A DNA stretch of 64,000 nucleotides from Wenyingzhuangia aestuarii (GTDB lineage: Bacteria; Bacteroidota; Bacteroidia; Flavobacteriales; Flavobacteriaceae): NCBI RefSeq assembly GCF_011927765.1, contig NZ_JAATJG010000002.1:62001-126000 (forward strand), given 5' to 3'. The notes beneath the pieces are model-generated. The model was given only the letters and a program-made list of their open reading frames with translations, had not been told where the DNA came from and did no database searches. How positions within the stretch are numbered: the first letter of the stretch is position 1; each line of letters starts with the position of its first letter. Below, in pieces: positions 1-64,000 of this stretch. A program made the position numbers and the translations under genes.

Positions 1-22
1 TTCTACAAAAAAATAAAGAAAA

Positions 23-1279
23 TTATGCAGAAGCGACTACTAACTTCTGTATTTTGTATGCTTTTGTTATTTGTAATTTCATCAAAATAGAAATGACTAA
101 GGCTACTATAAATAATAAAGAGAATACCCATAAGGTAATTTCTAAAGAGTCTGTTTTAGCCAGTACTACATCATAGATGGTAGGACCAATAAGACCAGCA
201 AATCCCCAAGAAGCTAAAATTAGTCCATAATTAGCACCTAGTTCTTTGGTTCCAAATAAATCTCCCACAAAAGCGGGTAGGGTTGCGTGACCTCCACCAT
301 ACATGGTAATAATGGTAAATAAAATAATTAAAAACATAGATTCTGAGCTTATGAAAGGTAAAAAGTAAAAAGCAGCTATTTGAAAAACAAAAAAGATGAT
401 GTAAACATTAATTCTTCCCACATAGTCGGATAATGTAGACCATAAAAGTCTCCCTAGACCGTTAAACACACCAATAAAACCAACAATAGCGGCAGCTTCC
501 ATAGGAGTATAGCTTAATTTTTGTTGAAGCATAGGGCTTGCAGCTGCAATTAAAGCAATACCACAAGAGGTGTTTATAAACATCATGATCCATATATAAT
601 AAAATCTAGATGTTTTAACAGCTTCACGAACTGTTAAGTTTGCCATATCTGTTTTTATTTGATTATGACTACTTTCTTTATACCCAACTAGAGTATATCC
701 AACAGGTGGTTTTTCAAGATATGTTGCAGATGATACTATTAGAATGGTATAAATTGTTCCTAAAATATAAAAAGTAGAGGCTACACCTACAGATTCAAAT
801 AGTTTGGCCATAATAGGTCCAAAGATTAAAGCAGCAAAGCCAAAACCCATAATTGCCATACCTGTGGCTAATCCTCTCTTATCTGGAAACCATTTAACAA
901 GTGTGCTTACAGGTGTAATGTATCCTAAGCCTAATCCAATTCCTCCAATAACACCATAGCTGATAAAAAATAAAGGTAGTGACTCTAGTTGAACGGATAA
1001 TCCTGCTCCTAAAATCCCTACACCGTAAAAAATACCTGCCGTTGTTCCACTAGTTTTTGGACCTACTTTTTCTACCCATTTTCCTAAAAAGGCAGCAGAT
1101 AATCCTAATATTAAAATAGTAATTTTAAAAGCCCATTTAATAACACTTCCTTCAACTCCAAAAATATCTTTTACAGGATTGGTCATAACAGAGTAAGCGT
1201 ATACAGAACCTATGGATAGGTGTATCCCAATAGAAGAAACAGCTATTAGCCAACGGTTTTTTATTTTTTGAATACCCAT
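23..1279 (-). CDS. OFA-family MFS transporter (formate/pyruvate/oxalate type)
   Basis: A 418-residue polytopic membrane protein with about 12 hydrophobic segments. It begins with a basic stretch (KIKNRW) followed by a first helix containing SIGSVYAYSV, and has the glycine-rich helices and the loop after helix 4 (WFPDKRGLATGMAIMGFG) typical of oxalate/formate antiporter (OFA) family members of the major facilitator superfamily. The family includes oxalate:formate exchangers and the E. coli pyruvate transporter YhjX. The start lies 10 nt after the pflA stop on the same strand, so it is very likely the last gene of a pflB-pflA-transporter operon. The context suggests export or import of a monocarboxylate such as formate, pyruvate or lactate during anaerobic metabolism. 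That substrate is inferred, not visible in the sequence. Confidence 0.85.
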   Translation of the reverse strand: MGIQKIKNRWLIAVSSIGIHLSIGSVYAYSVMTNPVKDIFGVEGSVIKWAFKITILILGLSAAFLGKWVEKVGPKTSGTTAGIFYGVGILGAGLSVQLESLPLFFISYGVIGGIGLGLGYITPVSTLVKWFPDKRGLATGMAIMGFGFAALIFGPIMAKLFESVGVASTFYILGTIYTILIVSSATYLEKPPVGYTLVGYKESSHNQIKTDMANLTVREAVKTSRFYYIWIMMFINTSCGIALIAAASPMLQQKLSYTPMEAAAIVGFIGVFNGLGRLLWSTLSDYVGRINVYIIFFVFQIAAFYFLPFISSESMFLIILFTIITMYGGGHATLPAFVGDLFGTKELGANYGLILASWGFAGLIGPTIYDVVLAKTDSLEITLWVFSLLFIVALVISILMKLQITKAYKIQKLVVASA

Positions 1280-1289
1280 AATTTCTTTG

Positions 1290-2039
1290 TTAATTAATTT
1301 TAACTTTTTTAAAGTAGTTACTTAAAATAGCAGCAGCATTTTGTAATTCCTCATCTGTATTTTCTCTAGCATGTTCTAGTTCATATTTCCAACCTAGAGC
1401 TTCCCATTTATGAATTCCTAATTTATGATAAGGCTGTAGTTCTATTTTTTCAATAGTTTTATATGTTTTAAAATAATCACCTAAAGCATGTAGCAGTTCT
1501 GGTTTGTTTGTTATTTCTGGAATTAATACATATCTCAACCACATTTTTTTACCAGAAGTTTCTCTGTGTTTGGCAAAATTAAAAGCGGTTTCTTTGTTTT
1601 TTTCTCCTGTGATGTATTGATAACCTTCTTCTGTTACATGTTTAATATCTAGCATGACTAGATCTGTATAATCATCTAACAATTCCATTACAGGATGATT
1701 TAAAACTCTACCATTAGTATCTATATTGGTGTGTATACCTTCTTCTTTTAATCTTTTAAAAAAGGTGATTAGGTTTTTAGCTTGTAACATTGGTTCTCCT
1801 CCAGAAACAGTCACCCCTCCTTTGTCTCCAAAGTAAGATTTCATTTTAATGGCTCTTTGTACCAGTTCTTCTATTTCGTATTCTTGTCCGCCGTGGGTAT
1901 CAATAGTATCAGGGTTGTGACAGTACAAGCATTTTAGTTTACATCCTTGTAAAAAAACAACCATTCTAATTCCAGGACCATCATGAGTACCAAAAGATTC
2001 AATAGAATGAACACTTAATGTATGGTTTGATGTTTTAAT
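1290..2039 (-). CDS. pflA: Pyruvate formate-lyase activating enzyme, radical SAM; non-ATG start
   Basis: This radical SAM enzyme uses S-adenosylmethionine and a reduced [4Fe-4S] cluster to install the glycyl radical in PflB. The cluster motif CKLKCLYCHN (CxxxCxxC) and the following TVSGGEPMLQ stretch are clear. Start choice is the odd point. The first in-frame ATG is at 1964, but translating upstream gives a perfectly conserved PflA N-terminus (LSVHSIESFGTHDGPGIR) that lies before this Met. The frame stays open to a TAA at 2052-2054, and no ATG, GTG or TTG occurs in between; the candidates are ATT at 2037-2039 or ATC at 2049-2051. I set the start at the ATT, giving about 249 residues. It is second in the pflB-pflA-transporter operon, 138 nt after pflB. 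A sequence error or near-cognate initiation are the alternatives. Confidence 0.9.
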   Translation of the reverse strand: MKTSNHTLSVHSIESFGTHDGPGIRMVVFLQGCKLKCLYCHNPDTIDTHGGQEYEIEELVQRAIKMKSYFGDKGGVTVSGGEPMLQAKNLITFFKRLKEEGIHTNIDTNGRVLNHPVMELLDDYTDLVMLDIKHVTEEGYQYITGEKNKETAFNFAKHRETSGKKMWLRYVLIPEITNKPELLHALGDYFKTYKTIEKIELQPYHKLGIHKWEALGWKYELEHARENTDEELQNAAAILSNYFKKVKIN

Positions 2040-2051
2040 AGTAGTAGGGAT

Positions 2052-2084
2052 TTAGTTTGTAAAAAAGGTGTTCAAAAAATACAT
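2052..2084 (-). other. Possible 10-codon leader ORF in frame with pflA
   Basis: An ATG at 2082-2084 opens a ten-codon ORF (MYFLNTFFTN) that ends at TAA 2052-2054. It is in the same frame as pflA and stops 12 nt before the putative ATT start. The ATG abuts the inner edge of the 15-bp inverted repeat arm at 2067-2081. It may be a chance ORF or may serve translational coupling to pflA, which lacks a normal start codon. Confidence 0.3.
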
Positions 2085-2145
2085 ATGGCACTTTTTTCTT
2101 AAAAAGTAGGCTCTAATAAAGAGTCAATTTTATTTTTTGAACACC
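2067..2145 (-). repeat. 15-bp perfect inverted repeat with two inner hairpins between pflB and pflA
   Basis: The arms at 2067-2081 (GGTGTTCAAAAAATA) and 2131-2145 are perfect reverse complements. The enclosed 49 nt can form two further small hairpins: 2091-2106 (6-bp stem, 4-nt loop) and 2111-2123 (CTCT/AGAG). The transcript could fold as a three-way junction in the intercistronic region, just ahead of the pflA start, possibly protecting pflB mRNA or tuning pflA translation. Confidence 0.65.
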
Positions 2146-2177
2146 TAATAGTTAGATATAAATAAAATATAGGTAGT

Positions 2178-4403
2178 TTACATAGATTCGTGGAAAGAAC
2201 GCGTAATTACTTCTAATTGTTGCTCTCTTGTTAATCTGATAAAGTTAACAGCATATCCAGACACACGAATGGTTAATTGCGGGTGATTTTCTGGGTGCTC
2301 CATAGCATCTATCAAAGTTTCTTTATCTAGAACATTCACATTTAAGTGTTGTGCTCCGTGTTGAAAGTAACCTGTTAAGGTAGCTACTAAATTATCTATC
2401 TGATCTTCTTTGTTTGCACCTAATGATTTAGGAACAATAGAGAAGGTGTTAGAAATTCCATCTTGAGAATCTTTATAATCAATTTTAGCAACAGAATTTA
2501 AAGAAGCTATTGCTCCGTTTGTATCACGTCCGTGCATTGGATTGGCACCTGGTGCAAAAGGAATTCCTTTGTCTCTACCATCTGGAGTTGCTCCTGTTTT
2601 TTTACCATAAACCACATTAGAGGTAATGGTTAAAACAGACATGGTTGGTTCTGCATTTTTATAAACAGGCAATTTTTTTAATTCGTTGTTAAAATCTTGT
2701 ACCGCATTGTGAGCTAAAACATCAACTCTGTCATCATCATTCCCAAATTTTGGAAAATCTCCTTCAATTTTAAATTCAACAGTTAGTCCTTCTTCATTTC
2801 TGATTGGTTTTACTTTTGCATATTTAATAGCAGATAGCGAATCGGCAACAATAGATAAACCTGCAATACCATAAGCAATATTAATGTGTGGGTTGGTGTC
2901 TATCAAAGCCATTTGTGCTTTTTCATAATAGTATTTATCGTGCATGTAATGAATAATGTTCATAGCATCATTATAAACACCTGCTACTTGTTTCATGGCA
3001 ATTTTAAAATTAGCCATTACTTTATCAAAATCTAAATATTCGCAATCACAAGGTTCAATACCATTTACCATTTGTGTTCCAGTAATTTCGCATTTACCTC
3101 CGTTAATAGCTAACAATAAAGTTTTAGCCAAGTTGGTACGTGCTCCAAAAAACTGAATTTGTTTTCCTATTTCTTGGTAAGATACACAACAAGCAATTCC
3201 ATAATCGTCAGATCCTCTAGAAGTACGCATTAAATCATCGTTTTCAAACTGAATAGATGAAGTGTCTATAGAGACTTTAGCACAATATTTTCTAAAATTT
3301 TCTGGTAATAAAGGAGACCATAAAACAGTAATGTTTGGTTCTGGAGAAGGTCCTAGGTTGTATAAAGTGTGTAAGAAACGGAAAGCTGTTTTGGTTACTT
3401 TAGTTCTACCATCGTTTAACATACCTCCAATAGCTTCGGTTACCCAAGTAGGGTCTCCAGCAAAAATTTCATCATAAGCAGCCATACGTAAGTGACGAAC
3501 CATTCTTAATTTCATCACAAACTGATCAATATATTCTTGAGCTTCTACCTCTGTGATGACTCCGTTGTTTAGGTCTTCTTCTATATAAATATCTAAAAAG
3601 GTAGATACGTTTCCTAAAGACATGGCAGCCCCATCTTGCTCTTTAACAGCGGCTAGGTATGCCATATATGTCCATTGTACAGCTTCTCTTGCGTTTTCTG
3701 CGGGTCTGCTCAAATCTAGATCATAATGGTTTCCCATTACAATCATGTCCTTTAAAGCTTTAATTTGAGAGGCTACTTCTTCTCTTAAACGAATGGTAGC
3801 ATCACACATAGGACCTGTAATGTTTTCTAAATCTGTTTTTTTGTCTTGAATCAATTTATCAATTCCAAACAAGGCCACTCTACGGTAATCACCAATAACT
3901 CTACCACGAGCATAATTATCTGGCAAACCTGTTAAAAATCCTAAAGATCTAAACTTTTTAATTTCAGCGTTGTAAGCATCAAAAACCCCATCATTATGTG
4001 TTTTTACATATTTACTAAATAACGTGTTTACCTGTTCGCTAGGTACTAAGCCGTGCTCTTTTAAAGCTTTTTGCACTACTTTGTAACCTCCAAAAGGTTT
4101 CATAGCTCTTTTTAGTAATTCATCGGTTTGTAGTCCAACAATTACTTCATTTTCTTTATCTATATATCCTGCTTTAAATTCAGCAATACCAGATACAGTT
4201 TCTGTGTCTACAGATTTAACTCCATTATTTTCTCTCTCCTCTTTGGTCGCAATTTTACATACTTCCCAAAGTTTTTGTGTTTTCTGACTGGGTCCAACTA
4301 AAAACGCATCAGTTCCATAATAAGGAGTAATGTTTTTGTAAACAAATTCTTTTACACTGACGGCACTTTTGTCTAAACCTTGTTTGATATCTAAAGTTTC
4401 CAT
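2178..4403 (-). CDS. pflB: Formate C-acetyltransferase (pyruvate formate-lyase)
   Basis: This cytoplasmic glycyl-radical enzyme converts pyruvate and CoA to acetyl-CoA and formate. It has 741 residues from the chosen ATG; an in-frame ATG 11 codons upstream (4436) would prepend a hydrophobic stretch not found in the family. The adjacent catalytic cysteines are visible in IACCVS (Cys405-Cys406), and the radical glycine in RVSGYAVNF (Gly716) near the C-terminus. Length and motif spacing match the classical E. coli-type enzyme rather than diol dehydratase relatives. It is the first gene of a leftward operon with pflA and an OFA transporter, and is divergent from flavodoxin. Its presence implies fermentative or microaerobic metabolism in an organism that also carries the oxygen-dependent hemF. 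Confidence 0.97.
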
Positions 4404-4543
4404 ATAAATAATTATTAGTTGATTTCTATATTTCAAATTTACAAAACATTTGAATAATAAAATACCGTTTTATCTTTTATTATTTCATTTTTGTCAAAAT
4501 AGCATCAAAATTTAAGTTTATATTATGAATATTTTAGAAGTTG

Positions 4544-4561
4544 ATTGTTTCTGTAAACAAT
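4544..4561. promoter_or_regulatory. Palindromic candidate operator between pflB and fldA
   Basis: ATTGTTT and AAACAAT form a perfect 7-bp inverted repeat around CTGT, in the middle of the 271-nt divergent intergenic region. The position and symmetry suggest a dimeric regulator controlling one or both genes. It does not match the FNR consensus TTGAT-N4-ATCAA well, so the regulator is unknown. Confidence 0.5.
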
Positions 4562-4639
4562 AGTTTAAGTTTTTACTTTTATGTTGATTTATTATGGGTT
4601 TAATGTTATTTTTATTTATTCTAAATAAATAAAAATAAT

Positions 4640-4647
4640 TAACTTTG
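4640..4647 (+). promoter_or_regulatory. -7 promoter element of flavodoxin gene
   Basis: TAACTTTG fits the Bacteroidota -7 consensus TAnnTTTG. It lies 28 nt upstream of the fldA ATG, predicting a short leader that contains the purine-rich AAAGGAAAG before the start. No clear -33 TTG is visible. Confidence 0.55.
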
Positions 4648-4674
4648 TGTTATAAAACTTAATAAAGGAAAGAT

Positions 4675-5184
4675 ATGGATAAAGCTATAGGATTGTTTTT
4701 TGGTTCTGACACAGGAATAACAGAAGAGATTACTTATGATATTGTGGATGCTTTTGAGAATGTAGAAGTAAAAGAAATATCAGAAGCTTCTACAAAAGAT
4801 TTTGAAAAGTATGATTTTATTATTTTGGGATTGTCTACTTGGTATGATGGAGATTTACAAAGCGATTGGGAAGATTTTTTTGAGGAATTTAAAACGATAG
4901 ACTTTACCAATAAAAAAGTAGCTATTTATGGTTTAGGAGATCAAATTGGTTATGCAGAGTATTTTATTGATGGAGTAGGAATGTTGGCTGAGGTAATTTT
5001 AGAGAATGGAGGAGAGGTTATAGGAAAGTGGCCTGTTAAAGATTATAGACATACAGAGTCTAAAGCAATTATTCCAGATGATGAAGATTACTTTTATGGT
5101 TTGGCTTTAGATAATGATAATGAATCGGATTTAAATGAAGAAAGAATCACAACTTGGATTGCTCAGTTAAAAGAGCTAGTATAG
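4675..5184 (+). CDS. fldA: Flavodoxin, long-chain type
   Basis: A 169-residue FMN-binding electron carrier. The N-terminal phosphate-binding loop is GSDTGITEEI (residues about 9-18). The aromatic FMN-stacking region is LSTWYDGDLQSDWEDFF around residues 61-77, followed by YGLGDQIGYAEYF; the roughly 20-residue insertion in the last strand marks the long-chain class. Flavodoxin reduces the iron-sulfur cluster of PflA in E. coli. Its divergent placement next to pflBA therefore suggests this is the electron donor for PFL activation, although flavodoxins serve other partners and are often induced by iron limitation. A bidirectional terminator follows at 5225-5256. Confidence 0.93.
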   Translation: MDKAIGLFFGSDTGITEEITYDIVDAFENVEVKEISEASTKDFEKYDFIILGLSTWYDGDLQSDWEDFFEEFKTIDFTNKKVAIYGLGDQIGYAEYFIDGVGMLAEVILENGGEVIGKWPVKDYRHTESKAIIPDDEDYFYGLALDNDNESDLNEERITTWIAQLKELV

Positions 5185-5224
5185 TTTAAAAACTATAAAT
5201 TAAAAGTAAATAGCTATAAAAATC

Positions 5225-5256
5225 AAAAAGCCTATCAAATAAATGATAGGCTTTTT
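5225..5256. terminator. Bidirectional terminator between fldA and csp
   Basis: AAAAAGCCTATCA and TGATAGGCTTTTT form a 13-bp stem with a 6-nt loop. A-rich and T-rich flanks let it serve both the rightward fldA and the leftward cold-shock gene. Confidence 0.85.
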
Positions 5257-5283
5257 ATTAAACTTTATAGTAAAGGAATCAAA

Positions 5284-5475
5284 TTAGATAACTTGTACGT
5301 TTACTGCGTTTAACCCTTTACGTCCTTCTTCAACGTCATAAGAAACTTTGTCTCCTTCTGCAATTTCATCAGTTAATCCGTTAATGTGAACAAAAACGTC
5401 TCTACTTCCATCTTCTGGAGTAATAAATCCGTAACCTTTTGAATCGTTGAAAAATTTTACTGTACCGTTAGTCAT
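5284..5475 (-). CDS. Cold-shock domain protein (CspA family)
   Basis: A 63-residue single cold-shock domain. RNP1 is KGYGFITPEDG (residues about 13-23) and RNP2 is DVFVHI (26-31). Family members bind single-stranded nucleic acid and act as RNA chaperones during cold shock or general growth. It is monocistronic on the minus strand, with an untranslated leader of perhaps 40 nt or more whose promoter I could not fix. The family assignment is firm; paralogue identity (cspA, cspC and so on) cannot be set. Confidence 0.95.
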   Translation of the reverse strand: MTNGTVKFFNDSKGYGFITPEDGSRDVFVHINGLTDEIAEGDKVSYDVEEGRKGLNAVNVQVI

Positions 5476-5583
5476 AATAATAAATTGTATATTTTAAAGA
5501 CCGCAAGGTAGTATAAATTAGCTATACAACACTATAAAAGTATATTTATTTTAAAATATAATTATCTGAGTATCATTTTGTTA

Positions 5584-6723
5584 TTAGGATAATCTTATTT
5601 TGTAGTCATTATAGTCAAACTTACGTAGTGTTTTAAGGGTTTGTTCTTTGGTCCATATGCAAATGTCAGGATGTTTTACTCCGTTAAACATAGAAGTTTT
5701 AACCATAGTGTAATGAATCATATCTTTAAATACAATCTGATCGCCTATGTTTAGCTCCTTTTCAAAGGCATATTCTTCCATAAAATCACCCGCCAAACAA
5801 CTAGTTCCTCCTAAACGGTACACAAATTTGCTGTTTTCATCTGGATCTGATGCTCCTACAATTTTTGGTCTGTAAGGCATTTCCAAAGTATCAGGCATAT
5901 GTGCTGTAAAAGAAACATCTAACATGGCTGTTTTAACACCTCTGCTTTCTACAATGTCTAAAACCTGAGCGGTTAAGACTCCTGTTTCCCAAGCAAAAGC
6001 ACTTCCGGGCTCTAATAAGATATGAATGTTGTATTTCTCTTTAAAAGCTTTTAATAGGTTGATTAAATGTTTTGTATCGTATCCTTTACGAGTCATTAAA
6101 TGACCACCTCCCATATTAATCCATTTAATTTGATGTAGGTATTCACCAAAACGTTCCTCTAAAGCTATTAAGGTTTTTTCTAAGCTATAAGAATCCGATT
6201 CGCACAATACGTGAAAGTGCAATCCTTCTACACCCTTAGGCAAAGCCTCAGGCATAAATTCTTTTAAAACTCCCAATCTAGATTTTGGAGAGCTAGGGTT
6301 GTATAAATCTACTTCCACATCGCTTTGTTCTGGATTAATTCTAATTCCACAAGAAATTTTATGATTTGCTGTTAAGGTTTGTGGATAATATTTTTCAAAC
6401 TGAGCTACGGAGTTAAAAACAATATGAGAGCTATAACTCATCAATTCCTCAAATTCATTAGGAACATAAACTGCCGCATATACATGAGCTTTAGTTTTCA
6501 TTTCCTCAAAACACAAACGAGCTTCGTATAAAGAACTTGCCGTAGCACCTTTTATATATTCGCGAACAATAGGAAAAGCTCCCCACATAGCAAAGCCTTT
6601 AAAAGCAACAATAATTTCTATTCCCGCCTGATCTTGTATTTCTTTAATTAAAGACAAGTTGTTTCTTAACAATTGCTCATCTAATACAAAAGCAGATGTT
6701 GGTATTTGATTGTAGTCTATCAT
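5584..6723 (-). CDS. nspC: Carboxynorspermidine/carboxyspermidine decarboxylase
   Basis: A PLP-dependent fold-III decarboxylase of 379 residues. The lysine that carries PLP is in IEIIVAFKGFAMWG (about residue 43), and the second-half substrate Cys region is GGTSCLAGDFM (about 308-318). It decarboxylates carboxyspermidine (or carboxynorspermidine) to the triamine in the alternative, S-adenosylmethionine-independent polyamine pathway. The gene follows carboxynorspermidine dehydrogenase by 92 nt on the same strand, and the aguA-aguB putrescine pair lies 3.6 kb away, so the locus supplies most of a spermidine route. Confidence 0.93.
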   Translation of the reverse strand: MIDYNQIPTSAFVLDEQLLRNNLSLIKEIQDQAGIEIIVAFKGFAMWGAFPIVREYIKGATASSLYEARLCFEEMKTKAHVYAAVYVPNEFEELMSYSSHIVFNSVAQFEKYYPQTLTANHKISCGIRINPEQSDVEVDLYNPSSPKSRLGVLKEFMPEALPKGVEGLHFHVLCESDSYSLEKTLIALEERFGEYLHQIKWINMGGGHLMTRKGYDTKHLINLLKAFKEKYNIHILLEPGSAFAWETGVLTAQVLDIVESRGVKTAMLDVSFTAHMPDTLEMPYRPKIVGASDPDENSKFVYRLGGTSCLAGDFMEEYAFEKELNIGDQIVFKDMIHYTMVKTSMFNGVKHPDICIWTKEQTLKTLRKFDYNDYKIRLS

Positions 6724-6815
6724 TTTTTATCAAAAGAAAAGGTAGTAAATAGTTCTCCTAAAAGAAATACTTACTACCTAGTTGTATGAATAGTTTTACC
6801 TATTAATGGGTTAAG

Positions 6816-8012
6816 TTATAATACTTCTAAATCTCCGTTAATTTCTTCTTGCCAAGGCAATCCGTATTGACCAATTAATTCCATAAAAGGATCTGGATTA
6901 AATTCCTCTACATTGTAAACTCCAGGTTTTTTCCATTTACCAGTTAAGAACATCATAGCTCCTAACATGGCAGGTACTCCTGTCGTGTACGATACTCCTT
7001 GAGAAGAAACATCATCAAAAGCATCTTGGTGTTTACAGTTGTTCCAAACGTAATATGTTTTCTCCTGTCCGTCTTTAATTCCTTTAATTCTACATCCAAT
7101 AGAAGTTTCACCTGTATAACCATCAGCCAATTCTTCTGGTTTAGGTAAAGTTTCTTTTAAAAATTGTAAAGGAACAATCTCTATACCTTTGTACATAATA
7201 GGCTCAATACTAGCCATACCAATGTTTTGAATTACACGTAAGTGTGTTAAATATTCATCTCCAAAAGTCATCCAGAAACGAGCACGTTTTAAGGTTGGAT
7301 AGTTTTTAACCAATGATTCCAATTCCTCATGATAAATTACATAAGAGTTTTTAGGTCCAATGTTTGGATAATTTAAAGCTTGTTTAATTTCGTGTGGCTC
7401 TGTTTCTACCCATTGTCCATTTTCCCAGTAACGTCCTTTTTGAGTTACCTCACGGATGTTAATTTCGGGGTTAAAGTTGGTAGCAAATGCTTTTCCATGG
7501 TCACCAGCGTTACAATCAACTATATCTAAATAGTGAATTTCATCAAAGTGATGTTTGGCAGCATAAGCAGTATAAATACTAGTTACACCCGGATCAAAAC
7601 CACAACCTAAAATAGCGGTTAATCCTTTTTCTTTAAATTTATCTTGATAAGCCCACTGCCAGCTATATTCAAATTTAGCTTCATCTTTAGGCTCATAATT
7701 TGCAGTATCTAAATAGTTAACACCTGTTTCTAAACAAGCATCCATGATGGTTAAATCCTGGTATGGCAACGCAACGTTGATTACCAACTCAGGTTTAAAC
7801 TCATTAAATAACGCAACCAATTCTGGTACGCTATCAGCATCCACTTGTGCGGTTTGTATCGTTCTGTCTTTAATTAAAGCAGCAATGGCATCACATTTAG
7901 ATTTTGTTCTGCTTGCTAACATAATTTCTGAAAAAACTTCTGGAGAAGCAGCACACTTTTGTGCAACAACGCTACCAACTCCACCAGCACCAATGATTAA
8001 AACTTTAGACAT
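6816..8012 (-). CDS. Carboxynorspermidine dehydrogenase (saccharopine dehydrogenase family)
   Basis: A 398-residue NAD(P)-dependent reductase with the Rossmann start KVLIIGAGGVGSVVAQKCA at the N-terminus and a saccharopine-dehydrogenase-like C-terminal domain. CANSDH condenses aspartate beta-semialdehyde with putrescine (or diaminopropane) to carboxyspermidine (or carboxynorspermidine), the substrate of the adjacent nspC product. The gene is upstream of nspC in a two-gene leftward operon. A -7 element TACATTTG lies on the minus strand at 8054-8047. The pairing with nspC distinguishes it from lysine-degrading saccharopine dehydrogenase. Confidence 0.9.
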   Translation of the reverse strand: MSKVLIIGAGGVGSVVAQKCAASPEVFSEIMLASRTKSKCDAIAALIKDRTIQTAQVDADSVPELVALFNEFKPELVINVALPYQDLTIMDACLETGVNYLDTANYEPKDEAKFEYSWQWAYQDKFKEKGLTAILGCGFDPGVTSIYTAYAAKHHFDEIHYLDIVDCNAGDHGKAFATNFNPEINIREVTQKGRYWENGQWVETEPHEIKQALNYPNIGPKNSYVIYHEELESLVKNYPTLKRARFWMTFGDEYLTHLRVIQNIGMASIEPIMYKGIEIVPLQFLKETLPKPEELADGYTGETSIGCRIKGIKDGQEKTYYVWNNCKHQDAFDDVSSQGVSYTTGVPAMLGAMMFLTGKWKKPGVYNVEEFNPDPFMELIGQYGLPWQEEINGDLEVL

Positions 8013-8046
8013 TTTAATTGTTTTTTAAATTGATTTAATATTTCGG

Positions 8047-8054
8047 CAAATGTA
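8047..8054 (-). promoter_or_regulatory. -7 promoter element of the CANSDH-nspC operon
   Basis: TACATTTG read on the minus strand matches TAnnTTTG and sits about 35 nt upstream of the dehydrogenase ATG. A -33 TTG at the usual spacing is not visible. Confidence 0.5.
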
Positions 8055-8138
8055 ATTTTTTTTTCAAATTACGTTTAAAAATAATCATTTTTTTTTCATT
8101 AAAAAACAAGGTCTATTTTACTGACAATCAGAGAGTAG

Positions 8139-9422
8139 CTACTTTAGTTGGATGGATAGTTTTTTGTTCCCTTTTTGATATGAATAAACCGTGTATTTAC
8201 ACAGGTATTTAGCCATGTATTTTGCAATAAAAACTCCTATTAATAATGGAAAGAATAATGCAAATCCGTTGTCTACAATATTACAAGTTAAAAATAAAGC
8301 CGTTAATGGTGCGTGTATGGCCGCACTTAACATAGCTGCTGCTCCAATTAAAGCAAAATTTAAGACAATTAATTGAGTGTTAAAGTAATGATTGCAAAAC
8401 ATAGCTACTAAAATACCTAAGATTGCTCCGGTGACAATACTTGGAGCAAAAACACCACCATCTCCACCTGCACCTAAAGTAAGAGAAGCTACAATGGGTT
8501 TTAAAACCACAATAAAAAAGAGTGATATAATAAAACCGAATGTAATTGTTTTTAAATTACTAAGTGCTATAAATTCAGGAATGGAATGATAACTATCTCC
8601 ATACAGAGCAGGAAAAATAAATATAGATAATCCTACTAATAAAGCTCCCGTGTTTACACGGATAAAGTTATTTGTAATTTTAGCAAACTTTGTTTTGATA
8701 AAAATAACACTTTTGGTAAAAAACACGGCCGTAACTCCAGCAAGTAAACTTAAGAGGATCATGTAAGGGATTGCTTGGTAATTCCATTGGAATACTTCTA
8801 AATTAAATAATTTGTTAGCATCAAAAAAATAGATAAAAGTTTGAGCAATGGCTACAGAAATAGCACAACTTAAAAATAGGGTTTGAGTTACTTTTCTAGA
8901 AATAACTTCTATAGCAAATAAAAGCCCAGCAATGGGACTCCCAAATAAAGTAGTTACGCCTGCTGCTACACCCGCACAAATTAATTCGGTCTTATAAGTT
9001 TTGGCAACTTTGTCTTTTTTATAGATGGAATTTCCAATGGCAGCAGTAGCTACTACGGTAGAAACTTCCACACCTGTAGAACCTCCAAAAACTACGGTTA
9101 AAAATCCATTTAGGTAGTGTGATGGAATTTTGTAAAAAGGAAGTTCTTCTTTTCTGTTTTCAAGTGTATTAAAAACCTCGGTAATTCCTTTGTTGTTTTT
9201 GCCTTTAAATAAAAATTTACGCGTAAAGTAGATCAACGTAATTCCTACAGAAGGTAGAAAAATATAAAAAACAGGGAAGTTGTTTACTTTATGAAATATT
9301 AATTCTTGAAAAAAAGCAGTGCTGTTTTTTAATGTACTTCCTGCTAATGTGGCCAAAACACCTATTATGATTGAGTTTAGAATTAGGTTGTAATATCCTT
9401 TTGCAATGATTTCTTTTCTCAT
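8139..9422 (-). CDS. ClC-family chloride channel/transporter, divergent selectivity motifs
   Basis: A 427-residue membrane protein with the ClC fold. LFGSPIAGLLFAIEV and GGDGGVFAPSIVTGAILG correspond to conserved helix-start motifs. The gating glutamate motif appears as GVEVS in place of GREGP, keeping Glu but not its neighbours. The usual GSGIP selectivity motif appears as NKGIT, so the central serine would be Lys and the proline Thr if my alignment is right. The protein lacks the cytosolic CBS domains. It probably moves an anion, but selectivity and the channel versus proton-exchange mode are uncertain. It stands alone, downstream of palindromic repeats. Confidence 0.85.
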   Translation of the reverse strand: MRKEIIAKGYYNLILNSIIIGVLATLAGSTLKNSTAFFQELIFHKVNNFPVFYIFLPSVGITLIYFTRKFLFKGKNNKGITEVFNTLENRKEELPFYKIPSHYLNGFLTVVFGGSTGVEVSTVVATAAIGNSIYKKDKVAKTYKTELICAGVAAGVTTLFGSPIAGLLFAIEVISRKVTQTLFLSCAISVAIAQTFIYFFDANKLFNLEVFQWNYQAIPYMILLSLLAGVTAVFFTKSVIFIKTKFAKITNNFIRVNTGALLVGLSIFIFPALYGDSYHSIPEFIALSNLKTITFGFIISLFFIVVLKPIVASLTLGAGGDGGVFAPSIVTGAILGILVAMFCNHYFNTQLIVLNFALIGAAAMLSAAIHAPLTALFLTCNIVDNGFALFFPLLIGVFIAKYMAKYLCKYTVYSYQKGNKKLSIQLK

Positions 9423-9550
9423 AAGAAAATTCAGTTTTAAGTCTGTAAAGATAAAGGATTAAAAAAGTGTGAAGCTCTTATTTAAATAGAGTTTGTCAGT
9501 GTTTTTAGTTGAATTTTTTTAATGGAGAAGTGTAGTTTTTTTCATGAACC

Positions 9551-9664
9551 ACATTTCGACAGGCTCCTTTAGATTAGCAAAGTGTATTTTAATTCATACA
9601 GTCAGTCTGAGCTTGTCGAAGACTGGTTGTTGTCTGTGTTGTCCATCCGAGCTTGTCGAGGACT
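9551..9664. repeat. REP-like palindromic repeats at the 3' end of the GIY-YIG gene
   Basis: Three copies of the TTCGACAAGCTC motif: forward at 9551-9566 (TTCGACAGGCTC variant), reverse at 9599-9626 and reverse at 9641-9664. The two reverse copies form the 3' end of the GIY-YIG reading frame and encode its low-complexity tail. Confidence 0.8.
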
Positions 9665-9940
9665 ATTTTGAGAGAATAGGATTAATTGATCATAATCTTC
9701 ATCTATCAAAGCTTGCTTTTTACGTCTGCTCCATCCCTTAAGTTGTTTTTCTTTAGCGATTGCTAATTCTGGATTGGTGAATTCTTGCACCCAAACTAAT
9801 TTGATCGGTAGTCTTTTAGAGGTGTAGCTATTATAACATTTTGCAGATTGATGTTCTTCAAGTCGTCTTGAAATGTTATTGGTAATTCCAGTGTAAAAGC
9901 TGTCATCAGAACATTTTAGGATGTATACATAATAAAACAT
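9602..9940 (-). CDS. GIY-YIG endonuclease-domain protein (UPF0213/YhbQ-like)
   Basis: A 112-residue protein. Residues 1-80 form a compact GIY-YIG nuclease domain: YVYILKCSDDSFYTGIT carries the two signature strands, NISRRLEEH supplies the catalytic Arg, and AIAKEKQLKGWSRRKK the metal-binding Glu. Residues after about 90 (SPRQARMDNTDNNQSSTSSD) are encoded by two copies of the flanking palindromic repeat, so the native C-terminus has probably been replaced by repeat DNA. The gene is flanked on both sides by TTCGACAAGCTC palindromes. The nuclease may act on those repeats, much as REP-associated transposases act on REPs; that link is inference. Confidence 0.88.
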   Translation of the reverse strand: MFYYVYILKCSDDSFYTGITNNISRRLEEHQSAKCYNSYTSKRLPIKLVWVQEFTNPELAIAKEKQLKGWSRRKKQALIDEDYDQLILFSQNSPRQARMDNTDNNQSSTSSD

Positions 9941-9965
9941 TCAATTAAAGTAATAAATAAAATCT

Positions 9966-10325
9966 ACACTTCGACAAGCTCAGTGTGACCTTCTTTTATT
10001 AAGAAAGTTGTTTTTATTCTTACAGTCAGTCTGAGCTTGTCGAAGACTGGTTTTGTGTTCGTCTGAGTTTGCTTGTACTGAGTTGAAGTATAGAATCCTT
10101 TTTAGGTTAATTAAGTTGGTGGAGGAAACTCACACTTCGACAAGCTCAGTGTGACCTTCTTTTATTAAGAAAGTTGTTTTTATTCTTACAGTCAGTCTGA
10201 GCTTGTCGAAGACTAGTTTTGTATTCGTCTGAGTTTGCTTGTACTGAGTTAGTCGAAGTGTTGAAGACTAATTTTTATAATAAATTTTAACAATTGAATT
10301 CTACATTTCGACAAGCTTAGTATGA
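9966..10325. repeat. Array of TTCGACAAGCTCAG palindromes with a 166-bp tandem duplication
   Basis: CTTCGACAAGCTCA at 9969-9982 is the perfect reverse complement of 10032-10045, giving a long stem-loop. The whole block 9966-10084 recurs at 10132-10250 (offset 166 nt) with only two mismatches that I could count. A degenerate half copy follows each block (10061-10088 and 10227-10259), and a last forward copy lies at 10303-10325. The array fills the 394-nt gap between the GIY-YIG start and the aguB stop; no gene is visible in it. Confidence 0.9.
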
Positions 10326-10334
10326 CAATGTGAA

Positions 10335-11219
10335 TTAATCAATATATCTTTTAGTAATATCACCATAAGCATCAATTCTTCGATCTCTAAAAAACGGCCA
10401 AATTCTTCTTACGTCTTCAGTCTTTTGCTTGTCTACAGTAATTACTTTATTCATTTCATCTTTTTGATTTCCTTCCCACAAAATTTCTCCTTGTGGCCCT
10501 GTTACAAAACTAGTTCCCCAAAATTCTATACCGTTGGTAACACCTGTCCAATCTTTTTCAAAACCAACACGGTTTACCGAAATTACGGGCAATCCATTGG
10601 CTACAGAATGACCTCTTTGAGAAATCATCCAAGCATCTCTTTGACGAGCTTTTTCTTCTTCACTATCCGTACTTTCGTAACCAATTGCAGTTGGGTAAAT
10701 TAATACTTCTGCACCGGCCATAGCCATTAGTCTTGCTGCTTCCGGATACCATTGATCCCAACAAATTAAAACTCCTAACTTACCTACAGAAGTCTGTATA
10801 GGTTGGAAACCTAAATCTCCGGGAGTAAAATAGAATTTTTCGTAATAAGCAGGATCATCGGGAATGTGCATTTTTCTGTAACGACCTGCTTCTGTTCCAT
10901 CTTTTTCAAAAACAACAGCTGTATTGTGGTAAATTCCTGGTGCTCTTTTTTCAAATAAAGAAGTTACTAGTACAATGTTTAACTCTTTGGCAATTGCAGA
11001 AAATTGATTGTAAGAAGGACCCGGAAAAGGTTCCGCCCATTCAAACATATCTACCTCTTCTGCCTGACAAAAATAGATTCCCGTATGTAGTTCTTGTAAA
11101 ACAACTAATTCGGCACCATTGTTTACACATTGTTGAATTCCAGCAATGGTTTTATCTATGTTTTCTTGTTTGTTTGTTGTACAAGTTTGTTGTACAATTC
11201 CAACGTTTAATTTACTCAT
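10335..11219 (-). CDS. aguB: N-carbamoylputrescine amidase (nitrilase superfamily)
   Basis: A 294-residue carbon-nitrogen hydrolase that cleaves N-carbamoylputrescine to putrescine, CO2 and ammonia. The Glu-Lys-Cys triad is visible: Glu in VVLQELHTGIYF (about residue 43), Lys in YRKMHIPDDP (about 120), Cys in GVLICWDQWYPEAARL (about 157). It lies 30 nt downstream of agmatine deiminase in a leftward aguA-aguB operon, which identifies the substrate far better than the fold alone. Arginine decarboxylase is not in the window. Confidence 0.94.
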   Translation of the reverse strand: MSKLNVGIVQQTCTTNKQENIDKTIAGIQQCVNNGAELVVLQELHTGIYFCQAEEVDMFEWAEPFPGPSYNQFSAIAKELNIVLVTSLFEKRAPGIYHNTAVVFEKDGTEAGRYRKMHIPDDPAYYEKFYFTPGDLGFQPIQTSVGKLGVLICWDQWYPEAARLMAMAGAEVLIYPTAIGYESTDSEEEKARQRDAWMISQRGHSVANGLPVISVNRVGFEKDWTGVTNGIEFWGTSFVTGPQGEILWEGNQKDEMNKVITVDKQKTEDVRRIWPFFRDRRIDAYGDITKRYID

Positions 11220-11249
11220 TATAATAAGTTATGTACTAAAAATATAATT

Positions 11250-12281
11250 TTAAGAAATAGCGAATGTTACTTGTTTAGGATATTGCATAGTAATACAATG
11301 TAATGATCCGTGCTGTTCTATTAAAGCGCTACAATCTAATCCAACAATTTTTCTATTCGGAAAAAGGGTTTTAATAATTTCTAAAGCTTCTTTGTCTTGA
11401 GGCACATTATAAGTAGGAACTAAAACTCCATCATTTACCATTAAAAAATTGGCATAGGTTGCAGGAATTCTGTCTCCATCTTTGTCTAAACAAACAGCTG
11501 GCCAAGGCAAAGCAACCAATTGATAAGGTTGATTTTTAGCGTTGGTAAATGTTTGTAATTGAGCTTCCATTTTTTGTAAAACTTCATAATGCTCATCATG
11601 AACATCATTACATTTTACGTAAGCAATAGTGGTTGGGTTACATAGTCTAGCTAAGGTGTCTATGTGAGAATCGGTATCATCACCTGCTAAATATCCGTGA
11701 TCTAACCACAAGATTTTTTGTACTCCCAATGTATCTTTTAAATAAACTTCAATTTCAGATTTGTTTAAGTTTGGGTTTCTGTAAGGTGATAATAAACATT
11801 CACTAGTGGTTAGTATAGTTCCTTCTCCGTCAGACTCTATAGCTCCACCTTCTAAAACAAAATTTAAAGATGCAATAGGTAGTTTGTGGAATACATTTTT
11901 AGACAATTGTTGGGTAATAATATTGTCTAATTCGGCATCAAATTTTTGTCCCCATCCGTTAAAAATAAAATCTAATAAAACAGGTTGTTCATCTTCTAGA
12001 ATAGTAATAGCTGCATGATCTCTAGCCCAAGTATCATTAGATTTAATTGTTACAAAATGAATAGTGTGTTTGGTATCTTTTTTAAAATAAGATTCAACTT
12101 CTGAAACATTGTGACATCCCACTAAAACAGGCTGAAAACTTGCCGTAGTCTCTATGATGTTTACAAAACAGGTAACTACTTCATTGTACATATATGCCCA
12201 ATCACTTTGTGGATGTGGGAATGTAAATTGTATAAAACTTTGTGGTTCCCATTCGGCAGGGAACCTTTTAATTTTTAACAT
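11250..12281 (-). CDS. aguA: Agmatine deiminase (PAD_porph family)
   Basis: A 343-residue guanidino-modifying enzyme converting agmatine to N-carbamoylputrescine and ammonia. Visible elements include WARDHAAI (Asp and His near residue 85), VLEGGAIESDGEGTILTT (about 140-157), DDTDSHIDTLARL with the catalytic His, and the nucleophilic Cys in HGSLHCITMQYP close to the C-terminus. It is first in the aguA-aguB pair. Distinguishing it from peptidylarginine deiminase rests on length, lack of a signal peptide and the aguB neighbour. A -7 element TACATTTG lies on the minus strand at 12312-12305. Confidence 0.94.
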   Translation of the reverse strand: MLKIKRFPAEWEPQSFIQFTFPHPQSDWAYMYNEVVTCFVNIIETTASFQPVLVGCHNVSEVESYFKKDTKHTIHFVTIKSNDTWARDHAAITILEDEQPVLLDFIFNGWGQKFDAELDNIITQQLSKNVFHKLPIASLNFVLEGGAIESDGEGTILTTSECLLSPYRNPNLNKSEIEVYLKDTLGVQKILWLDHGYLAGDDTDSHIDTLARLCNPTTIAYVKCNDVHDEHYEVLQKMEAQLQTFTNAKNQPYQLVALPWPAVCLDKDGDRIPATYANFLMVNDGVLVPTYNVPQDKEALEIIKTLFPNRKIVGLDCSALIEQHGSLHCITMQYPKQVTFAIS

Positions 12282-12304
12282 GATTCAAATTCATTATAAC
12301 CGCG

Positions 12305-12312
12305 CAAATGTA
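12305..12312 (-). promoter_or_regulatory. -7 promoter element of aguA
   Basis: TACATTTG on the minus strand matches TAnnTTTG about 24 nt upstream of the aguA ATG. This predicts a leader of about 15-20 nt. Confidence 0.5.
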
Positions 12313-12329
12313 CTTGTTTTTAGCAATGC

Positions 12330-13049
12330 TTATTTATTTTTTACAAAAATTAATTTGTGTCTGCTGTTTGCATTTTCTCTCTGATCAATTTCAAATTCGC
12401 CAATAGAGTTTATAAGGGGAGTAAGTTTGTCAAAACCATAATTTCTAGCATCAAAACTGGGTCTTTTTTTCTGAATTAAACTTCCTACATCTCCTAAAAA
12501 TGCCCATCCATCATCATCAGAAACATCAGAAATGGTACTTTTTATCAATCTAATAATTTTAGGAGTAATTACTTCGTGTTCTTCTTTGGCACTCTTGGTA
12601 TTGTTGTTTCCTTTTTTATCTTTTCTTAAAACTTCTAGATAAATAAATTTATCACAGGCTACAATAAATGGAGTAGGAGTCTTTTTTTCTCCAATTCCAA
12701 TGACTAACATAGCGGCTTCTCTTAATCGAGTTGCTAATTTGGTAAAATCACTATCACTAGAAACCAAACAAAAGCCATCTACTTTTTCTGAGTATAAAAT
12801 ATCCATAGCATCAATAATCATGGCAGAATCTGTGGCGTTTTTTCCAGAGGTGTAAGCGTATTGTTGAATAGGAGTAATTGCGTTTTCTAATAAAACTTCT
12901 TTCCAACCTCCTAAATTAGGTCGGGTCCAATCCCCATAAATTCTTTTAATGGTGGGATTTCCGTATTTGGCCATTTCTTCCATCATTTCTTTAATGGGAG
13001 CAGAGGGTATATTATCTCCGTCAATTAAGACAGCTAGGTTTAAACTCAT
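12330..13049 (-). CDS. NYN-domain (LabA/PIN-like) protein with C-terminal LOTUS/OST-HTH domain
   Basis: A 239-residue protein. Residues 1-140 form a NYN/PIN-like nuclease domain with acidic active-site residues in LAVLIDGDNIP, DSAMIIDAMDIL and CLVSSDSDFTKLA. Residues about 160-235 resemble a LOTUS/OST-HTH winged helix (IRLIKSTISDVSDDDGWAFL through NYGFDKLTPLI). NYN domains often cleave RNA, and LOTUS domains bind RNA or G-rich RNA; a role in RNA turnover is inferred. It is monocistronic and its start overlaps no neighbour. Substrate unknown. Confidence 0.88.
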   Translation of the reverse strand: MSLNLAVLIDGDNIPSAPIKEMMEEMAKYGNPTIKRIYGDWTRPNLGGWKEVLLENAITPIQQYAYTSGKNATDSAMIIDAMDILYSEKVDGFCLVSSDSDFTKLATRLREAAMLVIGIGEKKTPTPFIVACDKFIYLEVLRKDKKGNNNTKSAKEEHEVITPKIIRLIKSTISDVSDDDGWAFLGDVGSLIQKKRPSFDARNYGFDKLTPLINSIGEFEIDQRENANSRHKLIFVKNK

Positions 13050-13128
13050 ATTTACTTGTTTTGAAGTATTAAATTAAGCATAATCTTGTTAAAAAACAGG
13101 AATTTGGATGTTGATTATTGTCAAATAA

Positions 13129-13156
13129 AAAAGGCTACACAATTGTGTAGCCTTTT
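13129..13156 (-). terminator. Terminator of trxB
   Basis: A perfect 14-bp inverted repeat (AAAAGGCTACACAA and its complement, no loop spacer). It lies 22 nt beyond the trxB stop on the minus strand and ends in T-rich sequence. Confidence 0.8.
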
Positions 13157-13177
13157 GGTGTTGTTTGTTAGGTAAGC

Positions 13178-14125
13178 TTATTCTAAACTTCCTAAATATC
13201 TTTCAGCATCTAAGGCAGCCATACATCCGGTACCAGCAGCAGTAACTGCTTGTCTGTATTCGTGATCTTGAACATCACCAGCAGCAAATACTCCAGGTTT
13301 GTTGGTTTTGGTAGACTTTCCTTTGGTTACTAAGTATCCTGTGTCGTCCATGTCTAATTGACCTTTAAAGATGTCTGTGTTAGGAGTGTGACCAATGGCA
13401 ATAAATACACCTGTTACTGCAATTTCGTGCTTGTTTTGTGTTTGGTTATTTACCACTCTTACACCTTCTACTACGTTATCTCCTAGAACTTCGTCTAATT
13501 CTGAGTTGTATAAAACTTCTATGTTTTTAGTTGTATTTACTCTGTGAACCATGGCTTTAGAAGCTCTCATGTGATCTTTACGAACCAACATGGTAACTTT
13601 GTTACAAATATTAGCCAAGTAAGTAGCTTCTTCTGCAGCAGTATCTCCAGCACCAACTACAATTACATCTTGTTTACGGTAAAAGAAACCATCACAAGTA
13701 GCACAAGCAGAAACTCCTCCTCCTTTTAAACGTTCTTCACTTTCTAAACCTAAATATTTTGCAGTAGCTCCTGTAGTAATAATTACAGTTTCAGCTTCTA
13801 TTTCTTTCGTTCCATCAATGGTAATTTTGTGTATTCCACCAACTTCATCGCTAAAATTAACAGCAGTTGCCAAACCAAAACGAACTTCGGTTCCAAAACG
13901 TTCTGCCTGATTTTTTAAATCTTCCATCATTGCAGTACCATCTGTACCGTTAGGGTATCCTGGAAAGTTATCTACTTCTGTAGTTGTAGTTAACTGACCA
14001 CCCATTTGCATTCCTGTATACATCACAGGTTTTAAATCTGCTCTAGATGCATATATAGCTGCAGTATATCCTGCAGGACCTGATCCAATAATCAAGCATT
14101 TAATTCTTTCAATAGTATCTGACAT
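13178..14125 (-). CDS. trxB: Thioredoxin-disulfide reductase
   Basis: A 315-residue FAD/NADPH flavoprotein that reduces thioredoxin. FAD binding is at IGSGPAGYTAAIYA (about residues 12-25), the redox-active pair is Cys-Ala-Thr-Cys in SACATCDGFFYR (about 137-148), and the NADPH site is VVGAGDTAAEEATYL. The C-terminal FAD contact is GVFAAGDVQDHEYRQAVTAAG. Length and motif order match the low-molecular-weight bacterial enzyme. It is monocistronic with its own terminator. Confidence 0.97.
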   Translation of the reverse strand: MSDTIERIKCLIIGSGPAGYTAAIYASRADLKPVMYTGMQMGGQLTTTTEVDNFPGYPNGTDGTAMMEDLKNQAERFGTEVRFGLATAVNFSDEVGGIHKITIDGTKEIEAETVIITTGATAKYLGLESEERLKGGGVSACATCDGFFYRKQDVIVVGAGDTAAEEATYLANICNKVTMLVRKDHMRASKAMVHRVNTTKNIEVLYNSELDEVLGDNVVEGVRVVNNQTQNKHEIAVTGVFIAIGHTPNTDIFKGQLDMDDTGYLVTKGKSTKTNKPGVFAAGDVQDHEYRQAVTAAGTGCMAALDAERYLGSLE

Positions 14126-14359
14126 ATTTCTATAGTTTTAGAATTTATGAGTCGCTAAAATAAATCTTTTTTACAGGTATTTGTATGGAATGTTTATAAC
14201 TTTTAACAATCCTTTTATTGATGAAATTTATATCGTCAGATAGCTTTAGAATATCAAGCCGTATTCATTTCCTATATTGGTAAATAATCCTATTTTTACA
14301 ACTGTGTTAAAAAAATGTTAAGCAGAAATATGTTCTGTGGTCATTTGTTAAATCAACCT

Positions 14360-15112
14360 ATGTCAACATCTTCAAAATCTTTTGATTTAGTTATTGTAGT
14401 TCCCTCGTATAATGAGGCTAAATCCCTTCGTGAAAAAAAGTTTTTTTCTTTTTTAAACAATCATCCTGATGTTGCTATCTGTTTTGTAAACGATGGTTCT
14501 ACCGATGATACTTTAGAAATTTTACAAGAGTATCAATCAAAAAAGCCTACACAAATTTTTGTTTTTGATTGCGTAGAAAATCAAGGAAAAGCAGGAGCTA
14601 CCCTAATGGGAATGAATTATTGTGCTAAAAATTTAGAGTACGATAAGATTGCTTATTTGGATGCAGATTTAGCGACTCCGTTAAAAGAATGTTACCGAAT
14701 AAGTAAGAAGTTAAAAGGTAAATTAACTTTTGTTTTTGGTTCTAGAATTAAAAAATTAGGTTCTAGAATAGAACGTAGTTATTTTAGGTTTTTTACAGGA
14801 AGAATTATAGCCACTTTTATATCTAATATTTTAGATTTAGGAGTGTATGACACCCAATGTGGTATTAAAGTTTTTACCAAAGAGTTAAGTACAAAAGTGT
14901 TTGATAGACCTTTTATTTCTAAATGGTTGTTTGATGTAGAAATCTTTTTTAGAATTATAGAGGTGTATGGTAGAAAAGAGGCAATTGCTAAAATGAAAGA
15001 AATTTCTTTAAACAAATGGGTAGATAAAGGAGATTCTAAAGTAAAGATGAGTTACTTCTTTAAACTTTGGTTCGATTTATTAAAAATTAACAAAGCGTAT
15101 AAAAATACATAA
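14360..15112 (+). CDS. Family 2 glycosyltransferase (dolichyl-phosphate glucosyltransferase-like)
   Basis: About 250 residues of GT-A fold. The N-terminus DLVIVVPSYNEAKSL binds the nucleotide sugar, NDGSTDDTLEIL follows, and the metal-binding DxD is in AYLDADLATPL. The pattern resembles enzymes that charge undecaprenyl or dolichyl phosphate with a sugar. An upstream in-frame ATG at 14315 would add 15 unconserved residues, so 14360 is preferred. It is followed 5 nt later by a GT39 membrane glycosyltransferase, which uses polyprenyl-phosphate-linked sugars. The two probably form a donor-synthesis/transfer pair, although the sugar and acceptor are unknown. Confidence 0.85.
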   Translation: MSTSSKSFDLVIVVPSYNEAKSLREKKFFSFLNNHPDVAICFVNDGSTDDTLEILQEYQSKKPTQIFVFDCVENQGKAGATLMGMNYCAKNLEYDKIAYLDADLATPLKECYRISKKLKGKLTFVFGSRIKKLGSRIERSYFRFFTGRIIATFISNILDLGVYDTQCGIKVFTKELSTKVFDRPFISKWLFDVEIFFRIIEVYGRKEAIAKMKEISLNKWVDKGDSKVKMSYFFKLWFDLLKINKAYKNT

Positions 15113-15117
15113 TCAAC

Positions 15118-16524
15118 ATGTTTACTTTTATTAAAAAAAATGCCTTAGTACTAGCTGTTTTTACTTTGGCTTTATTGCGAATTTTGGTAGATGCTTGGCT
15201 TCCGTTGTTAGATAAAACCGAAGCTAGATATGCAGAAATTGCAAGAATAATGTACGAAACAGGAAACTGGGTAACTCCACAAATAGATTACGGAGTTCCG
15301 TTTTGGGCCAAACCGCCTATGTCTACATGGATTTCGGCTTTAAGTTTTCATCTGTTTGGTGTAAATGAGTTTGCGGCAAGATTTCCTTCTTTTTTAATTC
15401 ATATTTTATTAATTGTATTTGTAGCAAAAGCTTTAAAATTTACCAAAGAGCAAGGTTATTTAGGAGCATTGATTTTGTTAACCATTCCAGAATATTACAT
15501 TCACAGTGGTGTGGTTTCTACAGATTCTTCTTTATTGGTGGGGATTACGTTTATTATGATAGGTTTTTGGAAATCTATTCAAACAGAAGAACGCAAAATC
15601 TTATGGAAACTAATTACATGGTTGGGAGTTGCTATAGGAATGTTGTCTAAAGGTCCTATTTCTTTAGTACTAACAGTTCCGCCTTTATTTATTTGGGCTT
15701 GTATGTATAAAGGGAAATTACTAGAGTTTTTTAAGAAAGCTTTGTGGATTCCGGGCTTGTTATTGGCTTTTGTTATTTCTTTTGCTTGGTATTATTTAGC
15801 AGAGGTAAGAACTCCAGGGTTTATAGATTACTTTTTTGTAGGTGAACATTACAAGCGTTTTTTTGAATCGGGTTGGAAAGGAGATAAATATGGTTTTGCC
15901 AAACAGCAGCCCATGGGAATGATTTGGTTGTTCTTAATCCTGTTTTCTTTGCCTTGGATTCAGTTTGTGATTACGAAAGTAATAAAGAAAAAAAATGAGG
16001 TAGTTAAAAATCCGTGGGTTACATTTTTGTGGTTATGGATGTTGTGGACTCCTTTCTTTTTTACGGTTTCTAAAAGTTTAATTCACACCTATACGTTGCC
16101 TTGTACCATTCCGCTAGGATTGTTAGTGATTCATTATTTTGAAAGTTTTAAAAAACACAAAGGATGGTTTATTGCAGCATCTGTAGTTCCTGTAGCGTTG
16201 GTTTTTGGATTTATAGGAGTAAATACTGTATATACAGATACCAATTGGCAAAATACAGATAAGCATTTATTAAACACCATTGATAAAGAAACTGCTACTA
16301 TTTATGCATGGGAGTTTAAATCTTATTCTTCTCAGTTTTATACCAAGGGGAAGATTAAAACTATAGAAAATAGCAGTGAGTTAGATTCGGTTATGAATAG
16401 TCAAACAAGTTTTTATTTGTTGTCTAGAAATTCTCATTACAAATCTATGCCTAATGAGTTAAAACAACGATTGACTTTTATAGGAAAGAATAAAAAATCT
16501 CAATTGTTTGAGTTTCAACAATAA
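15118..16524 (+). CDS. GT39/ArnT-like membrane glycosyltransferase
   Basis: A 468-residue integral membrane GT-C enzyme with about ten hydrophobic segments. The first periplasmic loop has the acidic signature LLDKTEARYAEIARIM followed by WVTPQIDYGVPFWAKPPM, which matches the PMT/ArnT family that transfers a sugar from a polyprenyl-phosphate carrier to lipid A, glycan or protein. It sits directly behind a family 2 glycosyltransferase that could make its lipid-linked donor. The acceptor cannot be told from sequence; calling it ArnT proper would go too far. It ends at a bidirectional terminator. Confidence 0.85.
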   Translation: MFTFIKKNALVLAVFTLALLRILVDAWLPLLDKTEARYAEIARIMYETGNWVTPQIDYGVPFWAKPPMSTWISALSFHLFGVNEFAARFPSFLIHILLIVFVAKALKFTKEQGYLGALILLTIPEYYIHSGVVSTDSSLLVGITFIMIGFWKSIQTEERKILWKLITWLGVAIGMLSKGPISLVLTVPPLFIWACMYKGKLLEFFKKALWIPGLLLAFVISFAWYYLAEVRTPGFIDYFFVGEHYKRFFESGWKGDKYGFAKQQPMGMIWLFLILFSLPWIQFVITKVIKKKNEVVKNPWVTFLWLWMLWTPFFFTVSKSLIHTYTLPCTIPLGLLVIHYFESFKKHKGWFIAASVVPVALVFGFIGVNTVYTDTNWQNTDKHLLNTIDKETATIYAWEFKSYSSQFYTKGKIKTIENSSELDSVMNSQTSFYLLSRNSHYKSMPNELKQRLTFIGKNKKSQLFEFQQ

Positions 16525-16557
16525 AAAAATCCCGTTACTTAGTAACGGGGTTTTTTT
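16523..16557. terminator. Bidirectional terminator
   Basis: CCCGTTAC and GTAACGGG form an 8-bp stem with a 3-nt loop, flanked by seven A and seven T. It separates the rightward GT39 gene from the leftward alpha-E operon. Confidence 0.85.
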
Positions 16558-16636
16558 ATTGTTGCTGTTGTGCTTCTTGCTGTTTTTCTTCAGTCTCAGT
16601 TTCAGAATCTTTAGCTTTTTGATGTTCTAATTTCAT
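16556..16636 (-). CDS. Possible 26-residue Gln/Glu-rich small protein
   Basis: A 26-codon ORF starts (ATG 16634-16636) 10 nt after the alpha-E gene stop on the same strand and ends right at the terminator stem. The product is highly charged and polar: it begins MKLEHQKAKD, then has alternating Glu/Thr and ends in a run of Gln. Position at the end of an operon before a terminator favours translation, but no family is recognised and the composition could be fortuitous. Confidence 0.35.
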   Translation of the reverse strand: MKLEHQKAKDSETETEEKQQEAQQQQ

Positions 16637-16646
16637 TAATTAAAAA

Positions 16647-17576
16647 TTAGTGGTTAAAAAGTTCATCTTCTATAGAGGTACAAATTCCTGCTAGTTCACT
16701 AATTACTTTCTGAATATAATCGTTAAAACTAGTTTCTATTTCATCAATAGATTTGTATTTGTATTCTGCGGTAATCTTACCAATAAAGAAAGAAGATTTT
16801 AGTTCTTTCTTTTTACTTAGTTTGTCAATATTTTCTTTAGCACTGTTTAAACAGCTCATTACAGATTTTGGACACTCAGGGTTTAAAATTAAAAAGTTTA
16901 AGGTGTCTTTACTTGTAGGTACTTTTTTGTAGAAACGTTTCATCATATCAAATGATTGAAGACATTTTAACAAGGTGGTCCACTCGTAACTGGTTCTGTA
17001 ACCTAATTCGTGCTTTGTTTTTATGGCATCTTGATGTTTGGTGTCAATAATTCTAATAACATCTGTAGCTCTTTCTAATTGAATTCCCAACATAATAATA
17101 GAATACACTTCATTATGCATCATGGTGGTTACAATTTTTCCTTTAATGGTAGAAATTGCTTTAGAAATATTAGAAGTAAATTCATCTAAACCTCTTTCTA
17201 AAAATAATTCTACAGGATAGTTGCTTATGTAGTGATGTAATTTATTGATAGATTCAAACAATTCACTAGAAATTAAATCTCTAGCTCCCGAAGCGTTTTC
17301 ACGAGCCATTCTAAAGCAGCTTTTAATAGAAAACATTTTTTTAGGATTTAAAACCACATCATACAATACAGTTCTTTCATCTAAAAACTCTCCCTCTTCA
17401 GGTTCGTCATCTACCATTCTTAAAATGGAATTTAATACAAATTGTCTAGATTGCGATGTTTCATTTGGAGCATCTAAAGATGAAAAATAATTAACATTTA
17501 CAAATCTGGCTATGTGTTCTGTTCTTTCAAGGTATCTTCCCATCCAGAATAAGTTATCGGCTACTCTTGCTAACAT
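16647..17576 (-). CDS. Alpha-E domain protein (COG2307 type)
   Basis: A 309-residue, mostly helical cytoplasmic protein starting MLARVADNLFWMGRYLERTEHIARFV, the signature beginning of the alpha-E family. Members are almost always encoded next to a circularly permuted ATP-grasp protein and often near a transglutaminase and a proteasome-like peptidase. The ATP-grasp gene is here, 4 nt upstream, but the other partners are not nearby. The pair is thought to make a peptide bond or peptide-like modification; the substrate is unknown. Confidence 0.9.
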   Translation of the reverse strand: MLARVADNLFWMGRYLERTEHIARFVNVNYFSSLDAPNETSQSRQFVLNSILRMVDDEPEEGEFLDERTVLYDVVLNPKKMFSIKSCFRMARENASGARDLISSELFESINKLHHYISNYPVELFLERGLDEFTSNISKAISTIKGKIVTTMMHNEVYSIIMLGIQLERATDVIRIIDTKHQDAIKTKHELGYRTSYEWTTLLKCLQSFDMMKRFYKKVPTSKDTLNFLILNPECPKSVMSCLNSAKENIDKLSKKKELKSSFFIGKITAEYKYKSIDEIETSFNDYIQKVISELAGICTSIEDELFNH

Positions 17577-17580
17577 TTGC

Positions 17581-19044
17581 TTACTTTTTTAAAACCCAAG
17601 TATCCTTAGATCCACCACCTTGTGATGAGTTTACTACTAAATTTCCTCTTTTTAAAGCTACACGAGTTAATCCTCCTTTTAATACAAAACTTTTGTCTTT
17701 TCCTAACAAGGTAAAAGTTCTTAAGTCTATGTGTCTAGGTTCAAAAGATTTTTCTTCTTCTATGTAGGTAGCATGTGTAGATAAAGCCATAATTGGCTGT
17801 GCAATATATTTACGAGGAGTGGCCTTAATGACCGATTTAACTTTTTCTATTTCTGCTTTGGTTAGTTTGTTTCCAATAGAAATACCATATCCACCAGATT
17901 CATCTACAGGTTTTATAACCAGCTTATCAATATTATTTAATACATAATCTAGTTCTTTAGGTCTGCTACAGTGATAGGTGTGTACGTTGTTTAAGATAGG
18001 TTCTTCATCTAAATAGTACTTAATAATTTGTGGCATATAGGTGTAAATAGCCTTATCATCAGCAACCCCTGTTCCAGGAGCGTTTACTAAGGTTACATTT
18101 CCTTTTCTATAGGCTTCAAAAATACCAGGAACTCCTAACAGAGAATCGGGTTTAAATGCTTTAGGATCTAAAAAGGCATCATCAATTCTTCTATAAACAA
18201 CATCTACTCTTACAGGACCATAAATGGTTTTCATGTAAACAAAGTCGTTTTCTACAAATAGATCTCTACCTTCTACCAATTCTATCCCCATAGATTTTGC
18301 CAAGAAAGAATGTTCGTAATAAGCGGAATTAAATACACCAGGAGTAATTACCACACATACAGGAATATCTACCCCTGCAGGTTTTACAGATTGCATAATG
18401 TCTAGTAAATTCTCTGAATAATTAGAAACAGAATGAGTAGGGTAATTATTAAAAACACCAAACAAAGCCCTTTTAATAGCTACTCTATTACTAACCACAT
18501 AACTTACTCCAGAAGGACATCTAATATTATCTTCTAATACATAGTATTCTCCATCGGAGTGTTTGATGACATCCGTTCCAGAAATATGATTGTATATTCC
18601 GCCAGGAGGCTCTATGCCTTGCATTTGTTTTAAATAATTCTCAGAACTATTAATCAAATCAATAGGAACGATACCGTCTTTAATAATTTGTTGTTTGTGA
18701 TAAAGATCGTGTAAAAATAAGTTTAACGCTTTACTTCTTTGTAATGCACCCGTTTCTACATGTTCCCATTCATCAGCGGTTATGATTTTTGGAAATAAAT
18801 CAAACGGAAATACTTTTTCAGTAGTTGTCTTATCATAAACTTGGAATGTAATTCCTTGGTTTAAAAAAGAAACTTTAGCTTTTTCATTTAACAATTCAAA
18901 ATCATCAACCTGATACTCATTAAATAATTGGAATAATTTTTTGTAAGTATCCCTAATCTCATTTTTACCTTTAAACACTTCATCATAAAAAGTAGACTCC
19001 ATATGATATGAAGAGAAGATAGGCAAGATGTTCTTCTTATCCAT
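17581..19044 (-). CDS. Circularly permuted ATP-grasp type 2 protein
   Basis: 487 residues with the permuted ATP-grasp arrangement. YVLEDNIRCPSGVSYVVSNR lies around residues 170-190, GVVYRRIDD-type acidic motifs follow (VDVVYRRIDDAFLDP), then LVNAPGTGVADDKAIYTYMP and the ATP-binding KPVDESGGYGISIG. Family members (COG2308) are predicted ligases forming amide bonds with ATP. It is the first gene of a two-gene operon with the alpha-E protein (4-nt gap). Biological role unknown; the family context suggests peptide synthesis or modification. Confidence 0.9.
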   Translation of the reverse strand: MDKKNILPIFSSYHMESTFYDEVFKGKNEIRDTYKKLFQLFNEYQVDDFELLNEKAKVSFLNQGITFQVYDKTTTEKVFPFDLFPKIITADEWEHVETGALQRSKALNLFLHDLYHKQQIIKDGIVPIDLINSSENYLKQMQGIEPPGGIYNHISGTDVIKHSDGEYYVLEDNIRCPSGVSYVVSNRVAIKRALFGVFNNYPTHSVSNYSENLLDIMQSVKPAGVDIPVCVVITPGVFNSAYYEHSFLAKSMGIELVEGRDLFVENDFVYMKTIYGPVRVDVVYRRIDDAFLDPKAFKPDSLLGVPGIFEAYRKGNVTLVNAPGTGVADDKAIYTYMPQIIKYYLDEEPILNNVHTYHCSRPKELDYVLNNIDKLVIKPVDESGGYGISIGNKLTKAEIEKVKSVIKATPRKYIAQPIMALSTHATYIEEEKSFEPRHIDLRTFTLLGKDKSFVLKGGLTRVALKRGNLVVNSSQGGGSKDTWVLKK

Positions 19045-19376
19045 TCATTTTGTTTTAATAAGGTTAAATTACATTCTTTTTATTAGTGTAAGGATAACTA
19101 TAATATTATTTTTTTATGGTTTATAACAGTTTTTTATTTGATATATTTTAATACAACGTTAACAAAACAGGTGGTTTTACTTACATATTAAGGCTATTTA
19201 AGGAAATTTTATTTTTTATGAGAAATAAATAATTTGCTAAAAAAGTTTTTTGGCTACCTTTTTTTGATGAATTACTGGTATTTGTAGGAGTAAACAAATG
19301 TTTTCTTGTAAGTATATTGCTAGATATATTTTATATCTTCGGTCTTGATAATATAAAGAGATTCCCTGTAGTATAT
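19045..19376. other. Divergent intergenic region, nothing recognised
   Basis: 332 nt between the leftward ATP-grasp gene and the rightward family 2 glycosyltransferase. It is very AT-rich and must hold both promoters, but I see no clear TAnnTTTG pair, RNA gene or repeat. Confidence 0.5.
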
Positions 19377-20510
19377 ATGAAAGTATCGGTAGTTATTGTA
19401 AATTATAATGTTCGTTATTTTTTGCACCAGTGTTTGCTGAGTGTATATAAAGCTATAGAGCATATAGATGCTGAGGTAATTGTAGTAGACAATGTGTCTA
19501 AGGATGATAGTTGTCAGATGGTAAAAGAAGTTTTTCCTCAAACTATTTTAATAGAAAATACCGAAAATGTAGGGTTTTCTAAAGCAAATAACCAAGGAGT
19601 TGCCATTGCTAAAGGAGAGTATGTATTAATATTAAATCCAGATACTGTTGTTGGAGAATGTCTTTTTAAAGAAATATTACCTTTTGCAGATGAGCAGAGT
19701 GATCTAGGAGCGTTAACCGTTAGATTAATTGATGGTACTGGGGTTTTTTTACCAGAAAGTAAAAGAGGACTACCTACACCTAAAAATTCTATTGGAAGAA
19801 TGATAGGTTCTAATAAGTATGGCTATTATTCAAGTTATTTAACAAAAGATGGAATTGGAAAAATAGAGGTGCTTGTAGGTGCTTTTATGTTGATGAAACG
19901 CAATAGGTATTTAGAAGTTGGAGGTTTTGACGAAGACTACTTTATGTATGGTGAGGATATAGATTTAAGCTACAAACTAACTCAACAAGGTTATACTAAT
20001 TATTATTATGGAAAGTCTGTAGTTATTCACTATAAAGGAGAATGTACCAGAAAAGATGTAAAGTATTTAAGGCATTTTTACGGAGCTATGAATATTTTTT
20101 ACAAAAAACACTTTAAGCTTACGGGGCTAGATTTTTTAGTAATGCGTTTAGGGGTTAAAATGTGGTTCTGGATTAAATATTTTCAATTGTCTAACGCTAC
20201 CATATTAATAGAAGATACCACTAATGTTTTATTTGTTGGAGATAGAGATATCAATATAGATTTACAGTTAAATAAAAAGATTAAAAGAATCCCTGTATCA
20301 GAACTTATTAAGTTAGAAGAATATATTAGGGAATTGGAAATTGAAGAAATTTGGTTTGAAGAAAAATCTATGTCATTTCAAAATATTATCAATCAAATAG
20401 GAACACATAGGTTTCACAATGTTCTATTTAAAATATTACCAAATTCAACCAACTTTGTAATTGGTAGTAACTCTTCTGATGGTAGAGGAGAGGTAATCTA
20501 TTTAAAATAA
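19377..20510 (+). CDS. Family 2 glycosyltransferase, rhamnosyltransferase-like
   Basis: 377 residues from the ATG at 19377, where the conserved start MKVSVVIVNYN begins; an upstream ATG at 19317 would add 20 unconserved residues. GT-A motifs: VVDNVSKDDS, NVGFSKANNQG and the metal-binding LILNPDTVV around residue 90. VGAFMLMKR and DEDYFMYGEDIDLSYKL contain the catalytic acidic region of the WbbL/rhamnosyl group. A C-terminal extension of about 100 residues carries a short Rossmann-like stretch. It probably builds a cell-surface polysaccharide. It is monocistronic and ends at a strong bidirectional terminator. Confidence 0.88.
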   Translation: MKVSVVIVNYNVRYFLHQCLLSVYKAIEHIDAEVIVVDNVSKDDSCQMVKEVFPQTILIENTENVGFSKANNQGVAIAKGEYVLILNPDTVVGECLFKEILPFADEQSDLGALTVRLIDGTGVFLPESKRGLPTPKNSIGRMIGSNKYGYYSSYLTKDGIGKIEVLVGAFMLMKRNRYLEVGGFDEDYFMYGEDIDLSYKLTQQGYTNYYYGKSVVIHYKGECTRKDVKYLRHFYGAMNIFYKKHFKLTGLDFLVMRLGVKMWFWIKYFQLSNATILIEDTTNVLFVGDRDINIDLQLNKKIKRIPVSELIKLEEYIRELEIEEIWFEEKSMSFQNIINQIGTHRFHNVLFKILPNSTNFVIGSNSSDGRGEVIYLK

Positions 20511-20545
20511 AAAAGACGATGTTTTTACATCGTCTTTTTTATTTT
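20504..20545. terminator. Bidirectional terminator between GT2 gene and hemJ
   Basis: A perfect 19-bp inverted repeat around a TTTT loop (core AAGACGATGT and ACATCGTCTT). It serves the converging glycosyltransferase and hemJ transcripts. Confidence 0.9.
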
Positions 20546-21104
20546 AATTGTTATCGTTTTCATCCCAGCTGCTTTTGGCTCTTAGCTTTTTGTAAACTTT
20601 AACCATTAGCATAAGTATGATAGAAACTAGAAAGATTCCTATAACTCCCCAAATCCAAGTAATGGAGTTTTTTAAGACAACTAAAAAAACAACAGCAAAT
20701 AGAATAATGGTTGCAACTTCGTTCCATAAACGCAATTGCATAGTAGAATATTTGCAGACATTATTTTGTAGTTGTTTAAATATTTTGTGACAAATAAATT
20801 GATAAATAAACAAAGCTGCTACAAAAGATAGTTTTACCCACATCCAACTTTGTGTTAAAAATCCTGGAGATAGATACAGCAAACAACTAGCAGTAATAGC
20901 TGTAATAATAGCAGACGGCCAGGTAATTATGTACCAAAGCCTTTTTTCCATTAGCTTGTATTGTTGTTGTAGAATATATCTAACGTTCTCTTCTTTATCG
21001 TCTGCTTCTTTATGATAAATAAAAAGACGAACCATGTAGAATAACCCAGCAAACCAAGTAACCACAAAAATAATGTGTAAGGATTTTATGTATAAATATT
21101 CCAT
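20544..21104 (-). CDS. hemJ: Protoporphyrinogen IX oxidase, HemJ type
   Basis: A 186-residue membrane protein with four to five transmembrane helices. It begins MEYLYIKSLHIIFVVTWFAG, with the conserved His (about residue 9) of the HemJ/CopD-like family, and has YHKEADDKE and QQYKLMEKRLWYIITWP loops. HemJ oxidises protoporphyrinogen IX to protoporphyrin IX, the penultimate heme step. The start at 21104 lies 2 nt after the hemH stop; a longer start at 21134 would overlap hemH by 28 nt. It is last in the araC-trmH-hemH-hemJ operon. Its product feeds HemH, and no HemG or HemY gene is present in the window. Confidence 0.88.
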   Translation of the reverse strand: MEYLYIKSLHIIFVVTWFAGLFYMVRLFIYHKEADDKEENVRYILQQQYKLMEKRLWYIITWPSAIITAITASCLLYLSPGFLTQSWMWVKLSFVAALFIYQFICHKIFKQLQNNVCKYSTMQLRLWNEVATIILFAVVFLVVLKNSITWIWGVIGIFLVSIILMLMVKVYKKLRAKSSWDENDNN

Positions 21105-21106
21105 AC

Positions 21107-22123
21107 TTATTTGTTTAACCAGTTGTTTAGCCAAGTACTCATAACATCTACCCAGTCTTCTCTATCGTTTAGGCAAGGAATTGTTTTAAACACTTCTCCT
21201 GTGTTTTCTTCAAATTCTTCTTTGGCTTCCATTCCTATTTCTTCAATAGTTTCTAAACAATCGGCAACAAAAGCAGGAGTAACTACAGCTAGTTTTTTAA
21301 TTCCGTTCTGAGCTCTATCATTAATAGTAGCATCTGTATAAGGTTGTAGCCAAGGATCTTTTCCTAATCTAGACTGAAAAGAAGTGCTGTAAAAACCAGG
21401 TTGTAATCCTAGTTTATGAACTACTTGTTTGGTAGTTTCGTAGCATTGATGTCTGTAACAAAACTCATGTGCATCAGATTTTGTATTACAGCATTCTCCG
21501 TTTAGTTTACAATGATTTCCTGTAACATCAGAATTTTTGATATGTCTTTCTGGAACTCCGTGATAAGAAAATAATAAGTGATCAAAATCTTCTTGGTCTA
21601 ATCCTTCTTGAATACTTTTAGAAAGTACATCAATATATTCTTGCTTGTTGTAAAAAGCAGGAAAATCGGTTAGTTTTATATGTGGAAACTTATCTCTTAT
21701 AATTTGTTCTGCAAGTACTACAATAGTTTCTGTAGTTGCCATGGCAAATTGTGGATACATAGGAACTATTAAAATATCATCAACTCCTTGGTTGGCTAGT
21801 TCTGTAATTCCTGTTTCTATAGATGGTGTTCCATATCTCATGGCCAAGGCAACGGGAGCCGCTACTTTGGTTTTTACTTTTTTTGTAAATTTTTCAGAAA
21901 TAACAATTAATGGAGATCCTTCATCTGTCCATACTTTACTGTAAGCTTTGGCAGATTGTTTAGGTCTGGTGTTTAATATAATTCCTTTAACTAACAAGCA
22001 TCTTCCTATGTATGGAGTATCAATAACTCTGCTGTCCATTAAAAATTCATCCAAATAATCACGAACATCTTTAACCGACGTGCTTTTGGGAGATCCTAAG
22101 TTTACTAATAATATTCCTTTCAT
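21107..22123 (-). CDS. hemH: Ferrochelatase
   Basis: A 338-residue enzyme inserting ferrous iron into protoporphyrin IX. The start GILLVNLGSPKS is the family signature. The catalytic His is in FSYHGVPERHIKNSD (around residue 185), and the C-terminal acidic segment CLETIEEIGMEAKEEF carries the conserved glutamates. A cysteine-rich insertion (HCKLNGECC, then CYRHQCYETT) is visible; in other ferrochelatases cysteines of this kind can hold an iron-sulfur cluster, but that is only a possibility here. It lies 11 nt after trmH and 2 nt before hemJ. Confidence 0.97.
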   Translation of the reverse strand: MKGILLVNLGSPKSTSVKDVRDYLDEFLMDSRVIDTPYIGRCLLVKGIILNTRPKQSAKAYSKVWTDEGSPLIVISEKFTKKVKTKVAAPVALAMRYGTPSIETGITELANQGVDDILIVPMYPQFAMATTETIVVLAEQIIRDKFPHIKLTDFPAFYNKQEYIDVLSKSIQEGLDQEDFDHLLFSYHGVPERHIKNSDVTGNHCKLNGECCNTKSDAHEFCYRHQCYETTKQVVHKLGLQPGFYSTSFQSRLGKDPWLQPYTDATINDRAQNGIKKLAVVTPAFVADCLETIEEIGMEAKEEFEENTGEVFKTIPCLNDREDWVDVMSTWLNNWLNK

Positions 22124-22134
22124 GTTAAGAGGAC

Positions 22135-22647
22135 TTATTGGTTATTTAATTGTTTTGTTATTTCGTATAAGCTAACGCTTAAGCTGTTTACCACATTCAT
22201 AGAAGAGTTTAAACCAAACATGGGAATGTGTATGCTATCATCACACATTTTTAAGGCTTCTTCTTGAATTCCAAACCTTTCGGAACCAATAAGTAGGGCT
22301 ATTTTAGCGTGAGTGGTAAAATTATAATCTTGTATGTTTTTGCTGTGGTCTGTTATTTCTAAAGCAATAATTGTATAACCTTCTTGCTTTAATTTAGTAA
22401 TAAGAGTAAGAATGTTATCATAACTAATAATAGTTAATGTCTTGTCTGTGTTTCTAGCAGTTCTTTGTACCAATCTGTTAGAGGTGTCTGGAGAATTGCT
22501 GTTTAGGTAAAAAGCATCAATTCCAAAAGCTTCAGAAGTTCTCATGCTCATACCAACGTTTTGGGGGGTTCTTAGCTCTTCACCAATAACCACTATGGGA
22601 AAAGTCTGTTTTGTATTTAGAACTTTAGTGTGACTTAGTTGTTCCAT
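22135..22647 (-). CDS. SpoU/TrmH-family RNA 2'-O-methyltransferase
   Basis: A 170-residue SPOUT methyltransferase. The three family motifs are visible: ELRTPQNVGMSMRTSEAFG (motif 1), IALLIGSERFGIQEEAL (motif 2) and IPMFGLNSSMNVVNSLSVSLYEI (motif 3). It has no N-terminal extra domain, so the tRNA or rRNA target cannot be told. Its ATG overlaps the stop of the AraC-type regulator by 1 nt (TAATG), so the two are translationally coupled. A direct link to heme synthesis is not implied by function, only by operon membership. Confidence 0.9.
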   Translation of the reverse strand: MEQLSHTKVLNTKQTFPIVVIGEELRTPQNVGMSMRTSEAFGIDAFYLNSNSPDTSNRLVQRTARNTDKTLTIISYDNILTLITKLKQEGYTIIALEITDHSKNIQDYNFTTHAKIALLIGSERFGIQEEALKMCDDSIHIPMFGLNSSMNVVNSLSVSLYEITKQLNNQ

Positions 22648-23552
22648 TAAGCATTGTTTTGTTTGGTAAACTGTTTAGGTGTAATACCAAATTTTCTTTT
22701 AAAAGCAGCTATAAAATGACTAGAGGTGCTGTAACCAACTCTGTTTCCAATTTCATTAACATTTAGTTTGTTTTCTAACAACAGCTTTTTAGAAAATTCT
22801 AATTTGTAATTCAGTAAAAAAGTAAAAACAGGGGTTCCGTACACTTCTTTAAATCCTTGTTTTAGTTTTTTAATATTTAAACCAACTGTTTTAGCCAGTT
22901 CATCCAAAGAAGGAGGATCGGCCATGTTTTCTATAATAATATCTTTTGCTTTTTTTAATTGAGTCATAGTGTCCTCGTTAGATATAAACGGACAATTATC
23001 GCTACTGCTATCTTCTGTATTGCTAAAGTACAAGCTAAATAATTCGTATGCTTTTGCTTTTAAAAACAAATTGTTTAGCGGAGAGTTATCGGGTTTGTTA
23101 GAAATTTGATGCAACACTACTTGTTGTGCAGGTGTAGTTGCTTTGGTTTCTATAATAGGTTTTCCAATAACAAAGTTGTCAAAGTTTAGCAAGTAATTTT
23201 CCTCGGTAGTAAATAAAGAGTGAAAATATTGAACAGGAATTAACATGGCTATAATTTCTGAATCTGGAGCAAGATTAAATAGAATATTGGTTTGTTCTTC
23301 GTTAAAATAAACCATACCAGATTCATTATTTTTTAAATTGATGGCACAATGCTCCATATTAAATGCAACAGTTGATGTTTCTCTTAAATTAAAAAATAAC
23401 TGAATGTAGTTGTGTTGGGTTTTAAATATATGGTATTGATTATCAGATGTCTTGTTGCTTAAAGTTAGCAAAGAAAACAGGTTGTTTTCATCAATAAGTA
23501 TTGGAGTACTTCTATCGATGTTTTGGTATTTTTTAGGATCAAAAAGTTGCAT
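22647..23552 (-). CDS. AraC-family transcriptional regulator, candidate heme regulator
   Basis: 301 residues. The C-terminal 100 (LKKAKDIIIENMADPPSLDEL to the end) form two helix-turn-helix units, with the AraC signature NEIGNRVGYSTSSHFIAAFKRKFGITPKQF. The N-terminal 190 residues are an unrecognised, cupin-like sensor region. The gene is divergent from hemA and heads the trmH-hemH-hemJ operon, so regulation of heme biosynthesis, perhaps in response to iron or heme, is the natural inference. A -7 element TAGTTTTG lies on the minus strand at 23591-23584. Confidence 0.9.
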   Translation of the reverse strand: MQLFDPKKYQNIDRSTPILIDENNLFSLLTLSNKTSDNQYHIFKTQHNYIQLFFNLRETSTVAFNMEHCAINLKNNESGMVYFNEEQTNILFNLAPDSEIIAMLIPVQYFHSLFTTEENYLLNFDNFVIGKPIIETKATTPAQQVVLHQISNKPDNSPLNNLFLKAKAYELFSLYFSNTEDSSSDNCPFISNEDTMTQLKKAKDIIIENMADPPSLDELAKTVGLNIKKLKQGFKEVYGTPVFTFLLNYKLEFSKKLLLENKLNVNEIGNRVGYSTSSHFIAAFKRKFGITPKQFTKQNNA

Positions 23553-23583
23553 TTTTTATCGCGGTTTTTTATCAATACTTTTA

Positions 23584-23591
23584 CAAAACTA
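23584..23591 (-). promoter_or_regulatory. -7 promoter element of araC-trmH-hemHJ operon
   Basis: TAGTTTTG on the minus strand matches TAnnTTTG, about 32 nt upstream of the regulator start. No -33 TTG at the standard spacing. Confidence 0.5.
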
Positions 23592-23789
23592 CATTAAAAA
23601 GACAAGAAAATGATGTTTAAAATATTTTTTTTAACGTTGTTTTAAGAATCCATTATTCTATGATTTTTATCATATATGGCCTGTGTTGTCTTGTGTTTTA
23701 GGTTATCTATAATTGTTTTAAATTAGGCTAAAAACCTTAAAGGGTTGTTTATAGTCCTTTAATCGATATTATTAAAAAAATATTGAGAG

Positions 23790-23797
23790 TACTTTTG
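23790..23797 (+). promoter_or_regulatory. -7 promoter element of hemA; decides its start
   Basis: TACTTTTG matches TAnnTTTG. Transcription would begin near 23804, so the upstream in-frame ATG at 23783 cannot be used and hemA starts at 23822. Confidence 0.6.
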
Positions 23798-23821
23798 TCG
23801 ATACTTATGGTATGCGAACAT

Positions 23822-25066
23822 ATGAATAACAAACAAATAGGAACGAAGCTCTACAACGTAGGAGTAAGTTATAAAAAAGCAGATGTGGAAACACGTAGTG
23901 CATTTAGCTTGTCAAAACAAAAGCAAATCTCTTTGCTAAAAGATGCAAAATCTAAAGGGATTGATGGAGTAATGGTAGTTTCTACCTGTAACAGAACTGA
24001 AATTACGGGGTTTGCTAAACATCCGTTTGAATTGATTAGTTTGCTTTGTGAACACTCTAATGGAACGGTAGAAGAATTTGTTAGGTTTTCTAATATTTAC
24101 AAAGGATCTGAAGCAATTCAACATTTGTTTAATATTGGTACAGGTTTAGAAAGCCAAATTTTAGGGGATTACGAAATAGTTGGTCAGTTAAAACAAGCAT
24201 ATCAATTAGCTCAAAAATATGGAGCCATCAATACCTATTTAGAAAGATTGATGAATTCTGTGTTACAAGCAAGTAAAGATGTTAAAAATAATACAGAGTT
24301 AAGTTCTGGTACTACATCTGTTGCTTATGCAGCTACTCAATATATTATAGAGAATGTAGATAATTACAATTCTAAACGTGTATTGGTTTATGGTTTAGGA
24401 GAAATTGGTAAAAATGCTTGTAAAAACTTAATTGAATATACAGAGAATACCAATATTCATTTAATTAACAGAACGCACTCTAAAGCAATGGAGTTTGCAG
24501 AAGCTCATCAGAATGTAGCAATCAATACTTTTGAGAATTTAGATGTTGAAATAGAAGATGCCGATATTCTAATTGTATCTACTGGTGCAGAATTGCCAAC
24601 TATTACAGCTAAACACATTCATCACAATAAAAAGTTATTAGTCTTAGATTTATCGATGCCAGAAAATGTGGCTAAAGAGGTAAAGTCTTTTGAAAACATT
24701 ACTTTAATCAATGTTGATGAGTTGTCTAAAATTACGGATAAAACCTTAGAAAGAAGACAAGCAGAAATTCCAAAAGCACAAGAAATTATCAACAAACACA
24801 AACAAGAGTTTGCGTATTGGTTAGATCATAGAAAATTTACTCCGGCAGTAAACGCGTTAAAAATATCGTTACAATCTATTCAAGAAGATGAAATTAATTT
24901 TCATCAAAAAAAGATTGAAGGGTTTAATACCGAACACGCAGAGCAAATTACATCAAGAATTATTCAAAAAATTACAACACAATTTGTAAAGCATCTTAAA
25001 GATGAAAATACTTCTGTAGACCAGAGTATAGAAATTGTAAGTAAAATATTTAACGCTACTTTATAA
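23822..25066 (+). CDS. hemA: Glutamyl-tRNA reductase
   Basis: A 414-residue enzyme reducing glutamyl-tRNA(Glu) to glutamate-1-semialdehyde, the first committed step of the C5 heme pathway. The catalytic Cys is in VVSTCNRTEI (about residue 50), the NADPH domain is VLVYGLGEIGKNACKNL (about 180-196), and a helical dimerisation domain occupies the last 100 residues. The start is set by the -7 element at 23790-23797, which lies after the more upstream ATG at 23783. It is first of the rightward hemA-C-D-B-L-(four-helix)-E-F array, with hemC beginning 7 nt later. Confidence 0.97.
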   Translation: MNNKQIGTKLYNVGVSYKKADVETRSAFSLSKQKQISLLKDAKSKGIDGVMVVSTCNRTEITGFAKHPFELISLLCEHSNGTVEEFVRFSNIYKGSEAIQHLFNIGTGLESQILGDYEIVGQLKQAYQLAQKYGAINTYLERLMNSVLQASKDVKNNTELSSGTTSVAYAATQYIIENVDNYNSKRVLVYGLGEIGKNACKNLIEYTENTNIHLINRTHSKAMEFAEAHQNVAINTFENLDVEIEDADILIVSTGAELPTITAKHIHHNKKLLVLDLSMPENVAKEVKSFENITLINVDELSKITDKTLERRQAEIPKAQEIINKHKQEFAYWLDHRKFTPAVNALKISLQSIQEDEINFHQKKIEGFNTEHAEQITSRIIQKITTQFVKHLKDENTSVDQSIEIVSKIFNATL

Positions 25067-25073
25067 AAGCTAC

Positions 25074-25994
25074 ATGAGTAAAATCATTAGAATAGGTACT
25101 AGAAATAGCGAACTAGCCTTATGGCAAGCTCACTTAGTACAAGGTCAATTAGAAACATTAGGATATCAAACAGAGGTTATAGAACTATCATCTATAGGAG
25201 ATGAAATTTTAGACATTCCATTACATCAAATAGGTAGTATGGGAGTGTTTACAAAAACGTTAGATGTTGCCATGTTACGTGGTCAAATAGACATTGCTGT
25301 TCATTCTTTAAAAGATGTACCTACTCAATTACCAGAAACTATTGTACAAGCAGCTGTTTTAGAAAGAGCCTCTGTTAATGATGTGGTTGTTTATAAAGGA
25401 ACAGAAGAGGACTTAGTAGCCAATGGTGCTACTATTGCTACGGGAAGTTTACGTAGAACAGCACAGTGGTTACACAAATATCCAACACATACTTTAACAG
25501 ATTTAAGAGGAAACGTAAATACGCGTTTAAAAAAGCTACAAGATCAAAATTGGAATGGAGCTATTTTTGCCCAAGCAGGCTTAGAGCGTATTAATTTATT
25601 ACCAGAAAATCATATAGTACTAGATTGGATGATTCCTGCACCAGCTCAAGGAGCTATTATGATTACTGCTTTAGAATCTAATCCGGAAGTTTTAGAGGCT
25701 TGTGATAAATTACACCATAAAGAAACAGCTTTGTGCGTAGGTATAGAGCGTGATTTTATGCGTACTTTAGAAGGTGGATGTACAGCTCCAATTGGGGGAT
25801 ATGCAGAAATTATAGAAGACAAAGTTGCTTTTAAAGGTTTATTAAGTTCTATTGATGGTAAAGATCAAAAAGGAGTATTTAGAATTGCCAACATTAAAAA
25901 TGCTGAAGATTTAGGAGTAGACTGTGCGAATGAAATTTTAGCCAATGGAGGTAAAGCACTAATGGTAGAAATAAAAAAAGTAATTAAGAAATAA
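25074..25994 (+). CDS. hemC: Hydroxymethylbilane synthase (porphobilinogen deaminase)
   Basis: A 306-residue cytoplasmic enzyme joining four porphobilinogen molecules. Begins IRIGTRNSELALWQAHLV. Conserved Arg/Lys substrate contacts are visible in HSLKDVPTQLP and GSLRRTAQWL, and the Cys that carries the dipyrromethane cofactor is in EGGCTAPIGGYAE (about residue 235). It directly abuts hemD, whose GTG start follows the stop with no gap. Confidence 0.97.
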   Translation: MSKIIRIGTRNSELALWQAHLVQGQLETLGYQTEVIELSSIGDEILDIPLHQIGSMGVFTKTLDVAMLRGQIDIAVHSLKDVPTQLPETIVQAAVLERASVNDVVVYKGTEEDLVANGATIATGSLRRTAQWLHKYPTHTLTDLRGNVNTRLKKLQDQNWNGAIFAQAGLERINLLPENHIVLDWMIPAPAQGAIMITALESNPEVLEACDKLHHKETALCVGIERDFMRTLEGGCTAPIGGYAEIIEDKVAFKGLLSSIDGKDQKGVFRIANIKNAEDLGVDCANEILANGGKALMVEIKKVIKK

Positions 25995-26657
25995 GTGAAA
26001 ATTCTATCTACTAAAATATTAACCGATATCCAACGAGAACTGTTAGCTAGCTATGAGGTTGAAGAAGTGTCTATGATTGATATTTCTTTTGGAGAAGGTT
26101 TTAAAATTACAGAAAAGATAGAAAACGCAGTGTTTACGAGTGCAAACAGTGTGCGCTCCGTATTTAAAATTCATCAAAATAAAGCCAATTGGTTTAAAAC
26201 AGTGTATTGTGTAGGTACAAAAACACAATCTTTGTTAGAAAAATATGGAATTAAGGTAGCAGTAGTTGCAAATAATGCAGCAGAATTGGCTCAAGTACTA
26301 GCTCATAAATTTTCAGAAGAAACTCATTTGTTAAAAGAAATAAGTTGGTTTTGTGGAAATTTAAAAAATGATGATTTGCCAAGTATCATGGCAGAAAACG
26401 GAGTGTTGGTTACCGAATATAAAGTATATACAACTACTTTAGTTCCTCAAAAAATAAACAAACCCTTTGATGCTATTTTGTTTTATAGCCCTTCAGGAAT
26501 TAAGAGCTATTTACAAAAAAACAAAGCAACGCTTGCTCCAGTAGTTTGTATTGGAGTAACCACAGCAACAGAAGCATTAAATAGTTTTGAAGAAGTTTAT
26601 ATAGCTGATGAAACTACGGTAGAATCAGTAATTGCAAAAGTAAAAGAAATAATATAG
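25995..26657 (+). CDS. hemD: Uroporphyrinogen-III synthase
   Basis: A 220-residue enzyme that closes and inverts ring D of hydroxymethylbilane. Sequence conservation in this family is low; the supporting motifs are FTSANSVRSVF (residues about 48-58), YCVGTKTQSLLEKYG, and DAILFYSPSGIKSYL with CIGVTTATEA. It uses a GTG start immediately after the hemC stop, implying coupled translation. Its stop codon TAG (26655-26657) is the first piece of a heptad-phased inverted array that separates it from hemB. Confidence 0.9.
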   Translation: MKILSTKILTDIQRELLASYEVEEVSMIDISFGEGFKITEKIENAVFTSANSVRSVFKIHQNKANWFKTVYCVGTKTQSLLEKYGIKVAVVANNAAELAQVLAHKFSEETHLLKEISWFCGNLKNDDLPSIMAENGVLVTEYKVYTTTLVPQKINKPFDAILFYSPSGIKSYLQKNKATLAPVVCIGVTTATEALNSFEEVYIADETTVESVIAKVKEII

Positions 26658-26740
26658 TACAAAATATTAAGTACAGAGTACTAAGAGTAATAAATTGCGT
26701 AGCACGATAGTCTTTGTACTAACTACTATGTACTAACTAC
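26657..26740. repeat. Gene-less heptad-array element (element C) between hemD and hemB
   Basis: GTA occurs at 26657, 26671 and 26678 (ATA at 26664) in a 7-nt phase on the left. TAC occurs at 26717, 26724, 26731 and 26738 in a perfect 7-nt phase on the right. The arms are inverted with respect to each other around an unphased centre (about 26685-26715). The design matches the elements at 29020, 30477 and 61549 but carries no gene. Confidence 0.8.
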
Positions 26741-26746
26741 TAAGAA

Positions 26747-27712
26747 ATGAATAGAACAAGACGATTAAGAAAATCCGAAGGAATTAGAAGATTGGTTAAA
26801 GAAAACAACCTTACCGTTGATGATTTAATCTATCCTTTGTTTATTGAAGAAGGAGAAAACATAGAAAAAGAAATTGTTTCTATGCCAGGAATCTTTCGTT
26901 TTTCGTTAGATAGAATTTCTAAGGAATTGGATGAGGTAGTTGCTTTAAACATTCCTGCCGTTTTATTATTTGGAATTCCATCAGAAAAAGATGAGGAAGG
27001 TACAGAAACATGGAACGACAATGGAATTATGCAACAAGCAGTTCGTTTTATTAAAAAGAACTATCCTAGTTTGTATGTAATTACAGATGTTTGTTTTTGT
27101 GAATATACAAGTCACGGTCATTGTGGAATTATTCATGATAATGATGTAGATAACGATGCAACTTTAATCAACTTAGCAAAGCAAACCATTTCTCATGCCA
27201 AAGCAGGGGTAGACATGGTAGCACCATCAGGAATGATGGATGGAACTATTGCAACCATGAGAGAAGCATTGGATGCTAGTGGTTTTCCAAACATCCCAAT
27301 TATGGGGTATTCTGTAAAATATGCATCCGCATTTTATGGACCTTTTAGAGATGCAGCAGACTCAGCACCTACATTTGGAGACAGAAGAACCTACCAAATG
27401 GATCCATCAAACAGATTAGAAGGGCACAGAGAAGCTTCTTTTGATGATGAAGAAGGAGCAGATATTTTAATGGTAAAACCAGCTTTATCTTATTTAGATA
27501 TTATTAGAGATTTAAAAGAAGATTTTGATAGACCTATTGCTTGTTACAATGTAAGTGGAGAATATGCCATGGTAAAAGCAGCAGCAGAAAAAGGTTGGAT
27601 TGATGGAGAAAGAGTAATGATGGAGTCTTTATTGTCTATGAAAAGAGCAGGAGCAGATATTATCATTACCTATTTTGCCAAAGAAGTAGCTAAAGTGCTT
27701 TTAAAAAAATAA
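26747..27712 (+). CDS. hemB: Delta-aminolevulinic acid dehydratase (porphobilinogen synthase)
   Basis: A 321-residue enzyme condensing two 5-aminolevulinate molecules. The metal-binding cysteines are in [14 protein letters not shown] (about residues 116-129), typical of zinc-dependent enzymes. The Schiff-base lysines lie in [16 protein letters not shown] (about 193) and [12 protein letters not shown] (about 246). Begins [15 protein letters not shown]. It lies between two heme genes but is preceded by an 84-bp heptad array rather than the tight spacing seen between hemA, hemC and hemD. Confidence 0.97.
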
Positions 27713-27744
27713 GAAAATTTAGTACCTGATATAAATACAAAAAA

Positions 27745-29037
27745 ATGGAATTTAAAAATTCAGAAATTTTATACAAAAAAGGATGTGAAAACTTAGTAGG
27801 AGCGGTAAACTCTCCTGTAAGAGCATTTGCATCTGTAGGTGGAAATCCGTTGTTTATAGACAAAGCAAAAGGAGCCTATATTAAAGATGTAGATGGAAAC
27901 AGATATATTGATTTGGTACTGTCTTATGGTCCTATGATATTAGGGCACAGAAACAAAAAGGTAGAGAAAGCAATTTCTAGAGCTTTAAAAAAAGGATATT
28001 CTTTTGGAGCCTCTACACATGCTGAAATTAAATTAGCCAAAATTGTATGCGATGCTTTTCCAGGAATGGATAAAGTTCGTTTTGTAAATTCAGGTACAGA
28101 AGCTGTGTTAAGCGCTATTCGTTTGGCAAGAGCCCATACTGGTTTTGATAAAATTGTAAAATTTTCGGGTTGTTATCACGGGCATATGGATGCGATGTTG
28201 GTAGCGGCAGGTTCTGGTTTGGCTACCTTAAGTTTACCAGGATCTAAAGGAGTTCCATCGCAAGCGGTGGAAAACACCTTAATAGCAGAATACAATAATT
28301 TAGAAAGTGTAAAAGCTCATTTAGATAAATATAACGATGTAGCAGCAGTTATTTTAGAACCTGTTACAGGTAATATGGGAGTTGTAAAACCTAGTGATGA
28401 TTTTATCAAAGGACTAAGAAAATTAACCAAAGAAAGAGGAGTGTTATTAATCTGTGATGAGGTAATGACAGGTTTTCGTTCTCAATTTGGAGGAGCTCAA
28501 GAATTAGTAGGAATACAAGCAGATATTACTTGTTTAGGAAAAGTAATTGGAGGAGGTTTTCCTGTAGGAGCTTATGGAGCTAGTAACGAAATTATGGAAA
28601 ACGTTGCTCCTTTAGGAGGAATGTATCAGGCTGGAACCTTGTCTGGTAATCCAATAGCTATGGCTGCTGGAATTTCTACGTTAACAGAATTAGAAAAACA
28701 AAATCCCTATAAAAAATTCAACCTGGTAGCAGAAAAAATAGAAAACTATTTATTGACCTCTGCTAAAAAATACGGAGTAAACTTAACAGTAAACAAATTT
28801 GGTTCTATGATCAATCCATTTTTTGGAGCGGAAGAAGTAACAAATTTTGCAGATGCACAAAAATCGGATACGTCAAAGTATGCAAAGTTTTTCTGGGCTA
28901 TGATTGAAAATGGTGTGTTTTTACCACCTTCTCAATTTGAAGCATGGTTTTTATCATCGTCATTAACTGTAAGAGAGCTAAAAAAGTTAGAAGTGGCGAT
29001 TGATGTTTCTATGTCTCAGGTAGCAAGTAGCAAGTAG
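27745..29037 (+). CDS. hemL: Glutamate-1-semialdehyde 2,1-aminomutase
   Basis: A 430-residue PLP-dependent aminomutase making 5-aminolevulinate. Signature segments: GAVNSPVRAF near the N-terminus, FVNSGTEAVLSAIRLAR, the aspartate in LICDEVMTGFRS, and the PLP lysine in CLGKVIGGGFPVGAYG (about residue 270). The last residues (VASSK) and the TAG stop are encoded by three copies of the heptamer GTAGCAA that start the element holding the next gene. Its natural C-terminus therefore appears to have been altered by that insertion. Confidence 0.97.
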   Translation: MEFKNSEILYKKGCENLVGAVNSPVRAFASVGGNPLFIDKAKGAYIKDVDGNRYIDLVLSYGPMILGHRNKKVEKAISRALKKGYSFGASTHAEIKLAKIVCDAFPGMDKVRFVNSGTEAVLSAIRLARAHTGFDKIVKFSGCYHGHMDAMLVAAGSGLATLSLPGSKGVPSQAVENTLIAEYNNLESVKAHLDKYNDVAAVILEPVTGNMGVVKPSDDFIKGLRKLTKERGVLLICDEVMTGFRSQFGGAQELVGIQADITCLGKVIGGGFPVGAYGASNEIMENVAPLGGMYQAGTLSGNPIAMAAGISTLTELEKQNPYKKFNLVAEKIENYLLTSAKKYGVNLTVNKFGSMINPFFGAEEVTNFADAQKSDTSKYAKFFWAMIENGVFLPPSQFEAWFLSSSLTVRELKKLEVAIDVSMSQVASSK

Positions 29038-29440
29038 CAAGTATTTTATGCATAATTTTAAAGAATTGAATGTTTGGATTGAGGCTAAAGATTTTAGTGT
29101 GTTTATTTATAAGATGACCCAATCTTTTCCTAAATCCGAACAGTATGGTATTACTTCTCAATTGAACAGAGCAACTGTTTCTATTCCTTCTAATATTGCA
29201 GAAGGTGCGGGGAGAAGTAGTACAAAAGAATTCTCTAGATTTATTACCATTGCTATTGGTTCGGCTTATGAAGTAGAAACTCAGTTAATAATCGCATTAG
29301 AAATAGGTGTTTTATCAAAAGAAGATTTTGAAAAATCGAATAGTAAAATAATAAAGATTCAAAAAATGCTTTTCAATTTTAATAGACACCTTAAAAATAA
29401 AATCTCAAGTACTTGATACCTGTTACCTGCTACTTGATAC
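29020..29440. mobile_element. Heptad-array element A carrying a four-helix-bundle gene (hemL-hemE)
   Basis: The left arm has GTA at 29020, 29027, 29034 and 29041, built from three exact GTAGCAA heptamers. The right arm has TAC at 29410, 29417, 29424, 29431 and 29438. The arms are inverted copies (about 80% complementary over 24 nt by eye) that flank one small gene. The hemL stop (TAG 29035-29037) and the inner gene's stop (TGA 29414-29416) both lie inside the arrays. The structure suggests a mobile element or a folded insertion; transposition itself is not shown. Confidence 0.65.
29048..29416 (+). CDS. Four-helix bundle protein (S23/IVP family)
   Basis: A 122-residue helical protein of the four-helix bundle family, which includes proteins encoded in intervening sequences of 23S rRNA (S23/IVP) and is structurally related to the Avd accessory protein of diversity-generating retroelements. 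The family signature is GITSQLNRATVSIPSNIAEG followed by a Gly/Arg-Ser pair and FITIAIGSAYEVETQL. Function is unknown; members are basic on one face and may bind nucleic acid. It interrupts the heme operon between hemL and hemE, flanked by inverted heptad arrays. A relative with the same arrangement is at 61594-61956. Confidence 0.85.
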   Translation: MHNFKELNVWIEAKDFSVFIYKMTQSFPKSEQYGITSQLNRATVSIPSNIAEGAGRSSTKEFSRFITIAIGSAYEVETQLIIALEIGVLSKEDFEKSNSKIIKIQKMLFNFNRHLKNKISST

Positions 29441-29454
29441 CCAAATAAACTAAA

Positions 29455-30477
29455 ATGAAAAACGACCTATACCTTAGAGCCTTAAAAGGCGAAACAGTAG
29501 AAAGACCTCCAGTTTGGATGATGAGACAAGCGGGAAGATATTTACCAGAGTTTCAAGAAATAAAAAAGAAATACGATTTCTTTACACGTTGTCAAACACC
29601 AGAATTAGCGGCGGAAATTACAGTACAACCTATTCGTAGATACGGAATGGATGCTGCTATTTTGTTTTCAGATATTTTGGTCATTCCACAAGCAATGAAT
29701 ATTGAAGTGGAAATGAAAAACGGAATTGGACCTTGGTTGCCAAATCCTATTCGTACCATGCAAGATGTGGAGAATGTAATAGTTCCAGATATTGATGAGA
29801 CTTTAGGCTATGTAATGGATGCTATTAAGTTGACTAAAGAAATGTTGAACGATGAAATTCCATTAATTGGATTTGCAGGTTCTCCATGGACAATTTTATG
29901 TTACTGTATTCAAGGACAAGGGTCAAAGAATTTTGACAAAGCCAAAGAGTTTTGTTTTACACAACCTTTAGCAGCTCATGCTTTGTTACAAAAAATTACA
30001 GATACAACGATTGCTTACTTAAAGAAAAAAGTAGAGGCAGGAGTAAACGCTGTTCAAGTTTTTGATTCTTGGGGAGGAATGTTATCTCCGGTAGATTATC
30101 AAGAATTTTCTTGGCAATACATCAATCAAATTATAGAAGCTTTAAAAGACGATGCTCCTGTAATTGCTTTTGGAAAAGGATGTTGGTTTGCTTTAGAAGA
30201 AATGTCTAAATCTAATGCTGCTGCTTTAGGAGTAGATTGGACAATTACCCCAGAATGGGCAAGAAAATTAGCGGGTGATAAAGTTACTTTACAAGGTAAT
30301 TTTGATCCTACTCGTTTGTTCTCACCACCTGCAGAAATTAAAAAGCAAGTAAAAACAATGATTGATGCTTTTGGAAAAGATAAATACATTGTAAATCTAG
30401 GACACGGTATTTTACCAAACATTGGTTTAGAGAATGCCGGAGCGTTTATTGATGCGGTTAAAGAATACAGTATTTAG
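29455..30477 (+). CDS. hemE: Uroporphyrinogen decarboxylase
   Basis: A 340-residue enzyme that decarboxylates all four acetate side chains of uroporphyrinogen III to give coproporphyrinogen III. The signature [17 protein letters not shown] (residues about 17-33) carries the substrate-binding Arg residues, and the conserved Asp is in [27 protein letters not shown] and [18 protein letters not shown] complete the pattern. It starts 15 nt after element A, and its own stop TAG (30475-30477) starts element D. Confidence 0.97.
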
Positions 30478-30554
30478 TATCTGGTATCAAGTACCAGGTA
30501 TCTAGTAAGAATCTGAGTAAAAAGTCTTGTTACTTGCTACTCACTACTCGATAC
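30477..30554. repeat. Gene-less heptad-array element (element D) between hemE and hemF
   Basis: GTA is at 30477, 30484, 30491, 30498 and 30505; TAC is at 30531, 30538, 30545 and 30552. Both runs keep an exact 7-nt phase and face each other across a 23-nt centre. No ORF is inside. The hemE stop codon overlaps the first GTA. Confidence 0.85.
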
Positions 30555-30563
30555 TCAAAATAA

Positions 30564-31466
30564 ATGAAAGATCAATTTTACAAATACATACAACAATTAC
30601 AAGATACTATTTGTACAGGTTTACAAGCTGTGGATGGTGAAGCTACATTTGTTGAAGACTTATGGGATAGACCCGAAGGAGGTGGAGGTAGAACTCGTGT
30701 GATATCGAACGGTAAAGTGTTTGAGAAAGGAGGAGTAAATATTTCTTCTGTACACGGAGAATTACCTATGGCTTTGCGCAAACAATTTGGAGTAGAGGCA
30801 GGTAATTTTTATGCTTGCGGATTGAGTTTAGTGATTCATCCTACAAATCCAATGGTGCCAACCGTACATGCAAATTGGAGGTATTTTGAAATGTATGATG
30901 AGCAAGGAAATGTGGTTACACAATGGTTTGGTGGAGGTCAAGATTTAACTCCTTATTATTTGTTTGATGAGGATGCAATTCATTTCCACACCGTATGTAA
31001 AACAGCTTGTGACAAACACAATTCAGAATTTTATCCTTTGTATAAAAAGAAATGTGACGATTACTTTTGGAACGCTCACAGAAACGAAGCTCGTGGAATT
31101 GGTGGTTTGTTTTTTGATTATTGCAAACCTACAGAGCAAATGTCATTAGATCAATGGTATGATTTTGTAACAGAAGTAGGAAACAGCTTTTTAGAAAGTT
31201 ATGTACCTATTGTAGAAAAACGCAAAGAATTAGAATATACTAAAACACAGCGCGATTGGCAAGAAGTTCGTAGAGGTCGTTATGTGGAGTTTAATTTAGT
31301 ACACGATAGAGGAACGCTTTTTGGTTTAAAAACCAATGGTCGAATAGAATCTATCTTAATGAGTTTACCGCCACATGTGCAATGGCATTATTGTCATGAA
31401 CCAGAAAAAGATAGTTGGGAAGAAAAGTTAATCACCGTATTAATGAATCCTAAACAATGGATCTAA
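30564..31466 (+). CDS. hemF: Oxygen-dependent coproporphyrinogen-III oxidase
   Basis: A 300-residue enzyme that oxidatively decarboxylates coproporphyrinogen III to protoporphyrinogen IX using O2. Diagnostic stretches are WDRPEGGGGRTRV, FYACGLSLVIHPTNPMVPTVH with conserved His, WFGGGQDLTPYYLFDEDA, and RGIGGLFFDY. Length matches the family. It is the last gene of the hem array and is followed by a clear terminator. Being oxygen-dependent, it indicates aerobic heme synthesis; no hemN is in the window despite the anaerobic pfl operon. Confidence 0.97.
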   Translation: MKDQFYKYIQQLQDTICTGLQAVDGEATFVEDLWDRPEGGGGRTRVISNGKVFEKGGVNISSVHGELPMALRKQFGVEAGNFYACGLSLVIHPTNPMVPTVHANWRYFEMYDEQGNVVTQWFGGGQDLTPYYLFDEDAIHFHTVCKTACDKHNSEFYPLYKKKCDDYFWNAHRNEARGIGGLFFDYCKPTEQMSLDQWYDFVTEVGNSFLESYVPIVEKRKELEYTKTQRDWQEVRRGRYVEFNLVHDRGTLFGLKTNGRIESILMSLPPHVQWHYCHEPEKDSWEEKLITVLMNPKQWI

Positions 31467-31470
31467 ATCA

Positions 31471-31498
31471 AAGCCTCATAATTATATGAGGCTTTTTT
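31471..31498 (+). terminator. Terminator of the hem array
   Basis: AAGCCTCATA and TATGAGGCTT form a 10-bp stem with a 4-nt loop and a T tail, 4 nt after the hemF stop. Confidence 0.85.
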
Positions 31499-31576
31499 AG
31501 TACTTATAATTACGTATAAGTCATTCTTTATTATCGATTTGATAAAATAGTGCTTATTATAATGGTTAATATCAGG

Positions 31577-31584
31577 TAGTTTTG
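31577..31584 (+). promoter_or_regulatory. -7 promoter element of the GH16 gene
   Basis: TAGTTTTG matches TAnnTTTG, 26 nt before the ATG. Confidence 0.5.
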
Positions 31585-31609
31585 TGATAATATTAAAAAA
31601 TTATCAAAT

Positions 31610-32593
31610 ATGAGCTATCTTTCATTTGCTTTTAAAAAAATTGTTTTCTTATCTTTTTTATTAATAGCTAGTTCTTGTACGGGTAATGATGTTGAAGATG
31701 ATCCTCTATTAGACATTATTAAAGAGTTGCCTGAGGAAAAAGAACCAGAACCTGTAGAAGAAGTTATATTACCTCAATCGGATCTTAAGAATACGGGAAA
31801 TTGGGTGTTGAATGAAGAAATAAGTGATGAGTTTAATGCTACAGATTTAGATGAAGATAGATGGCATATTCAAGGTAAGGGAGGAGTGTATGTATCCAAC
31901 TTTATAGGAAGAGCACCTTCTCAATTTTCTACCCAAAATATTAACATAGAAAACGGAATTTTAAAGTTGGTTTCTAAATGGGAACCCGATTTTGACTTTA
32001 ATACCGAAAAAACTCAAACCGTTGGAGGAGTAGAATACAAGTATGAAAACATAACTACCGCAGCTTTGGTGGGAAAAAGATATTTTAAATACGGTTATAT
32101 GGAGATTAAAAGCAAATCTGCTAAAGCTCCTGTAACTAGCTCATTTTGGACTACTGGAAATAAGTCGGAACTAGACATGTTTGAAACCTTTGGAGGTCAT
32201 AAAACTGTAGATGCGTGGCGAAAGCGATTAAAATACAATGCCATTAGTTGGGATCCTAATAACAAATACTACTTACCAGACGGATTAGGACCTGCTTATA
32301 CAACCAATATACAAGTAGCCCATAATACAGCCGATGATTTTCATGTGTATGGTTTTGAATGGTCTGCCGATGCTATTAAAATTTATATTGATGGTGTTTT
32401 ACATGAACAAGGAAATCTAACGAAAGCGTTGGTTACTAATAATGGTACCGATTTAGAAAGATGGGTCACAGATGTGGATTATAAAATATGGGTAGATTCA
32501 GAAACGTTTCCATGGTTAGGGCTACCTACCGAAGAAGATTTACCAGCAGTATATGAAATAGACTACATTAGAGTTTGGCAAAAAGAAGAATAA
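31610..32593 (+). CDS. GH16 glycoside hydrolase lipoprotein, probable marine galactanase
   Basis: 327 residues. A lipoprotein signal peptide ends at the lipobox ASSC (Cys23), followed by an acidic, Pro/Glu-rich linker to about residue 55, so the enzyme is membrane-anchored, probably outward facing. The catalytic domain has GH16 features: GYMEIKSKSAKAPVTSSFWT, the ExDxxE-type active site KSELDMFETFGG with nucleophile and acid/base Glu, and the terminal strand YEIDYIRVWQKEE. The KIWVDSETFPWLGLP stretch resembles agarases, porphyranases and kappa-carrageenases rather than laminarinases, but substrate is inferred. It is monocistronic, not inside an evident PUL. Confidence 0.85.
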   Translation: MSYLSFAFKKIVFLSFLLIASSCTGNDVEDDPLLDIIKELPEEKEPEPVEEVILPQSDLKNTGNWVLNEEISDEFNATDLDEDRWHIQGKGGVYVSNFIGRAPSQFSTQNINIENGILKLVSKWEPDFDFNTEKTQTVGGVEYKYENITTAALVGKRYFKYGYMEIKSKSAKAPVTSSFWTTGNKSELDMFETFGGHKTVDAWRKRLKYNAISWDPNNKYYLPDGLGPAYTTNIQVAHNTADDFHVYGFEWSADAIKIYIDGVLHEQGNLTKALVTNNGTDLERWVTDVDYKIWVDSETFPWLGLPTEEDLPAVYEIDYIRVWQKEE

Positions 32594-32602
32594 GTAAAGA
32601 AG

Positions 32603-32635
32603 AAAAAACCACGCTATCTACAGCGTGGTTTTTTT
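32603..32635. terminator. Bidirectional terminator after GH16 gene
   Basis: AAAAAACCACGCT and AGCGTGGTTTTTT form a 13-bp stem with a 6-nt loop between converging genes. Confidence 0.9.
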
Positions 32636-33110
32636 ATGATTTTAAATTTTCTAACCTAGTCTTATAATCAAACTGTAAATCCTCATGTAGAGTTGTCATT
32701 TTCTTTTCAATCAACTTTAATTCTCTGTGAAATAGATTTAATAATTGCTGATTTTTGGTGATAGAAGGTCTAAGTGTTGTTAGTTTTTTACAGAAATACA
32801 ATAACAATTCTACTTCAGTTTCTTTAACGTTAGAATATCTTATGTAGGTTTTTATCAGTTTTAAAATTTTTCTGATGGTCTTTTTCATATAGAAATAAGA
32901 TGTGGTATTCATACTCTTAAATAGTTCATCAACCTCTAATTTAATTTCATGAATATATTCTTCTTCGTTTTGCGTTTCAAACAATAAATAGGTTAAGAGT
33001 TCTTTATTCTCCTTTTTAAATTTAGACAACCTTAGAACAATTTCAATTAATTCATTTCTGTCTAAATGATTAAGTTCTGTTTTTAATTGTTTGATGTTAG
33101 CTGTATCCAT
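32634..33110 (-). CDS. Hypothetical helical protein
   Basis: 158 residues, not recognised. It looks entirely alpha-helical, with Leu/Lys/Glu-rich amphipathic stretches (DRNELIEIVLRLSKFKKENK, YFYMKKTIRKILKLIKTYI) and no signal peptide or membrane segment. Basic clusters alternate with acidic ones, as in coiled-coil or helical-repeat proteins. It is flanked by terminators on both sides, so it is a single-gene transcript. A normal gene by codon use and length, but the function is unknown. Confidence 0.7.
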   Translation of the reverse strand: MDTANIKQLKTELNHLDRNELIEIVLRLSKFKKENKELLTYLLFETQNEEEYIHEIKLEVDELFKSMNTTSYFYMKKTIRKILKLIKTYIRYSNVKETEVELLLYFCKKLTTLRPSITKNQQLLNLFHRELKLIEKKMTTLHEDLQFDYKTRLENLKS

Positions 33111-33153
33111 ATAGCTAATATAATTATTAGTTAAAGAAGTAACAGATGTATTT

Positions 33154-33192
33154 AAAAAGAAAAACCTCGCTAATAGCGAGGTTTTTCTTTTT
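33154..33192 (-). terminator. Terminator of gltBD operon
   Basis: An 18-bp inverted repeat around a 3-nt loop (core ACCTCGCT and AGCGAGGT) with a T-rich end, 17 nt past the gltD stop on the minus strand. Confidence 0.9.
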
Positions 33193-33208
33193 ATAAATAA
33201 GTAGTATG

Positions 33209-34675
33209 TTATTGAACACCTACTAAATCTCCAGCAATATCTTTAGAAGGTAAATCAGATTTACCCATTAAGAAAATATCTACTTGACGAGCAGCTTCAC
33301 GACCTTCAGAAATTGCCCAAACGATTAATGACTGTCCTCTACGCATATCTCCAGCAGCAAATACATTTGGAATGTTTGTTTGGTAGCTTCCGTATTCAGC
33401 TTTGTAATTAGAACGAGCATCAGTCTCAATTCCTAATTGTTCAGCAATTGTTGCTTCAGGACCTGTAAATCCTAAGGCTAATAATGCTAAATCACAAGGC
33501 CAAACTTTTTCAGAACCTTCAATCTCAATTAATTGAGGTCTTTGTCCAGGAACCATTTTCCACTCCACATTAACAGTTTTTAAAGCTGTTAATTTTCCGT
33601 TTTTATCTTTGATAAATTCTTTTGTGTTGATCAACCAGTTACGATCACACCCTTCTTTGTGAGAAGTAGATGTTTTTAACTGTAAAGGCCAATAAGGCCA
33701 TGGAGTAGATGGTGATCTATGTCCAGGAGGCTTAGGCATAATTTCAAAGTTAGCCACAGATTTAGCTCCTTGACGGTTAGAAGTACCTACACAGTCAGAA
33801 CCTGTATCTCCACCACCAATAACGATGACATCTTTACCCGTTGCTAATACTTGATCTTTTACTTCTTTTCCAAAAACAACTTTAGTTTGTTGTGTTAAGA
33901 AATCCATTGCTTGCACAACACCATCTGCATCAATACCAGGAGTTGGTAAAGAACGTCTTTGAGTTGCTCCACCACATAAGGTAATAGCATCAAAAGCTTT
34001 TAATTCTTCAATAGAAACATTTACACCAACGTTCGCATTTTTCTTAAAAACAATACCTTCTGCTTCTAAAATAGCTACACGACGGTCTATAATTCCTTTT
34101 TCCATTTTAAAGTTAGGAATACCGTAACGTAACAATCCTCCAACTTCATCATCTCTTTCAAAAACAGTAACTAAGTGTCCAGCTCTGTTTAATTGTTGAG
34201 CAGCAGCTAATCCAGCAGGTCCAGAACCTACAACAGCTACAGTTTTACCTGTTCTGTTTTTAGGTGGTTGTGGTTTAATCCATCCTTCTTTAAAGGCACG
34301 CTCTACAATATTCTTTTCAATATTTTCAATAGAAATAGGATCTTCTATAATACCTAATACACACGCTTTTTCACAAGGTGCTGGACATAAACGTCCAGTA
34401 AACTCAGGAAAGTTGTTTGTAGAATGTAAAATTAAAGAAGCCTTTTGCCATTCCCCTTGGTGCACCATGTGGTTAAAATCAGGAATTAAATTTCCTAATG
34501 GACAACCACTGTGACAGAAAGGAATACCACAGTCCATACAACGTGAACCTTGCTCTGTAATTTCAGCCTCACTTAATGGGACTGTAAATTCATTATAATT
34601 ATGTACACGCTCTTCAACAGCTTTGTACGATTCGTCTTTTCTTTCGAATTCTTTAAATCCAGTTACTTTTCCCAT
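33209..34675 (-). CDS. gltD: Glutamate synthase (NADPH) small subunit
   Basis: A 488-residue FAD/NADPH flavoprotein feeding electrons to GltB for glutamate formation from 2-oxoglutarate and glutamine. The N-terminal cysteine set for two [4Fe-4S] clusters is GSRCMDCGIPFCHSGCPLGN, with CPAPCEKACVLG. The FAD site is VAVVGSGPAGLAAAQQL (about residue 150), the NADPH site is DVIVIGGGDTGSDCVG, and the C-terminus is NVFAAGDMRRGQSLIVWAI. Its ATG is one nt after the gltB stop, so the subunits are translated together. Confidence 0.97.
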   Translation of the reverse strand: MGKVTGFKEFERKDESYKAVEERVHNYNEFTVPLSEAEITEQGSRCMDCGIPFCHSGCPLGNLIPDFNHMVHQGEWQKASLILHSTNNFPEFTGRLCPAPCEKACVLGIIEDPISIENIEKNIVERAFKEGWIKPQPPKNRTGKTVAVVGSGPAGLAAAQQLNRAGHLVTVFERDDEVGGLLRYGIPNFKMEKGIIDRRVAILEAEGIVFKKNANVGVNVSIEELKAFDAITLCGGATQRRSLPTPGIDADGVVQAMDFLTQQTKVVFGKEVKDQVLATGKDVIVIGGGDTGSDCVGTSNRQGAKSVANFEIMPKPPGHRSPSTPWPYWPLQLKTSTSHKEGCDRNWLINTKEFIKDKNGKLTALKTVNVEWKMVPGQRPQLIEIEGSEKVWPCDLALLALGFTGPEATIAEQLGIETDARSNYKAEYGSYQTNIPNVFAAGDMRRGQSLIVWAISEGREAARQVDIFLMGKSDLPSKDIAGDLVGVQ

Positions 34676-34676
34676 A

Positions 34677-37600
34677 TTATGATACTGTTAATTCTTCAAA
34701 CATTGGTTCTTCGTTAGCAATACGTTCTAAAGCTACTTTGTATTCTTTAGGCATTACTTTTACAAATTTAGCTAAGCTATTTTCCCAGTCAGCTAATACT
34801 TCTTTACCTCTGTTACTGTCTGTATAAGCAACGTGTCTTTCAATTAATCCTTTTAATTCAGCTGCATCTTCTGCAGTAATTGGATCAAAGTCAATTGTTT
34901 CTTCGTTACACAATCCGTTTGTAAACTGTCCTGTAGTGTTTAATACATAAGCATAACCTCCAGACATACCTGCTGCAAAGTTTCTACCTGTGTCTCCTAA
35001 TACAACAACTACACCACCTGTCATGTATTCACAACCGTGATCTCCAAGACCTTCTACAACTGTAGTTGCTCCAGAGTTACGAACTGCAAAACGTTCACCT
35101 GCAATACCGTTAATGTATGCCTGACCGTTTACTGCTCCAAATAAACAAACGTTACCAACAATAATGTTGTCTTCTGCTACAAAATCAGCTTTAGCTGGTT
35201 TCTTCACAATAATTTTACCTCCAGACAAACCTTTACCTAAGTAATCGTTTGTATTTCCTTCTACAGTATAAGTAATACCATGTGCACCAAATACTCCTAA
35301 ACTTTGTCCAGCAGAACCTGTAAAGTTTAAGTTTAATGTGTCTTCAGGTAATCCTAAGTGACCATAAATTTTAGAAATTTCGTTAGATACAATTGCACCA
35401 ACAGAACGGTTTGTGTTACCAATAGGATAGTTTAATGTAGTTACTTCTTTTCTAAAGATAGCTGCGTGAGCATCTTTTAAAATGGTAAAGTCAAGTACAT
35501 TTTCTAAATTGTGATCTTGTTTTTCAATGTTCTTAACAGGTAAGTCACTGTAACCAGCAGGCTGGTGCAAGATGGCAGATAAATCTAATCCTTTAGCCTT
35601 ATAATGATCAATTGCGTTGTTAGCATTAATCTTTTGAGTTTGACCCACCATTTCATCCATTGTACGGAATCCTAATTGAGCCATAATTTCTCTTAATTCA
35701 TTTGCTACGTAGTAGAAGAAGTTAATTACGTGTTCAGGAGTACCCTTAAAGTTCTTACGTAATTCTTTATCTTGAGTAGCAATACCTACTGGACATGTGT
35801 TTAAGTGACACTTACGCATCATAATACATCCAGAAGCTACTAATGGAGCTGTTGCAAATCCAAATTCTTCAGCACCTAATAATGCAGCAATAGCAACATC
35901 ACGTCCAGTTTTTAACTGACCATCACATTCAACAACAATACGAGATCGTAAGTTGTTTAATACCAATGTTTGTTGTGCTTCTGCCAAACCAAGTTCCCAA
36001 GGTAAACCAGCGTGCTTTAATGAGGTTAAAGGAGAAGCTCCAGTACCACCATCATATCCAGAAATTAAAACGACATCTGCTTTTGCTTTTGCAACTCCGG
36101 CAGCAATGGTTCCAACTCCTACTTCTGATACTAATTTTACGTTGATACGTGCCTCACGGTTCGCATTCTTTAAATCGTAAATTAACTGAGCTAAATCCTC
36201 AATTGAATAAATATCGTGGTGTGGAGGAGGAGAAATCAATCCTACAAAAGGAGTTGAGTTACGAGCATCAGCAATCCAAGGTAAAACTTTTGTACCTGGT
36301 AATTGACCACCCTCTCCTGGCTTCGCACCCTGAGCCATTTTAATTTGAATCTCTTTAGCAGAACTTAAGTAGTGAGATGTTACTCCAAAACGTCCTGAAG
36401 CTACTTGTTTAATAGCAGAGTTTTTGTTGTCTCCGTTTGCATCTGGTTGGAAACGTCTTCTGTCTTCACCACCTTCACCTGAGTTAGATTTTGCACCTAA
36501 ACGGTTCATTGCGATGGCTAAGTTCTCGTGAGCTTCACGAGAAATAGAACCATAAGACATGGCACCAGTTTTAAAACGTTTTACAATTTCTGTCCATGGT
36601 TCCACTTCTTCAACTGGAATTGGATCATAGTTTGTAAATTCAAACAATCCACGGATAGTTAACAATCCTTTTGCTTGTTCGTTAATTGCGTTTTTATATA
36701 CGTCGTAAGAAGCTTGGTCATTTAAACGTACAGCTTGTTGCAATTTAGCAACGGTTGTAGGGTTAAAAATATGACGTTCACCATTACGTCTCCATCTATA
36801 ATCACCACCAATGTTTAAACCTAAACGTTTGTCGATGTATGTATCTGGATATGCGTATTTATATCTTTCGTTAATTTCTTTTTCAATTTCGTACAATCCA
36901 ATACCTTCTATTCTAGAAGCAGTGTAAGGGAAATATTTGTTTACGAATTCTGAGTTGAAACCTACAATTTCGAAGATTTGAGACCCACGGTACGAGTGTA
37001 ACGTAGAAATACCAATCTTGTTCATTACTTTTAAGATTCCTTTACCAATAGCTTTGTTAAAGTTATCTACAGCTTTTTGCTCATCTAACTCAATAAATCC
37101 TTCTTTTACTTGTAAACGGATAATTTCGTTTACCATATAAGGGTTTACAGCAGAAGCACCGTATCCGAATAAGGTAGCAAAATGATGTGGTTCACGAGGC
37201 TCAGCAGATTCTATTACAATATCAAAATAAGAACGCTTACGTAAACGGTTCATTTGATGGTGTACATAAGAACAGGCTAATAATGATGGAATTGGAGCTT
37301 TTTCTTTAGAAGCACCTCTATCAGATAAAATGATAATGTTTACTCCGTTGTCTACAGCTTTGGTAATTTTAGTGATGATTTCTTCTAAACCATCTTCTAA
37401 ACCATTCATCCCTTTTACCTTGTCATATAACATTTCAATTGTTTCAGCTTTGAAACCATCGATGTTTATATTTCTAATTTTCTCTAAATCATTATTAGAG
37501 ATCACAGGATTTTGAATTCTTAATTTGTGACATTGTTCAGCAGTAATGTCAAAAATGTTTTTGTCATTACCTAAAGCTAAACTAATATCAGTAACTACTT

Positions 37601-39188
37601 CTTCACGAATACCATCCAAAGGTGGGTTGGTAACCTGAGCAAATAATTGCTTAAAGTAGTTAGGTACTAATTGAGGTCTGTCTGATAAAACAGCAACAGG
37701 AGTATCAATACCCATAGAACCTAAGGCTTCTTTACCTTCTTGTGCCATTGGAACAATTACTTCTTGAATATCTTCAATAGTATAGTTGTATAAACGTTGA
37801 CGAGTTTTTAAATCCAATGTTTCGATTGGACAATTTTTATTATCGTTAGGAACGTCTTTTAATCGTAAGCTATTTTTGTTTAACCATTCTTTGTAAGGTC
37901 TTTCAGAACAAATTTTGTTCTTAATCTCTTCGTCTTCAATGATTTTTCCTTTGTTCATGTCTACTAAGAACATTTTACCTGGCTCTAAACGACCATGGCT
38001 AACAATATCTTCTGGAGCAATCTCTACCACACCAACTTCTGATGACATGATTAATTTACCACTCTTAGTAACTGTGTAACGAGAAGGTCTTAAACCGTTA
38101 CGGTCTAATAAAGCTCCTACATAATCTCCATCTGTAAAAGGAACTGAGGCAGGACCATCCCAAGGTTCCATAATACAAGAGTTGTATTCGTAAAACGCTT
38201 TTCTGTCTTCAGACATAGTAGCGTGTTTTTCCCAAGCTTCAGGAATCGTCATCATCATTACTTCTGGTAAAGAACGACCTGTAAGTGTTAACAACTCAAC
38301 AGACATATCCATAGAAGCAGAATCTGATTTTCCTGGTAAAATTATTGGGAATAATTTTTCCATGGTTGCTGCATCAAAAACATCAGACTTCATGATCTCT
38401 TCACGTACACGCATTCTAGAAACGTTTCCTCTTAAGGTGTTAATTTCCCCATTCTGACATAAGAATCTAAAGGGTTGTGCTAACTCCCAAGCAGGCATTG
38501 TGTTGGTAGAAAAACGTTGGTGTACTAATGCTAATCTAGTTACTAAATCAGGTTGTTGTAAATCTGTATAGTAAGGTCCAATATCTTCTGGCATAATAAT
38601 ACCCTTGTAAATAAGTGTAGTATTAGATAAAGAAGGTAAGTAAAAGTAACTAGCTTCAGACATTTTAGAGTTACGAATAGCGTGCTCCGTAATTTTACGT
38701 GCAGCATATAACTTAGCTCTAAAAATATTTTCTTCTAAATCACCTTGAGCAATAAATAACTGCTCAATATTTGGTTCAGATGCCAAAGCGATTTCCCCTA
38801 GTTGAGAAGAGTCCACAGGAACTTCTCTCCAACCTAAAACGGTTAATCCTTGGTTTGCAATTTCTTTTTCGAAAACATCTTTACAAAATTTGTGTTGATT
38901 CGTGTTTTTTGGTAAAAACACCATTCCAACAGCATACTTGCGTTGCTCAGGAATTTCAAAATCACAAACTCTTTTAAAATAATCGTGAGGGATGTCAATT
39001 AATAATCCAGCACCATCTCCGGTTTTCCCGTCGGCACTAACACCTCCACGGTGTTCTAGTTTCACTAAAATCTCTAATGCATCATGAATAATTTGGTTGG
39101 TTTTTTCACCTTTAAGGTTACAAATAAAACCTGCACCACAGTTTTCATGTTCAAATTCTGGTAAGTATAGTCCTTGTTTCTGTATCAT
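34677..39188 (-). CDS. gltB: Glutamate synthase large subunit
   Basis: 1503 residues. The N-terminal glutamine amidotransferase domain should be matured to expose Cys17 in [14 protein letters not shown] central domain and the FMN-binding synthase domain follow ([37 protein letters not shown]), then the [3Fe-4S] cysteines in [19 protein letters not shown], and a C-terminal beta-helix (GXXG repeats such as [21 protein letters not shown]). It is first in the gltBD operon, driven by a well-formed promoter at 39208-39238. It is one of the main ammonium assimilation enzymes. Confidence 0.97.
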
Positions 39189-39490
39189 ATTTTAAAAATA
39201 TAGGCGACAAAATTACGTAAATATTAATGAATATCAAACTATCAGAGTAGTTACATAACTTTGTTAATTGAATATTGTTGTTTTGTTGTGAATAATTTAT
39301 TTACTGGTGTGTTTTGTTGTTAATATGGTAAAATTTACCCTCTATTTTTTTGGGGTTCAAAATATCTAAGTATGAAGTTATTAGATTGGTTTCAATTAAA
39401 ATACTGTATGTTAAATGATTAGCTTATTTAGATTGATTACGTATTAGTTGAAGGGTTTTGTTTGTTTGGTAAGAATACTTAATTAAAAAC
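39189..39490. other. Intergenic region upstream of gltB
   Basis: Holds the gltB promoter near its left end. The remaining 250 nt, AT-rich, show no ORF, RNA gene or repeat that I can recognise. Confidence 0.5.
39208..39238 (-). promoter_or_regulatory. gltB promoter, complete TTTG-N19-TAATTTTG
   Basis: On the minus strand TTTG (39238-39235) is followed after exactly 19 nt by TAATTTTG (39215-39208), the textbook Bacteroidota -33/-7 arrangement. The -7 element ends about 20 nt before the gltB ATG. Confidence 0.8.
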
Positions 39491-39491
39491 A

Positions 39492-39527
39492 AAAAAGGCT
39501 GTCAATTTTAAAATTGACAGCCTTTTT
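39492..39527 (-). terminator. Terminator of the T9SS cargo gene
   Basis: A perfect 18-bp inverted repeat (core GGCTGTCAATTTT) without a spacer, flanked by A and T runs, 40 nt beyond the stop on the minus strand. Confidence 0.85.
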
Positions 39528-39567
39528 AAAGAGGTGAAGAAAAAGAGGTGAAGAAATTTAGTAAATA

Positions 39568-40560
39568 TTATTTTACAAACTTTAAACTACCCTTGTCTGT
39601 TATTAAAAAATAAACACCACTAGATAATTCTGAGATATTAATTTGTGAATCAATATTACCTGTTTTTACAGATTTTCCTAAGATGTTGAATATTGTGTAA
39701 TTGTCACTTTTGTGCTGTGATCCTAGAGATATTGCGTTTCCATTTACGCTAACTCCTTCTAAAGTAAGTTTATTAGTAGATAATGTTGAAGCATCTATGT
39801 TGAATAATTCTGTTACATAACTGTTTATTGTAATGTCACTACCTGCGCTAAATCCATATCCAAGTACTTGTATTCTTACACCGGTAAGGTTTTCAGATAT
39901 ATTAGGAACAGTTACACTTACCGTAGTAGACTGTTCTGAATCACTATTAGTTACAATTGTTGTTCCGATCACTCCTTCAGGTATTTCTGTGTAGTTGTTT
40001 TTGATAAAGCGTACTCTTACGTCAAGATTATCTCTTGTAGGATCTTTTTTCAAAGCTGTAAAATCTACACCAATAGTAAGGGTTTCTCCTTCTGTTAGTT
40101 CACCACTAGTTGATGTATGGTATTCTGTTGGTGTAGAGTTATTGATTGACGTAATGGTAACATTAGCGGATACTTCTACATCAGACTCTTGGATTCCAAT
40201 GATTTTTGTTTGGCCACCACTACCAAAAGCTTGTATTCTAGCTGTTGTGATTGCTGGAGAAACTTCAGGTATAGTTAGAGTAAATGTTAGAGTATTGTCA
40301 GCTGGATCACCCTTAATCGTTGTTTTGGTTTCTGCAGTATTTGCTATAGGTGACCAACCGTCAAGTAATCTAAGGGTCAAGTCTCCTGTGGCGTTTTGGT
40401 AGGTAAGAACTACAGTTAAAACAGTGTTACCTGCAAAAGGAGAATTTGCTGATATATAAGTATCGGCATCTGTACCGTTGATTGAAGTAATTGTAACAGT
40501 TTGTGCATTTACAAACAATGTTGTTAATAAAAAAGATAATAATAACGTAATTTTTTTCAT
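39568..40560 (-). CDS. Secreted protein with duplicated beta domain and T9SS type A sorting domain
   Basis: 330 residues. A signal peptide (KKITLLLSFLLTTLFVNAQ) is followed by two tandem copies of an approximately 105-residue beta-rich domain; each copy begins VTITSIN (about residues 21 and 132) and contains a TxxRIQ(A/V)(F/L)G stretch near its end. The last 70 residues form a type IX secretion C-terminal domain (SDNYTIFNILGKSVKTGNID, then ISELSSGVYFLITDKG). Export through the T9SS and cell-surface attachment or release are expected. The duplicated domain is not recognised and may bind carbohydrate or protein. Confidence 0.85.
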   Translation of the reverse strand: MKKITLLLSFLLTTLFVNAQTVTITSINGTDADTYISANSPFAGNTVLTVVLTYQNATGDLTLRLLDGWSPIANTAETKTTIKGDPADNTLTFTLTIPEVSPAITTARIQAFGSGGQTKIIGIQESDVEVSANVTITSINNSTPTEYHTSTSGELTEGETLTIGVDFTALKKDPTRDNLDVRVRFIKNNYTEIPEGVIGTTIVTNSDSEQSTTVSVTVPNISENLTGVRIQVLGYGFSAGSDITINSYVTELFNIDASTLSTNKLTLEGVSVNGNAISLGSQHKSDNYTIFNILGKSVKTGNIDSQINISELSSGVYFLITDKGSLKFVK

Positions 40561-40685
40561 AGTGTTTAGTATTTAATAGTTAATGTTTAATGAACTGCTA
40601 AAGTATTGTTAATGATTGTTGTTTTTTATTACGAATACGCTAATTTGTAGAACATATGTCTTGTTTAGTAGATGTTGAGTAAAAT

Positions 40686-40721
40686 AAAAAGGCTTGAAAG
40701 TAGTTACTTTCAAGCCTTTTT
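40686..40721 (-). terminator. Terminator of rho
   Basis: A 17-bp perfect stem (core GGCTTGAAAGTA) with a 2-nt loop and a T tail, 21 nt beyond the rho stop. Confidence 0.85.
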
Positions 40722-40741
40722 ATAATTGTGTTGTTGTAAGT

Positions 40742-42427
40742 TTATCCGTTCATAGAGATTAAGAACTCATCATTATTTTTGGTTCCTTTTATCCTATCTT
40801 TTATAAATTCCATAGCTTCTACAGGGTTCATGTCTGCTAGGTATTTTCTTAGTACCCACATACGTTGTACAGTTTTTTCGTCTAGTAATAAATCATCTCT
40901 ACGAGTACTAGATTTGATTAAGTCCATAGCAGGGTATAAACGTCTGTTAGAAATATTTCTATCTAATTGAAGTTCCATGTTACCTGTTCCTTTAAATTCT
41001 TCAAAGATAACTTCGTCCATTTTAGAACCTGTTTCTGTTAACGCAGTAGCAATAATGGTTAAAGAGCCACCACCTTCTATATTACGAGCCGCTCCAAAGA
41101 AACGTTTAGGCTTGTGTAATGCATTGGCATCAATACCTCCAGATAATATTTTTCCAGATGCAGGAGCTACGGTATTGTATGCTCTTGCCAAACGTGTAAT
41201 AGAGTCTAATAAGATTACAACATCGTGACCACATTCTACCAAACGCTTTGCTTTTTCTAAAACAATATTAGCAACTTTTACGTGTTTGTCTGCAGGTTCG
41301 TCAAAAGTAGAGGCAACTACCTCTCCTTTAACGTTACGTTGCATGTCTGTAACTTCTTCAGGCCTTTCATCAATTAATAAAACTAACTGATATACTTCTG
41401 GGTGATTGGTTGCAATGGCATTGGCTATGTCTTTTAATAACATAGTTTTACCTGTTTTAGGTTGTGCTACAATCATACCACGTTGCCCTTTACCAATAGG
41501 AGCAAATAAATCTATAATTCTTGTAGATAAAGAACTTCTACCTCCAGATAAGTTGAATTTTTCTTCAGGGAAAAGAGGAGTAAGGTGTTCAAAAGAAACA
41601 CGGTCTCTAACTTCTTTAGGGTTTAATCCATTAATTTTAGAAACTCTAATTAATGGGAAATATTTTTCTCCTTCTTTAGGAGGTCTTACAATTCCTTTAA
41701 CCGTATCTCCTGTTTTTAAACCAAATAATTTAATTTGAGATTGAGATACATAGACATCATCAGGAGAAGATAAATAATTATAATCTGAGGATCTTAAAAA
41801 TCCATACCCATCAGGCATCATTTCTAAAACTCCTTCACTTTCAATAATTCCATCAAACTCATAGTTAGGATCTTTAGGACTCTTTCCTTTGTTGTTCTTG
41901 TTGTTTCTAGGATTATTTTTTCTAGGGTTGGGAGTGTTGTTGTTTGGGTTGTTATTATTTTGTTGAGGAGTGCTTGTTTTGGCACTCTCATTATTCTCTG
42001 TGGTAACTTCTTTGTTTTTAGGCTTAGGGTGTACCTTTTTTCTAGGAGTAGGAGTTGAAGGTTTTTCATTAACTACCTTAGGTTTTTTAGGGACCTCTTC
42101 TGTGATAGCATCTTCAATATTAGGAATTGCTACTGTTTCTTGTTGCGGTTGTTTCTGAGGTTGTTTTCGTGGAGCTTTAGGAGCTTTGTCGTTACTGTCT
42201 ACAGTTTTTGCAACACGAGGTTTTCTCTTAGGTTCAGATTTTACAACTTCTTTTTCTGTGTTTTTTGGAGCTTCAGGTGTGTTAGCAGCGATAGCGGCTT
42301 GTTCATCTAAAATTTTATAAATCAAGTCCATTTTTTTTAATTGACTTGTTTTTTTTAATCCAATTGTCTTTGCAATTTCATGCAAATCCGCAAGTGTTTT
42401 TGCTTTTAATTGAGAAATTTCGAACAT
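40742..42427 (-). CDS. rho: Transcription termination factor Rho with long low-complexity insert
   Basis: 561 residues. The N-terminal Rho_N helices ([21 protein letters not shown]) are separated from the RNA-binding cold-shock-like domain ([22 protein letters not shown]) by about 140 residues of Lys/Pro/Asn-rich low-complexity sequence. The ATPase core follows: Walker [20 protein letters not shown], the Walker B region [16 protein letters not shown], and the Q/R loop. Such inserts are usual in Bacteroidota Rho. The gene has a leader of about 140 nt with a hairpin close to the predicted transcript start (42527-42556), possibly for autoregulation. Confidence 0.97.
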
Positions 42428-42526
42428 TTATAGTATGTATGATGATAATAAAAAAACGCAATTAGGGTATAGATGTTTTAACAATTATACGATTGCAATT
42501 TGATATTTGATTTTTTTTGAAAATTA

Positions 42527-42556
42527 ATTACAGTATATAAGTATTTGTACTGTAAT
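42527..42556 (-). promoter_or_regulatory. Hairpin at the 5' end of the rho leader
   Basis: ATTACAGTA and TACTGTAAT form a 9-bp perfect inverted repeat with a 12-nt loop, starting about 10 nt after the predicted rho transcription start. It may stabilise the leader or take part in Rho autoregulation. Confidence 0.5.
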
Positions 42557-42573
42557 AGCTTACTTAGCTAAAA

Positions 42574-42581
42574 CAAATATA
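42574..42581 (-). promoter_or_regulatory. -7 promoter element of rho
   Basis: TATATTTG on the minus strand matches TAnnTTTG and predicts a leader of about 140 nt. Confidence 0.5.
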
Positions 42582-42628
42582 GTTTTTTTTTTAATGTGGC
42601 AAAGTCTTTAATAAATAAAAAGAATATG

Positions 42629-42636
42629 TAAATTTG
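42629..42636 (+). promoter_or_regulatory. -7 promoter element of the DUF4293 gene
   Basis: TAAATTTG matches TAnnTTTG, 20 nt before the ATG. Confidence 0.55.
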
Positions 42637-42656
42637 TGTCAGTTATTTAGAAAAGC

Positions 42657-43091
42657 ATGATTCAAAGAATTCAAACAGTTTATTTATTTGCTGCATTTAT
42701 AATTGCAGGTGTGTTGACTAATTTATTTTCTTTTTTTACGCTTAGTCAGGGGGTTGAGCTATTTTTAGCGGATACTTTTACAAATAGCTCAGTTCTTTTA
42801 AAATCAGTAGGAGTGTTTTTTATACTCTCAGCAATTTTGTCTATAGTCGCAATTTTTAGTTATAAAAAAAGACAAAATCAATTTGTTGTAGGTAGGTTAA
42901 ACATTCTGATCAACTTCTATTTATTGAGTGTATTGATGTACGTATCTCTAACATTACCTGGAGAAATGAATATTTCTGAGAAAGGTATTGGGATTTATTT
43001 TCCAATTGCTATTATTGTTTTGCTAGTCATGGCAAACAAAGCAATTAAGAAAGATGAAGATCTCGTAAAATCTGTAGATAGGTTACGATAA
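42657..43091 (+). CDS. DUF4293 family membrane protein
   Basis: 144 residues with four predicted membrane segments; begins MIQRIQTVYLFAAFIIAGVL, the hallmark of this Bacteroidota-specific family. The conserved cytoplasmic loop is SYKKRQNQFVVGRLNILIN. Function unknown. The usual flavobacterial neighbour is rho, which is divergent here (229 nt away). A terminator follows at 43122-43154, so it is monocistronic. Confidence 0.88.
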   Translation: MIQRIQTVYLFAAFIIAGVLTNLFSFFTLSQGVELFLADTFTNSSVLLKSVGVFFILSAILSIVAIFSYKKRQNQFVVGRLNILINFYLLSVLMYVSLTLPGEMNISEKGIGIYFPIAIIVLLVMANKAIKKDEDLVKSVDRLR

Positions 43092-43121
43092 ACTCAACAT
43101 CTTAGTTTATTTAGTGCGACT

Positions 43122-43154
43122 AAAACCTCAAAGCTTTTGCTTTGGGGTTTTTTT
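43122..43154 (+). terminator. Terminator of the DUF4293 gene
   Basis: AAAACCTCAAAGC pairs with GCTTTGGGGTTTT (one G-T) around a TTTT loop, followed by T residues. Confidence 0.8.
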
Positions 43155-43214
43155 GTGTTTAAAAAGTACTTTTTTGCTGTGTGAATATTAATTCTACAAT
43201 TCAATTTTAAATTG

Positions 43215-43222
43215 TAATTTTG
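43215..43222 (+). promoter_or_regulatory. -7 promoter element of prfA
   Basis: TAATTTTG matches TAnnTTTG, 20 nt before the ATG. Confidence 0.55.
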
Positions 43223-43242
43223 CGTACTACAAAAAATAGAAC

Positions 43243-44322
43243 ATGTTAGATAAATTAAGAATAGTAAAGCAGCGTTTTGATGAAGTTTCAGATTTAATCA
43301 TCCAACCAGATGTTATTACAGATCAAAAACGTTATGCTAAACTTAATAAGGAATATAAAGATTTAAATAAGGTTGTTGAAAAAGGTAACGAGTATCAAAC
43401 AATCTTAGGGAATATAGAGGAAGCTAAAGAAATTATTTCAGACGGATCTGATGCTGAGATGGTGGAGATGGCTAAAATGGAATTGGAAGAAGGTAACGAA
43501 AGACTTCCTCAGTTAGAAGAGGAAATTAAATTTATGTTGATTCCTAAAGATCCAGAAGATGCTAAGAACGTAATCGTAGAAATTAGAGCAGGTACTGGTG
43601 GTGATGAAGCTAGTATTTTTGCTGGAGATTTGTATAGAATGTATACCAAGTACGCTAGTAGTAGAGGTTGGAAATGTGAAGTAGAAGATATTGCTGATGG
43701 AACCTCTGGAGGATTTAAAGAAATTATTTTTAGTGTTTCTGGAGATGATGTTTATGGGGATTTAAAGTTTGAGTCAGGAGTGCACCGTGTACAACGTGTA
43801 CCACAAACAGAAACGCAAGGACGTGTACATACGTCTGCAGCAACAGTAATGGTATTGCCAGAGGCTGAAGAGTTTGATATTGATATGAAACAGAGTGATA
43901 TCCGTGTTGATTACTTTTGTTCTTCGGGACCAGGAGGTCAATCGGTAAACACAACCTATTCAGCAGTACGTTTAACACACGTTCCAACAGGATTGGTAGC
44001 ACAATGTCAGGATCAAAAATCTCAACATAAAAACAAAGACAAAGCCATGAAGGTTTTACGTTCTCGTTTGTATGAGCAAGAATTAGAGAAAAAATTGGCT
44101 GCAGATTCTGCAAAAAGAAATTCTTTAGTGGCTAGTGGAGATAGATCTGCTAAAATTAGAACTTATAACTACCCACAAGGACGTGTAACAGAGCACAGAA
44201 TTGGATTGACACTTTATGATTTAGGAAATATTGTAAATGGAGACATTCACAAAATTATTGATGAATTAAAGTTGACTGAAAATACCGAAAAGTTAAAAGA
44301 ATTAGGTGAAGCGAATATTTAA
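43243..44322 (+). CDS. prfA: Peptide chain release factor 1
   Basis: A 359-residue factor releasing peptides at UAA and UAG codons. The GGQ motif ([20 protein letters not shown], about residue 230) acts in the peptidyl-transferase centre. The stop-codon recognition loop reads [15 protein letters not shown], with the PxT-type tripeptide of RF1 rather than the SPF of RF2. Length is standard. It is monocistronic with its own -7 element and terminator. Confidence 0.97.
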
Positions 44323-44342
44323 AAACCTTCACATATAGATAT

Positions 44343-44377
44343 AAAAAAAGCCCCTTGCTATGTTAGGGGCTTTTTTT
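44343..44377 (+). terminator. Terminator of prfA
   Basis: A 13-bp stem with core AGCCCCT and AGGGGCT, 9-nt loop, and seven T at the end. Confidence 0.9.
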
Positions 44378-44841
44378 AACTTTTATTACCATCTGTTGTG
44401 GGTCCGGTATTGTTTAAATTTTGTTACAGTATAATGTTTTGGGAAAATTTGCTATGAACCTAAACTTTTATATGTTGTGTTTGTAATCAAATTTTAAACT
44501 GCTAAAAGCTTAAAAGAAAAATGTTATACTCTAAATTTAAAAAGGAAATAGATAGTAATGTTTCAAACTTCGATTAATAGTATTAAAGTGTCGTTGAATA
44601 GTTTGTTTGGTCTGTTTTATGTTTTATAACAGCTCTGTGTGTTTTTGTTCTCATTTTCTTAGAGAGCTCTGTAGTCTGTGTTTTTTAAGTTAATGTAACG
44701 CACTTTAAAGTAAGTTTATTTTAATTTTTATAATTCATAATAGGAGGTTCATCATTTTAGTTGATAAGTTGTGGTATTTAATATGGATATCTTTAAAGGA
44801 TTGTATCGATTTTTTTAAATTTACTCTTATATACAAACTCC
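44378..44841. other. 464-nt intergenic region, nothing recognised
   Basis: Between the prfA terminator and the exonuclease gene. It is AT-rich, without an ORF above about 10 codons that looks coded. AGCTCTGT occurs twice (near 44630 and 44665), and an AGGAGG near 44750 is not followed by a start codon. An unannotated small RNA cannot be excluded. Confidence 0.4.
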
Positions 44842-45618
44842 ATGAAATTAGAATTAACAAGACCTATTGCCTTTTTCGATTTAGAAACAACAGGAATCAA
44901 TATAGCTAAAGATAGAATCGTAGAAATATCAATTTTAAAAGTATTTCCTAACGGTAATAAAGAAAGTAAAACTTGGTTGGTAAATCCAGAAATGGAAATT
45001 CCAGCAGCATCTTCAGAAATTCACGGAATTACAAATGAGAAAGTAGCTACAGAACCTACTTTTAAACAATTAGCTCCTCAGGTTCATGAGTTGATTAAAG
45101 GTTGTGATTTGGCAGGATTTAATTCTAACAGATTTGATGTGCCTCTCTTGGCTGAAGAAATGTTAAGAGTTGGGGTAGATTTTGATTTAGACAATGTAAA
45201 GTTTGTTGATGTTCAAACTATTTTTCACAAGAAAGAACAAAGAACTTTAACCGCTGGATACAAATTTTATTGCGATAAAGATTTAGAGGGGGCACACTCT
45301 GCAGAGGCAGATACCAATGCAACTTATGAAATATTATTAGCTCAAATAGAGAAGTACGACGATATTGGAACGAATGTTGCTGATTTAAGTGCGTATTCGT
45401 CTCATAAAAAAAGAGCAGATTTTGCAGGTTTTATTCAGTTTAACGACAAAGATGAAGAAGTTTTTACGTTTGGAAAATATAAAAACAGAACCGTTTTAGA
45501 GGTGTTAGCAGAAAATCCGGGTTATTACAACTGGATTATGAATGCAGATTTTCCATTATACACCAAAAAGGTGTTAACTAGTATTCGATTGAAAACATTG
45601 AACAACAAATTAAAATAA
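44842..45618 (+). CDS. 3'-5' exonuclease, DnaQ/epsilon-like
   Basis: 258 residues. The exonuclease domain has the DEDD pattern: FFDLETTGINIAKDRIVEIS (Asp and Glu), NSNRFDVPLLAEEML (Asp), and AHSAEADTNATYEIL (His and Asp). A C-terminal stretch of about 60 residues (EVFTFGKYKNRTVLEVL through PGYYNWIMNADFPLY) matches the small domain often fused to such exonucleases. It lacks the polymerase III clamp-binding features I would need to call it dnaQ. It is followed 2 nt later by a conserved gene, and the pair is likely cotranscribed. Confidence 0.9.
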   Translation: MKLELTRPIAFFDLETTGINIAKDRIVEISILKVFPNGNKESKTWLVNPEMEIPAASSEIHGITNEKVATEPTFKQLAPQVHELIKGCDLAGFNSNRFDVPLLAEEMLRVGVDFDLDNVKFVDVQTIFHKKEQRTLTAGYKFYCDKDLEGAHSAEADTNATYEILLAQIEKYDDIGTNVADLSAYSSHKKRADFAGFIQFNDKDEEVFTFGKYKNRTVLEVLAENPGYYNWIMNADFPLYTKKVLTSIRLKTLNNKLK

Positions 45619-45620
45619 TT

Positions 45621-46106
45621 ATGTACGTACCTTATCATACATTACCAGATACAGCAAGAGTTTGGATATATCAATCTAACAGAAAGTTTACAGCACAAGA
45701 GCAAGAACAAGTTGGCAAAATGGCTACTGATTTTGTAGAACAGTGGACTAGACACGGAGAAAACGTAAAGGGTAGTTTTACCATTCTTTACGATCAGTTT
45801 TTAATTATTGCTGTAGACCAAAGTTTTGTAGAAGTTTCGGGATGTTCTATAGATGCTTCTGTAAAACTAGTACAACAAATACAAGTACAGTTTCAGGTAG
45901 ATATGCTAAACAAACTAGCTGTGGCTTATAAAGAAAGTGAGGAAATTGTAATTGCTCCAATGAATCATTTTGCTGCTTTGGCAAAAGAAAACAAAGTAAC
46001 TCCAAATACGGTTGTTTTTAACAACATGGTAAATACTAAAAAGGGTGTAGAAACTCAGTGGGAAGTTCCTGCTAAAGATAGTTGGCATGCACGTTGTTTT
46101 AATTAG
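45621..46106 (+). CDS. Conserved flavobacterial protein of unknown function
   Basis: 161 residues, begins MYVPYHTLPDTARVWIYQSN. No signal peptide or membrane segment and no motif I can assign. Relatives are sometimes labelled ABC transporter ATPase in databases, but no Walker A or signature motif is present, so that label would be wrong. The tight 2-nt spacing behind the exonuclease and 15 nt before the GH3 fusion gene puts it in the same transcript. The sequence is mixed alpha/beta with a conserved Cys in VSGCSIDASVKLVQQ. Confidence 0.75.
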   Translation: MYVPYHTLPDTARVWIYQSNRKFTAQEQEQVGKMATDFVEQWTRHGENVKGSFTILYDQFLIIAVDQSFVEVSGCSIDASVKLVQQIQVQFQVDMLNKLAVAYKESEEIVIAPMNHFAALAKENKVTPNTVVFNNMVNTKKGVETQWEVPAKDSWHARCFN

Positions 46107-46121
46107 TATTTAGAGTTGTTT

Positions 46122-49049
46122 ATGAAGTATATTTTTCAGGTAGTTGTTTTTTTTGTTTTTTCTAATTGTTTTTCACAACAAGTAGAATTAGGTGCGCAAC
46201 CTTTGGTGGCTAAAGATAGTTTGGCTCAAAAAGTTTGGGTAGACAGTATACTTAAAAACATGTCTTTAGAGGAAAAAATAGGGCAGTTGTTTATGGTACA
46301 AGCCTATTCTAATAAAGATGACAAACACAAACAGGAAATCAATAGTTTGATTCAAAATCAACACGTTGGGGGTTTGATTTTTATGCAAGGAACTCCTGAA
46401 AAACAAATTGATTTGTACAATGAGTATCAGGCGAATAGTAAAATTCCTTTACTTATTGGTTTTGATGGTGAATGGGGCTTGTCTATGCGTATCAAACCGT
46501 CCTTTGCTTATCCTTGGAACATGACTCTAGGAGCGATTCAAAACGATTCATTGATTTATCGTGTTGGACAACAAATAGGAAAGCATTGTAAAGAGGTTGG
46601 AATTCATATTAATTTTGCTCCCGTAGTAGACATTAATACCAATCCTTTAAATCCTATTATAGGAAATAGATCTTTTGGAGAAAATAAAAAAAATGTAACT
46701 CAAAAATCAATAGCTTTTGTACAAGGAATGCAGAGTGTTGGGGTATTGGCCAATGCCAAACATTTTCCTGGACATGGAGATACGGCCTCAGATTCTCATA
46801 AAACATTACCTGTTGTAAACTTTACGATGGGAAGGTTGGATAGTTTAGAACTGTATCCCTACAAACAATTAGTCAAATCTAATTTAGCCAGTGTTATGGT
46901 GGCTCATTTGGATGTACCTGCTTTAAAAACAGAAAAAGGAAGACCTACTTCTATTTCTAAAAAAGTAGTTACAGGACTGTTAAAGAATAAAATTGGTTTT
47001 AAAGGATTGGTGTTTACTGATGCTTTAAACATGAAAGGAGTGGCTAATTATACAGCTGCAGATAGTGTGGCTTTGGAAGCTTTAAAAGCTGGAAACGATA
47101 TGTTGTTAATTCCGGTGGATGTAGAAAAAGGAGTTAAAACAATTAAGAATGCCATTCTTAAAAATGTACTAACAGAGGCTAGGTTAGATAGTTCTGTGGT
47201 TAAAGTGTTAATGGCTAAATATTGTGTGGGTTTACAGCACAAAAAGGTATTAAACAAAATTGATGTTCAACAAAGAATTCACACGATAGAAGACGATTTG
47301 TTGTTTAAAAAAGTTGCCGAAAATGCGGTTACCTTAGTAAAGAACGAGAATAATTTACTTCCTTTAAAAAGATTAGATACGCTTAAAGTTGCATCTGTTT
47401 CTTTAGGAGATGATGTTTCTGGAACTTTTGTGCAAACTCTTAAAAAATATACCGCTGTTGATGAAATAAACCAACTAACGGTTGCAAACTATAAAAGCAA
47501 ATTAAAAAATTACAATACCATTGTTATTGGGGTTCATAAATCTGATGAACATCCTTGGAAATCTTATAAATTATCTAGTACCGAAGTTGCATTAATTCAG
47601 AAAATGGCATCTTACAAAAAGGTGATATTAACAGTGTTTACAAGCCCATATTCTTTGTTAAAATTAAACGGATTTGATGGCGTTTCTAACTTAGTTGTCG
47701 CATATCAAAACAATTCAGTATTTCAATCGGTAGCTGCACAACAATTATTTGGAGCGTTACCTTTTACAGGAAAATTGCCAGTTTCGGTATCTCAAAGATT
47801 TAAGGAAGGAAGTGGTATTACTACTCAAGCACTGCAACGTTTGCAATATGGTTTTCCCGAAGAAGAAGGAATGGATTCTTATCAACTAAAAAAAATAGAT
47901 TCTGTAGCCCAACTTGTAATTAAAGAAAAAATGAGTCCTGGTTTGCAAGTATTGGTGGCTAGAAAAGGAAAGGTGGTTTTTGAAAAATCGTATGGATACT
48001 TTACCTATGATGCAGTACAAAAAGTAAACAATACTTCTATGTACGATTTGGCTTCTTTAACCAAAATATTAGGTGCGTTTCCTTTGTATGTAAAAGCTCT
48101 GGAAAAGGGAGTGTATAGGTTAGATCAGACTTTGGGAGATTTGTTACCTATGTATAAAAATACTCCCTTGGAAAAACTGTTGGTGATAGATATGTTTGCG
48201 CATCAATCGGGTTTACAAGCGTGGATTCCTTTTTATGTAAAAACCTTAGATAGTGTTTCTAAAAAGCCCATGGATGTTTGGTATAAAAACAAGGCTGAAA
48301 TAGGTTTTGATTTAAAAGTTGCTGAAAACTTGTATTTAAAAAACGAGTATATTGATAGTATTTATCAGGAAATAAAAGTGGCTCCTTTGCGTAAAACCAG
48401 AGATTATAAATACAGTGGTTTGCCTTTTTTTTTATTTAAAAAAGTGTTAGAAAACCATTATCAACAACCTATGGATGTGTTGCTTAACAATCAGTTTACA
48501 AAAAAACTAGGAGCCTCTACATTAATGTACAATCCTTTAGAAATGTATGCAAAAGACAGCATTGTTCCTTCTGAATTGGATACTTATTACAGATATCAAA
48601 AATTACAAGGAACGGTGCATGATATGGCAGCAGCCATGTTTGGAGGGGTTTCTGGAAATGCAGGATTGTTTGGAAATGCCAATGATGTTGCTAAAATGAT
48701 GCAGTTGTATTTAAACAAAGGGGCTTATGGAGGTGAAAAGTACTTTAGAGAGAACACTTTTGATATGTTTAACAAGGCTTATTTTAAAAGTAGAGACAAT
48801 AGAAGAGGTTTGGTTTTAGACAAACCATCTGGTGATGCTGCTGTTAAAAGTACGTGTAATTGCACGTCTATGGAAAGTTTTGGACATAGTGGTTTTACAG
48901 GAACCTTTGCTTGGGCAGATCCTAAAACAGAGTTGATTTATGTATTTTTATCGAACAGAACTTATCCTACTATGGCTAATAATGCTTTGGGGACTAATGA
49001 TATTAGAACGGATATTCAGCAACTCATTCAAGATGCTATTGTAGAGTAG
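46122..49049 (+). CDS. GH3 beta-N-acetylglucosaminidase fused to a class C beta-lactamase-like serine hydrolase
   Basis: 975 residues, exported: KYIFQVVVFFVFSNCFSQ is a signal peptide. Residues about 30-390 are a GH3 domain with the NagZ-type loop KHFPGHGDTASDSHKTLP and nucleophile region FTDALNMKGV. Residues 390-600 form the GH3 C-terminal alpha/beta domain (VTLVKNENNLLPL). Residues 600-975 are a beta-lactamase/penicillin-binding-like domain with SLTK (Ser-x-x-Lys nucleophile) and a C-terminal HSGFTGTFAW. It likely acts on peptidoglycan fragments in the periplasm. The start is the ATG at 46122; a TTG at 46116 would add two residues. Such fusions are known in Bacteroidota. Confidence 0.92.
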   Translation: MKYIFQVVVFFVFSNCFSQQVELGAQPLVAKDSLAQKVWVDSILKNMSLEEKIGQLFMVQAYSNKDDKHKQEINSLIQNQHVGGLIFMQGTPEKQIDLYNEYQANSKIPLLIGFDGEWGLSMRIKPSFAYPWNMTLGAIQNDSLIYRVGQQIGKHCKEVGIHINFAPVVDINTNPLNPIIGNRSFGENKKNVTQKSIAFVQGMQSVGVLANAKHFPGHGDTASDSHKTLPVVNFTMGRLDSLELYPYKQLVKSNLASVMVAHLDVPALKTEKGRPTSISKKVVTGLLKNKIGFKGLVFTDALNMKGVANYTAADSVALEALKAGNDMLLIPVDVEKGVKTIKNAILKNVLTEARLDSSVVKVLMAKYCVGLQHKKVLNKIDVQQRIHTIEDDLLFKKVAENAVTLVKNENNLLPLKRLDTLKVASVSLGDDVSGTFVQTLKKYTAVDEINQLTVANYKSKLKNYNTIVIGVHKSDEHPWKSYKLSSTEVALIQKMASYKKVILTVFTSPYSLLKLNGFDGVSNLVVAYQNNSVFQSVAAQQLFGALPFTGKLPVSVSQRFKEGSGITTQALQRLQYGFPEEEGMDSYQLKKIDSVAQLVIKEKMSPGLQVLVARKGKVVFEKSYGYFTYDAVQKVNNTSMYDLASLTKILGAFPLYVKALEKGVYRLDQTLGDLLPMYKNTPLEKLLVIDMFAHQSGLQAWIPFYVKTLDSVSKKPMDVWYKNKAEIGFDLKVAENLYLKNEYIDSIYQEIKVAPLRKTRDYKYSGLPFFLFKKVLENHYQQPMDVLLNNQFTKKLGASTLMYNPLEMYAKDSIVPSELDTYYRYQKLQGTVHDMAAAMFGGVSGNAGLFGNANDVAKMMQLYLNKGAYGGEKYFRENTFDMFNKAYFKSRDNRRGLVLDKPSGDAAVKSTCNCTSMESFGHSGFTGTFAWADPKTELIYVFLSNRTYPTMANNALGTNDIRTDIQQLIQDAIVE

Positions 49050-49153
49050 GTAAACTATATTTTACTATAAAAAAAGATTGTTATGATCAATTAAAGATTT
49101 GTTTATATTTTTACATATAATAAAAATATCATAATAACGATAAAAATTAAAAC

Positions 49154-50839
49154 ATGAAAGGAATTCAAGGAACTTCAAATGACACATATAGAAAGCTTAT
49201 GGGAAGCGGACTAAAATATGAAATTCCTAAATTTCAAAGAGATTATAGTTGGGGATCTCAGCAATGGGATGACCTGTGGCAAGATATTTCATTAATTATT
49301 AGTGATGAAGAAAATGAACATTACATGGGGTATCTAGTTCTACAAACATCTGATAATAAATTACATACTGTTATTGATGGTCAACAAAGACTGACAACTT
49401 TAAGTATTTTAATGCTTTCCATTTTAAAAGTTTTAAATGAGTTTGTTGAAAATGAAATTGAAGTTGATGATAATAAATTAAGAATTGAAACCTATCGAAA
49501 TAATTACATCGGAAGTTTAAATACAATCACACTAATATCAGATAATAAGCTTAAATTAAACAGAAATGGTGATGAGTATTATAGGAATAATATGGTGTTG
49601 TTAAAAGATTTACCATTGAGGAATACGAATTCTTCTGAAAAAAATATGCGTGAATGTTTTTTATGGTTTCACAATAAAGCTTCGAAATTATTTACTAGTG
49701 GACAAGATGTTGCTGAGTTTGTTGAGACAATAGTTGATAAATTATTTTTTACAGTAATTACTGTAACAGATCAATTAAATGCTTTTAAAGTTTTTGAAAC
49801 ACTAAATGCAAGAGGAGTACAACTTTCGTCTTCTGATTTACTTAAAAACTATTTGTTCTCAGTAATTGATGAAAGTAATCCTCATGGTTCTGAGATAGAA
49901 GAATTAGAAAGTTTATGGAGTCGAATTATTGGTAAATTAGGAAATAAAAAATTTGAAGATTATTTACGTTATTATTGGAATAGTAAAAATAAAACTGTTA
50001 GAAAAAATCAATTGTTTAAAACTATTCGGAATACAATTAAAACAAAAGAAGATACATTCAAGTTAATAAGAGATCTCGATGACACTGCCGATCTATTCGT
50101 GGCTATTCAAGATCCAGAAAGTGAGTATTGGATAGATAATCAAGAAATAAAAAAACAGCTGAATGAATTAAATTTATTCCAAATAAAACAAACTAATTCT
50201 TTGTTGATTGCTGGATATAAGAATTTAGATTCTCGAGAATTTTTGAAGCTTGTTAAGGTTTCTGTAATTATTTCTTTTAGATATAATATTATTGGAGGAT
50301 TAAACCCAAATGATCAAGAAGAAGTTTATAATAAGATGGCTAATAATATTACTTTAAATAAAACATTAGATCTATTACAACTGTCATCAATTTATGTAAA
50401 TGATCATAATTTTGAGAATGCTTTTTCTAATAAACAATTCAAAAGAACATCAAGGAATCATAAAATTGTTAAGTATATTTTTTCCAAAATAGAAAATTTT
50501 TCATTTCAAAATGAAATAAATCCTGAAAGTGATTTATATACAATAGAGCATATTCTTCCTGAAAGTGCTGATGAAAATTGGGGGAGTTTTAGTAATGAGG
50601 AAATTACACGTTCCATATATCGTTTAGGAAATTTAACGTTATTAGAAAAAAGATTAAATCAAAAAGCAGGAACATCAAATTATGAATTTAAAAAAGAAAT
50701 ATTAGAAAAATCTAATTGTAATTTAACTAAAATTATTCCTGAAAATTATGAAACTTGGTCCGAGAGAAAACTTATTGCAAGACAAAAAGAATTAAGTAAG
50801 TCTGCTAAATCTATATGGAAAATACAAGAATTAGATTAA
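49154..50839 (+). CDS. DUF262/DUF1524 (GmrSD-like) protein, possible defence nuclease
   Basis: 561 residues. The N-terminal DUF262 domain has IPKFQRDYSWGSQQWDDLW and the invariant VIDGQQRLTTLSIL, which resembles a ParB-like nucleotide-binding motif. The C-terminal DUF1524 region has the His-Asn-His-type nuclease pattern TIEHILPES followed by YRLGNLTLLEKRLNQKAG. Related proteins (GmrSD, type IV restriction) cut modified phage DNA. It stands alone between housekeeping genes with no methylase or other defence genes beside it. Its richness in AAT/ATA codons hints at a different origin from its neighbours. A role in defence is inferred. Confidence 0.88.
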   Translation: MKGIQGTSNDTYRKLMGSGLKYEIPKFQRDYSWGSQQWDDLWQDISLIISDEENEHYMGYLVLQTSDNKLHTVIDGQQRLTTLSILMLSILKVLNEFVENEIEVDDNKLRIETYRNNYIGSLNTITLISDNKLKLNRNGDEYYRNNMVLLKDLPLRNTNSSEKNMRECFLWFHNKASKLFTSGQDVAEFVETIVDKLFFTVITVTDQLNAFKVFETLNARGVQLSSSDLLKNYLFSVIDESNPHGSEIEELESLWSRIIGKLGNKKFEDYLRYYWNSKNKTVRKNQLFKTIRNTIKTKEDTFKLIRDLDDTADLFVAIQDPESEYWIDNQEIKKQLNELNLFQIKQTNSLLIAGYKNLDSREFLKLVKVSVIISFRYNIIGGLNPNDQEEVYNKMANNITLNKTLDLLQLSSIYVNDHNFENAFSNKQFKRTSRNHKIVKYIFSKIENFSFQNEINPESDLYTIEHILPESADENWGSFSNEEITRSIYRLGNLTLLEKRLNQKAGTSNYEFKKEILEKSNCNLTKIIPENYETWSERKLIARQKELSKSAKSIWKIQELD

Positions 50840-50929
50840 GCTCTACTTATAATATATAGGTTAAATAATAACACTTGGTATTATTTTCATTGTTACAAAT
50901 TATTGTGTTAGTGATTGACCGGCCTGTTT

Positions 50930-51074
50930 GAGCTCTTTTATTTTTTATGTATTCAAAAAAGCTTTTTTGTAAGACCCTTTTGTTTTCAAGAAAAAAGTGT
51001 TTTTGTTTATGATGATAAAAATAAAAAGCGAGTAGGGAAAGCACGACCCAAAGGGGAACACCCTAATTAAGAAA
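50930..51074. repeat. G/C-rich intergenic block beside the DUF262 gene
   Basis: An unusually GC-rich stretch for this window, with core GGGTCGTGCTTTCCCTACTC on the minus strand (about 51027-51046), next to CCCTTTGGG. It reminds me of a repeat scattered in flavobacterial intergenic regions, but I cannot confirm this from one copy. Confidence 0.3.
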
Positions 51075-53576
51075 TTAAAATTCCATTCCTACCTTAAAGT
51101 TTAAAATTCTACCCGTTAATACATTGGGAACTCCGTTGTATTGTTGACTAGCTACATCGTAAATCCAAGTATTGGTGGTGGTGTTGTTAATGTCAAAAAT
51201 GTTAAACAACTCCAAACCAAAATCTAGTTCTTTAAAATGCTTTAAAAAACCGGTTTCGTATCTTTTATTTTCGTCTACAATAATATAAGCCACTCCAATG
51301 TCGGCTCTTCGGTAAGGTCTTAGTCTTGTTTGAAAGTTGTATCGGTCTACTTGGCTATTAGGATCGGCACTGGCATTGGTAGGAGATCCACCCGGTAAGC
51401 TAGAATTTAAGACTAGATTTAAATAGGCTTTAAAGTTGGGATTGCTGGGCACATAGTCTTGAAATAGCATGGCAAACTTAAAACGCTGATCGGTAGGTCT
51501 GGCAATATAACCTCTGTTATTGGTGTTTTCTTCGGTTTTTAAGAATCCTAAACTAATCCAGCTTTCTTTACCTGGAACAAATTCTCCGCTCAACCTTAAA
51601 TCTAGCCCCGCAGCGTATCCTTGGGTGTTGTTGTTGGCATCGTAGCGAATTCTAACATTGTCTAGGGTATAAGCATTAATGTTGTTTAATTGTTTGAAAT
51701 AAACCTCAGAAGTCATTTTAAACGGACGTTTCCATTTGGTAAAACTATATTCGTTAGAAAACACATAATGAATAGATTCTTGCGCATCTACATTAAACTG
51801 AAGTACTCCTTGAGGATTTCTTAGTTCTTTGTAAGACGGTGGTTGGTGGTAGTATCCTGCAGAAAGTCTAAATACCATGTCGGTATGATTCCAATCGGGT
51901 TTTAAAGAAAGTCTAAACCGTGGACTGATGGTTTGTTTAAGGTCTGATTGAATGCCAGTAACGTTGTCTTTTACATACCAAAGTTGTGTTCTAATTCCTG
52001 CATGATGCCATAGAATATGATTTCCAATCCACCATTTTTTATTCCATTGTGCGTATCCAGAAAAACGAAAAATATCGGCATTGTTTTGTGCTCTTACGCT
52101 GTAAAAAGGAGTAATGGGTGCTGTAAATGGAGTATTGGGTTGGTTGTTTTCTATATTCTCATTTGGATTTCTTAGTGTGATTCCGTTGTCGTCTATAGTC
52201 GTCCATTCGCTAATTCGGTCTCTAATGTTTTCTTGTTGAAATTTTAAACCCGCTTCTAGTTTGTGTTCGTTTATAGTGTGCTGAAAAGTAGCTTTCAGGT
52301 TTTGAATTAAAATGTCTAAATCGTTTCTTGCGTGGTCTAATTGAGAACCTACTCCTGTGGTAAATAATGGTTCTCCGCTTGTAGGATCTATTTCTGAAAT
52401 TCTGTAAGCTCCAGAAATATCGTAATGTTCTTGTTCTTGTGTGTTGAACAAAGAAGCGGTTAGGTTGATGTTTGTGTTTTTATTGAACTCGTATTTGTAG
52501 CTAAAAGCTCCAAAATAGGTTTCAAAGTTATCTTGTTCGTTTCCTTCGTAAAAAACAACTAGTTCTTGTGGTTTTATCAATCCACCAAACTGAGTAACTC
52601 TAGAAATAGGTGTAAAATTGTAATTGTTAATAGCAATGTTTCCTAAAAAATCTAAACTGCTTTTAGGGTTGATTTGGTAGGATAAATAAGTTTGTATGTC
52701 TACAAAAACAGGTTTAAAGTTAGTCTCTGTATCCTTACTATTTACCAATAATTGATTGTTTCTATATCTAGCTCCAATTAAGGTAGAAAGCTTGTTGTTT
52801 AAGTAAATATTCTCATAGGTATAACTTGCTCCTAGTAAGTTTAGGTTAACGGTAGAAAGTTCTTTAGTAGGTTTTTTATAGTGAATATTTAGTACGGAGG
52901 ATAACCTGTCTCCATACTTAGACTCAAACCCTCCTGCAGAAAAGTTGATATTTTCTGTCATGTCTGAATTTAAAAAACTCAATCCTTCTTGTTGCCCCGA
53001 CCTTACTAAAAAGGGTCTGTAAATTTCTATTCCGTTTACATAAACTAGGTTTTCATCAAAACTACCTCCACGAACGCTGTATTGTGTGCTTAGTTCATTA
53101 CTATTGTTAACTCCTGGTTGAGTCATTAATAAATTTTCTATTCCAGCATTGGCTCCGGGCACACGCTTAAACTTTTTGGCTTTTAGTTTGATGACTCCTT
53201 GTTGCGCAGCTTCATAACTTTTGAGGGTTACTTCTTCAATTTCTTGAGACTGTTCTTTTAGGGTAGGAGAGTAGTTAATGGTTTTGTTTTTATAGCCTTT
53301 AAAGGTTTTTATGACGGATCCATAACCTATGTGCGAGAATTTTACGACTGTTTTTTCGTAAGCTATAATTTCAATGGTATAGGTACCATCATCATTACTA
53401 ATAGTTCCCTTGTTTCCATACGTAATGCTAGCTCCACTTAAAGGTTCTTTGTTTTGATTGGTAATGGTACCTGTTACAAAACCTGTTTGTGCAATAGTTA
53501 CAGAACTAATGAATATAGTAAGGAGCGTGAGTATATTTTTCAAACAGATAGGTTTATTTGGTAAAGTTAGCTTCAA
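51075..53576 (-). CDS. TonB-dependent receptor with N-terminal carboxypeptidase-regulatory-like domain
   Basis: 833 residues from ATG 53576. An alternative TTG at 53543 gives KNILTLLTIFISSVTIAQ, a typical signal peptide, and avoids a 23-nt overlap with the upstream peptidase gene. After the signal come a CarboxypepD_reg-like domain (GFVTGTITNQNKEPLSGASI), the plug (about residues 150-240; SVRGGSFDENLVYVNGIEI), and a 22-strand outer-membrane barrel ending in an aromatic residue (KVGMEF). It imports a siderophore, glycan or other ligand that cannot be deduced. No SusD partner is adjacent, so this is not a standard PUL pair. Confidence 0.93.
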   Translation of the reverse strand: MKLTLPNKPICLKNILTLLTIFISSVTIAQTGFVTGTITNQNKEPLSGASITYGNKGTISNDDGTYTIEIIAYEKTVVKFSHIGYGSVIKTFKGYKNKTINYSPTLKEQSQEIEEVTLKSYEAAQQGVIKLKAKKFKRVPGANAGIENLLMTQPGVNNSNELSTQYSVRGGSFDENLVYVNGIEIYRPFLVRSGQQEGLSFLNSDMTENINFSAGGFESKYGDRLSSVLNIHYKKPTKELSTVNLNLLGASYTYENIYLNNKLSTLIGARYRNNQLLVNSKDTETNFKPVFVDIQTYLSYQINPKSSLDFLGNIAINNYNFTPISRVTQFGGLIKPQELVVFYEGNEQDNFETYFGAFSYKYEFNKNTNINLTASLFNTQEQEHYDISGAYRISEIDPTSGEPLFTTGVGSQLDHARNDLDILIQNLKATFQHTINEHKLEAGLKFQQENIRDRISEWTTIDDNGITLRNPNENIENNQPNTPFTAPITPFYSVRAQNNADIFRFSGYAQWNKKWWIGNHILWHHAGIRTQLWYVKDNVTGIQSDLKQTISPRFRLSLKPDWNHTDMVFRLSAGYYHQPPSYKELRNPQGVLQFNVDAQESIHYVFSNEYSFTKWKRPFKMTSEVYFKQLNNINAYTLDNVRIRYDANNNTQGYAAGLDLRLSGEFVPGKESWISLGFLKTEENTNNRGYIARPTDQRFKFAMLFQDYVPSNPNFKAYLNLVLNSSLPGGSPTNASADPNSQVDRYNFQTRLRPYRRADIGVAYIIVDENKRYETGFLKHFKELDFGLELFNIFDINNTTTNTWIYDVASQQYNGVPNVLTGRILNFKVGMEF

Positions 53577-55242
53577 AAGTTTGCGTATTGCCTAGCAAAT
53601 CTTCAATCTTTAGTTTAAATATATGTTTTTTACCCGTAGATTCTAAATCATTTAGATCAAAAGTAAGTCTATTTTTTTTAGGTTCATACTCCATTAAAAT
53701 CCATTGATCATCTACGGTAGCATAATAGTTTTTAATTCCTGTTTCGTTATCTTTTATATGAATGTACAAAGATTTGTGTTTGCTAATGTTTTGATGGTTG
53801 TAGAAACTAGGTTTGTATATTTTAGGAGCAATGCTGTCGTATTTTAAATAGAAATCTCCTAAGTATTTGGTATTGGCGTATATTTTGTTTTCCTTTTTAT
53901 AGGTAGTTACATAGTTGTAATATTTCCCGCTTTTTTGAGCAAAATAGACATGCTTTTTTTGATGAGCACTTAAACTATCTGTAAAATAGGTTAAGGTATA
54001 GTTTTTATCAAGCGGTAATTCAGGTTTGTGAACTGTTATTTGATCACCTTTATACTTGTAGTCTATGTACGTGTCTTGATAAAAAGTGTTTGTAGGAAAA
54101 CGAATTTCGGACAAACCTTGTTTAAAAACCGTGTATTTGTTTTGGGGTACAAAGTAGGGTGTTTTTGTGTTTTCTTGAACAATGGGAATGATAGACTTGT
54201 TTCCTTTTATAGGAATTCTAAGAATGGTTTGGTTGTTGGCAATGTCTTTGGCAATAATTTCAATTCTAAAATAATCGTTTTCTTGAACGGTTAAATAGCC
54301 TTTTTTAATAGCCTGTTTGTAAATAGATAGCTTGTTTGCTTTTTCAATATAAGTTTTTTGGAACTTTCTATATTTCTGTTTGTAGTAAGGATAATCAATT
54401 AAGAGGTTGATGTATTTACTCTCATCAAAAGCAAAGGTTTCTAAGTTGTGATAATAAATCAAAGTGTCGTTTACATGCATTTCTATACTGTAAACACCAT
54501 TTTTATTAAAAGGAGCGTGATTTAATAAGTCGTGGGTTCTTACAGAAAGGCCAATTTTTCCAATGGCATTAATTTCATCGGCTACATATAAATTGTTGTT
54601 AATTTTTTTGATTTGCACTTCTTGTGCTACAGGTATTTGATTGATAGCCGATTTTTCTCCAAAAGGAGTCGCTCTTAACCCTCTAAAAATTGGAGGAATA
54701 TTATCGGTAACTTGGTAGCCAAAAAGTAAAGGGTTGATGATTTTTTTGGTTCGGGTATCTCTAATTTCAAAATGTAAATGTGGAGCGGTAGAACCCCCTG
54801 TGTTTCCAGAGTAGGCTATCACTTCATCTTTAGCAATAGGAAGTGCTGTTTTACTTGGGAATAGTTGAATTTCAAAAGATTCTTTTTTGTATTGCTGAGC
54901 CTTTACATAAGCTTCTATTTTGGGACTAAATTTTTTTAAATGACCGTACACAGTGGTGTAGCCATTAGGGTGGGTTACATACAATGCTTTTCCGTAGCCC
55001 CACAGCGAAACTTTAATTCTAGAAACATACCCTTCTTTAGCTGTGTGCACTTTTTTACCCTCTACAGCCTGTGTTTTAATATCAATACCAGAGTGGAAGT
55101 GATTGGTTCTTAATTCTCCAAAAGTACCTGCCAAAATAATAGGAATGTCTAATGGATTTCTAAAGTCGTTTTGTGGGTACTTTTGTTGCCCAAAAGATAA
55201 AGAAATACCTAAGAATAGTAGAATGTAGCTTATTTTTTTCAA
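53554..55242 (-). CDS. M23 family metallopeptidase with TTG start
   Basis: 562 residues from a TTG at 55242, giving the signal peptide KKISYILLFLGISLSFG. The in-frame ATG at 55335 lies upstream of the -7 element at 55272-55265 and would add 31 unlikely residues. The lysostaphin-type zinc site is present: HFHSGIDI (His-x3-Asp) and APHLHFEI (His-x-His). Residues 200-560 form a long beta-rich C-terminal region. It probably cleaves or remodels peptidoglycan, or regulates a partner, in the periplasm. It overlaps or abuts the TonB receptor gene downstream. Confidence 0.92.
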   Translation of the reverse strand: MKKISYILLFLGISLSFGQQKYPQNDFRNPLDIPIILAGTFGELRTNHFHSGIDIKTQAVEGKKVHTAKEGYVSRIKVSLWGYGKALYVTHPNGYTTVYGHLKKFSPKIEAYVKAQQYKKESFEIQLFPSKTALPIAKDEVIAYSGNTGGSTAPHLHFEIRDTRTKKIINPLLFGYQVTDNIPPIFRGLRATPFGEKSAINQIPVAQEVQIKKINNNLYVADEINAIGKIGLSVRTHDLLNHAPFNKNGVYSIEMHVNDTLIYYHNLETFAFDESKYINLLIDYPYYKQKYRKFQKTYIEKANKLSIYKQAIKKGYLTVQENDYFRIEIIAKDIANNQTILRIPIKGNKSIIPIVQENTKTPYFVPQNKYTVFKQGLSEIRFPTNTFYQDTYIDYKYKGDQITVHKPELPLDKNYTLTYFTDSLSAHQKKHVYFAQKSGKYYNYVTTYKKENKIYANTKYLGDFYLKYDSIAPKIYKPSFYNHQNISKHKSLYIHIKDNETGIKNYYATVDDQWILMEYEPKKNRLTFDLNDLESTGKKHIFKLKIEDLLGNTQTFEANFTK

Positions 55243-55264
55243 AAAGATAGATTTTATGAACTCA

Positions 55265-55272
55265 CAAAAATA
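55265..55272 (-). promoter_or_regulatory. -7 promoter element of the M23 gene
   Basis: TATTTTTG on the minus strand matches TAnnTTTG and lies 22 nt before the TTG at 55242. This supports that start over the ATG at 55335. Confidence 0.5.
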
Positions 55273-55351
55273 AAGGAATATCTTAAAAAAGACCCATAAA
55301 ACTCTGAGAAACAAAACAAACAACGAATTTTGCAATTAAGTCTTTAAAAAG

Positions 55352-55381
55352 TTGGAATTCACAATAACAATGCTATTTTTG
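55352..55381 (+). promoter_or_regulatory. Promoter of the zapB-like/zapA operon
   Basis: TTG at 55352-55354 and TATTTTTG at 55374-55381 are separated by exactly 19 nt, the optimal Bacteroidota -33/-7 spacing. The -7 ends 25 nt before the ATG. Confidence 0.75.
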
Positions 55382-55406
55382 TAAGTATTGTTTTAGCAAT
55401 GATAAT

Positions 55407-55697
55407 ATGAGAAGTCAACAAGAAATTATAGCCAGTTTAGAGGCTAATATTGAACAGCTTCTGGAACGCTACGAGTTTTTACAAAAAGAAAACGAAATTT
55501 TGTCTAATAGCAATTTTGAATTGCAACAAAGTCAAAGAGGTCTTCAAGACGAAATAGCATTTTACAAAGAAGAACTTCACGTATTAAAAATAGCTAAAAC
55601 ATTAGGAGGCAGTGAAGGATATAAGAAAGATACGAAAGCTAAAATTGATTTTTTAGTTGCTGAAATAGATAAATGTATTCAAGAATTAAATACATAA
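55407..55697 (+). CDS. Small coiled-coil protein upstream of zapA (ZapB-like)
   Basis: 96 residues, almost all coiled coil: SQQEIIASLEANIEQLLERY at the start, then a Gln/Glu-rich heptad pattern, and KAKIDFLVAEIDKCIQEL at the end. It precedes zapA by 12 nt and shares its promoter. The size, coiled-coil nature and coupling resemble ZapB, which bridges ZapA and the Ter macrodomain in other bacteria. This is inference from context; sequence alone does not prove homology. Confidence 0.65.
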   Translation: MRSQQEIIASLEANIEQLLERYEFLQKENEILSNSNFELQQSQRGLQDEIAFYKEELHVLKIAKTLGGSEGYKKDTKAKIDFLVAEIDKCIQELNT

Positions 55698-55709
55698 GTT
55701 CTTTTGAAA

Positions 55710-56006
55710 ATGGCTGATAGTTATAAAATTAATGTTGCAATTGGAGGTAGAAATTACCCAATATCTGTTTCTTCTACAGTAGAAGAACAAGGGGTAAGAG
55801 CGGCAGCAAGCAAGATTAATAAGTTAATTTCTGATTACGAAAGTAATTATGCAGTTAACGATAAACAAGACGTATTAGCTATGTGTGCATTGCAGTTTGC
55901 ATCGGTCATAGAGGTGAACAAAGTGATGAAAGAAGAAGAAAATGAAGCAAATATTACTAAAATTTCAAAAATAAATAGTAAATTAGAATCGTATTTAAAC
56001 AAATAA
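55710..56006 (+). CDS. zapA: Cell division protein ZapA
   Basis: 98 residues from the ATG at 55710 (a TTG at 55704 is the alternative). It has the ZapA fold: YKINVAIGGRNYPISV, EEQGVRAAASKINKLI and a C-terminal coiled coil ending KINSKLESYL. It binds FtsZ and stabilises the Z-ring. Operon partner is the coiled-coil protein upstream; rny follows, with a gene-less 210-nt segment that may hold 6S RNA. Confidence 0.92.
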   Translation: MADSYKINVAIGGRNYPISVSSTVEEQGVRAAASKINKLISDYESNYAVNDKQDVLAMCALQFASVIEVNKVMKEEENEANITKISKINSKLESYLNK

Positions 56007-56024
56007 AGTTCTTTACATAAAATA

Positions 56025-56146
56025 AAAACACTGCCTACTTTGGTTTTCGTTTGATAAACTCAACACTATATCTTTAAAAAGGATGAGTCTATTGTGTTAA
56101 AGCGTGCTGTCTAGAACAGATACTTGATCACATAGTTAGTTCTAAA
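56025..56146 (+). ncRNA. ssrS: Possible 6S RNA (6S-Flavo type)
   Basis: The 210-nt gap between zapA and rny shows no ORF, and 6S RNA is encoded beside zapA in many bacteria. Within it, 56049-56100 can fold in alternative ways: ACTCA with TGAGT, or AACACTAT with ATTGTGTT (one mismatch). CTGT/ACAG hairpins also occur near 56107-56120. I cannot run a covariance model, so the call rests on position and the lack of coding sequence. The ends are approximate. Confidence 0.45.
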
Positions 56147-56217
56147 AAATGTCTTTTGGAGTTTATAAAACTAACCTCAGTAGGTTTTTTTATATATATC
56201 AAATTTTACTAAAACAA

Positions 56218-57780
56218 ATGAATAGTACAGCTATAATACTAATTGCAATTGGAGGTCTATTATTAGGATATCTTTTAGCAAAAATGCTAGAGAAGTTTAA
56301 GGCTTCTCAAATTCTTAAAAATGCAGAAAAAGAATCGGCTTCATTAATAAAAGAAGCTAAATTAACAGCAGAGACTGTTAAAAAAGATAAAATTCTTCAA
56401 GCAAAGGAGAAGTTTATCGAACTAAAGGCAGAGCACGAAAAAGTGATTTTGTCAAGAGATAAAAAAATATCTGATGCTGAAAAGCGTGTTAAGGACAAAG
56501 AGTCTACTTTAAATAAAGAGATAGATAAGAATAAGAGATTAAACAAAACTATTGAAGAAAAAGAGGCGGATTACAACTACAGATTAGAGATTTTAGAGAA
56601 AAAACAAATTGAGGTTGATAAACTTCACAAGAAACAAGTTGATATTTTAGAATCTGTTTCAGGATTGTCTGCAGAAGATGCTAAAATTCAATTAGTAGAC
56701 TCTTTAAAAGCCGAAGCTAAGACAGATGCAATGGCTTATATACGTGATACCATTGAAGAAGCAAAATTAACTGCTGAACAAGATGCACGTAAAGTTATTT
56801 TAAATACCATTCAGAGAGTTGGAGTAGAACAATCTATAGAAAACTGTGTATCTGTATTTAACATTGAATCTGACGATGTAAAAGGACGTATTATTGGTCG
56901 TGAAGGTAGAAACATTAGAGCGATAGAAGCAGCTACAGGTGTAGAGATTATTGTAGATGATACACCAGAAGCGATTATTTTATCTTGTTTTGATCCTGTG
57001 CGTAGAGAAATTGCTCGTTTGTCTTTACATAAATTAGTAACAGATGGTCGTATTCACCCTGCTAGAATTGAAGAGGTGGTTGAAAAGACCGAGAAACAAA
57101 TTACACAAGAAATTATTGAGGTTGGTAAGCGTACCGTTATAGATTTAGGAATTCACGGATTACACCCTGAGTTGATTAAAACTGTGGGACGTATGAAGTT
57201 CCGTTCTTCTTATGGACAAAACTTGTTACAGCACTCTAGAGAAGTTGCAAACTTGTGTGGATTGATGGCTGCTGAATTAGGATTGAATGTAAAAGCAGCT
57301 AAAAGAGCTGGTTTATTACACGATATTGGTAAGGTGCCAGATACAGAAAGTGAATTACCACACGCAATTTTAGGAATGCAGTGGGCTGAGAAATATGGTG
57401 AAAAACCAGATGTGTGTAATGCCATTGGAGCACACCACGACGAAATTGAAATGAAAACCATGATTGCCCCTATTGTTCAGGTGTGTGATGCTATTTCAGG
57501 AGCAAGACCAGGAGCAAGACGTCAAGTCTTAGACTCTTATATTCAGAGATTAAAAGATTTAGAAGATTTAGCTTTTGGATTTAATGGAGTACAAAAAGCC
57601 TATGCCATTCAGGCAGGACGTGAATTACGTGTCTTGGTAGAAAGTGGAAAAGTAAGTGATGAGCAGGCAGCTGAATTGTCATTTAACATTTCTCAAAAAA
57701 TACAAACAGAAATGACTTATCCAGGTCAGGTGAAAATTACTGTAATTCGTGAAACGAGAGCTGTAAATGTGGCCAAATAA
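56218..57780 (+). CDS. rny: Ribonuclease Y
   Basis: 520 residues from ATG 56218 (upstream ATG at 56149 lies in the putative RNA region). It has an N-terminal membrane anchor ([18 protein letters not shown]), then about 150 residues of charged coiled coil, a KH domain ([20 protein letters not shown]) and an HD phosphohydrolase domain ([10 protein letters not shown]). It is a membrane-bound endoribonuclease initiating mRNA decay. Length and domain order match the family. A strong terminator follows. Confidence 0.96.
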
Positions 57781-57821
57781 ACTTATCAACAATCGTTGTA
57801 TTGTTTATAACTAATGAATAT

Positions 57822-57859
57822 AAAGCCGATTTTAGAAATTTCTAAAATCGGCTTTTTTT
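57822..57859. terminator. Bidirectional terminator between rny and xerD
   Basis: A perfect 17-bp inverted repeat, core GCCGATTTTAGAAA, with a T run, between convergent genes. Confidence 0.9.
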
Positions 57860-57866
57860 AATATCA

Positions 57867-58769
57867 CTACTCACTATTCTTAGCCCTAGGATGGTATTTA
57901 TTCACAACTTCGGTAAGCTTGGTTTTGTCTATGTGTAAGTAGATTTCTGTAGTGGTAATACTTTCATGCCCTAATAAGGCTTGAATCACTGTTAAATCGG
58001 CACCACCATTTAATAAATGTGTAGCAAAAGAATGTCTAAACGTGTGTGGACTAATTTTCTTTTTAAGGTTTATTTTTTCTGCGAGTTGCTTTATGATGGT
58101 AAAAATCATGACTCGTGTGAGTTGATTTCCTCTTCTGTTTAAAAACAAAATGTCTTCCTGTCCTTTGTTAGGAGGGTTTACATTTCTTTCGGTATTTATA
58201 TAGTTTGTAAGGATGTTTTCTGTAAATAGGTTGGTGGGAACTAAACGTTGTTTGTTTCCTTTTCCGGTAACTTTAATAAATCCTTCGTCAAAGTACAAAT
58301 CAGAAATTTTTAGGTTGATGAGTTCGCTTACACGCAAACCACATCCGTATAGGGTTTCTAAAATAGCTCTGTTTCGTTCTCCTTGCGGATGCGATAGATC
58401 GATGGCATCAATAAGATTGTTGATTTCTTCTTCGGATAAAGTATCGGGTAATTTTAAGCCTATTTTGGGAGATTCTATGAGTTCCATAGGATTGTGATCT
58501 CGGTACTTTTCAATTAGTAAATAGTCAAAAAAAGAAGATAGTCCTGAGATTAATCTAGCTTGTGATCTTGCTTTGTGTGTTTTGGAGTAGTTATATAGAA
58601 AGTTTTGTATGTCAGGAGCAAGTATGTTTACAGGACTAAGGTCTGTTTCTTTAAGAAAATCAGCTAACTTTTTACAGTCTCTTTTGTAGTTTACAATGGT
58701 GTTTTCTGCTAAACCTTTTTCTATAAGCAGGTATTGAGTAAAATCTTTAATGTAATGGTTCCAGTTCAT
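57867..58769 (-). CDS. xerD: Tyrosine recombinase XerD
   Basis: 300 residues. The N-terminal SAM-like core-binding domain (KDFTQYLLIEKGLAENTIVN) is followed by the catalytic domain with Arg in YGCGLRVSELI, Lys in VTGKGNKQRLVP, His-x-x-Arg in HTFRHSFATHLL, His in LGHESITTTEIYLHI and the nucleophilic Tyr in the same segment. It resolves chromosome dimers at dif with XerC and FtsK. Its neighbour in many flavobacteria is aroQ; here about 1.5 kb with an HU-like gene and repeats lies between them. No dif-like palindrome was recognised nearby. Confidence 0.95.
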   Translation of the reverse strand: MNWNHYIKDFTQYLLIEKGLAENTIVNYKRDCKKLADFLKETDLSPVNILAPDIQNFLYNYSKTHKARSQARLISGLSSFFDYLLIEKYRDHNPMELIESPKIGLKLPDTLSEEEINNLIDAIDLSHPQGERNRAILETLYGCGLRVSELINLKISDLYFDEGFIKVTGKGNKQRLVPTNLFTENILTNYINTERNVNPPNKGQEDILFLNRRGNQLTRVMIFTIIKQLAEKINLKKKISPHTFRHSFATHLLNGGADLTVIQALLGHESITTTEIYLHIDKTKLTEVVNKYHPRAKNSE

Positions 58770-58978
58770 AGGTGGGTAAAAATAAGAAATATAAACTCAG
58801 ATGTTGGCTGCTAAATCGCAAATATTGCTAGGTTCATCCATGTTGGTAGTAGTGAGGTATAGGTTGTATTTGTTTGTTTTGTAAGGTGTGTTTTTAGACC
58901 AATAATCACAAATTCAATCAATGAACCCTAAATAAAATTGCACAAATTATATTTATAGTTTAATTTTAGGGTAGATTC

Positions 58979-59045
58979 GCTGTAACGAATCGAGGTTTTT
59001 TAGTTGCTAAAAAGTCTAAACTCAATAGAAAAAGGGTGCTAGTCC
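58979..59045. repeat. Copy 1 of a 65-bp duplicated block
   Basis: GCTGTAACGAATCGAGG at the left and AAAAAGGGTGCTAGTCC at the right match the block directly behind the HU-like gene (59272-59336), with small indels. It contains the hairpin GATTCG/CGAATC. Confidence 0.8.
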
Positions 59046-59254
59046 AGCTTTTATTGAGTTTTTTTTAGGTCTATAAACAAGGTGATTATCCACTTTTTTG
59101 ATTGTTTTTACAACCGCACCGTTGAATTTATTTTTTGCAACGTTACTTTTGTGAAAGAGCAAAGGTGCAGTTGGAGTGTTTGAGCATTGAAGTTGTTTAA
59201 AAGCAACGTTTCTTTTTGGTTGCTCAAGCGGTGGATTTTAATGTGGTTAAGGAT

Positions 59255-59293
59255 AAAAAAAATCCCCGACTGCTGTAACAATCGAGGTTTTTT
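59255..59293 (-). terminator. Terminator of the HU-like gene
   Basis: CCTCGAT (minus strand) pairs with the ATCGGGG-type segment across a short loop, followed on the minus strand by a run of eight T. It lies inside the duplicated block. Confidence 0.65.
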
Positions 59294-59336
59294 AGTGCTA
59301 TAAAGCCAAAACGCTATAAAAAAAGGGTGCTAGTCC
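59272..59336. repeat. Copy 2 of the 65-bp duplicated block, abutting the HU-like stop
   Basis: The block ends inside the stop codon of the HU-like gene (TAG on the minus strand at 59338-59336). Compared with copy 1 it lacks two nucleotides and has several substitutions in the middle. Confidence 0.8.
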
Positions 59337-59713
59337 TATTTTAAGGTAAAACTTACATTTTTTAACATGTTGCGTAGTTTTACATCGGGCCTAAAATTTA
59401 AATGAGCCGATTTAACGGTACTTGCTGTCACTTCTTTTTCCGTTTCAGACGGAAAGGAACGTATACCTACTTGAAAGGAGCCTAGCTTGTTTAGTTTTAC
59501 AATTTTTCCTTGTTCTAATTCGTCCACAATGTTGTGAACCAAAGAAAGTATTACAGCATAACAGTCGGCTTCTCTTACCGTACTTTGGTTAGAGACTAAA
59601 TAAGCCAATCGTTCTAAATCAGTAGTTCCTGTTGCTACTGCTTGTGCATAAAATTTTTTTTCCGCGGTCAGGTCTTGCGGGTTGGTCTTTTGTAAGGGTT
59701 TAATTCTTACCAT
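59336..59713 (-). CDS. HU-like DNA-binding protein
   Basis: 125 residues of the Bacteroidota HU-like/HIG type. Helical dimerisation part: ERLAYLVSNQSTVREADCYAVILSLVHNIVDELEQG. Then the hallmark GKIVKLNKLGSFQVG and a beta-arm region to about residue 110. Such proteins bind and bend DNA and often occur as several paralogues near mobile or repeat DNA. It is monocistronic and sits between xerD and aroQ with a duplicated 3' block. CACTC-AAAA-GAGTG (about 59727-59740) near its start may be an operator. Confidence 0.88.
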   Translation of the reverse strand: MVRIKPLQKTNPQDLTAEKKFYAQAVATGTTDLERLAYLVSNQSTVREADCYAVILSLVHNIVDELEQGKIVKLNKLGSFQVGIRSFPSETEKEVTASTVKSAHLNFRPDVKLRNMLKNVSFTLK

Positions 59714-60265
59714 ATTACATAAAGTTTATGAATTTCACTCTTTTGAGTGGTCTCCACAATAGGTGTTGACATTTATAAAGTTAAAAAAGATGTTTTTTTA
59801 GACTCAAAAATCAATGTACAAGTTATTGACTTTTTTTTTTGTTATTCTATTGTTCAATTGTGTACTCTTTTTTTGAACTCTATTTTCATTCTAGCCCCTT
59901 ATTTTATTGGGGATTGCTATTTTACTAACATAAGTTATCTGTGTGTTGTAAATGCATATATTAAAAAGTTATCAACAAAATAACAATCAGTCTTTTAAGT
60001 ATTCACACTTAAAAAATAGACCTAAAAATAAAAAAAATGCTTATTGTTGATTGTTAGAGCTTTATAGTTTTGTTGAAAAGTACTAAAACTTGTTATTATG
60101 GTCTTTGTTAGGAAGTTTGATTGAAATAAGGTGCTTGGAGTTAGTGTAGAAGAAGTTTGGTTGATGGCTCTAAAAAATATCAATTTATTTACATGGATAT
60201 TATGGGATGTTTGATAGAATGCCCCTGTTTTTTCTTACTTTTGGCATTATCCATATGCTATTCTA
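59714..60265. other. 552-nt intergenic region between the HU-like gene and aroQ
   Basis: AT-rich with long T runs. It contains hairpins at about 59894-59913 (CCCC/GGGG) and 59993-60014 (TTTTAAGT/ACTTAAAA), and the aroQ -7 element. A 78-codon ORF at 59747-59983 looks non-coding. No RNA gene recognised. Confidence 0.5.
60236..60243 (+). promoter_or_regulatory. -7 promoter element of aroQ
   Basis: TACTTTTG matches TAnnTTTG, 22 nt before the ATG. A TTTG lies at 60210-60213, spaced 22 nt, slightly long. Confidence 0.55.
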
Positions 60266-60682
60266 ATGAAACTATTAATTTTAAACGGACCTAACTTAAA
60301 CTTGTTAGGGAAACGAGAACCGGAAATTTACGGAACTGAAACTTTTGAGCAATATTTTGAAAATTTAAAAATAAAGTATTCGGATGTTGAGTTAACGTAT
60401 TTCCAGTCGAATAGTGAAGGAGCTATAGTAGATAAAATTCACGAAGTAGGTTTTTCTTACGATGGAATTGTGATGAATGCGGGAGCTTATACCCATACTT
60501 CTGTAGCCATTGCCGATGCGGTTAGTGGTGTAACAACACCTGTGGTAGAAGTTCATATTTCTAACACACACCAAAGAGAAGCTTTTAGACATAAATCTTT
60601 TTTATCTCCCGTATGCAAAGGAGTAATTTTAGGTTTTGGTTTAAAAAGTTATGAATTGGGAATTGAGAGTTTTATAAAGTAA
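60266..60682 (+). CDS. aroQ: 3-Dehydroquinate dehydratase, type II
   Basis: A 138-residue enzyme converting 3-dehydroquinate to 3-dehydroshikimate in aromatic amino acid biosynthesis. Begins LLILNGPNLNLLGKREPEIYG with the substrate Asn and Arg. The catalytic Tyr lies at REPEIYGTETF (about residue 22), and MNAGAYTHTSVAIADA and VEVHISNTHQREAFRHKS complete the site. Length is typical of the dodecameric type II enzyme. The wzm gene begins 11 nt later, so aroQ may head the transcript into the export locus. Confidence 0.97.
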   Translation: MKLLILNGPNLNLLGKREPEIYGTETFEQYFENLKIKYSDVELTYFQSNSEGAIVDKIHEVGFSYDGIVMNAGAYTHTSVAIADAVSGVTTPVVEVHISNTHQREAFRHKSFLSPVCKGVILGFGLKSYELGIESFIK

Positions 60683-60693
60683 AATAGAATAAA

Positions 60694-61545
60694 TTGGATA
60701 AGAATAAAGATTGGTTATACGAAATAACCCCCAAAAACAATCTGTTTGACCTTAACTTAAAAGAAGTTTGGCGTTACAGAGATTTACTGTTTCTATTTGT
60801 TAAGAGAGATGTTGTTACGGTATACAAGCAAACTATTTTAGGTCCTTTGTGGTATTTAATTCAGCCTTTGTTTACTTCGGTAATTTTCACGTTAATTTTT
60901 AATACCATAGCTAAAATAGATACGGGTGGAATTCCCCCATTCTTATTCAATTTAGCAGGAGTAACTAGCTGGAATTATTTTAGAGAATGTTTAACAGCTA
61001 CAGCCGATACCTTTAAAAAGAACCAAGCCATTTTTGGAAAGGTTTATTTCCCAAGAATTATTATGCCTATGTCAGTGGTTTTATCCAACTTAATGAAGTT
61101 TGGAATTCAAATAGGGATTTTAATCGCTTTTTATATCTTTTACGTTGCAAGTGGTAGTTTGATCAGACCTACTATTTATATACTAACCTTTCCTTTGGTA
61201 ATTTTATGTATGGCTATGTTAGGATTGGGCTTAGGGATGATTATTTCTTCTATGGTAACTAAATATAGAGATTTAACCTTTTTAGTTTCTTTTGGTGTAC
61301 AGTTGTTAATGTATGTGTCCTTAGTAAATTTACCTTACAAAGAATTTAAAGAAAGAGGTTATGAATGGGCGGTAGATTACAATCCTATGGCACACATCAT
61401 AGAATTTAGTAGGTATGTTTTATTAGGGGAAGGAACTGTGAGTTATTTTGGTGTTCTTTATACTGTTGCAACTAGTTTGGTTGTTTTCTTTTTAGGAATT
61501 GTGATTTTTAATAGAACAGAAAAAACGTTTATAGATACGATATAA
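60694..61545 (+). CDS. wzm: ABC-2 type polysaccharide/polyol export permease (Wzm)
   Basis: 283 residues starting at a TTG (60694), 11 nt after aroQ. It has about six membrane segments with the ABC-2 signature LFVKRDVVTVYKQTILGPLWYLIQP followed by GVTSWNYFRECL. It pairs with the Wzt-like ATPase 416 nt downstream to export an O-antigen or other polysaccharide bound to undecaprenyl diphosphate. The usual direct wzm-wzt junction is interrupted here by element B. Confidence 0.9.
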   Translation: MDKNKDWLYEITPKNNLFDLNLKEVWRYRDLLFLFVKRDVVTVYKQTILGPLWYLIQPLFTSVIFTLIFNTIAKIDTGGIPPFLFNLAGVTSWNYFRECLTATADTFKKNQAIFGKVYFPRIIMPMSVVLSNLMKFGIQIGILIAFYIFYVASGSLIRPTIYILTFPLVILCMAMLGLGLGMIISSMVTKYRDLTFLVSFGVQLLMYVSLVNLPYKEFKERGYEWAVDYNPMAHIIEFSRYVLLGEGTVSYFGVLYTVATSLVVFFLGIVIFNRTEKTFIDTI

Positions 61546-61548
61546 TCA

Positions 61549-62044
61549 GTTATCGGTTTTAGGTTAACCGTTTTGTGTTTAAAATTAATTACAATGAAGA
61601 GTTATAAAGATTTAGAAGTTTATAATATTGCTTTTGAGTTGGCTATAAAAGTTCATAACATAACTTTAGAGCTACCCAAATATGAGGTATATGAGCAAGG
61701 AAGTCAGCTTAGACGATCTTCTAAAAGTATTAAAGATAATATTGCAGAAGGATATGGAAGAAGAAAATACAAAGCTGATTTTATAAAGTTTTTAATTTAT
61801 GGACATGCATCTTTATTAGAATGTAAATCTCAATTAGAAATGATTGAGGAATTGTATGATATAAAAGAGATCAGTGTTTTGATTAAAGAATATGATGTAC
61901 TTGGGGCAAAATTATATACGTTTATAAGCTATGTTGAAAATAACTGGAAAAGCTAAAGTAATGGAAAAAAAAACAGGAAACCAACAACCTATAACGGAGA
62001 ACAGTCAACAGATAACCGTTAACGGAGATCAGTCAACAGACATC
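61549..62044. mobile_element. Heptad-array element B carrying a four-helix-bundle gene (wzm-wzt)
   Basis: Left arm: GTT at 61549, 61556, 61563, 61570 and 61577, exactly every 7 nt. Right arm: AAC at 61972, 61979, 61986, 61993, 62000, 62007, 62014, 62021 and 62035 (ATC at 62028 and 62042). The arms are inverted relative to each other and flank one small gene. The right arm lies inside the Wzt reading frame and supplies its N-terminal extension. Confidence 0.7.
61594..61956 (+). CDS. Four-helix bundle protein (S23/IVP family), second copy
   Basis: 120 residues from ATG 61594 (an ATG at 61573 would add seven residues from the repeat side). Shares the family pattern with the protein at 29048-29416: YKDLEVYNIAFELAIKVH, GSQLRRSSKSIKDNIAEG and FIKFLIYGHASLLECKSQL. 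The two copies are clearly related but not recent duplicates, since most positions differ. Function unknown. It sits between wzm and wzt inside inverted heptad arrays, with wzt starting 5 nt after its stop. Confidence 0.85.
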   Translation: MKSYKDLEVYNIAFELAIKVHNITLELPKYEVYEQGSQLRRSSKSIKDNIAEGYGRRKYKADFIKFLIYGHASLLECKSQLEMIEELYDIKEISVLIKEYDVLGAKLYTFISYVENNWKS

Positions 62045-63313
62045 ATTCTAAAAGTTGAAAACATATCTAAACAATATAGGTTAGGTACTTTGGGTACAGG
62101 AACCATAAGTCACGATTTAAACAGATGGTGGCATCAAATTAGAGGGAAAGAAGATCCCTATTTAAAGATAGGAGAAACCAATGATCGTTCTACCAAAGGA
62201 GAGTCTGAATATGTATGGGCCTTAAAAGATATTTCTTTTGAGGTAAAAAGAGGTGAAGTCTTAGGAATTATAGGAAAGAACGGTGCTGGAAAATCTACTT
62301 TGTTAAAAATTTTATCAAAAGTAACAGGACCTACTACAGGGAGCATAAAAACTAAAGGTAGAATAGCCTCGTTGTTAGAGGTAGGAACTGGATTTCATCC
62401 AGAAATGACAGGACGTGAAAATGTGTACTTAAATGGTGCCATTTTAGGAATGACCAAAAAAGAAATCAATGTTAAAATTGATGAAATTATTGCTTTTTCT
62501 GGTTGTCAAAGGTATATTGATACTCCAACCAAACGTTATTCAAGTGGTATGACTGTTCGTTTGGCTTTTGCCGTAGCAGCTTTTTTAGAACCTGATATTT
62601 TAATCGTAGATGAAGTATTAGCAGTTGGAGATGCTGAGTTCCAGAAAAAAGCCATTGGAAAGATGCAAGACATTTCTGACAGTGACGGGAGAACCGTATT
62701 GTTTGTGAGTCATAATATGGCTGCTGTAAAAAGTTTGTGTACAAAGAGTGTCGTATTAAACAATGGAGAGGTAGTTTTTAATGGTGATGTACATGAAGGT
62801 GTGAGTTTTTATTCCGATATGTTTTCAAAAGAACTACAAGAAGGAGCTAAAATAAAAGCCTTTTCAGATAAAGTATCAGTTGAGAAAATAATAATAAATA
62901 AAGGAGATAAGCAGCTAACAACTGGATGTTCTTTATTTATTGGAGATAAAATTACATTCAAATTTACTTTATTAATAAATTCAATAACGGAGGGACTTTG
63001 TATTTCTTTGGATATACTTAATAAAAATGAAGAGTTTATAGCTCATATATCACATGAAGACGGTGAGATAGTTTTTGAACCAGTGTATGAAAGCGGAAAA
63101 ATTGAAGTAAAATTTACAACGGATAAGTTATTTTTTATCCCAGATATTTATAGCTTCAATTTATGGATTGGACAATTTCAAATTACTACATTATATACTA
63201 TGAAGAATGTTTTTTCATTTGTCTTAGAAGAAGGAGAGTTAGTCAAAAGGACAAAAGCATTACCAAGACATTCGAAATTTTTTTTAAACACAAAATGGGA
63301 AATAAATGATTAA
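61961..63313 (+). CDS. wzt: ABC transporter ATP-binding protein with Wzt-type C-terminal domain
   Basis: 450 residues. Residues 1-25 are a polar extension (EKKTGNQQPITENSQQITV) encoded by the heptad array of element B; the conserved start DIILKVENISKQYRLG comes only after it, and no ATG lies between. Walker A is LGIIGKNGAGKSTLL (about 102-116), the signature is KRYSSGMTVRLAFAVA, Walker B is ILIVDEVLAVGD. Residues about 300-450 form a Wzt_C-like domain that would recognise the sugar chain end. With Wzm it should export a lipid-linked polysaccharide. A glycosyltransferase gene overlaps its end by 8 nt. Confidence 0.93.
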   Translation: MEKKTGNQQPITENSQQITVNGDQSTDIILKVENISKQYRLGTLGTGTISHDLNRWWHQIRGKEDPYLKIGETNDRSTKGESEYVWALKDISFEVKRGEVLGIIGKNGAGKSTLLKILSKVTGPTTGSIKTKGRIASLLEVGTGFHPEMTGRENVYLNGAILGMTKKEINVKIDEIIAFSGCQRYIDTPTKRYSSGMTVRLAFAVAAFLEPDILIVDEVLAVGDAEFQKKAIGKMQDISDSDGRTVLFVSHNMAAVKSLCTKSVVLNNGEVVFNGDVHEGVSFYSDMFSKELQEGAKIKAFSDKVSVEKIIINKGDKQLTTGCSLFIGDKITFKFTLLINSITEGLCISLDILNKNEEFIAHISHEDGEIVFEPVYESGKIEVKFTTDKLFFIPDIYSFNLWIGQFQITTLYTMKNVFSFVLEEGELVKRTKALPRHSKFFLNTKWEIND

Positions 63314-64000
63314 AGTTAGCTATTTAGTATCATATGATTATGCAATGTTTCATACATCAGTTAAGTTAATATATGACTATGTGGATAAAATCATTATTGC
63401 TATTGATAAAGATTATAAAACCTGGAGTGGTAATACTTTTGTAATACCCGATTCTTTTTTTGAAGAAGTTAAAAAAAATGATTTCAAAAATAAGATAGAA
63501 ATTTATAGAGATTCGTTTTACAATTCTAATTTTTCTCCAATGGAGAATGAAACAATTGAAAGAAATAAAATCTTAAAAAAATTAGGTTACGGGTGGAAGA
63601 TTCAATTAGATGTTGATGAATATATTTATGATTTTAAAAAAGTTGCAAAATATTTAAATAAATATTGGTTTTTATGCTTGTTTCCCAAAATTACTCCAAT
63701 TTGTTTTCGAGGGAAATGGATAACATTATATAAAGAATTACCTGATGGATATTTATATATTGATAATGGAGAAACATTTCCATTTATTACAAATCAAAAT
63801 AAAAATAATTGGGCTCGTTTTAGTGGCCCAAAAGTTAGAAACATAAATCCTAATATTTCTGTAATACATCAATCATGGGCTAGAGCAGACAATGAAATTT
63901 TACAAAAAATAAATAATTGGGGGCATAGAGATGATTTTGATACAGAAAAATATTTTAATTTATGGAAATCAATTAACAGTGATAATTATATAGAGTTTAA
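63306..64000 (+). CDS. Glycosyltransferase-like protein, cut by window end
   Basis: The ATG at 63306 overlaps the wzt stop by 8 nt, and 231 codons are open to the end of the window without a stop. Begins MIKVSYLVSYDYAMFHTSVK; the stretch GYGWKIQLDVDEYIYDF (about residue 102) carries an Asp-Val-Asp-Glu like the DxD of GT-A glycosyltransferases, and WARFSGPKVRN and VIHQSWARA follow. This suits a polysaccharide locus behind wzm-wzt. Family and sugar cannot be set from the fragment. Confidence 0.7.
   Translation, partial: MIKVSYLVSYDYAMFHTSVKLIYDYVDKIIIAIDKDYKTWSGNTFVIPDSFFEEVKKNDFKNKIEIYRDSFYNSNFSPMENETIERNKILKKLGYGWKIQLDVDEYIYDFKKVAKYLNKYWFLCLFPKITPICFRGKWITLYKELPDGYLYIDNGETFPFITNQNKNNWARFSGPKVRNINPNISVIHQSWARADNEILQKINNWGHRDDFDTEKYFNLWKSINSDNYIEF

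Follow-up and report, generated by a model that had tools for sequence, protein, structure and literature searches.

A small GIY-YIG nuclease gene and its probable cognate hairpin repeats in Wenyingzhuangia aestuarii and other Bacteroidota

Within a 64,000-nt stretch of Wenyingzhuangia aestuarii DNA (contig NZ_JAATJG010000002.1, positions 62,001 to 126,000; referred to as the window), a small GIY-YIG nuclease gene lies among copies of a short repeat, which raises the question of whether enzyme and repeat belong together and, if so, in what kind of system. The initial annotation had likened the arrangement to REP sequences with their RAYT transposase, though with a different nuclease fold, and had proposed a GIY-YIG-driven repeat system in Bacteroidota.

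The nuclease gene and its hairpins

By allowing at most one mismatch, eight matches of TTCGACAAGCTC were found in the window, all at 9555-10318 and on both sides of the gene, as compared with 0.25 expected in 64 kb, and none of 100 shuffles of the window reached eight; likewise, the tag-extended form TCGACARGCTCAGNNTGAC (≤2 mismatches) had seven copies versus 0.01 expected. This bears out the earlier count of at least eight flanking copies. The description of TTCGACAAGCTC as a palindrome had to be corrected, as it comprises mostly the fixed loop of a hairpin plus one stem base, with the 4-6-bp stem lying mostly outside the 12-mer. The hairpin has the form NNCT-TCGACARGCTC-AGNN-TGAC, and comparison of 163 copies from 36 loci found the fixed loop TCGACARGCTC, an inner CT/AG stem, two variable outer pairs and then a conserved TGAC. 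Stem positions 3 and 4 were paired in 81% and 75% of these copies, versus 25% and 29% with shuffled partners, respectively; the outer stem positions covary, staying complementary across copies. Perfect stems are mostly of 4-5 bp with a loop of 11 or 12 nt, and a hairpin scan of the loci recovered 263 hairpins in the real and 4 in the reversed sequence.

Read on the opposite strand, the repeat begins with TGTCA followed by the hairpin, which is the tag of the CGTC REP superfamily. TGTCA is the commonest tag both in class A, the class of the window, and in the class B described below (76/112 and 79/136 copies, respectively). Family-wide, an unpaired xGTC tag stands at one hairpin end in 102 of the 112 class A copies, 83 of which have TGTC, and among the window copies the tag opens with A, G or T. 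Class A neighbours at most 150 bp apart were oriented as 20 HH, 19 HT and 11 TT. An Rfam search gave sub-threshold matches alone and no known RNA family.

Features of the cassette in the window (positions counted from the first letter of the window)
Feature	Position	Strand	Evidence or remark
Whole cassette, nuclease gene and all hairpins	about 9545..10332	.	blastn versus congener G228
Stand-alone GIY-YIG nuclease gene	9602..9940	-	ORF of 112 codons, PF01541 match
Hairpin core copy 1, TTCGACAGGCTC, degenerate, tag lost	9555..9566	+	TTCGACAAGCTC match
Hairpin copy 2, AGTCT-TCGACAAGCTC-AGACT-GAC	9601..9625	-	encodes ORF-terminal SSTSSD and stop codon
Hairpin copy 3, AGTCC-TCGACAAGCTC-GGAT-GGAC	9641..9665	-	inside ORF, residues about 94-98
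Hairpin copy 4, ACACT-TCGACAAGCTC-AGTGT-GAC	9966..9989	+	motif match, fold
Hairpin copy 5, inverted partner of copy 4	10025..10049	-	tags of copies 4 and 5 face each other
Hairpin copy 6, tandem duplicate of copy 4	10132..10155	+	start-to-start spacing 166 bp
Hairpin copy 7, tandem duplicate of copy 5	10191..10215	-	repeat search
Hairpin copy 8, ACATT-TCGACAAGCTT-AGTAT-GAC	10303..10326	+	motif match
Direct duplication, 142-nt copies 9943-10084 and 10109-10250, 91% identical	9943..10250	.	repeat search

The window ORF is intact and its GIY-YIG domain stands alone, matching PF01541 across residues 3-75 in a profile search (E 8.6e-18), in agreement with the 112-residue gene annotated previously; an NCBIfam search of the protein assigned it to no family. 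Residues Y6, Y16, R26, H30 and E64 were invariant in alignments that included Neisseria and rhizobial relatives, and the predicted catalytic residues are kept. An AlphaFold2 model (mean pLDDT 82) was confident over residues 1-92, except for a loop near 31-40, and low after about residue 90, and the nearest solved folds were the UPF0213 proteins 1zg2 and 1ywl, followed by the Slx1 GIY-YIG nuclease. The catalytic fold comprises residues 1-92, and the remainder is a repeat-encoded tail: two hairpin copies (cores 9609-9620 and 9649-9660) encode part of residues 94-112, as had been noticed at the outset, and the ORF stop codon is the TGA within the TGAC tag of the last copy. Similar tails (SSTSSD, STSSA, STGSD) recur among relatives, and the C-terminal tail is best explained by translation that runs on into the neighbouring repeat. 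A functional domain at residues 93-112 was considered and ruled out, the segment being unconserved, repeat-encoded and of low model confidence.

Longer frames were encountered elsewhere. In an uncultured Croceitalea (L046, ORF from about 3001), the GIY-YIG protein seems to be lengthened by in-frame repeats to a 286-residue frame with LRQAQTDS-like units, much like the palindromic elements that are reported to lie in frame in Rickettsia genes, and GIY-YIG matches in four genomes (G131, G402, G085 and G283) fall in open frames of 417-999 residues, possibly fusions.

The direct duplication lies upstream of the nuclease gene and contains hairpin copies 4-7; these four hairpins arose via tandem duplication with a 166-bp period. 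On folding, single window hairpins were weakly stable, and the inverted pair of copies 4 and 5 formed one 15-bp stem (z -6.7). Near the cassette ends there is also an inverted 32-nt match, 81% complementary.

In the congener G228, the whole 0.8-kb cassette is missing between the same two flanking genes: by blastn against locus L193, window positions 8140-9544 and 10333-11232 align to G228 blocks only about 50 bp apart, the edge obtained in this way being approximate, with weak intergenic similarity running slightly inside it. No class A hairpin was found at the empty site of this one congener, and no relative of the window protein was found in G228 at E 1e-3; its sole PF01541 match is in a 600-residue frame, the size of UvrC. 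This comparison, which covers one congener and in which gain and loss are indistinguishable, suggests that the cassette is present or absent as one discrete unit from genome to genome.

Repeat class and nuclease clade

Three GIY-YIG relatives of the window kind, the window gene included, are carried by the W. aestuarii genome. The window gene is of class A and the other two, located elsewhere, are of class B; their proteins are 49-53% identical to that of the window, and they sit among a different hairpin with the loop TCGACTNCGCTC, which has 78 copies genome-wide. This second and larger repeat family of the genome (G000) occurs, for example, at C14:59838-75876 and C1:427035-427262. Class A is rare in the genome, with about a dozen copies in two clusters, one in the window and the other between exbB-like and exbD-like genes of contig C9; further near-matches are few. 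A fresh transposition as the source of the C9 cluster is weakened by one repeat copy that the congener also has at this place.

To compare repeat classes with nuclease clades, 122 family genes were taken in order of decreasing similarity to the window protein, and repeats were counted in each gene plus 1 kb on each side. Placing classes A, B and C on the nuclease tree required 4 changes versus a shuffled mean of 52.0, and none of 200 shuffles was as low; the tree was built on residues 1-96, including part of the class-specific segment, and has modest internal support because the protein is short. In a table of classes defined by tail motif, 16 A, 47 B and 40 C genes were concordant with their repeats, two were mixed and two without repeats, and no gene lay mainly in another class's repeats. 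As the tail-motif classes were set after inspection of the relatives' tail table, the tree provides the more independent comparison. Host ancestry is controlled for most strongly by the 18 genomes that hold two nuclease classes, in all of which (18/18) each gene lies among repeats of its own class. At the level of sequence, nuclease clades co-segregate with repeat classes, and the likeness to a REP/RAYT pair, albeit with another nuclease fold, that the initial annotation proposed is now well supported by these tree and two-class genome comparisons.

A third class, GTATCGAGAA, with apparently longer hairpins, surrounds GIY-YIG genes in L031, L035, L039, L105, L122 and other loci, and the C-terminus of its GIY-YIG proteins reads LPNLAKKKF.

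Distribution in and beyond Bacteroidota

Among 299 family genomes, a relative of the nuclease was found in 202, the exact motif in 96 and both in 87 (odds ratio 7.4, p 5e-10, kinship ignored). Because exact TTCGACAAGCTCAG counts alone understate the repeat family, the phylum scan relied on a tag-based pattern; in it, 36 of 296 genomes had the motif, 186 a relative and 31 both (odds ratio 4.2, p 0.001, kinship ignored). Whether motif-bearing genomes always carry the nuclease had been named as a check; 9 of the 96 motif-bearing family genomes, with 1-8 copies each, and five motif-bearing phylum genomes had no relative at E 1e-3. One of these five, G420, has 12 exact class A hairpin cores, and represents either a counterexample or a loss. 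A repeat abundant where the nuclease is lacking, named earlier as an observation that would speak against the pairing, was thus seen weakly, in the nine family genomes and in G420. Conversely, GIY-YIG relatives without repeats are common, as in Bacillus yazA and Patescibacteria. Relatives are distributed sporadically across the family, and dispersed repeat copies reach 36-39 per genome in other genomes.

Outside Bacteroidota, relatives were found in plasmid records of rhizobia, Azospirillum, Shinella, Aeromonas and Photobacterium, and two gonococcal relatives came from chromosome-sized records filed as plasmids. Scanning 22 loci, negatives included (B. subtilis yazA, Methylobacterium and Sphingomonas), for [CT]GTC followed by an AT-starting hairpin gave 39 hairpins no more than 600 bp from the genes, a further 23 at greater distance within the 10-kb loci (most of these 23 continue Neisseria and Photobacterium arrays), and 0 in the reversed controls; the one B. 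subtilis yazA neighbourhood had no tagged repeats. The repeats at these loci agree with how CGTC REPs have been described (PMC3733652). In Azospirillum, the CGTC REP CGTCATCCCCGCGAAGGCGGGGATCCA stands on both sides of the gene, and the Sinorhizobium relative is also among CGTC REPs. The repeats of the Neisseria relative, CGTCATTCCCGC..., are of the dRS3/CGTC-1 type, dRS3 being the same as CGTC-1 (PMC3733652), and the N. gonorrhoeae gene lies inside them. With Proteobacteria relatives sitting among canonical CGTC REPs, a repeat system special to Bacteroidota is not supported.

Two of these loci have particular layouts. In Azospirillum lipoferum AZO_p3 (L178:4878-5387), a GIY-YIG gene and four CGTC REPs lie between sufB and sufC of a suf cluster, and in Photobacterium sp. 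GJ3 (L186:5448-7759), 15 CGTC/TGTC REPs of alternating orientation adjoin a GIY-YIG gene.

Competing explanations and known systems

Taken by its sequence features, the cassette is most probably a GIY-YIG nuclease with its cognate hairpin repeats, a Bacteroidota version of the pairing of small UPF0213-like GIY-YIG nucleases with CGTC REPs, which in Neisseria is that of Ssn with its repeats. The protein would recognise the tagged hairpin in single-stranded DNA, whether during replication, during repair or in taken-up DNA, and, by analogy with the reported Neisseria work, would most probably cut this hairpin at one set position close to the tag. Following such cuts, local copy number would change chiefly through tandem duplication and recombination; spread of the repeats would depend on host repair or recombination. 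Ssn reportedly affects DNA uptake or recombination in Neisseria, and by the same analogy a role of this kind would be reasonable here.

Active mobilisation of the repeats by the nuclease, which in a RAYT/REP-like manner would nick at the tag and re-insert them, could account for the REP-like layout of tag, hairpin and inverted pairs, for the many dispersed copies in some genomes, and for CGTC REPs having been described as without a dedicated transposase. We nevertheless consider it rather unlikely. GIY-YIG enzymes hydrolyse DNA without a covalent protein-DNA intermediate, so none would be available for re-joining, and RAYT-style transposition by the window nuclease is therefore improbable; moreover, the tandem duplication at the locus and the congener copy at the place of the second cluster point to local amplification, and HH pairs do not clearly predominate. 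Less probable still is a homing-endonuclease-like selfish gene, the nuclease of which cuts the empty allele, with the repeats marking ends or past target sites. The presence or absence of the cassette at one site in congeners, the sporadic family distribution and the inverted match near the cassette ends would suit such an element, but intact motif copies stand on both sides, where a site split by insertion would not keep them, dozens of copies are dispersed in other genomes, there is no intron or intein, and with a single congener gain and loss look alike.

That the repeats are passive intergenic hairpins, namely terminators or mRNA-stabilising elements among which the nuclease lies by chance, appears highly improbable. 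Their intergenic position by gene ends and the strong, terminator-like folding of inverted pairs are as this explanation predicts; however, it is contradicted by the almost complete agreement between nuclease and repeat classes, which holds within single genomes as well. The repeats also concentrate around the nuclease gene, and conservation lies in the loop and tag, both unpaired, rather than in a GC stem with a T tract. A cognate nuclease and repeat pair remains the preferred reading. A wider generalization is tentative and would be somewhat doubtful at present: small GIY-YIG nucleases might be the missing dedicated enzymes of the whole CGTC/TGTC REP superfamily in all its phyla, with a readable code from clade and C-terminal segment to loop class, and might drive its amplification by a non-transposase route.

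Among known systems, UPF0213/YazA proteins (1zg2, 1ywl) are closest to the window protein in solved fold, but they lie in housekeeping neighbourhoods, that of B. subtilis yazA being free of tagged repeats. GTAG REPs go with RAYT tyrosine transposases (Y1/HUH), and share with the cassette the tagged hairpins, the inverted pairs and the small DNA-processing enzyme gene that they flank, whereas the window enzyme belongs to the GIY-YIG family (PF01541) rather than to Y1/HUH and the tag is TGTC rather than GTAG. A closer likeness is found in Ssn, a Neisseria GIY-YIG enzyme reportedly named in a 2025 Nature Communications paper and said to cut single strands site-specifically. Ssn nucleases reportedly occur in Neisseria and others, and their pairing with repeats is said to have been published for Neisseria in 2025; our Neisseria relative (L182) presumably encodes Ssn itself. 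Both are small UPF0213-like GIY-YIG proteins with a gene among its own repeats and with catalytic residues in common, although the window protein is only about 32% identical and loop, stem and class-specific C-terminus differ.

The window-type repeats resemble CGTC REPs in that an unpaired CGTC/TGTC tag stands at one end and leads into an A and then the hairpin. In their 2013 description, CGTC REPs have no transposase of their own and no enzyme is named for them; a TGTC tag variant and an occurrence in Bacteroidetes are both recorded there (Di Nocera et al. 2013, PMC3733652). In a 2025 REP survey (PMC12306157), the words "nuclease" and "transposase" are both absent from the text. The GIY-YIG link offers a concrete candidate enzyme for CGTC REPs, testable in many harmless genera. 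The stems of 4-5 bp and loops of 11-12 nt found here differ from the published 8-9 bp and 4-5 nt (PMC3733652), and the repeats cluster around the nuclease, whereas CGTC REPs are mostly dispersed pairs. What the present data would add to the Ssn/CGTC-REP kind is the short-stem, long-loop Bacteroidota hairpin together with three co-segregating classes, which, standing side by side in the same genomes, constitute a natural experiment on which residues read which loop, a reading that would be useful for site-specific single-strand DNA cutters.
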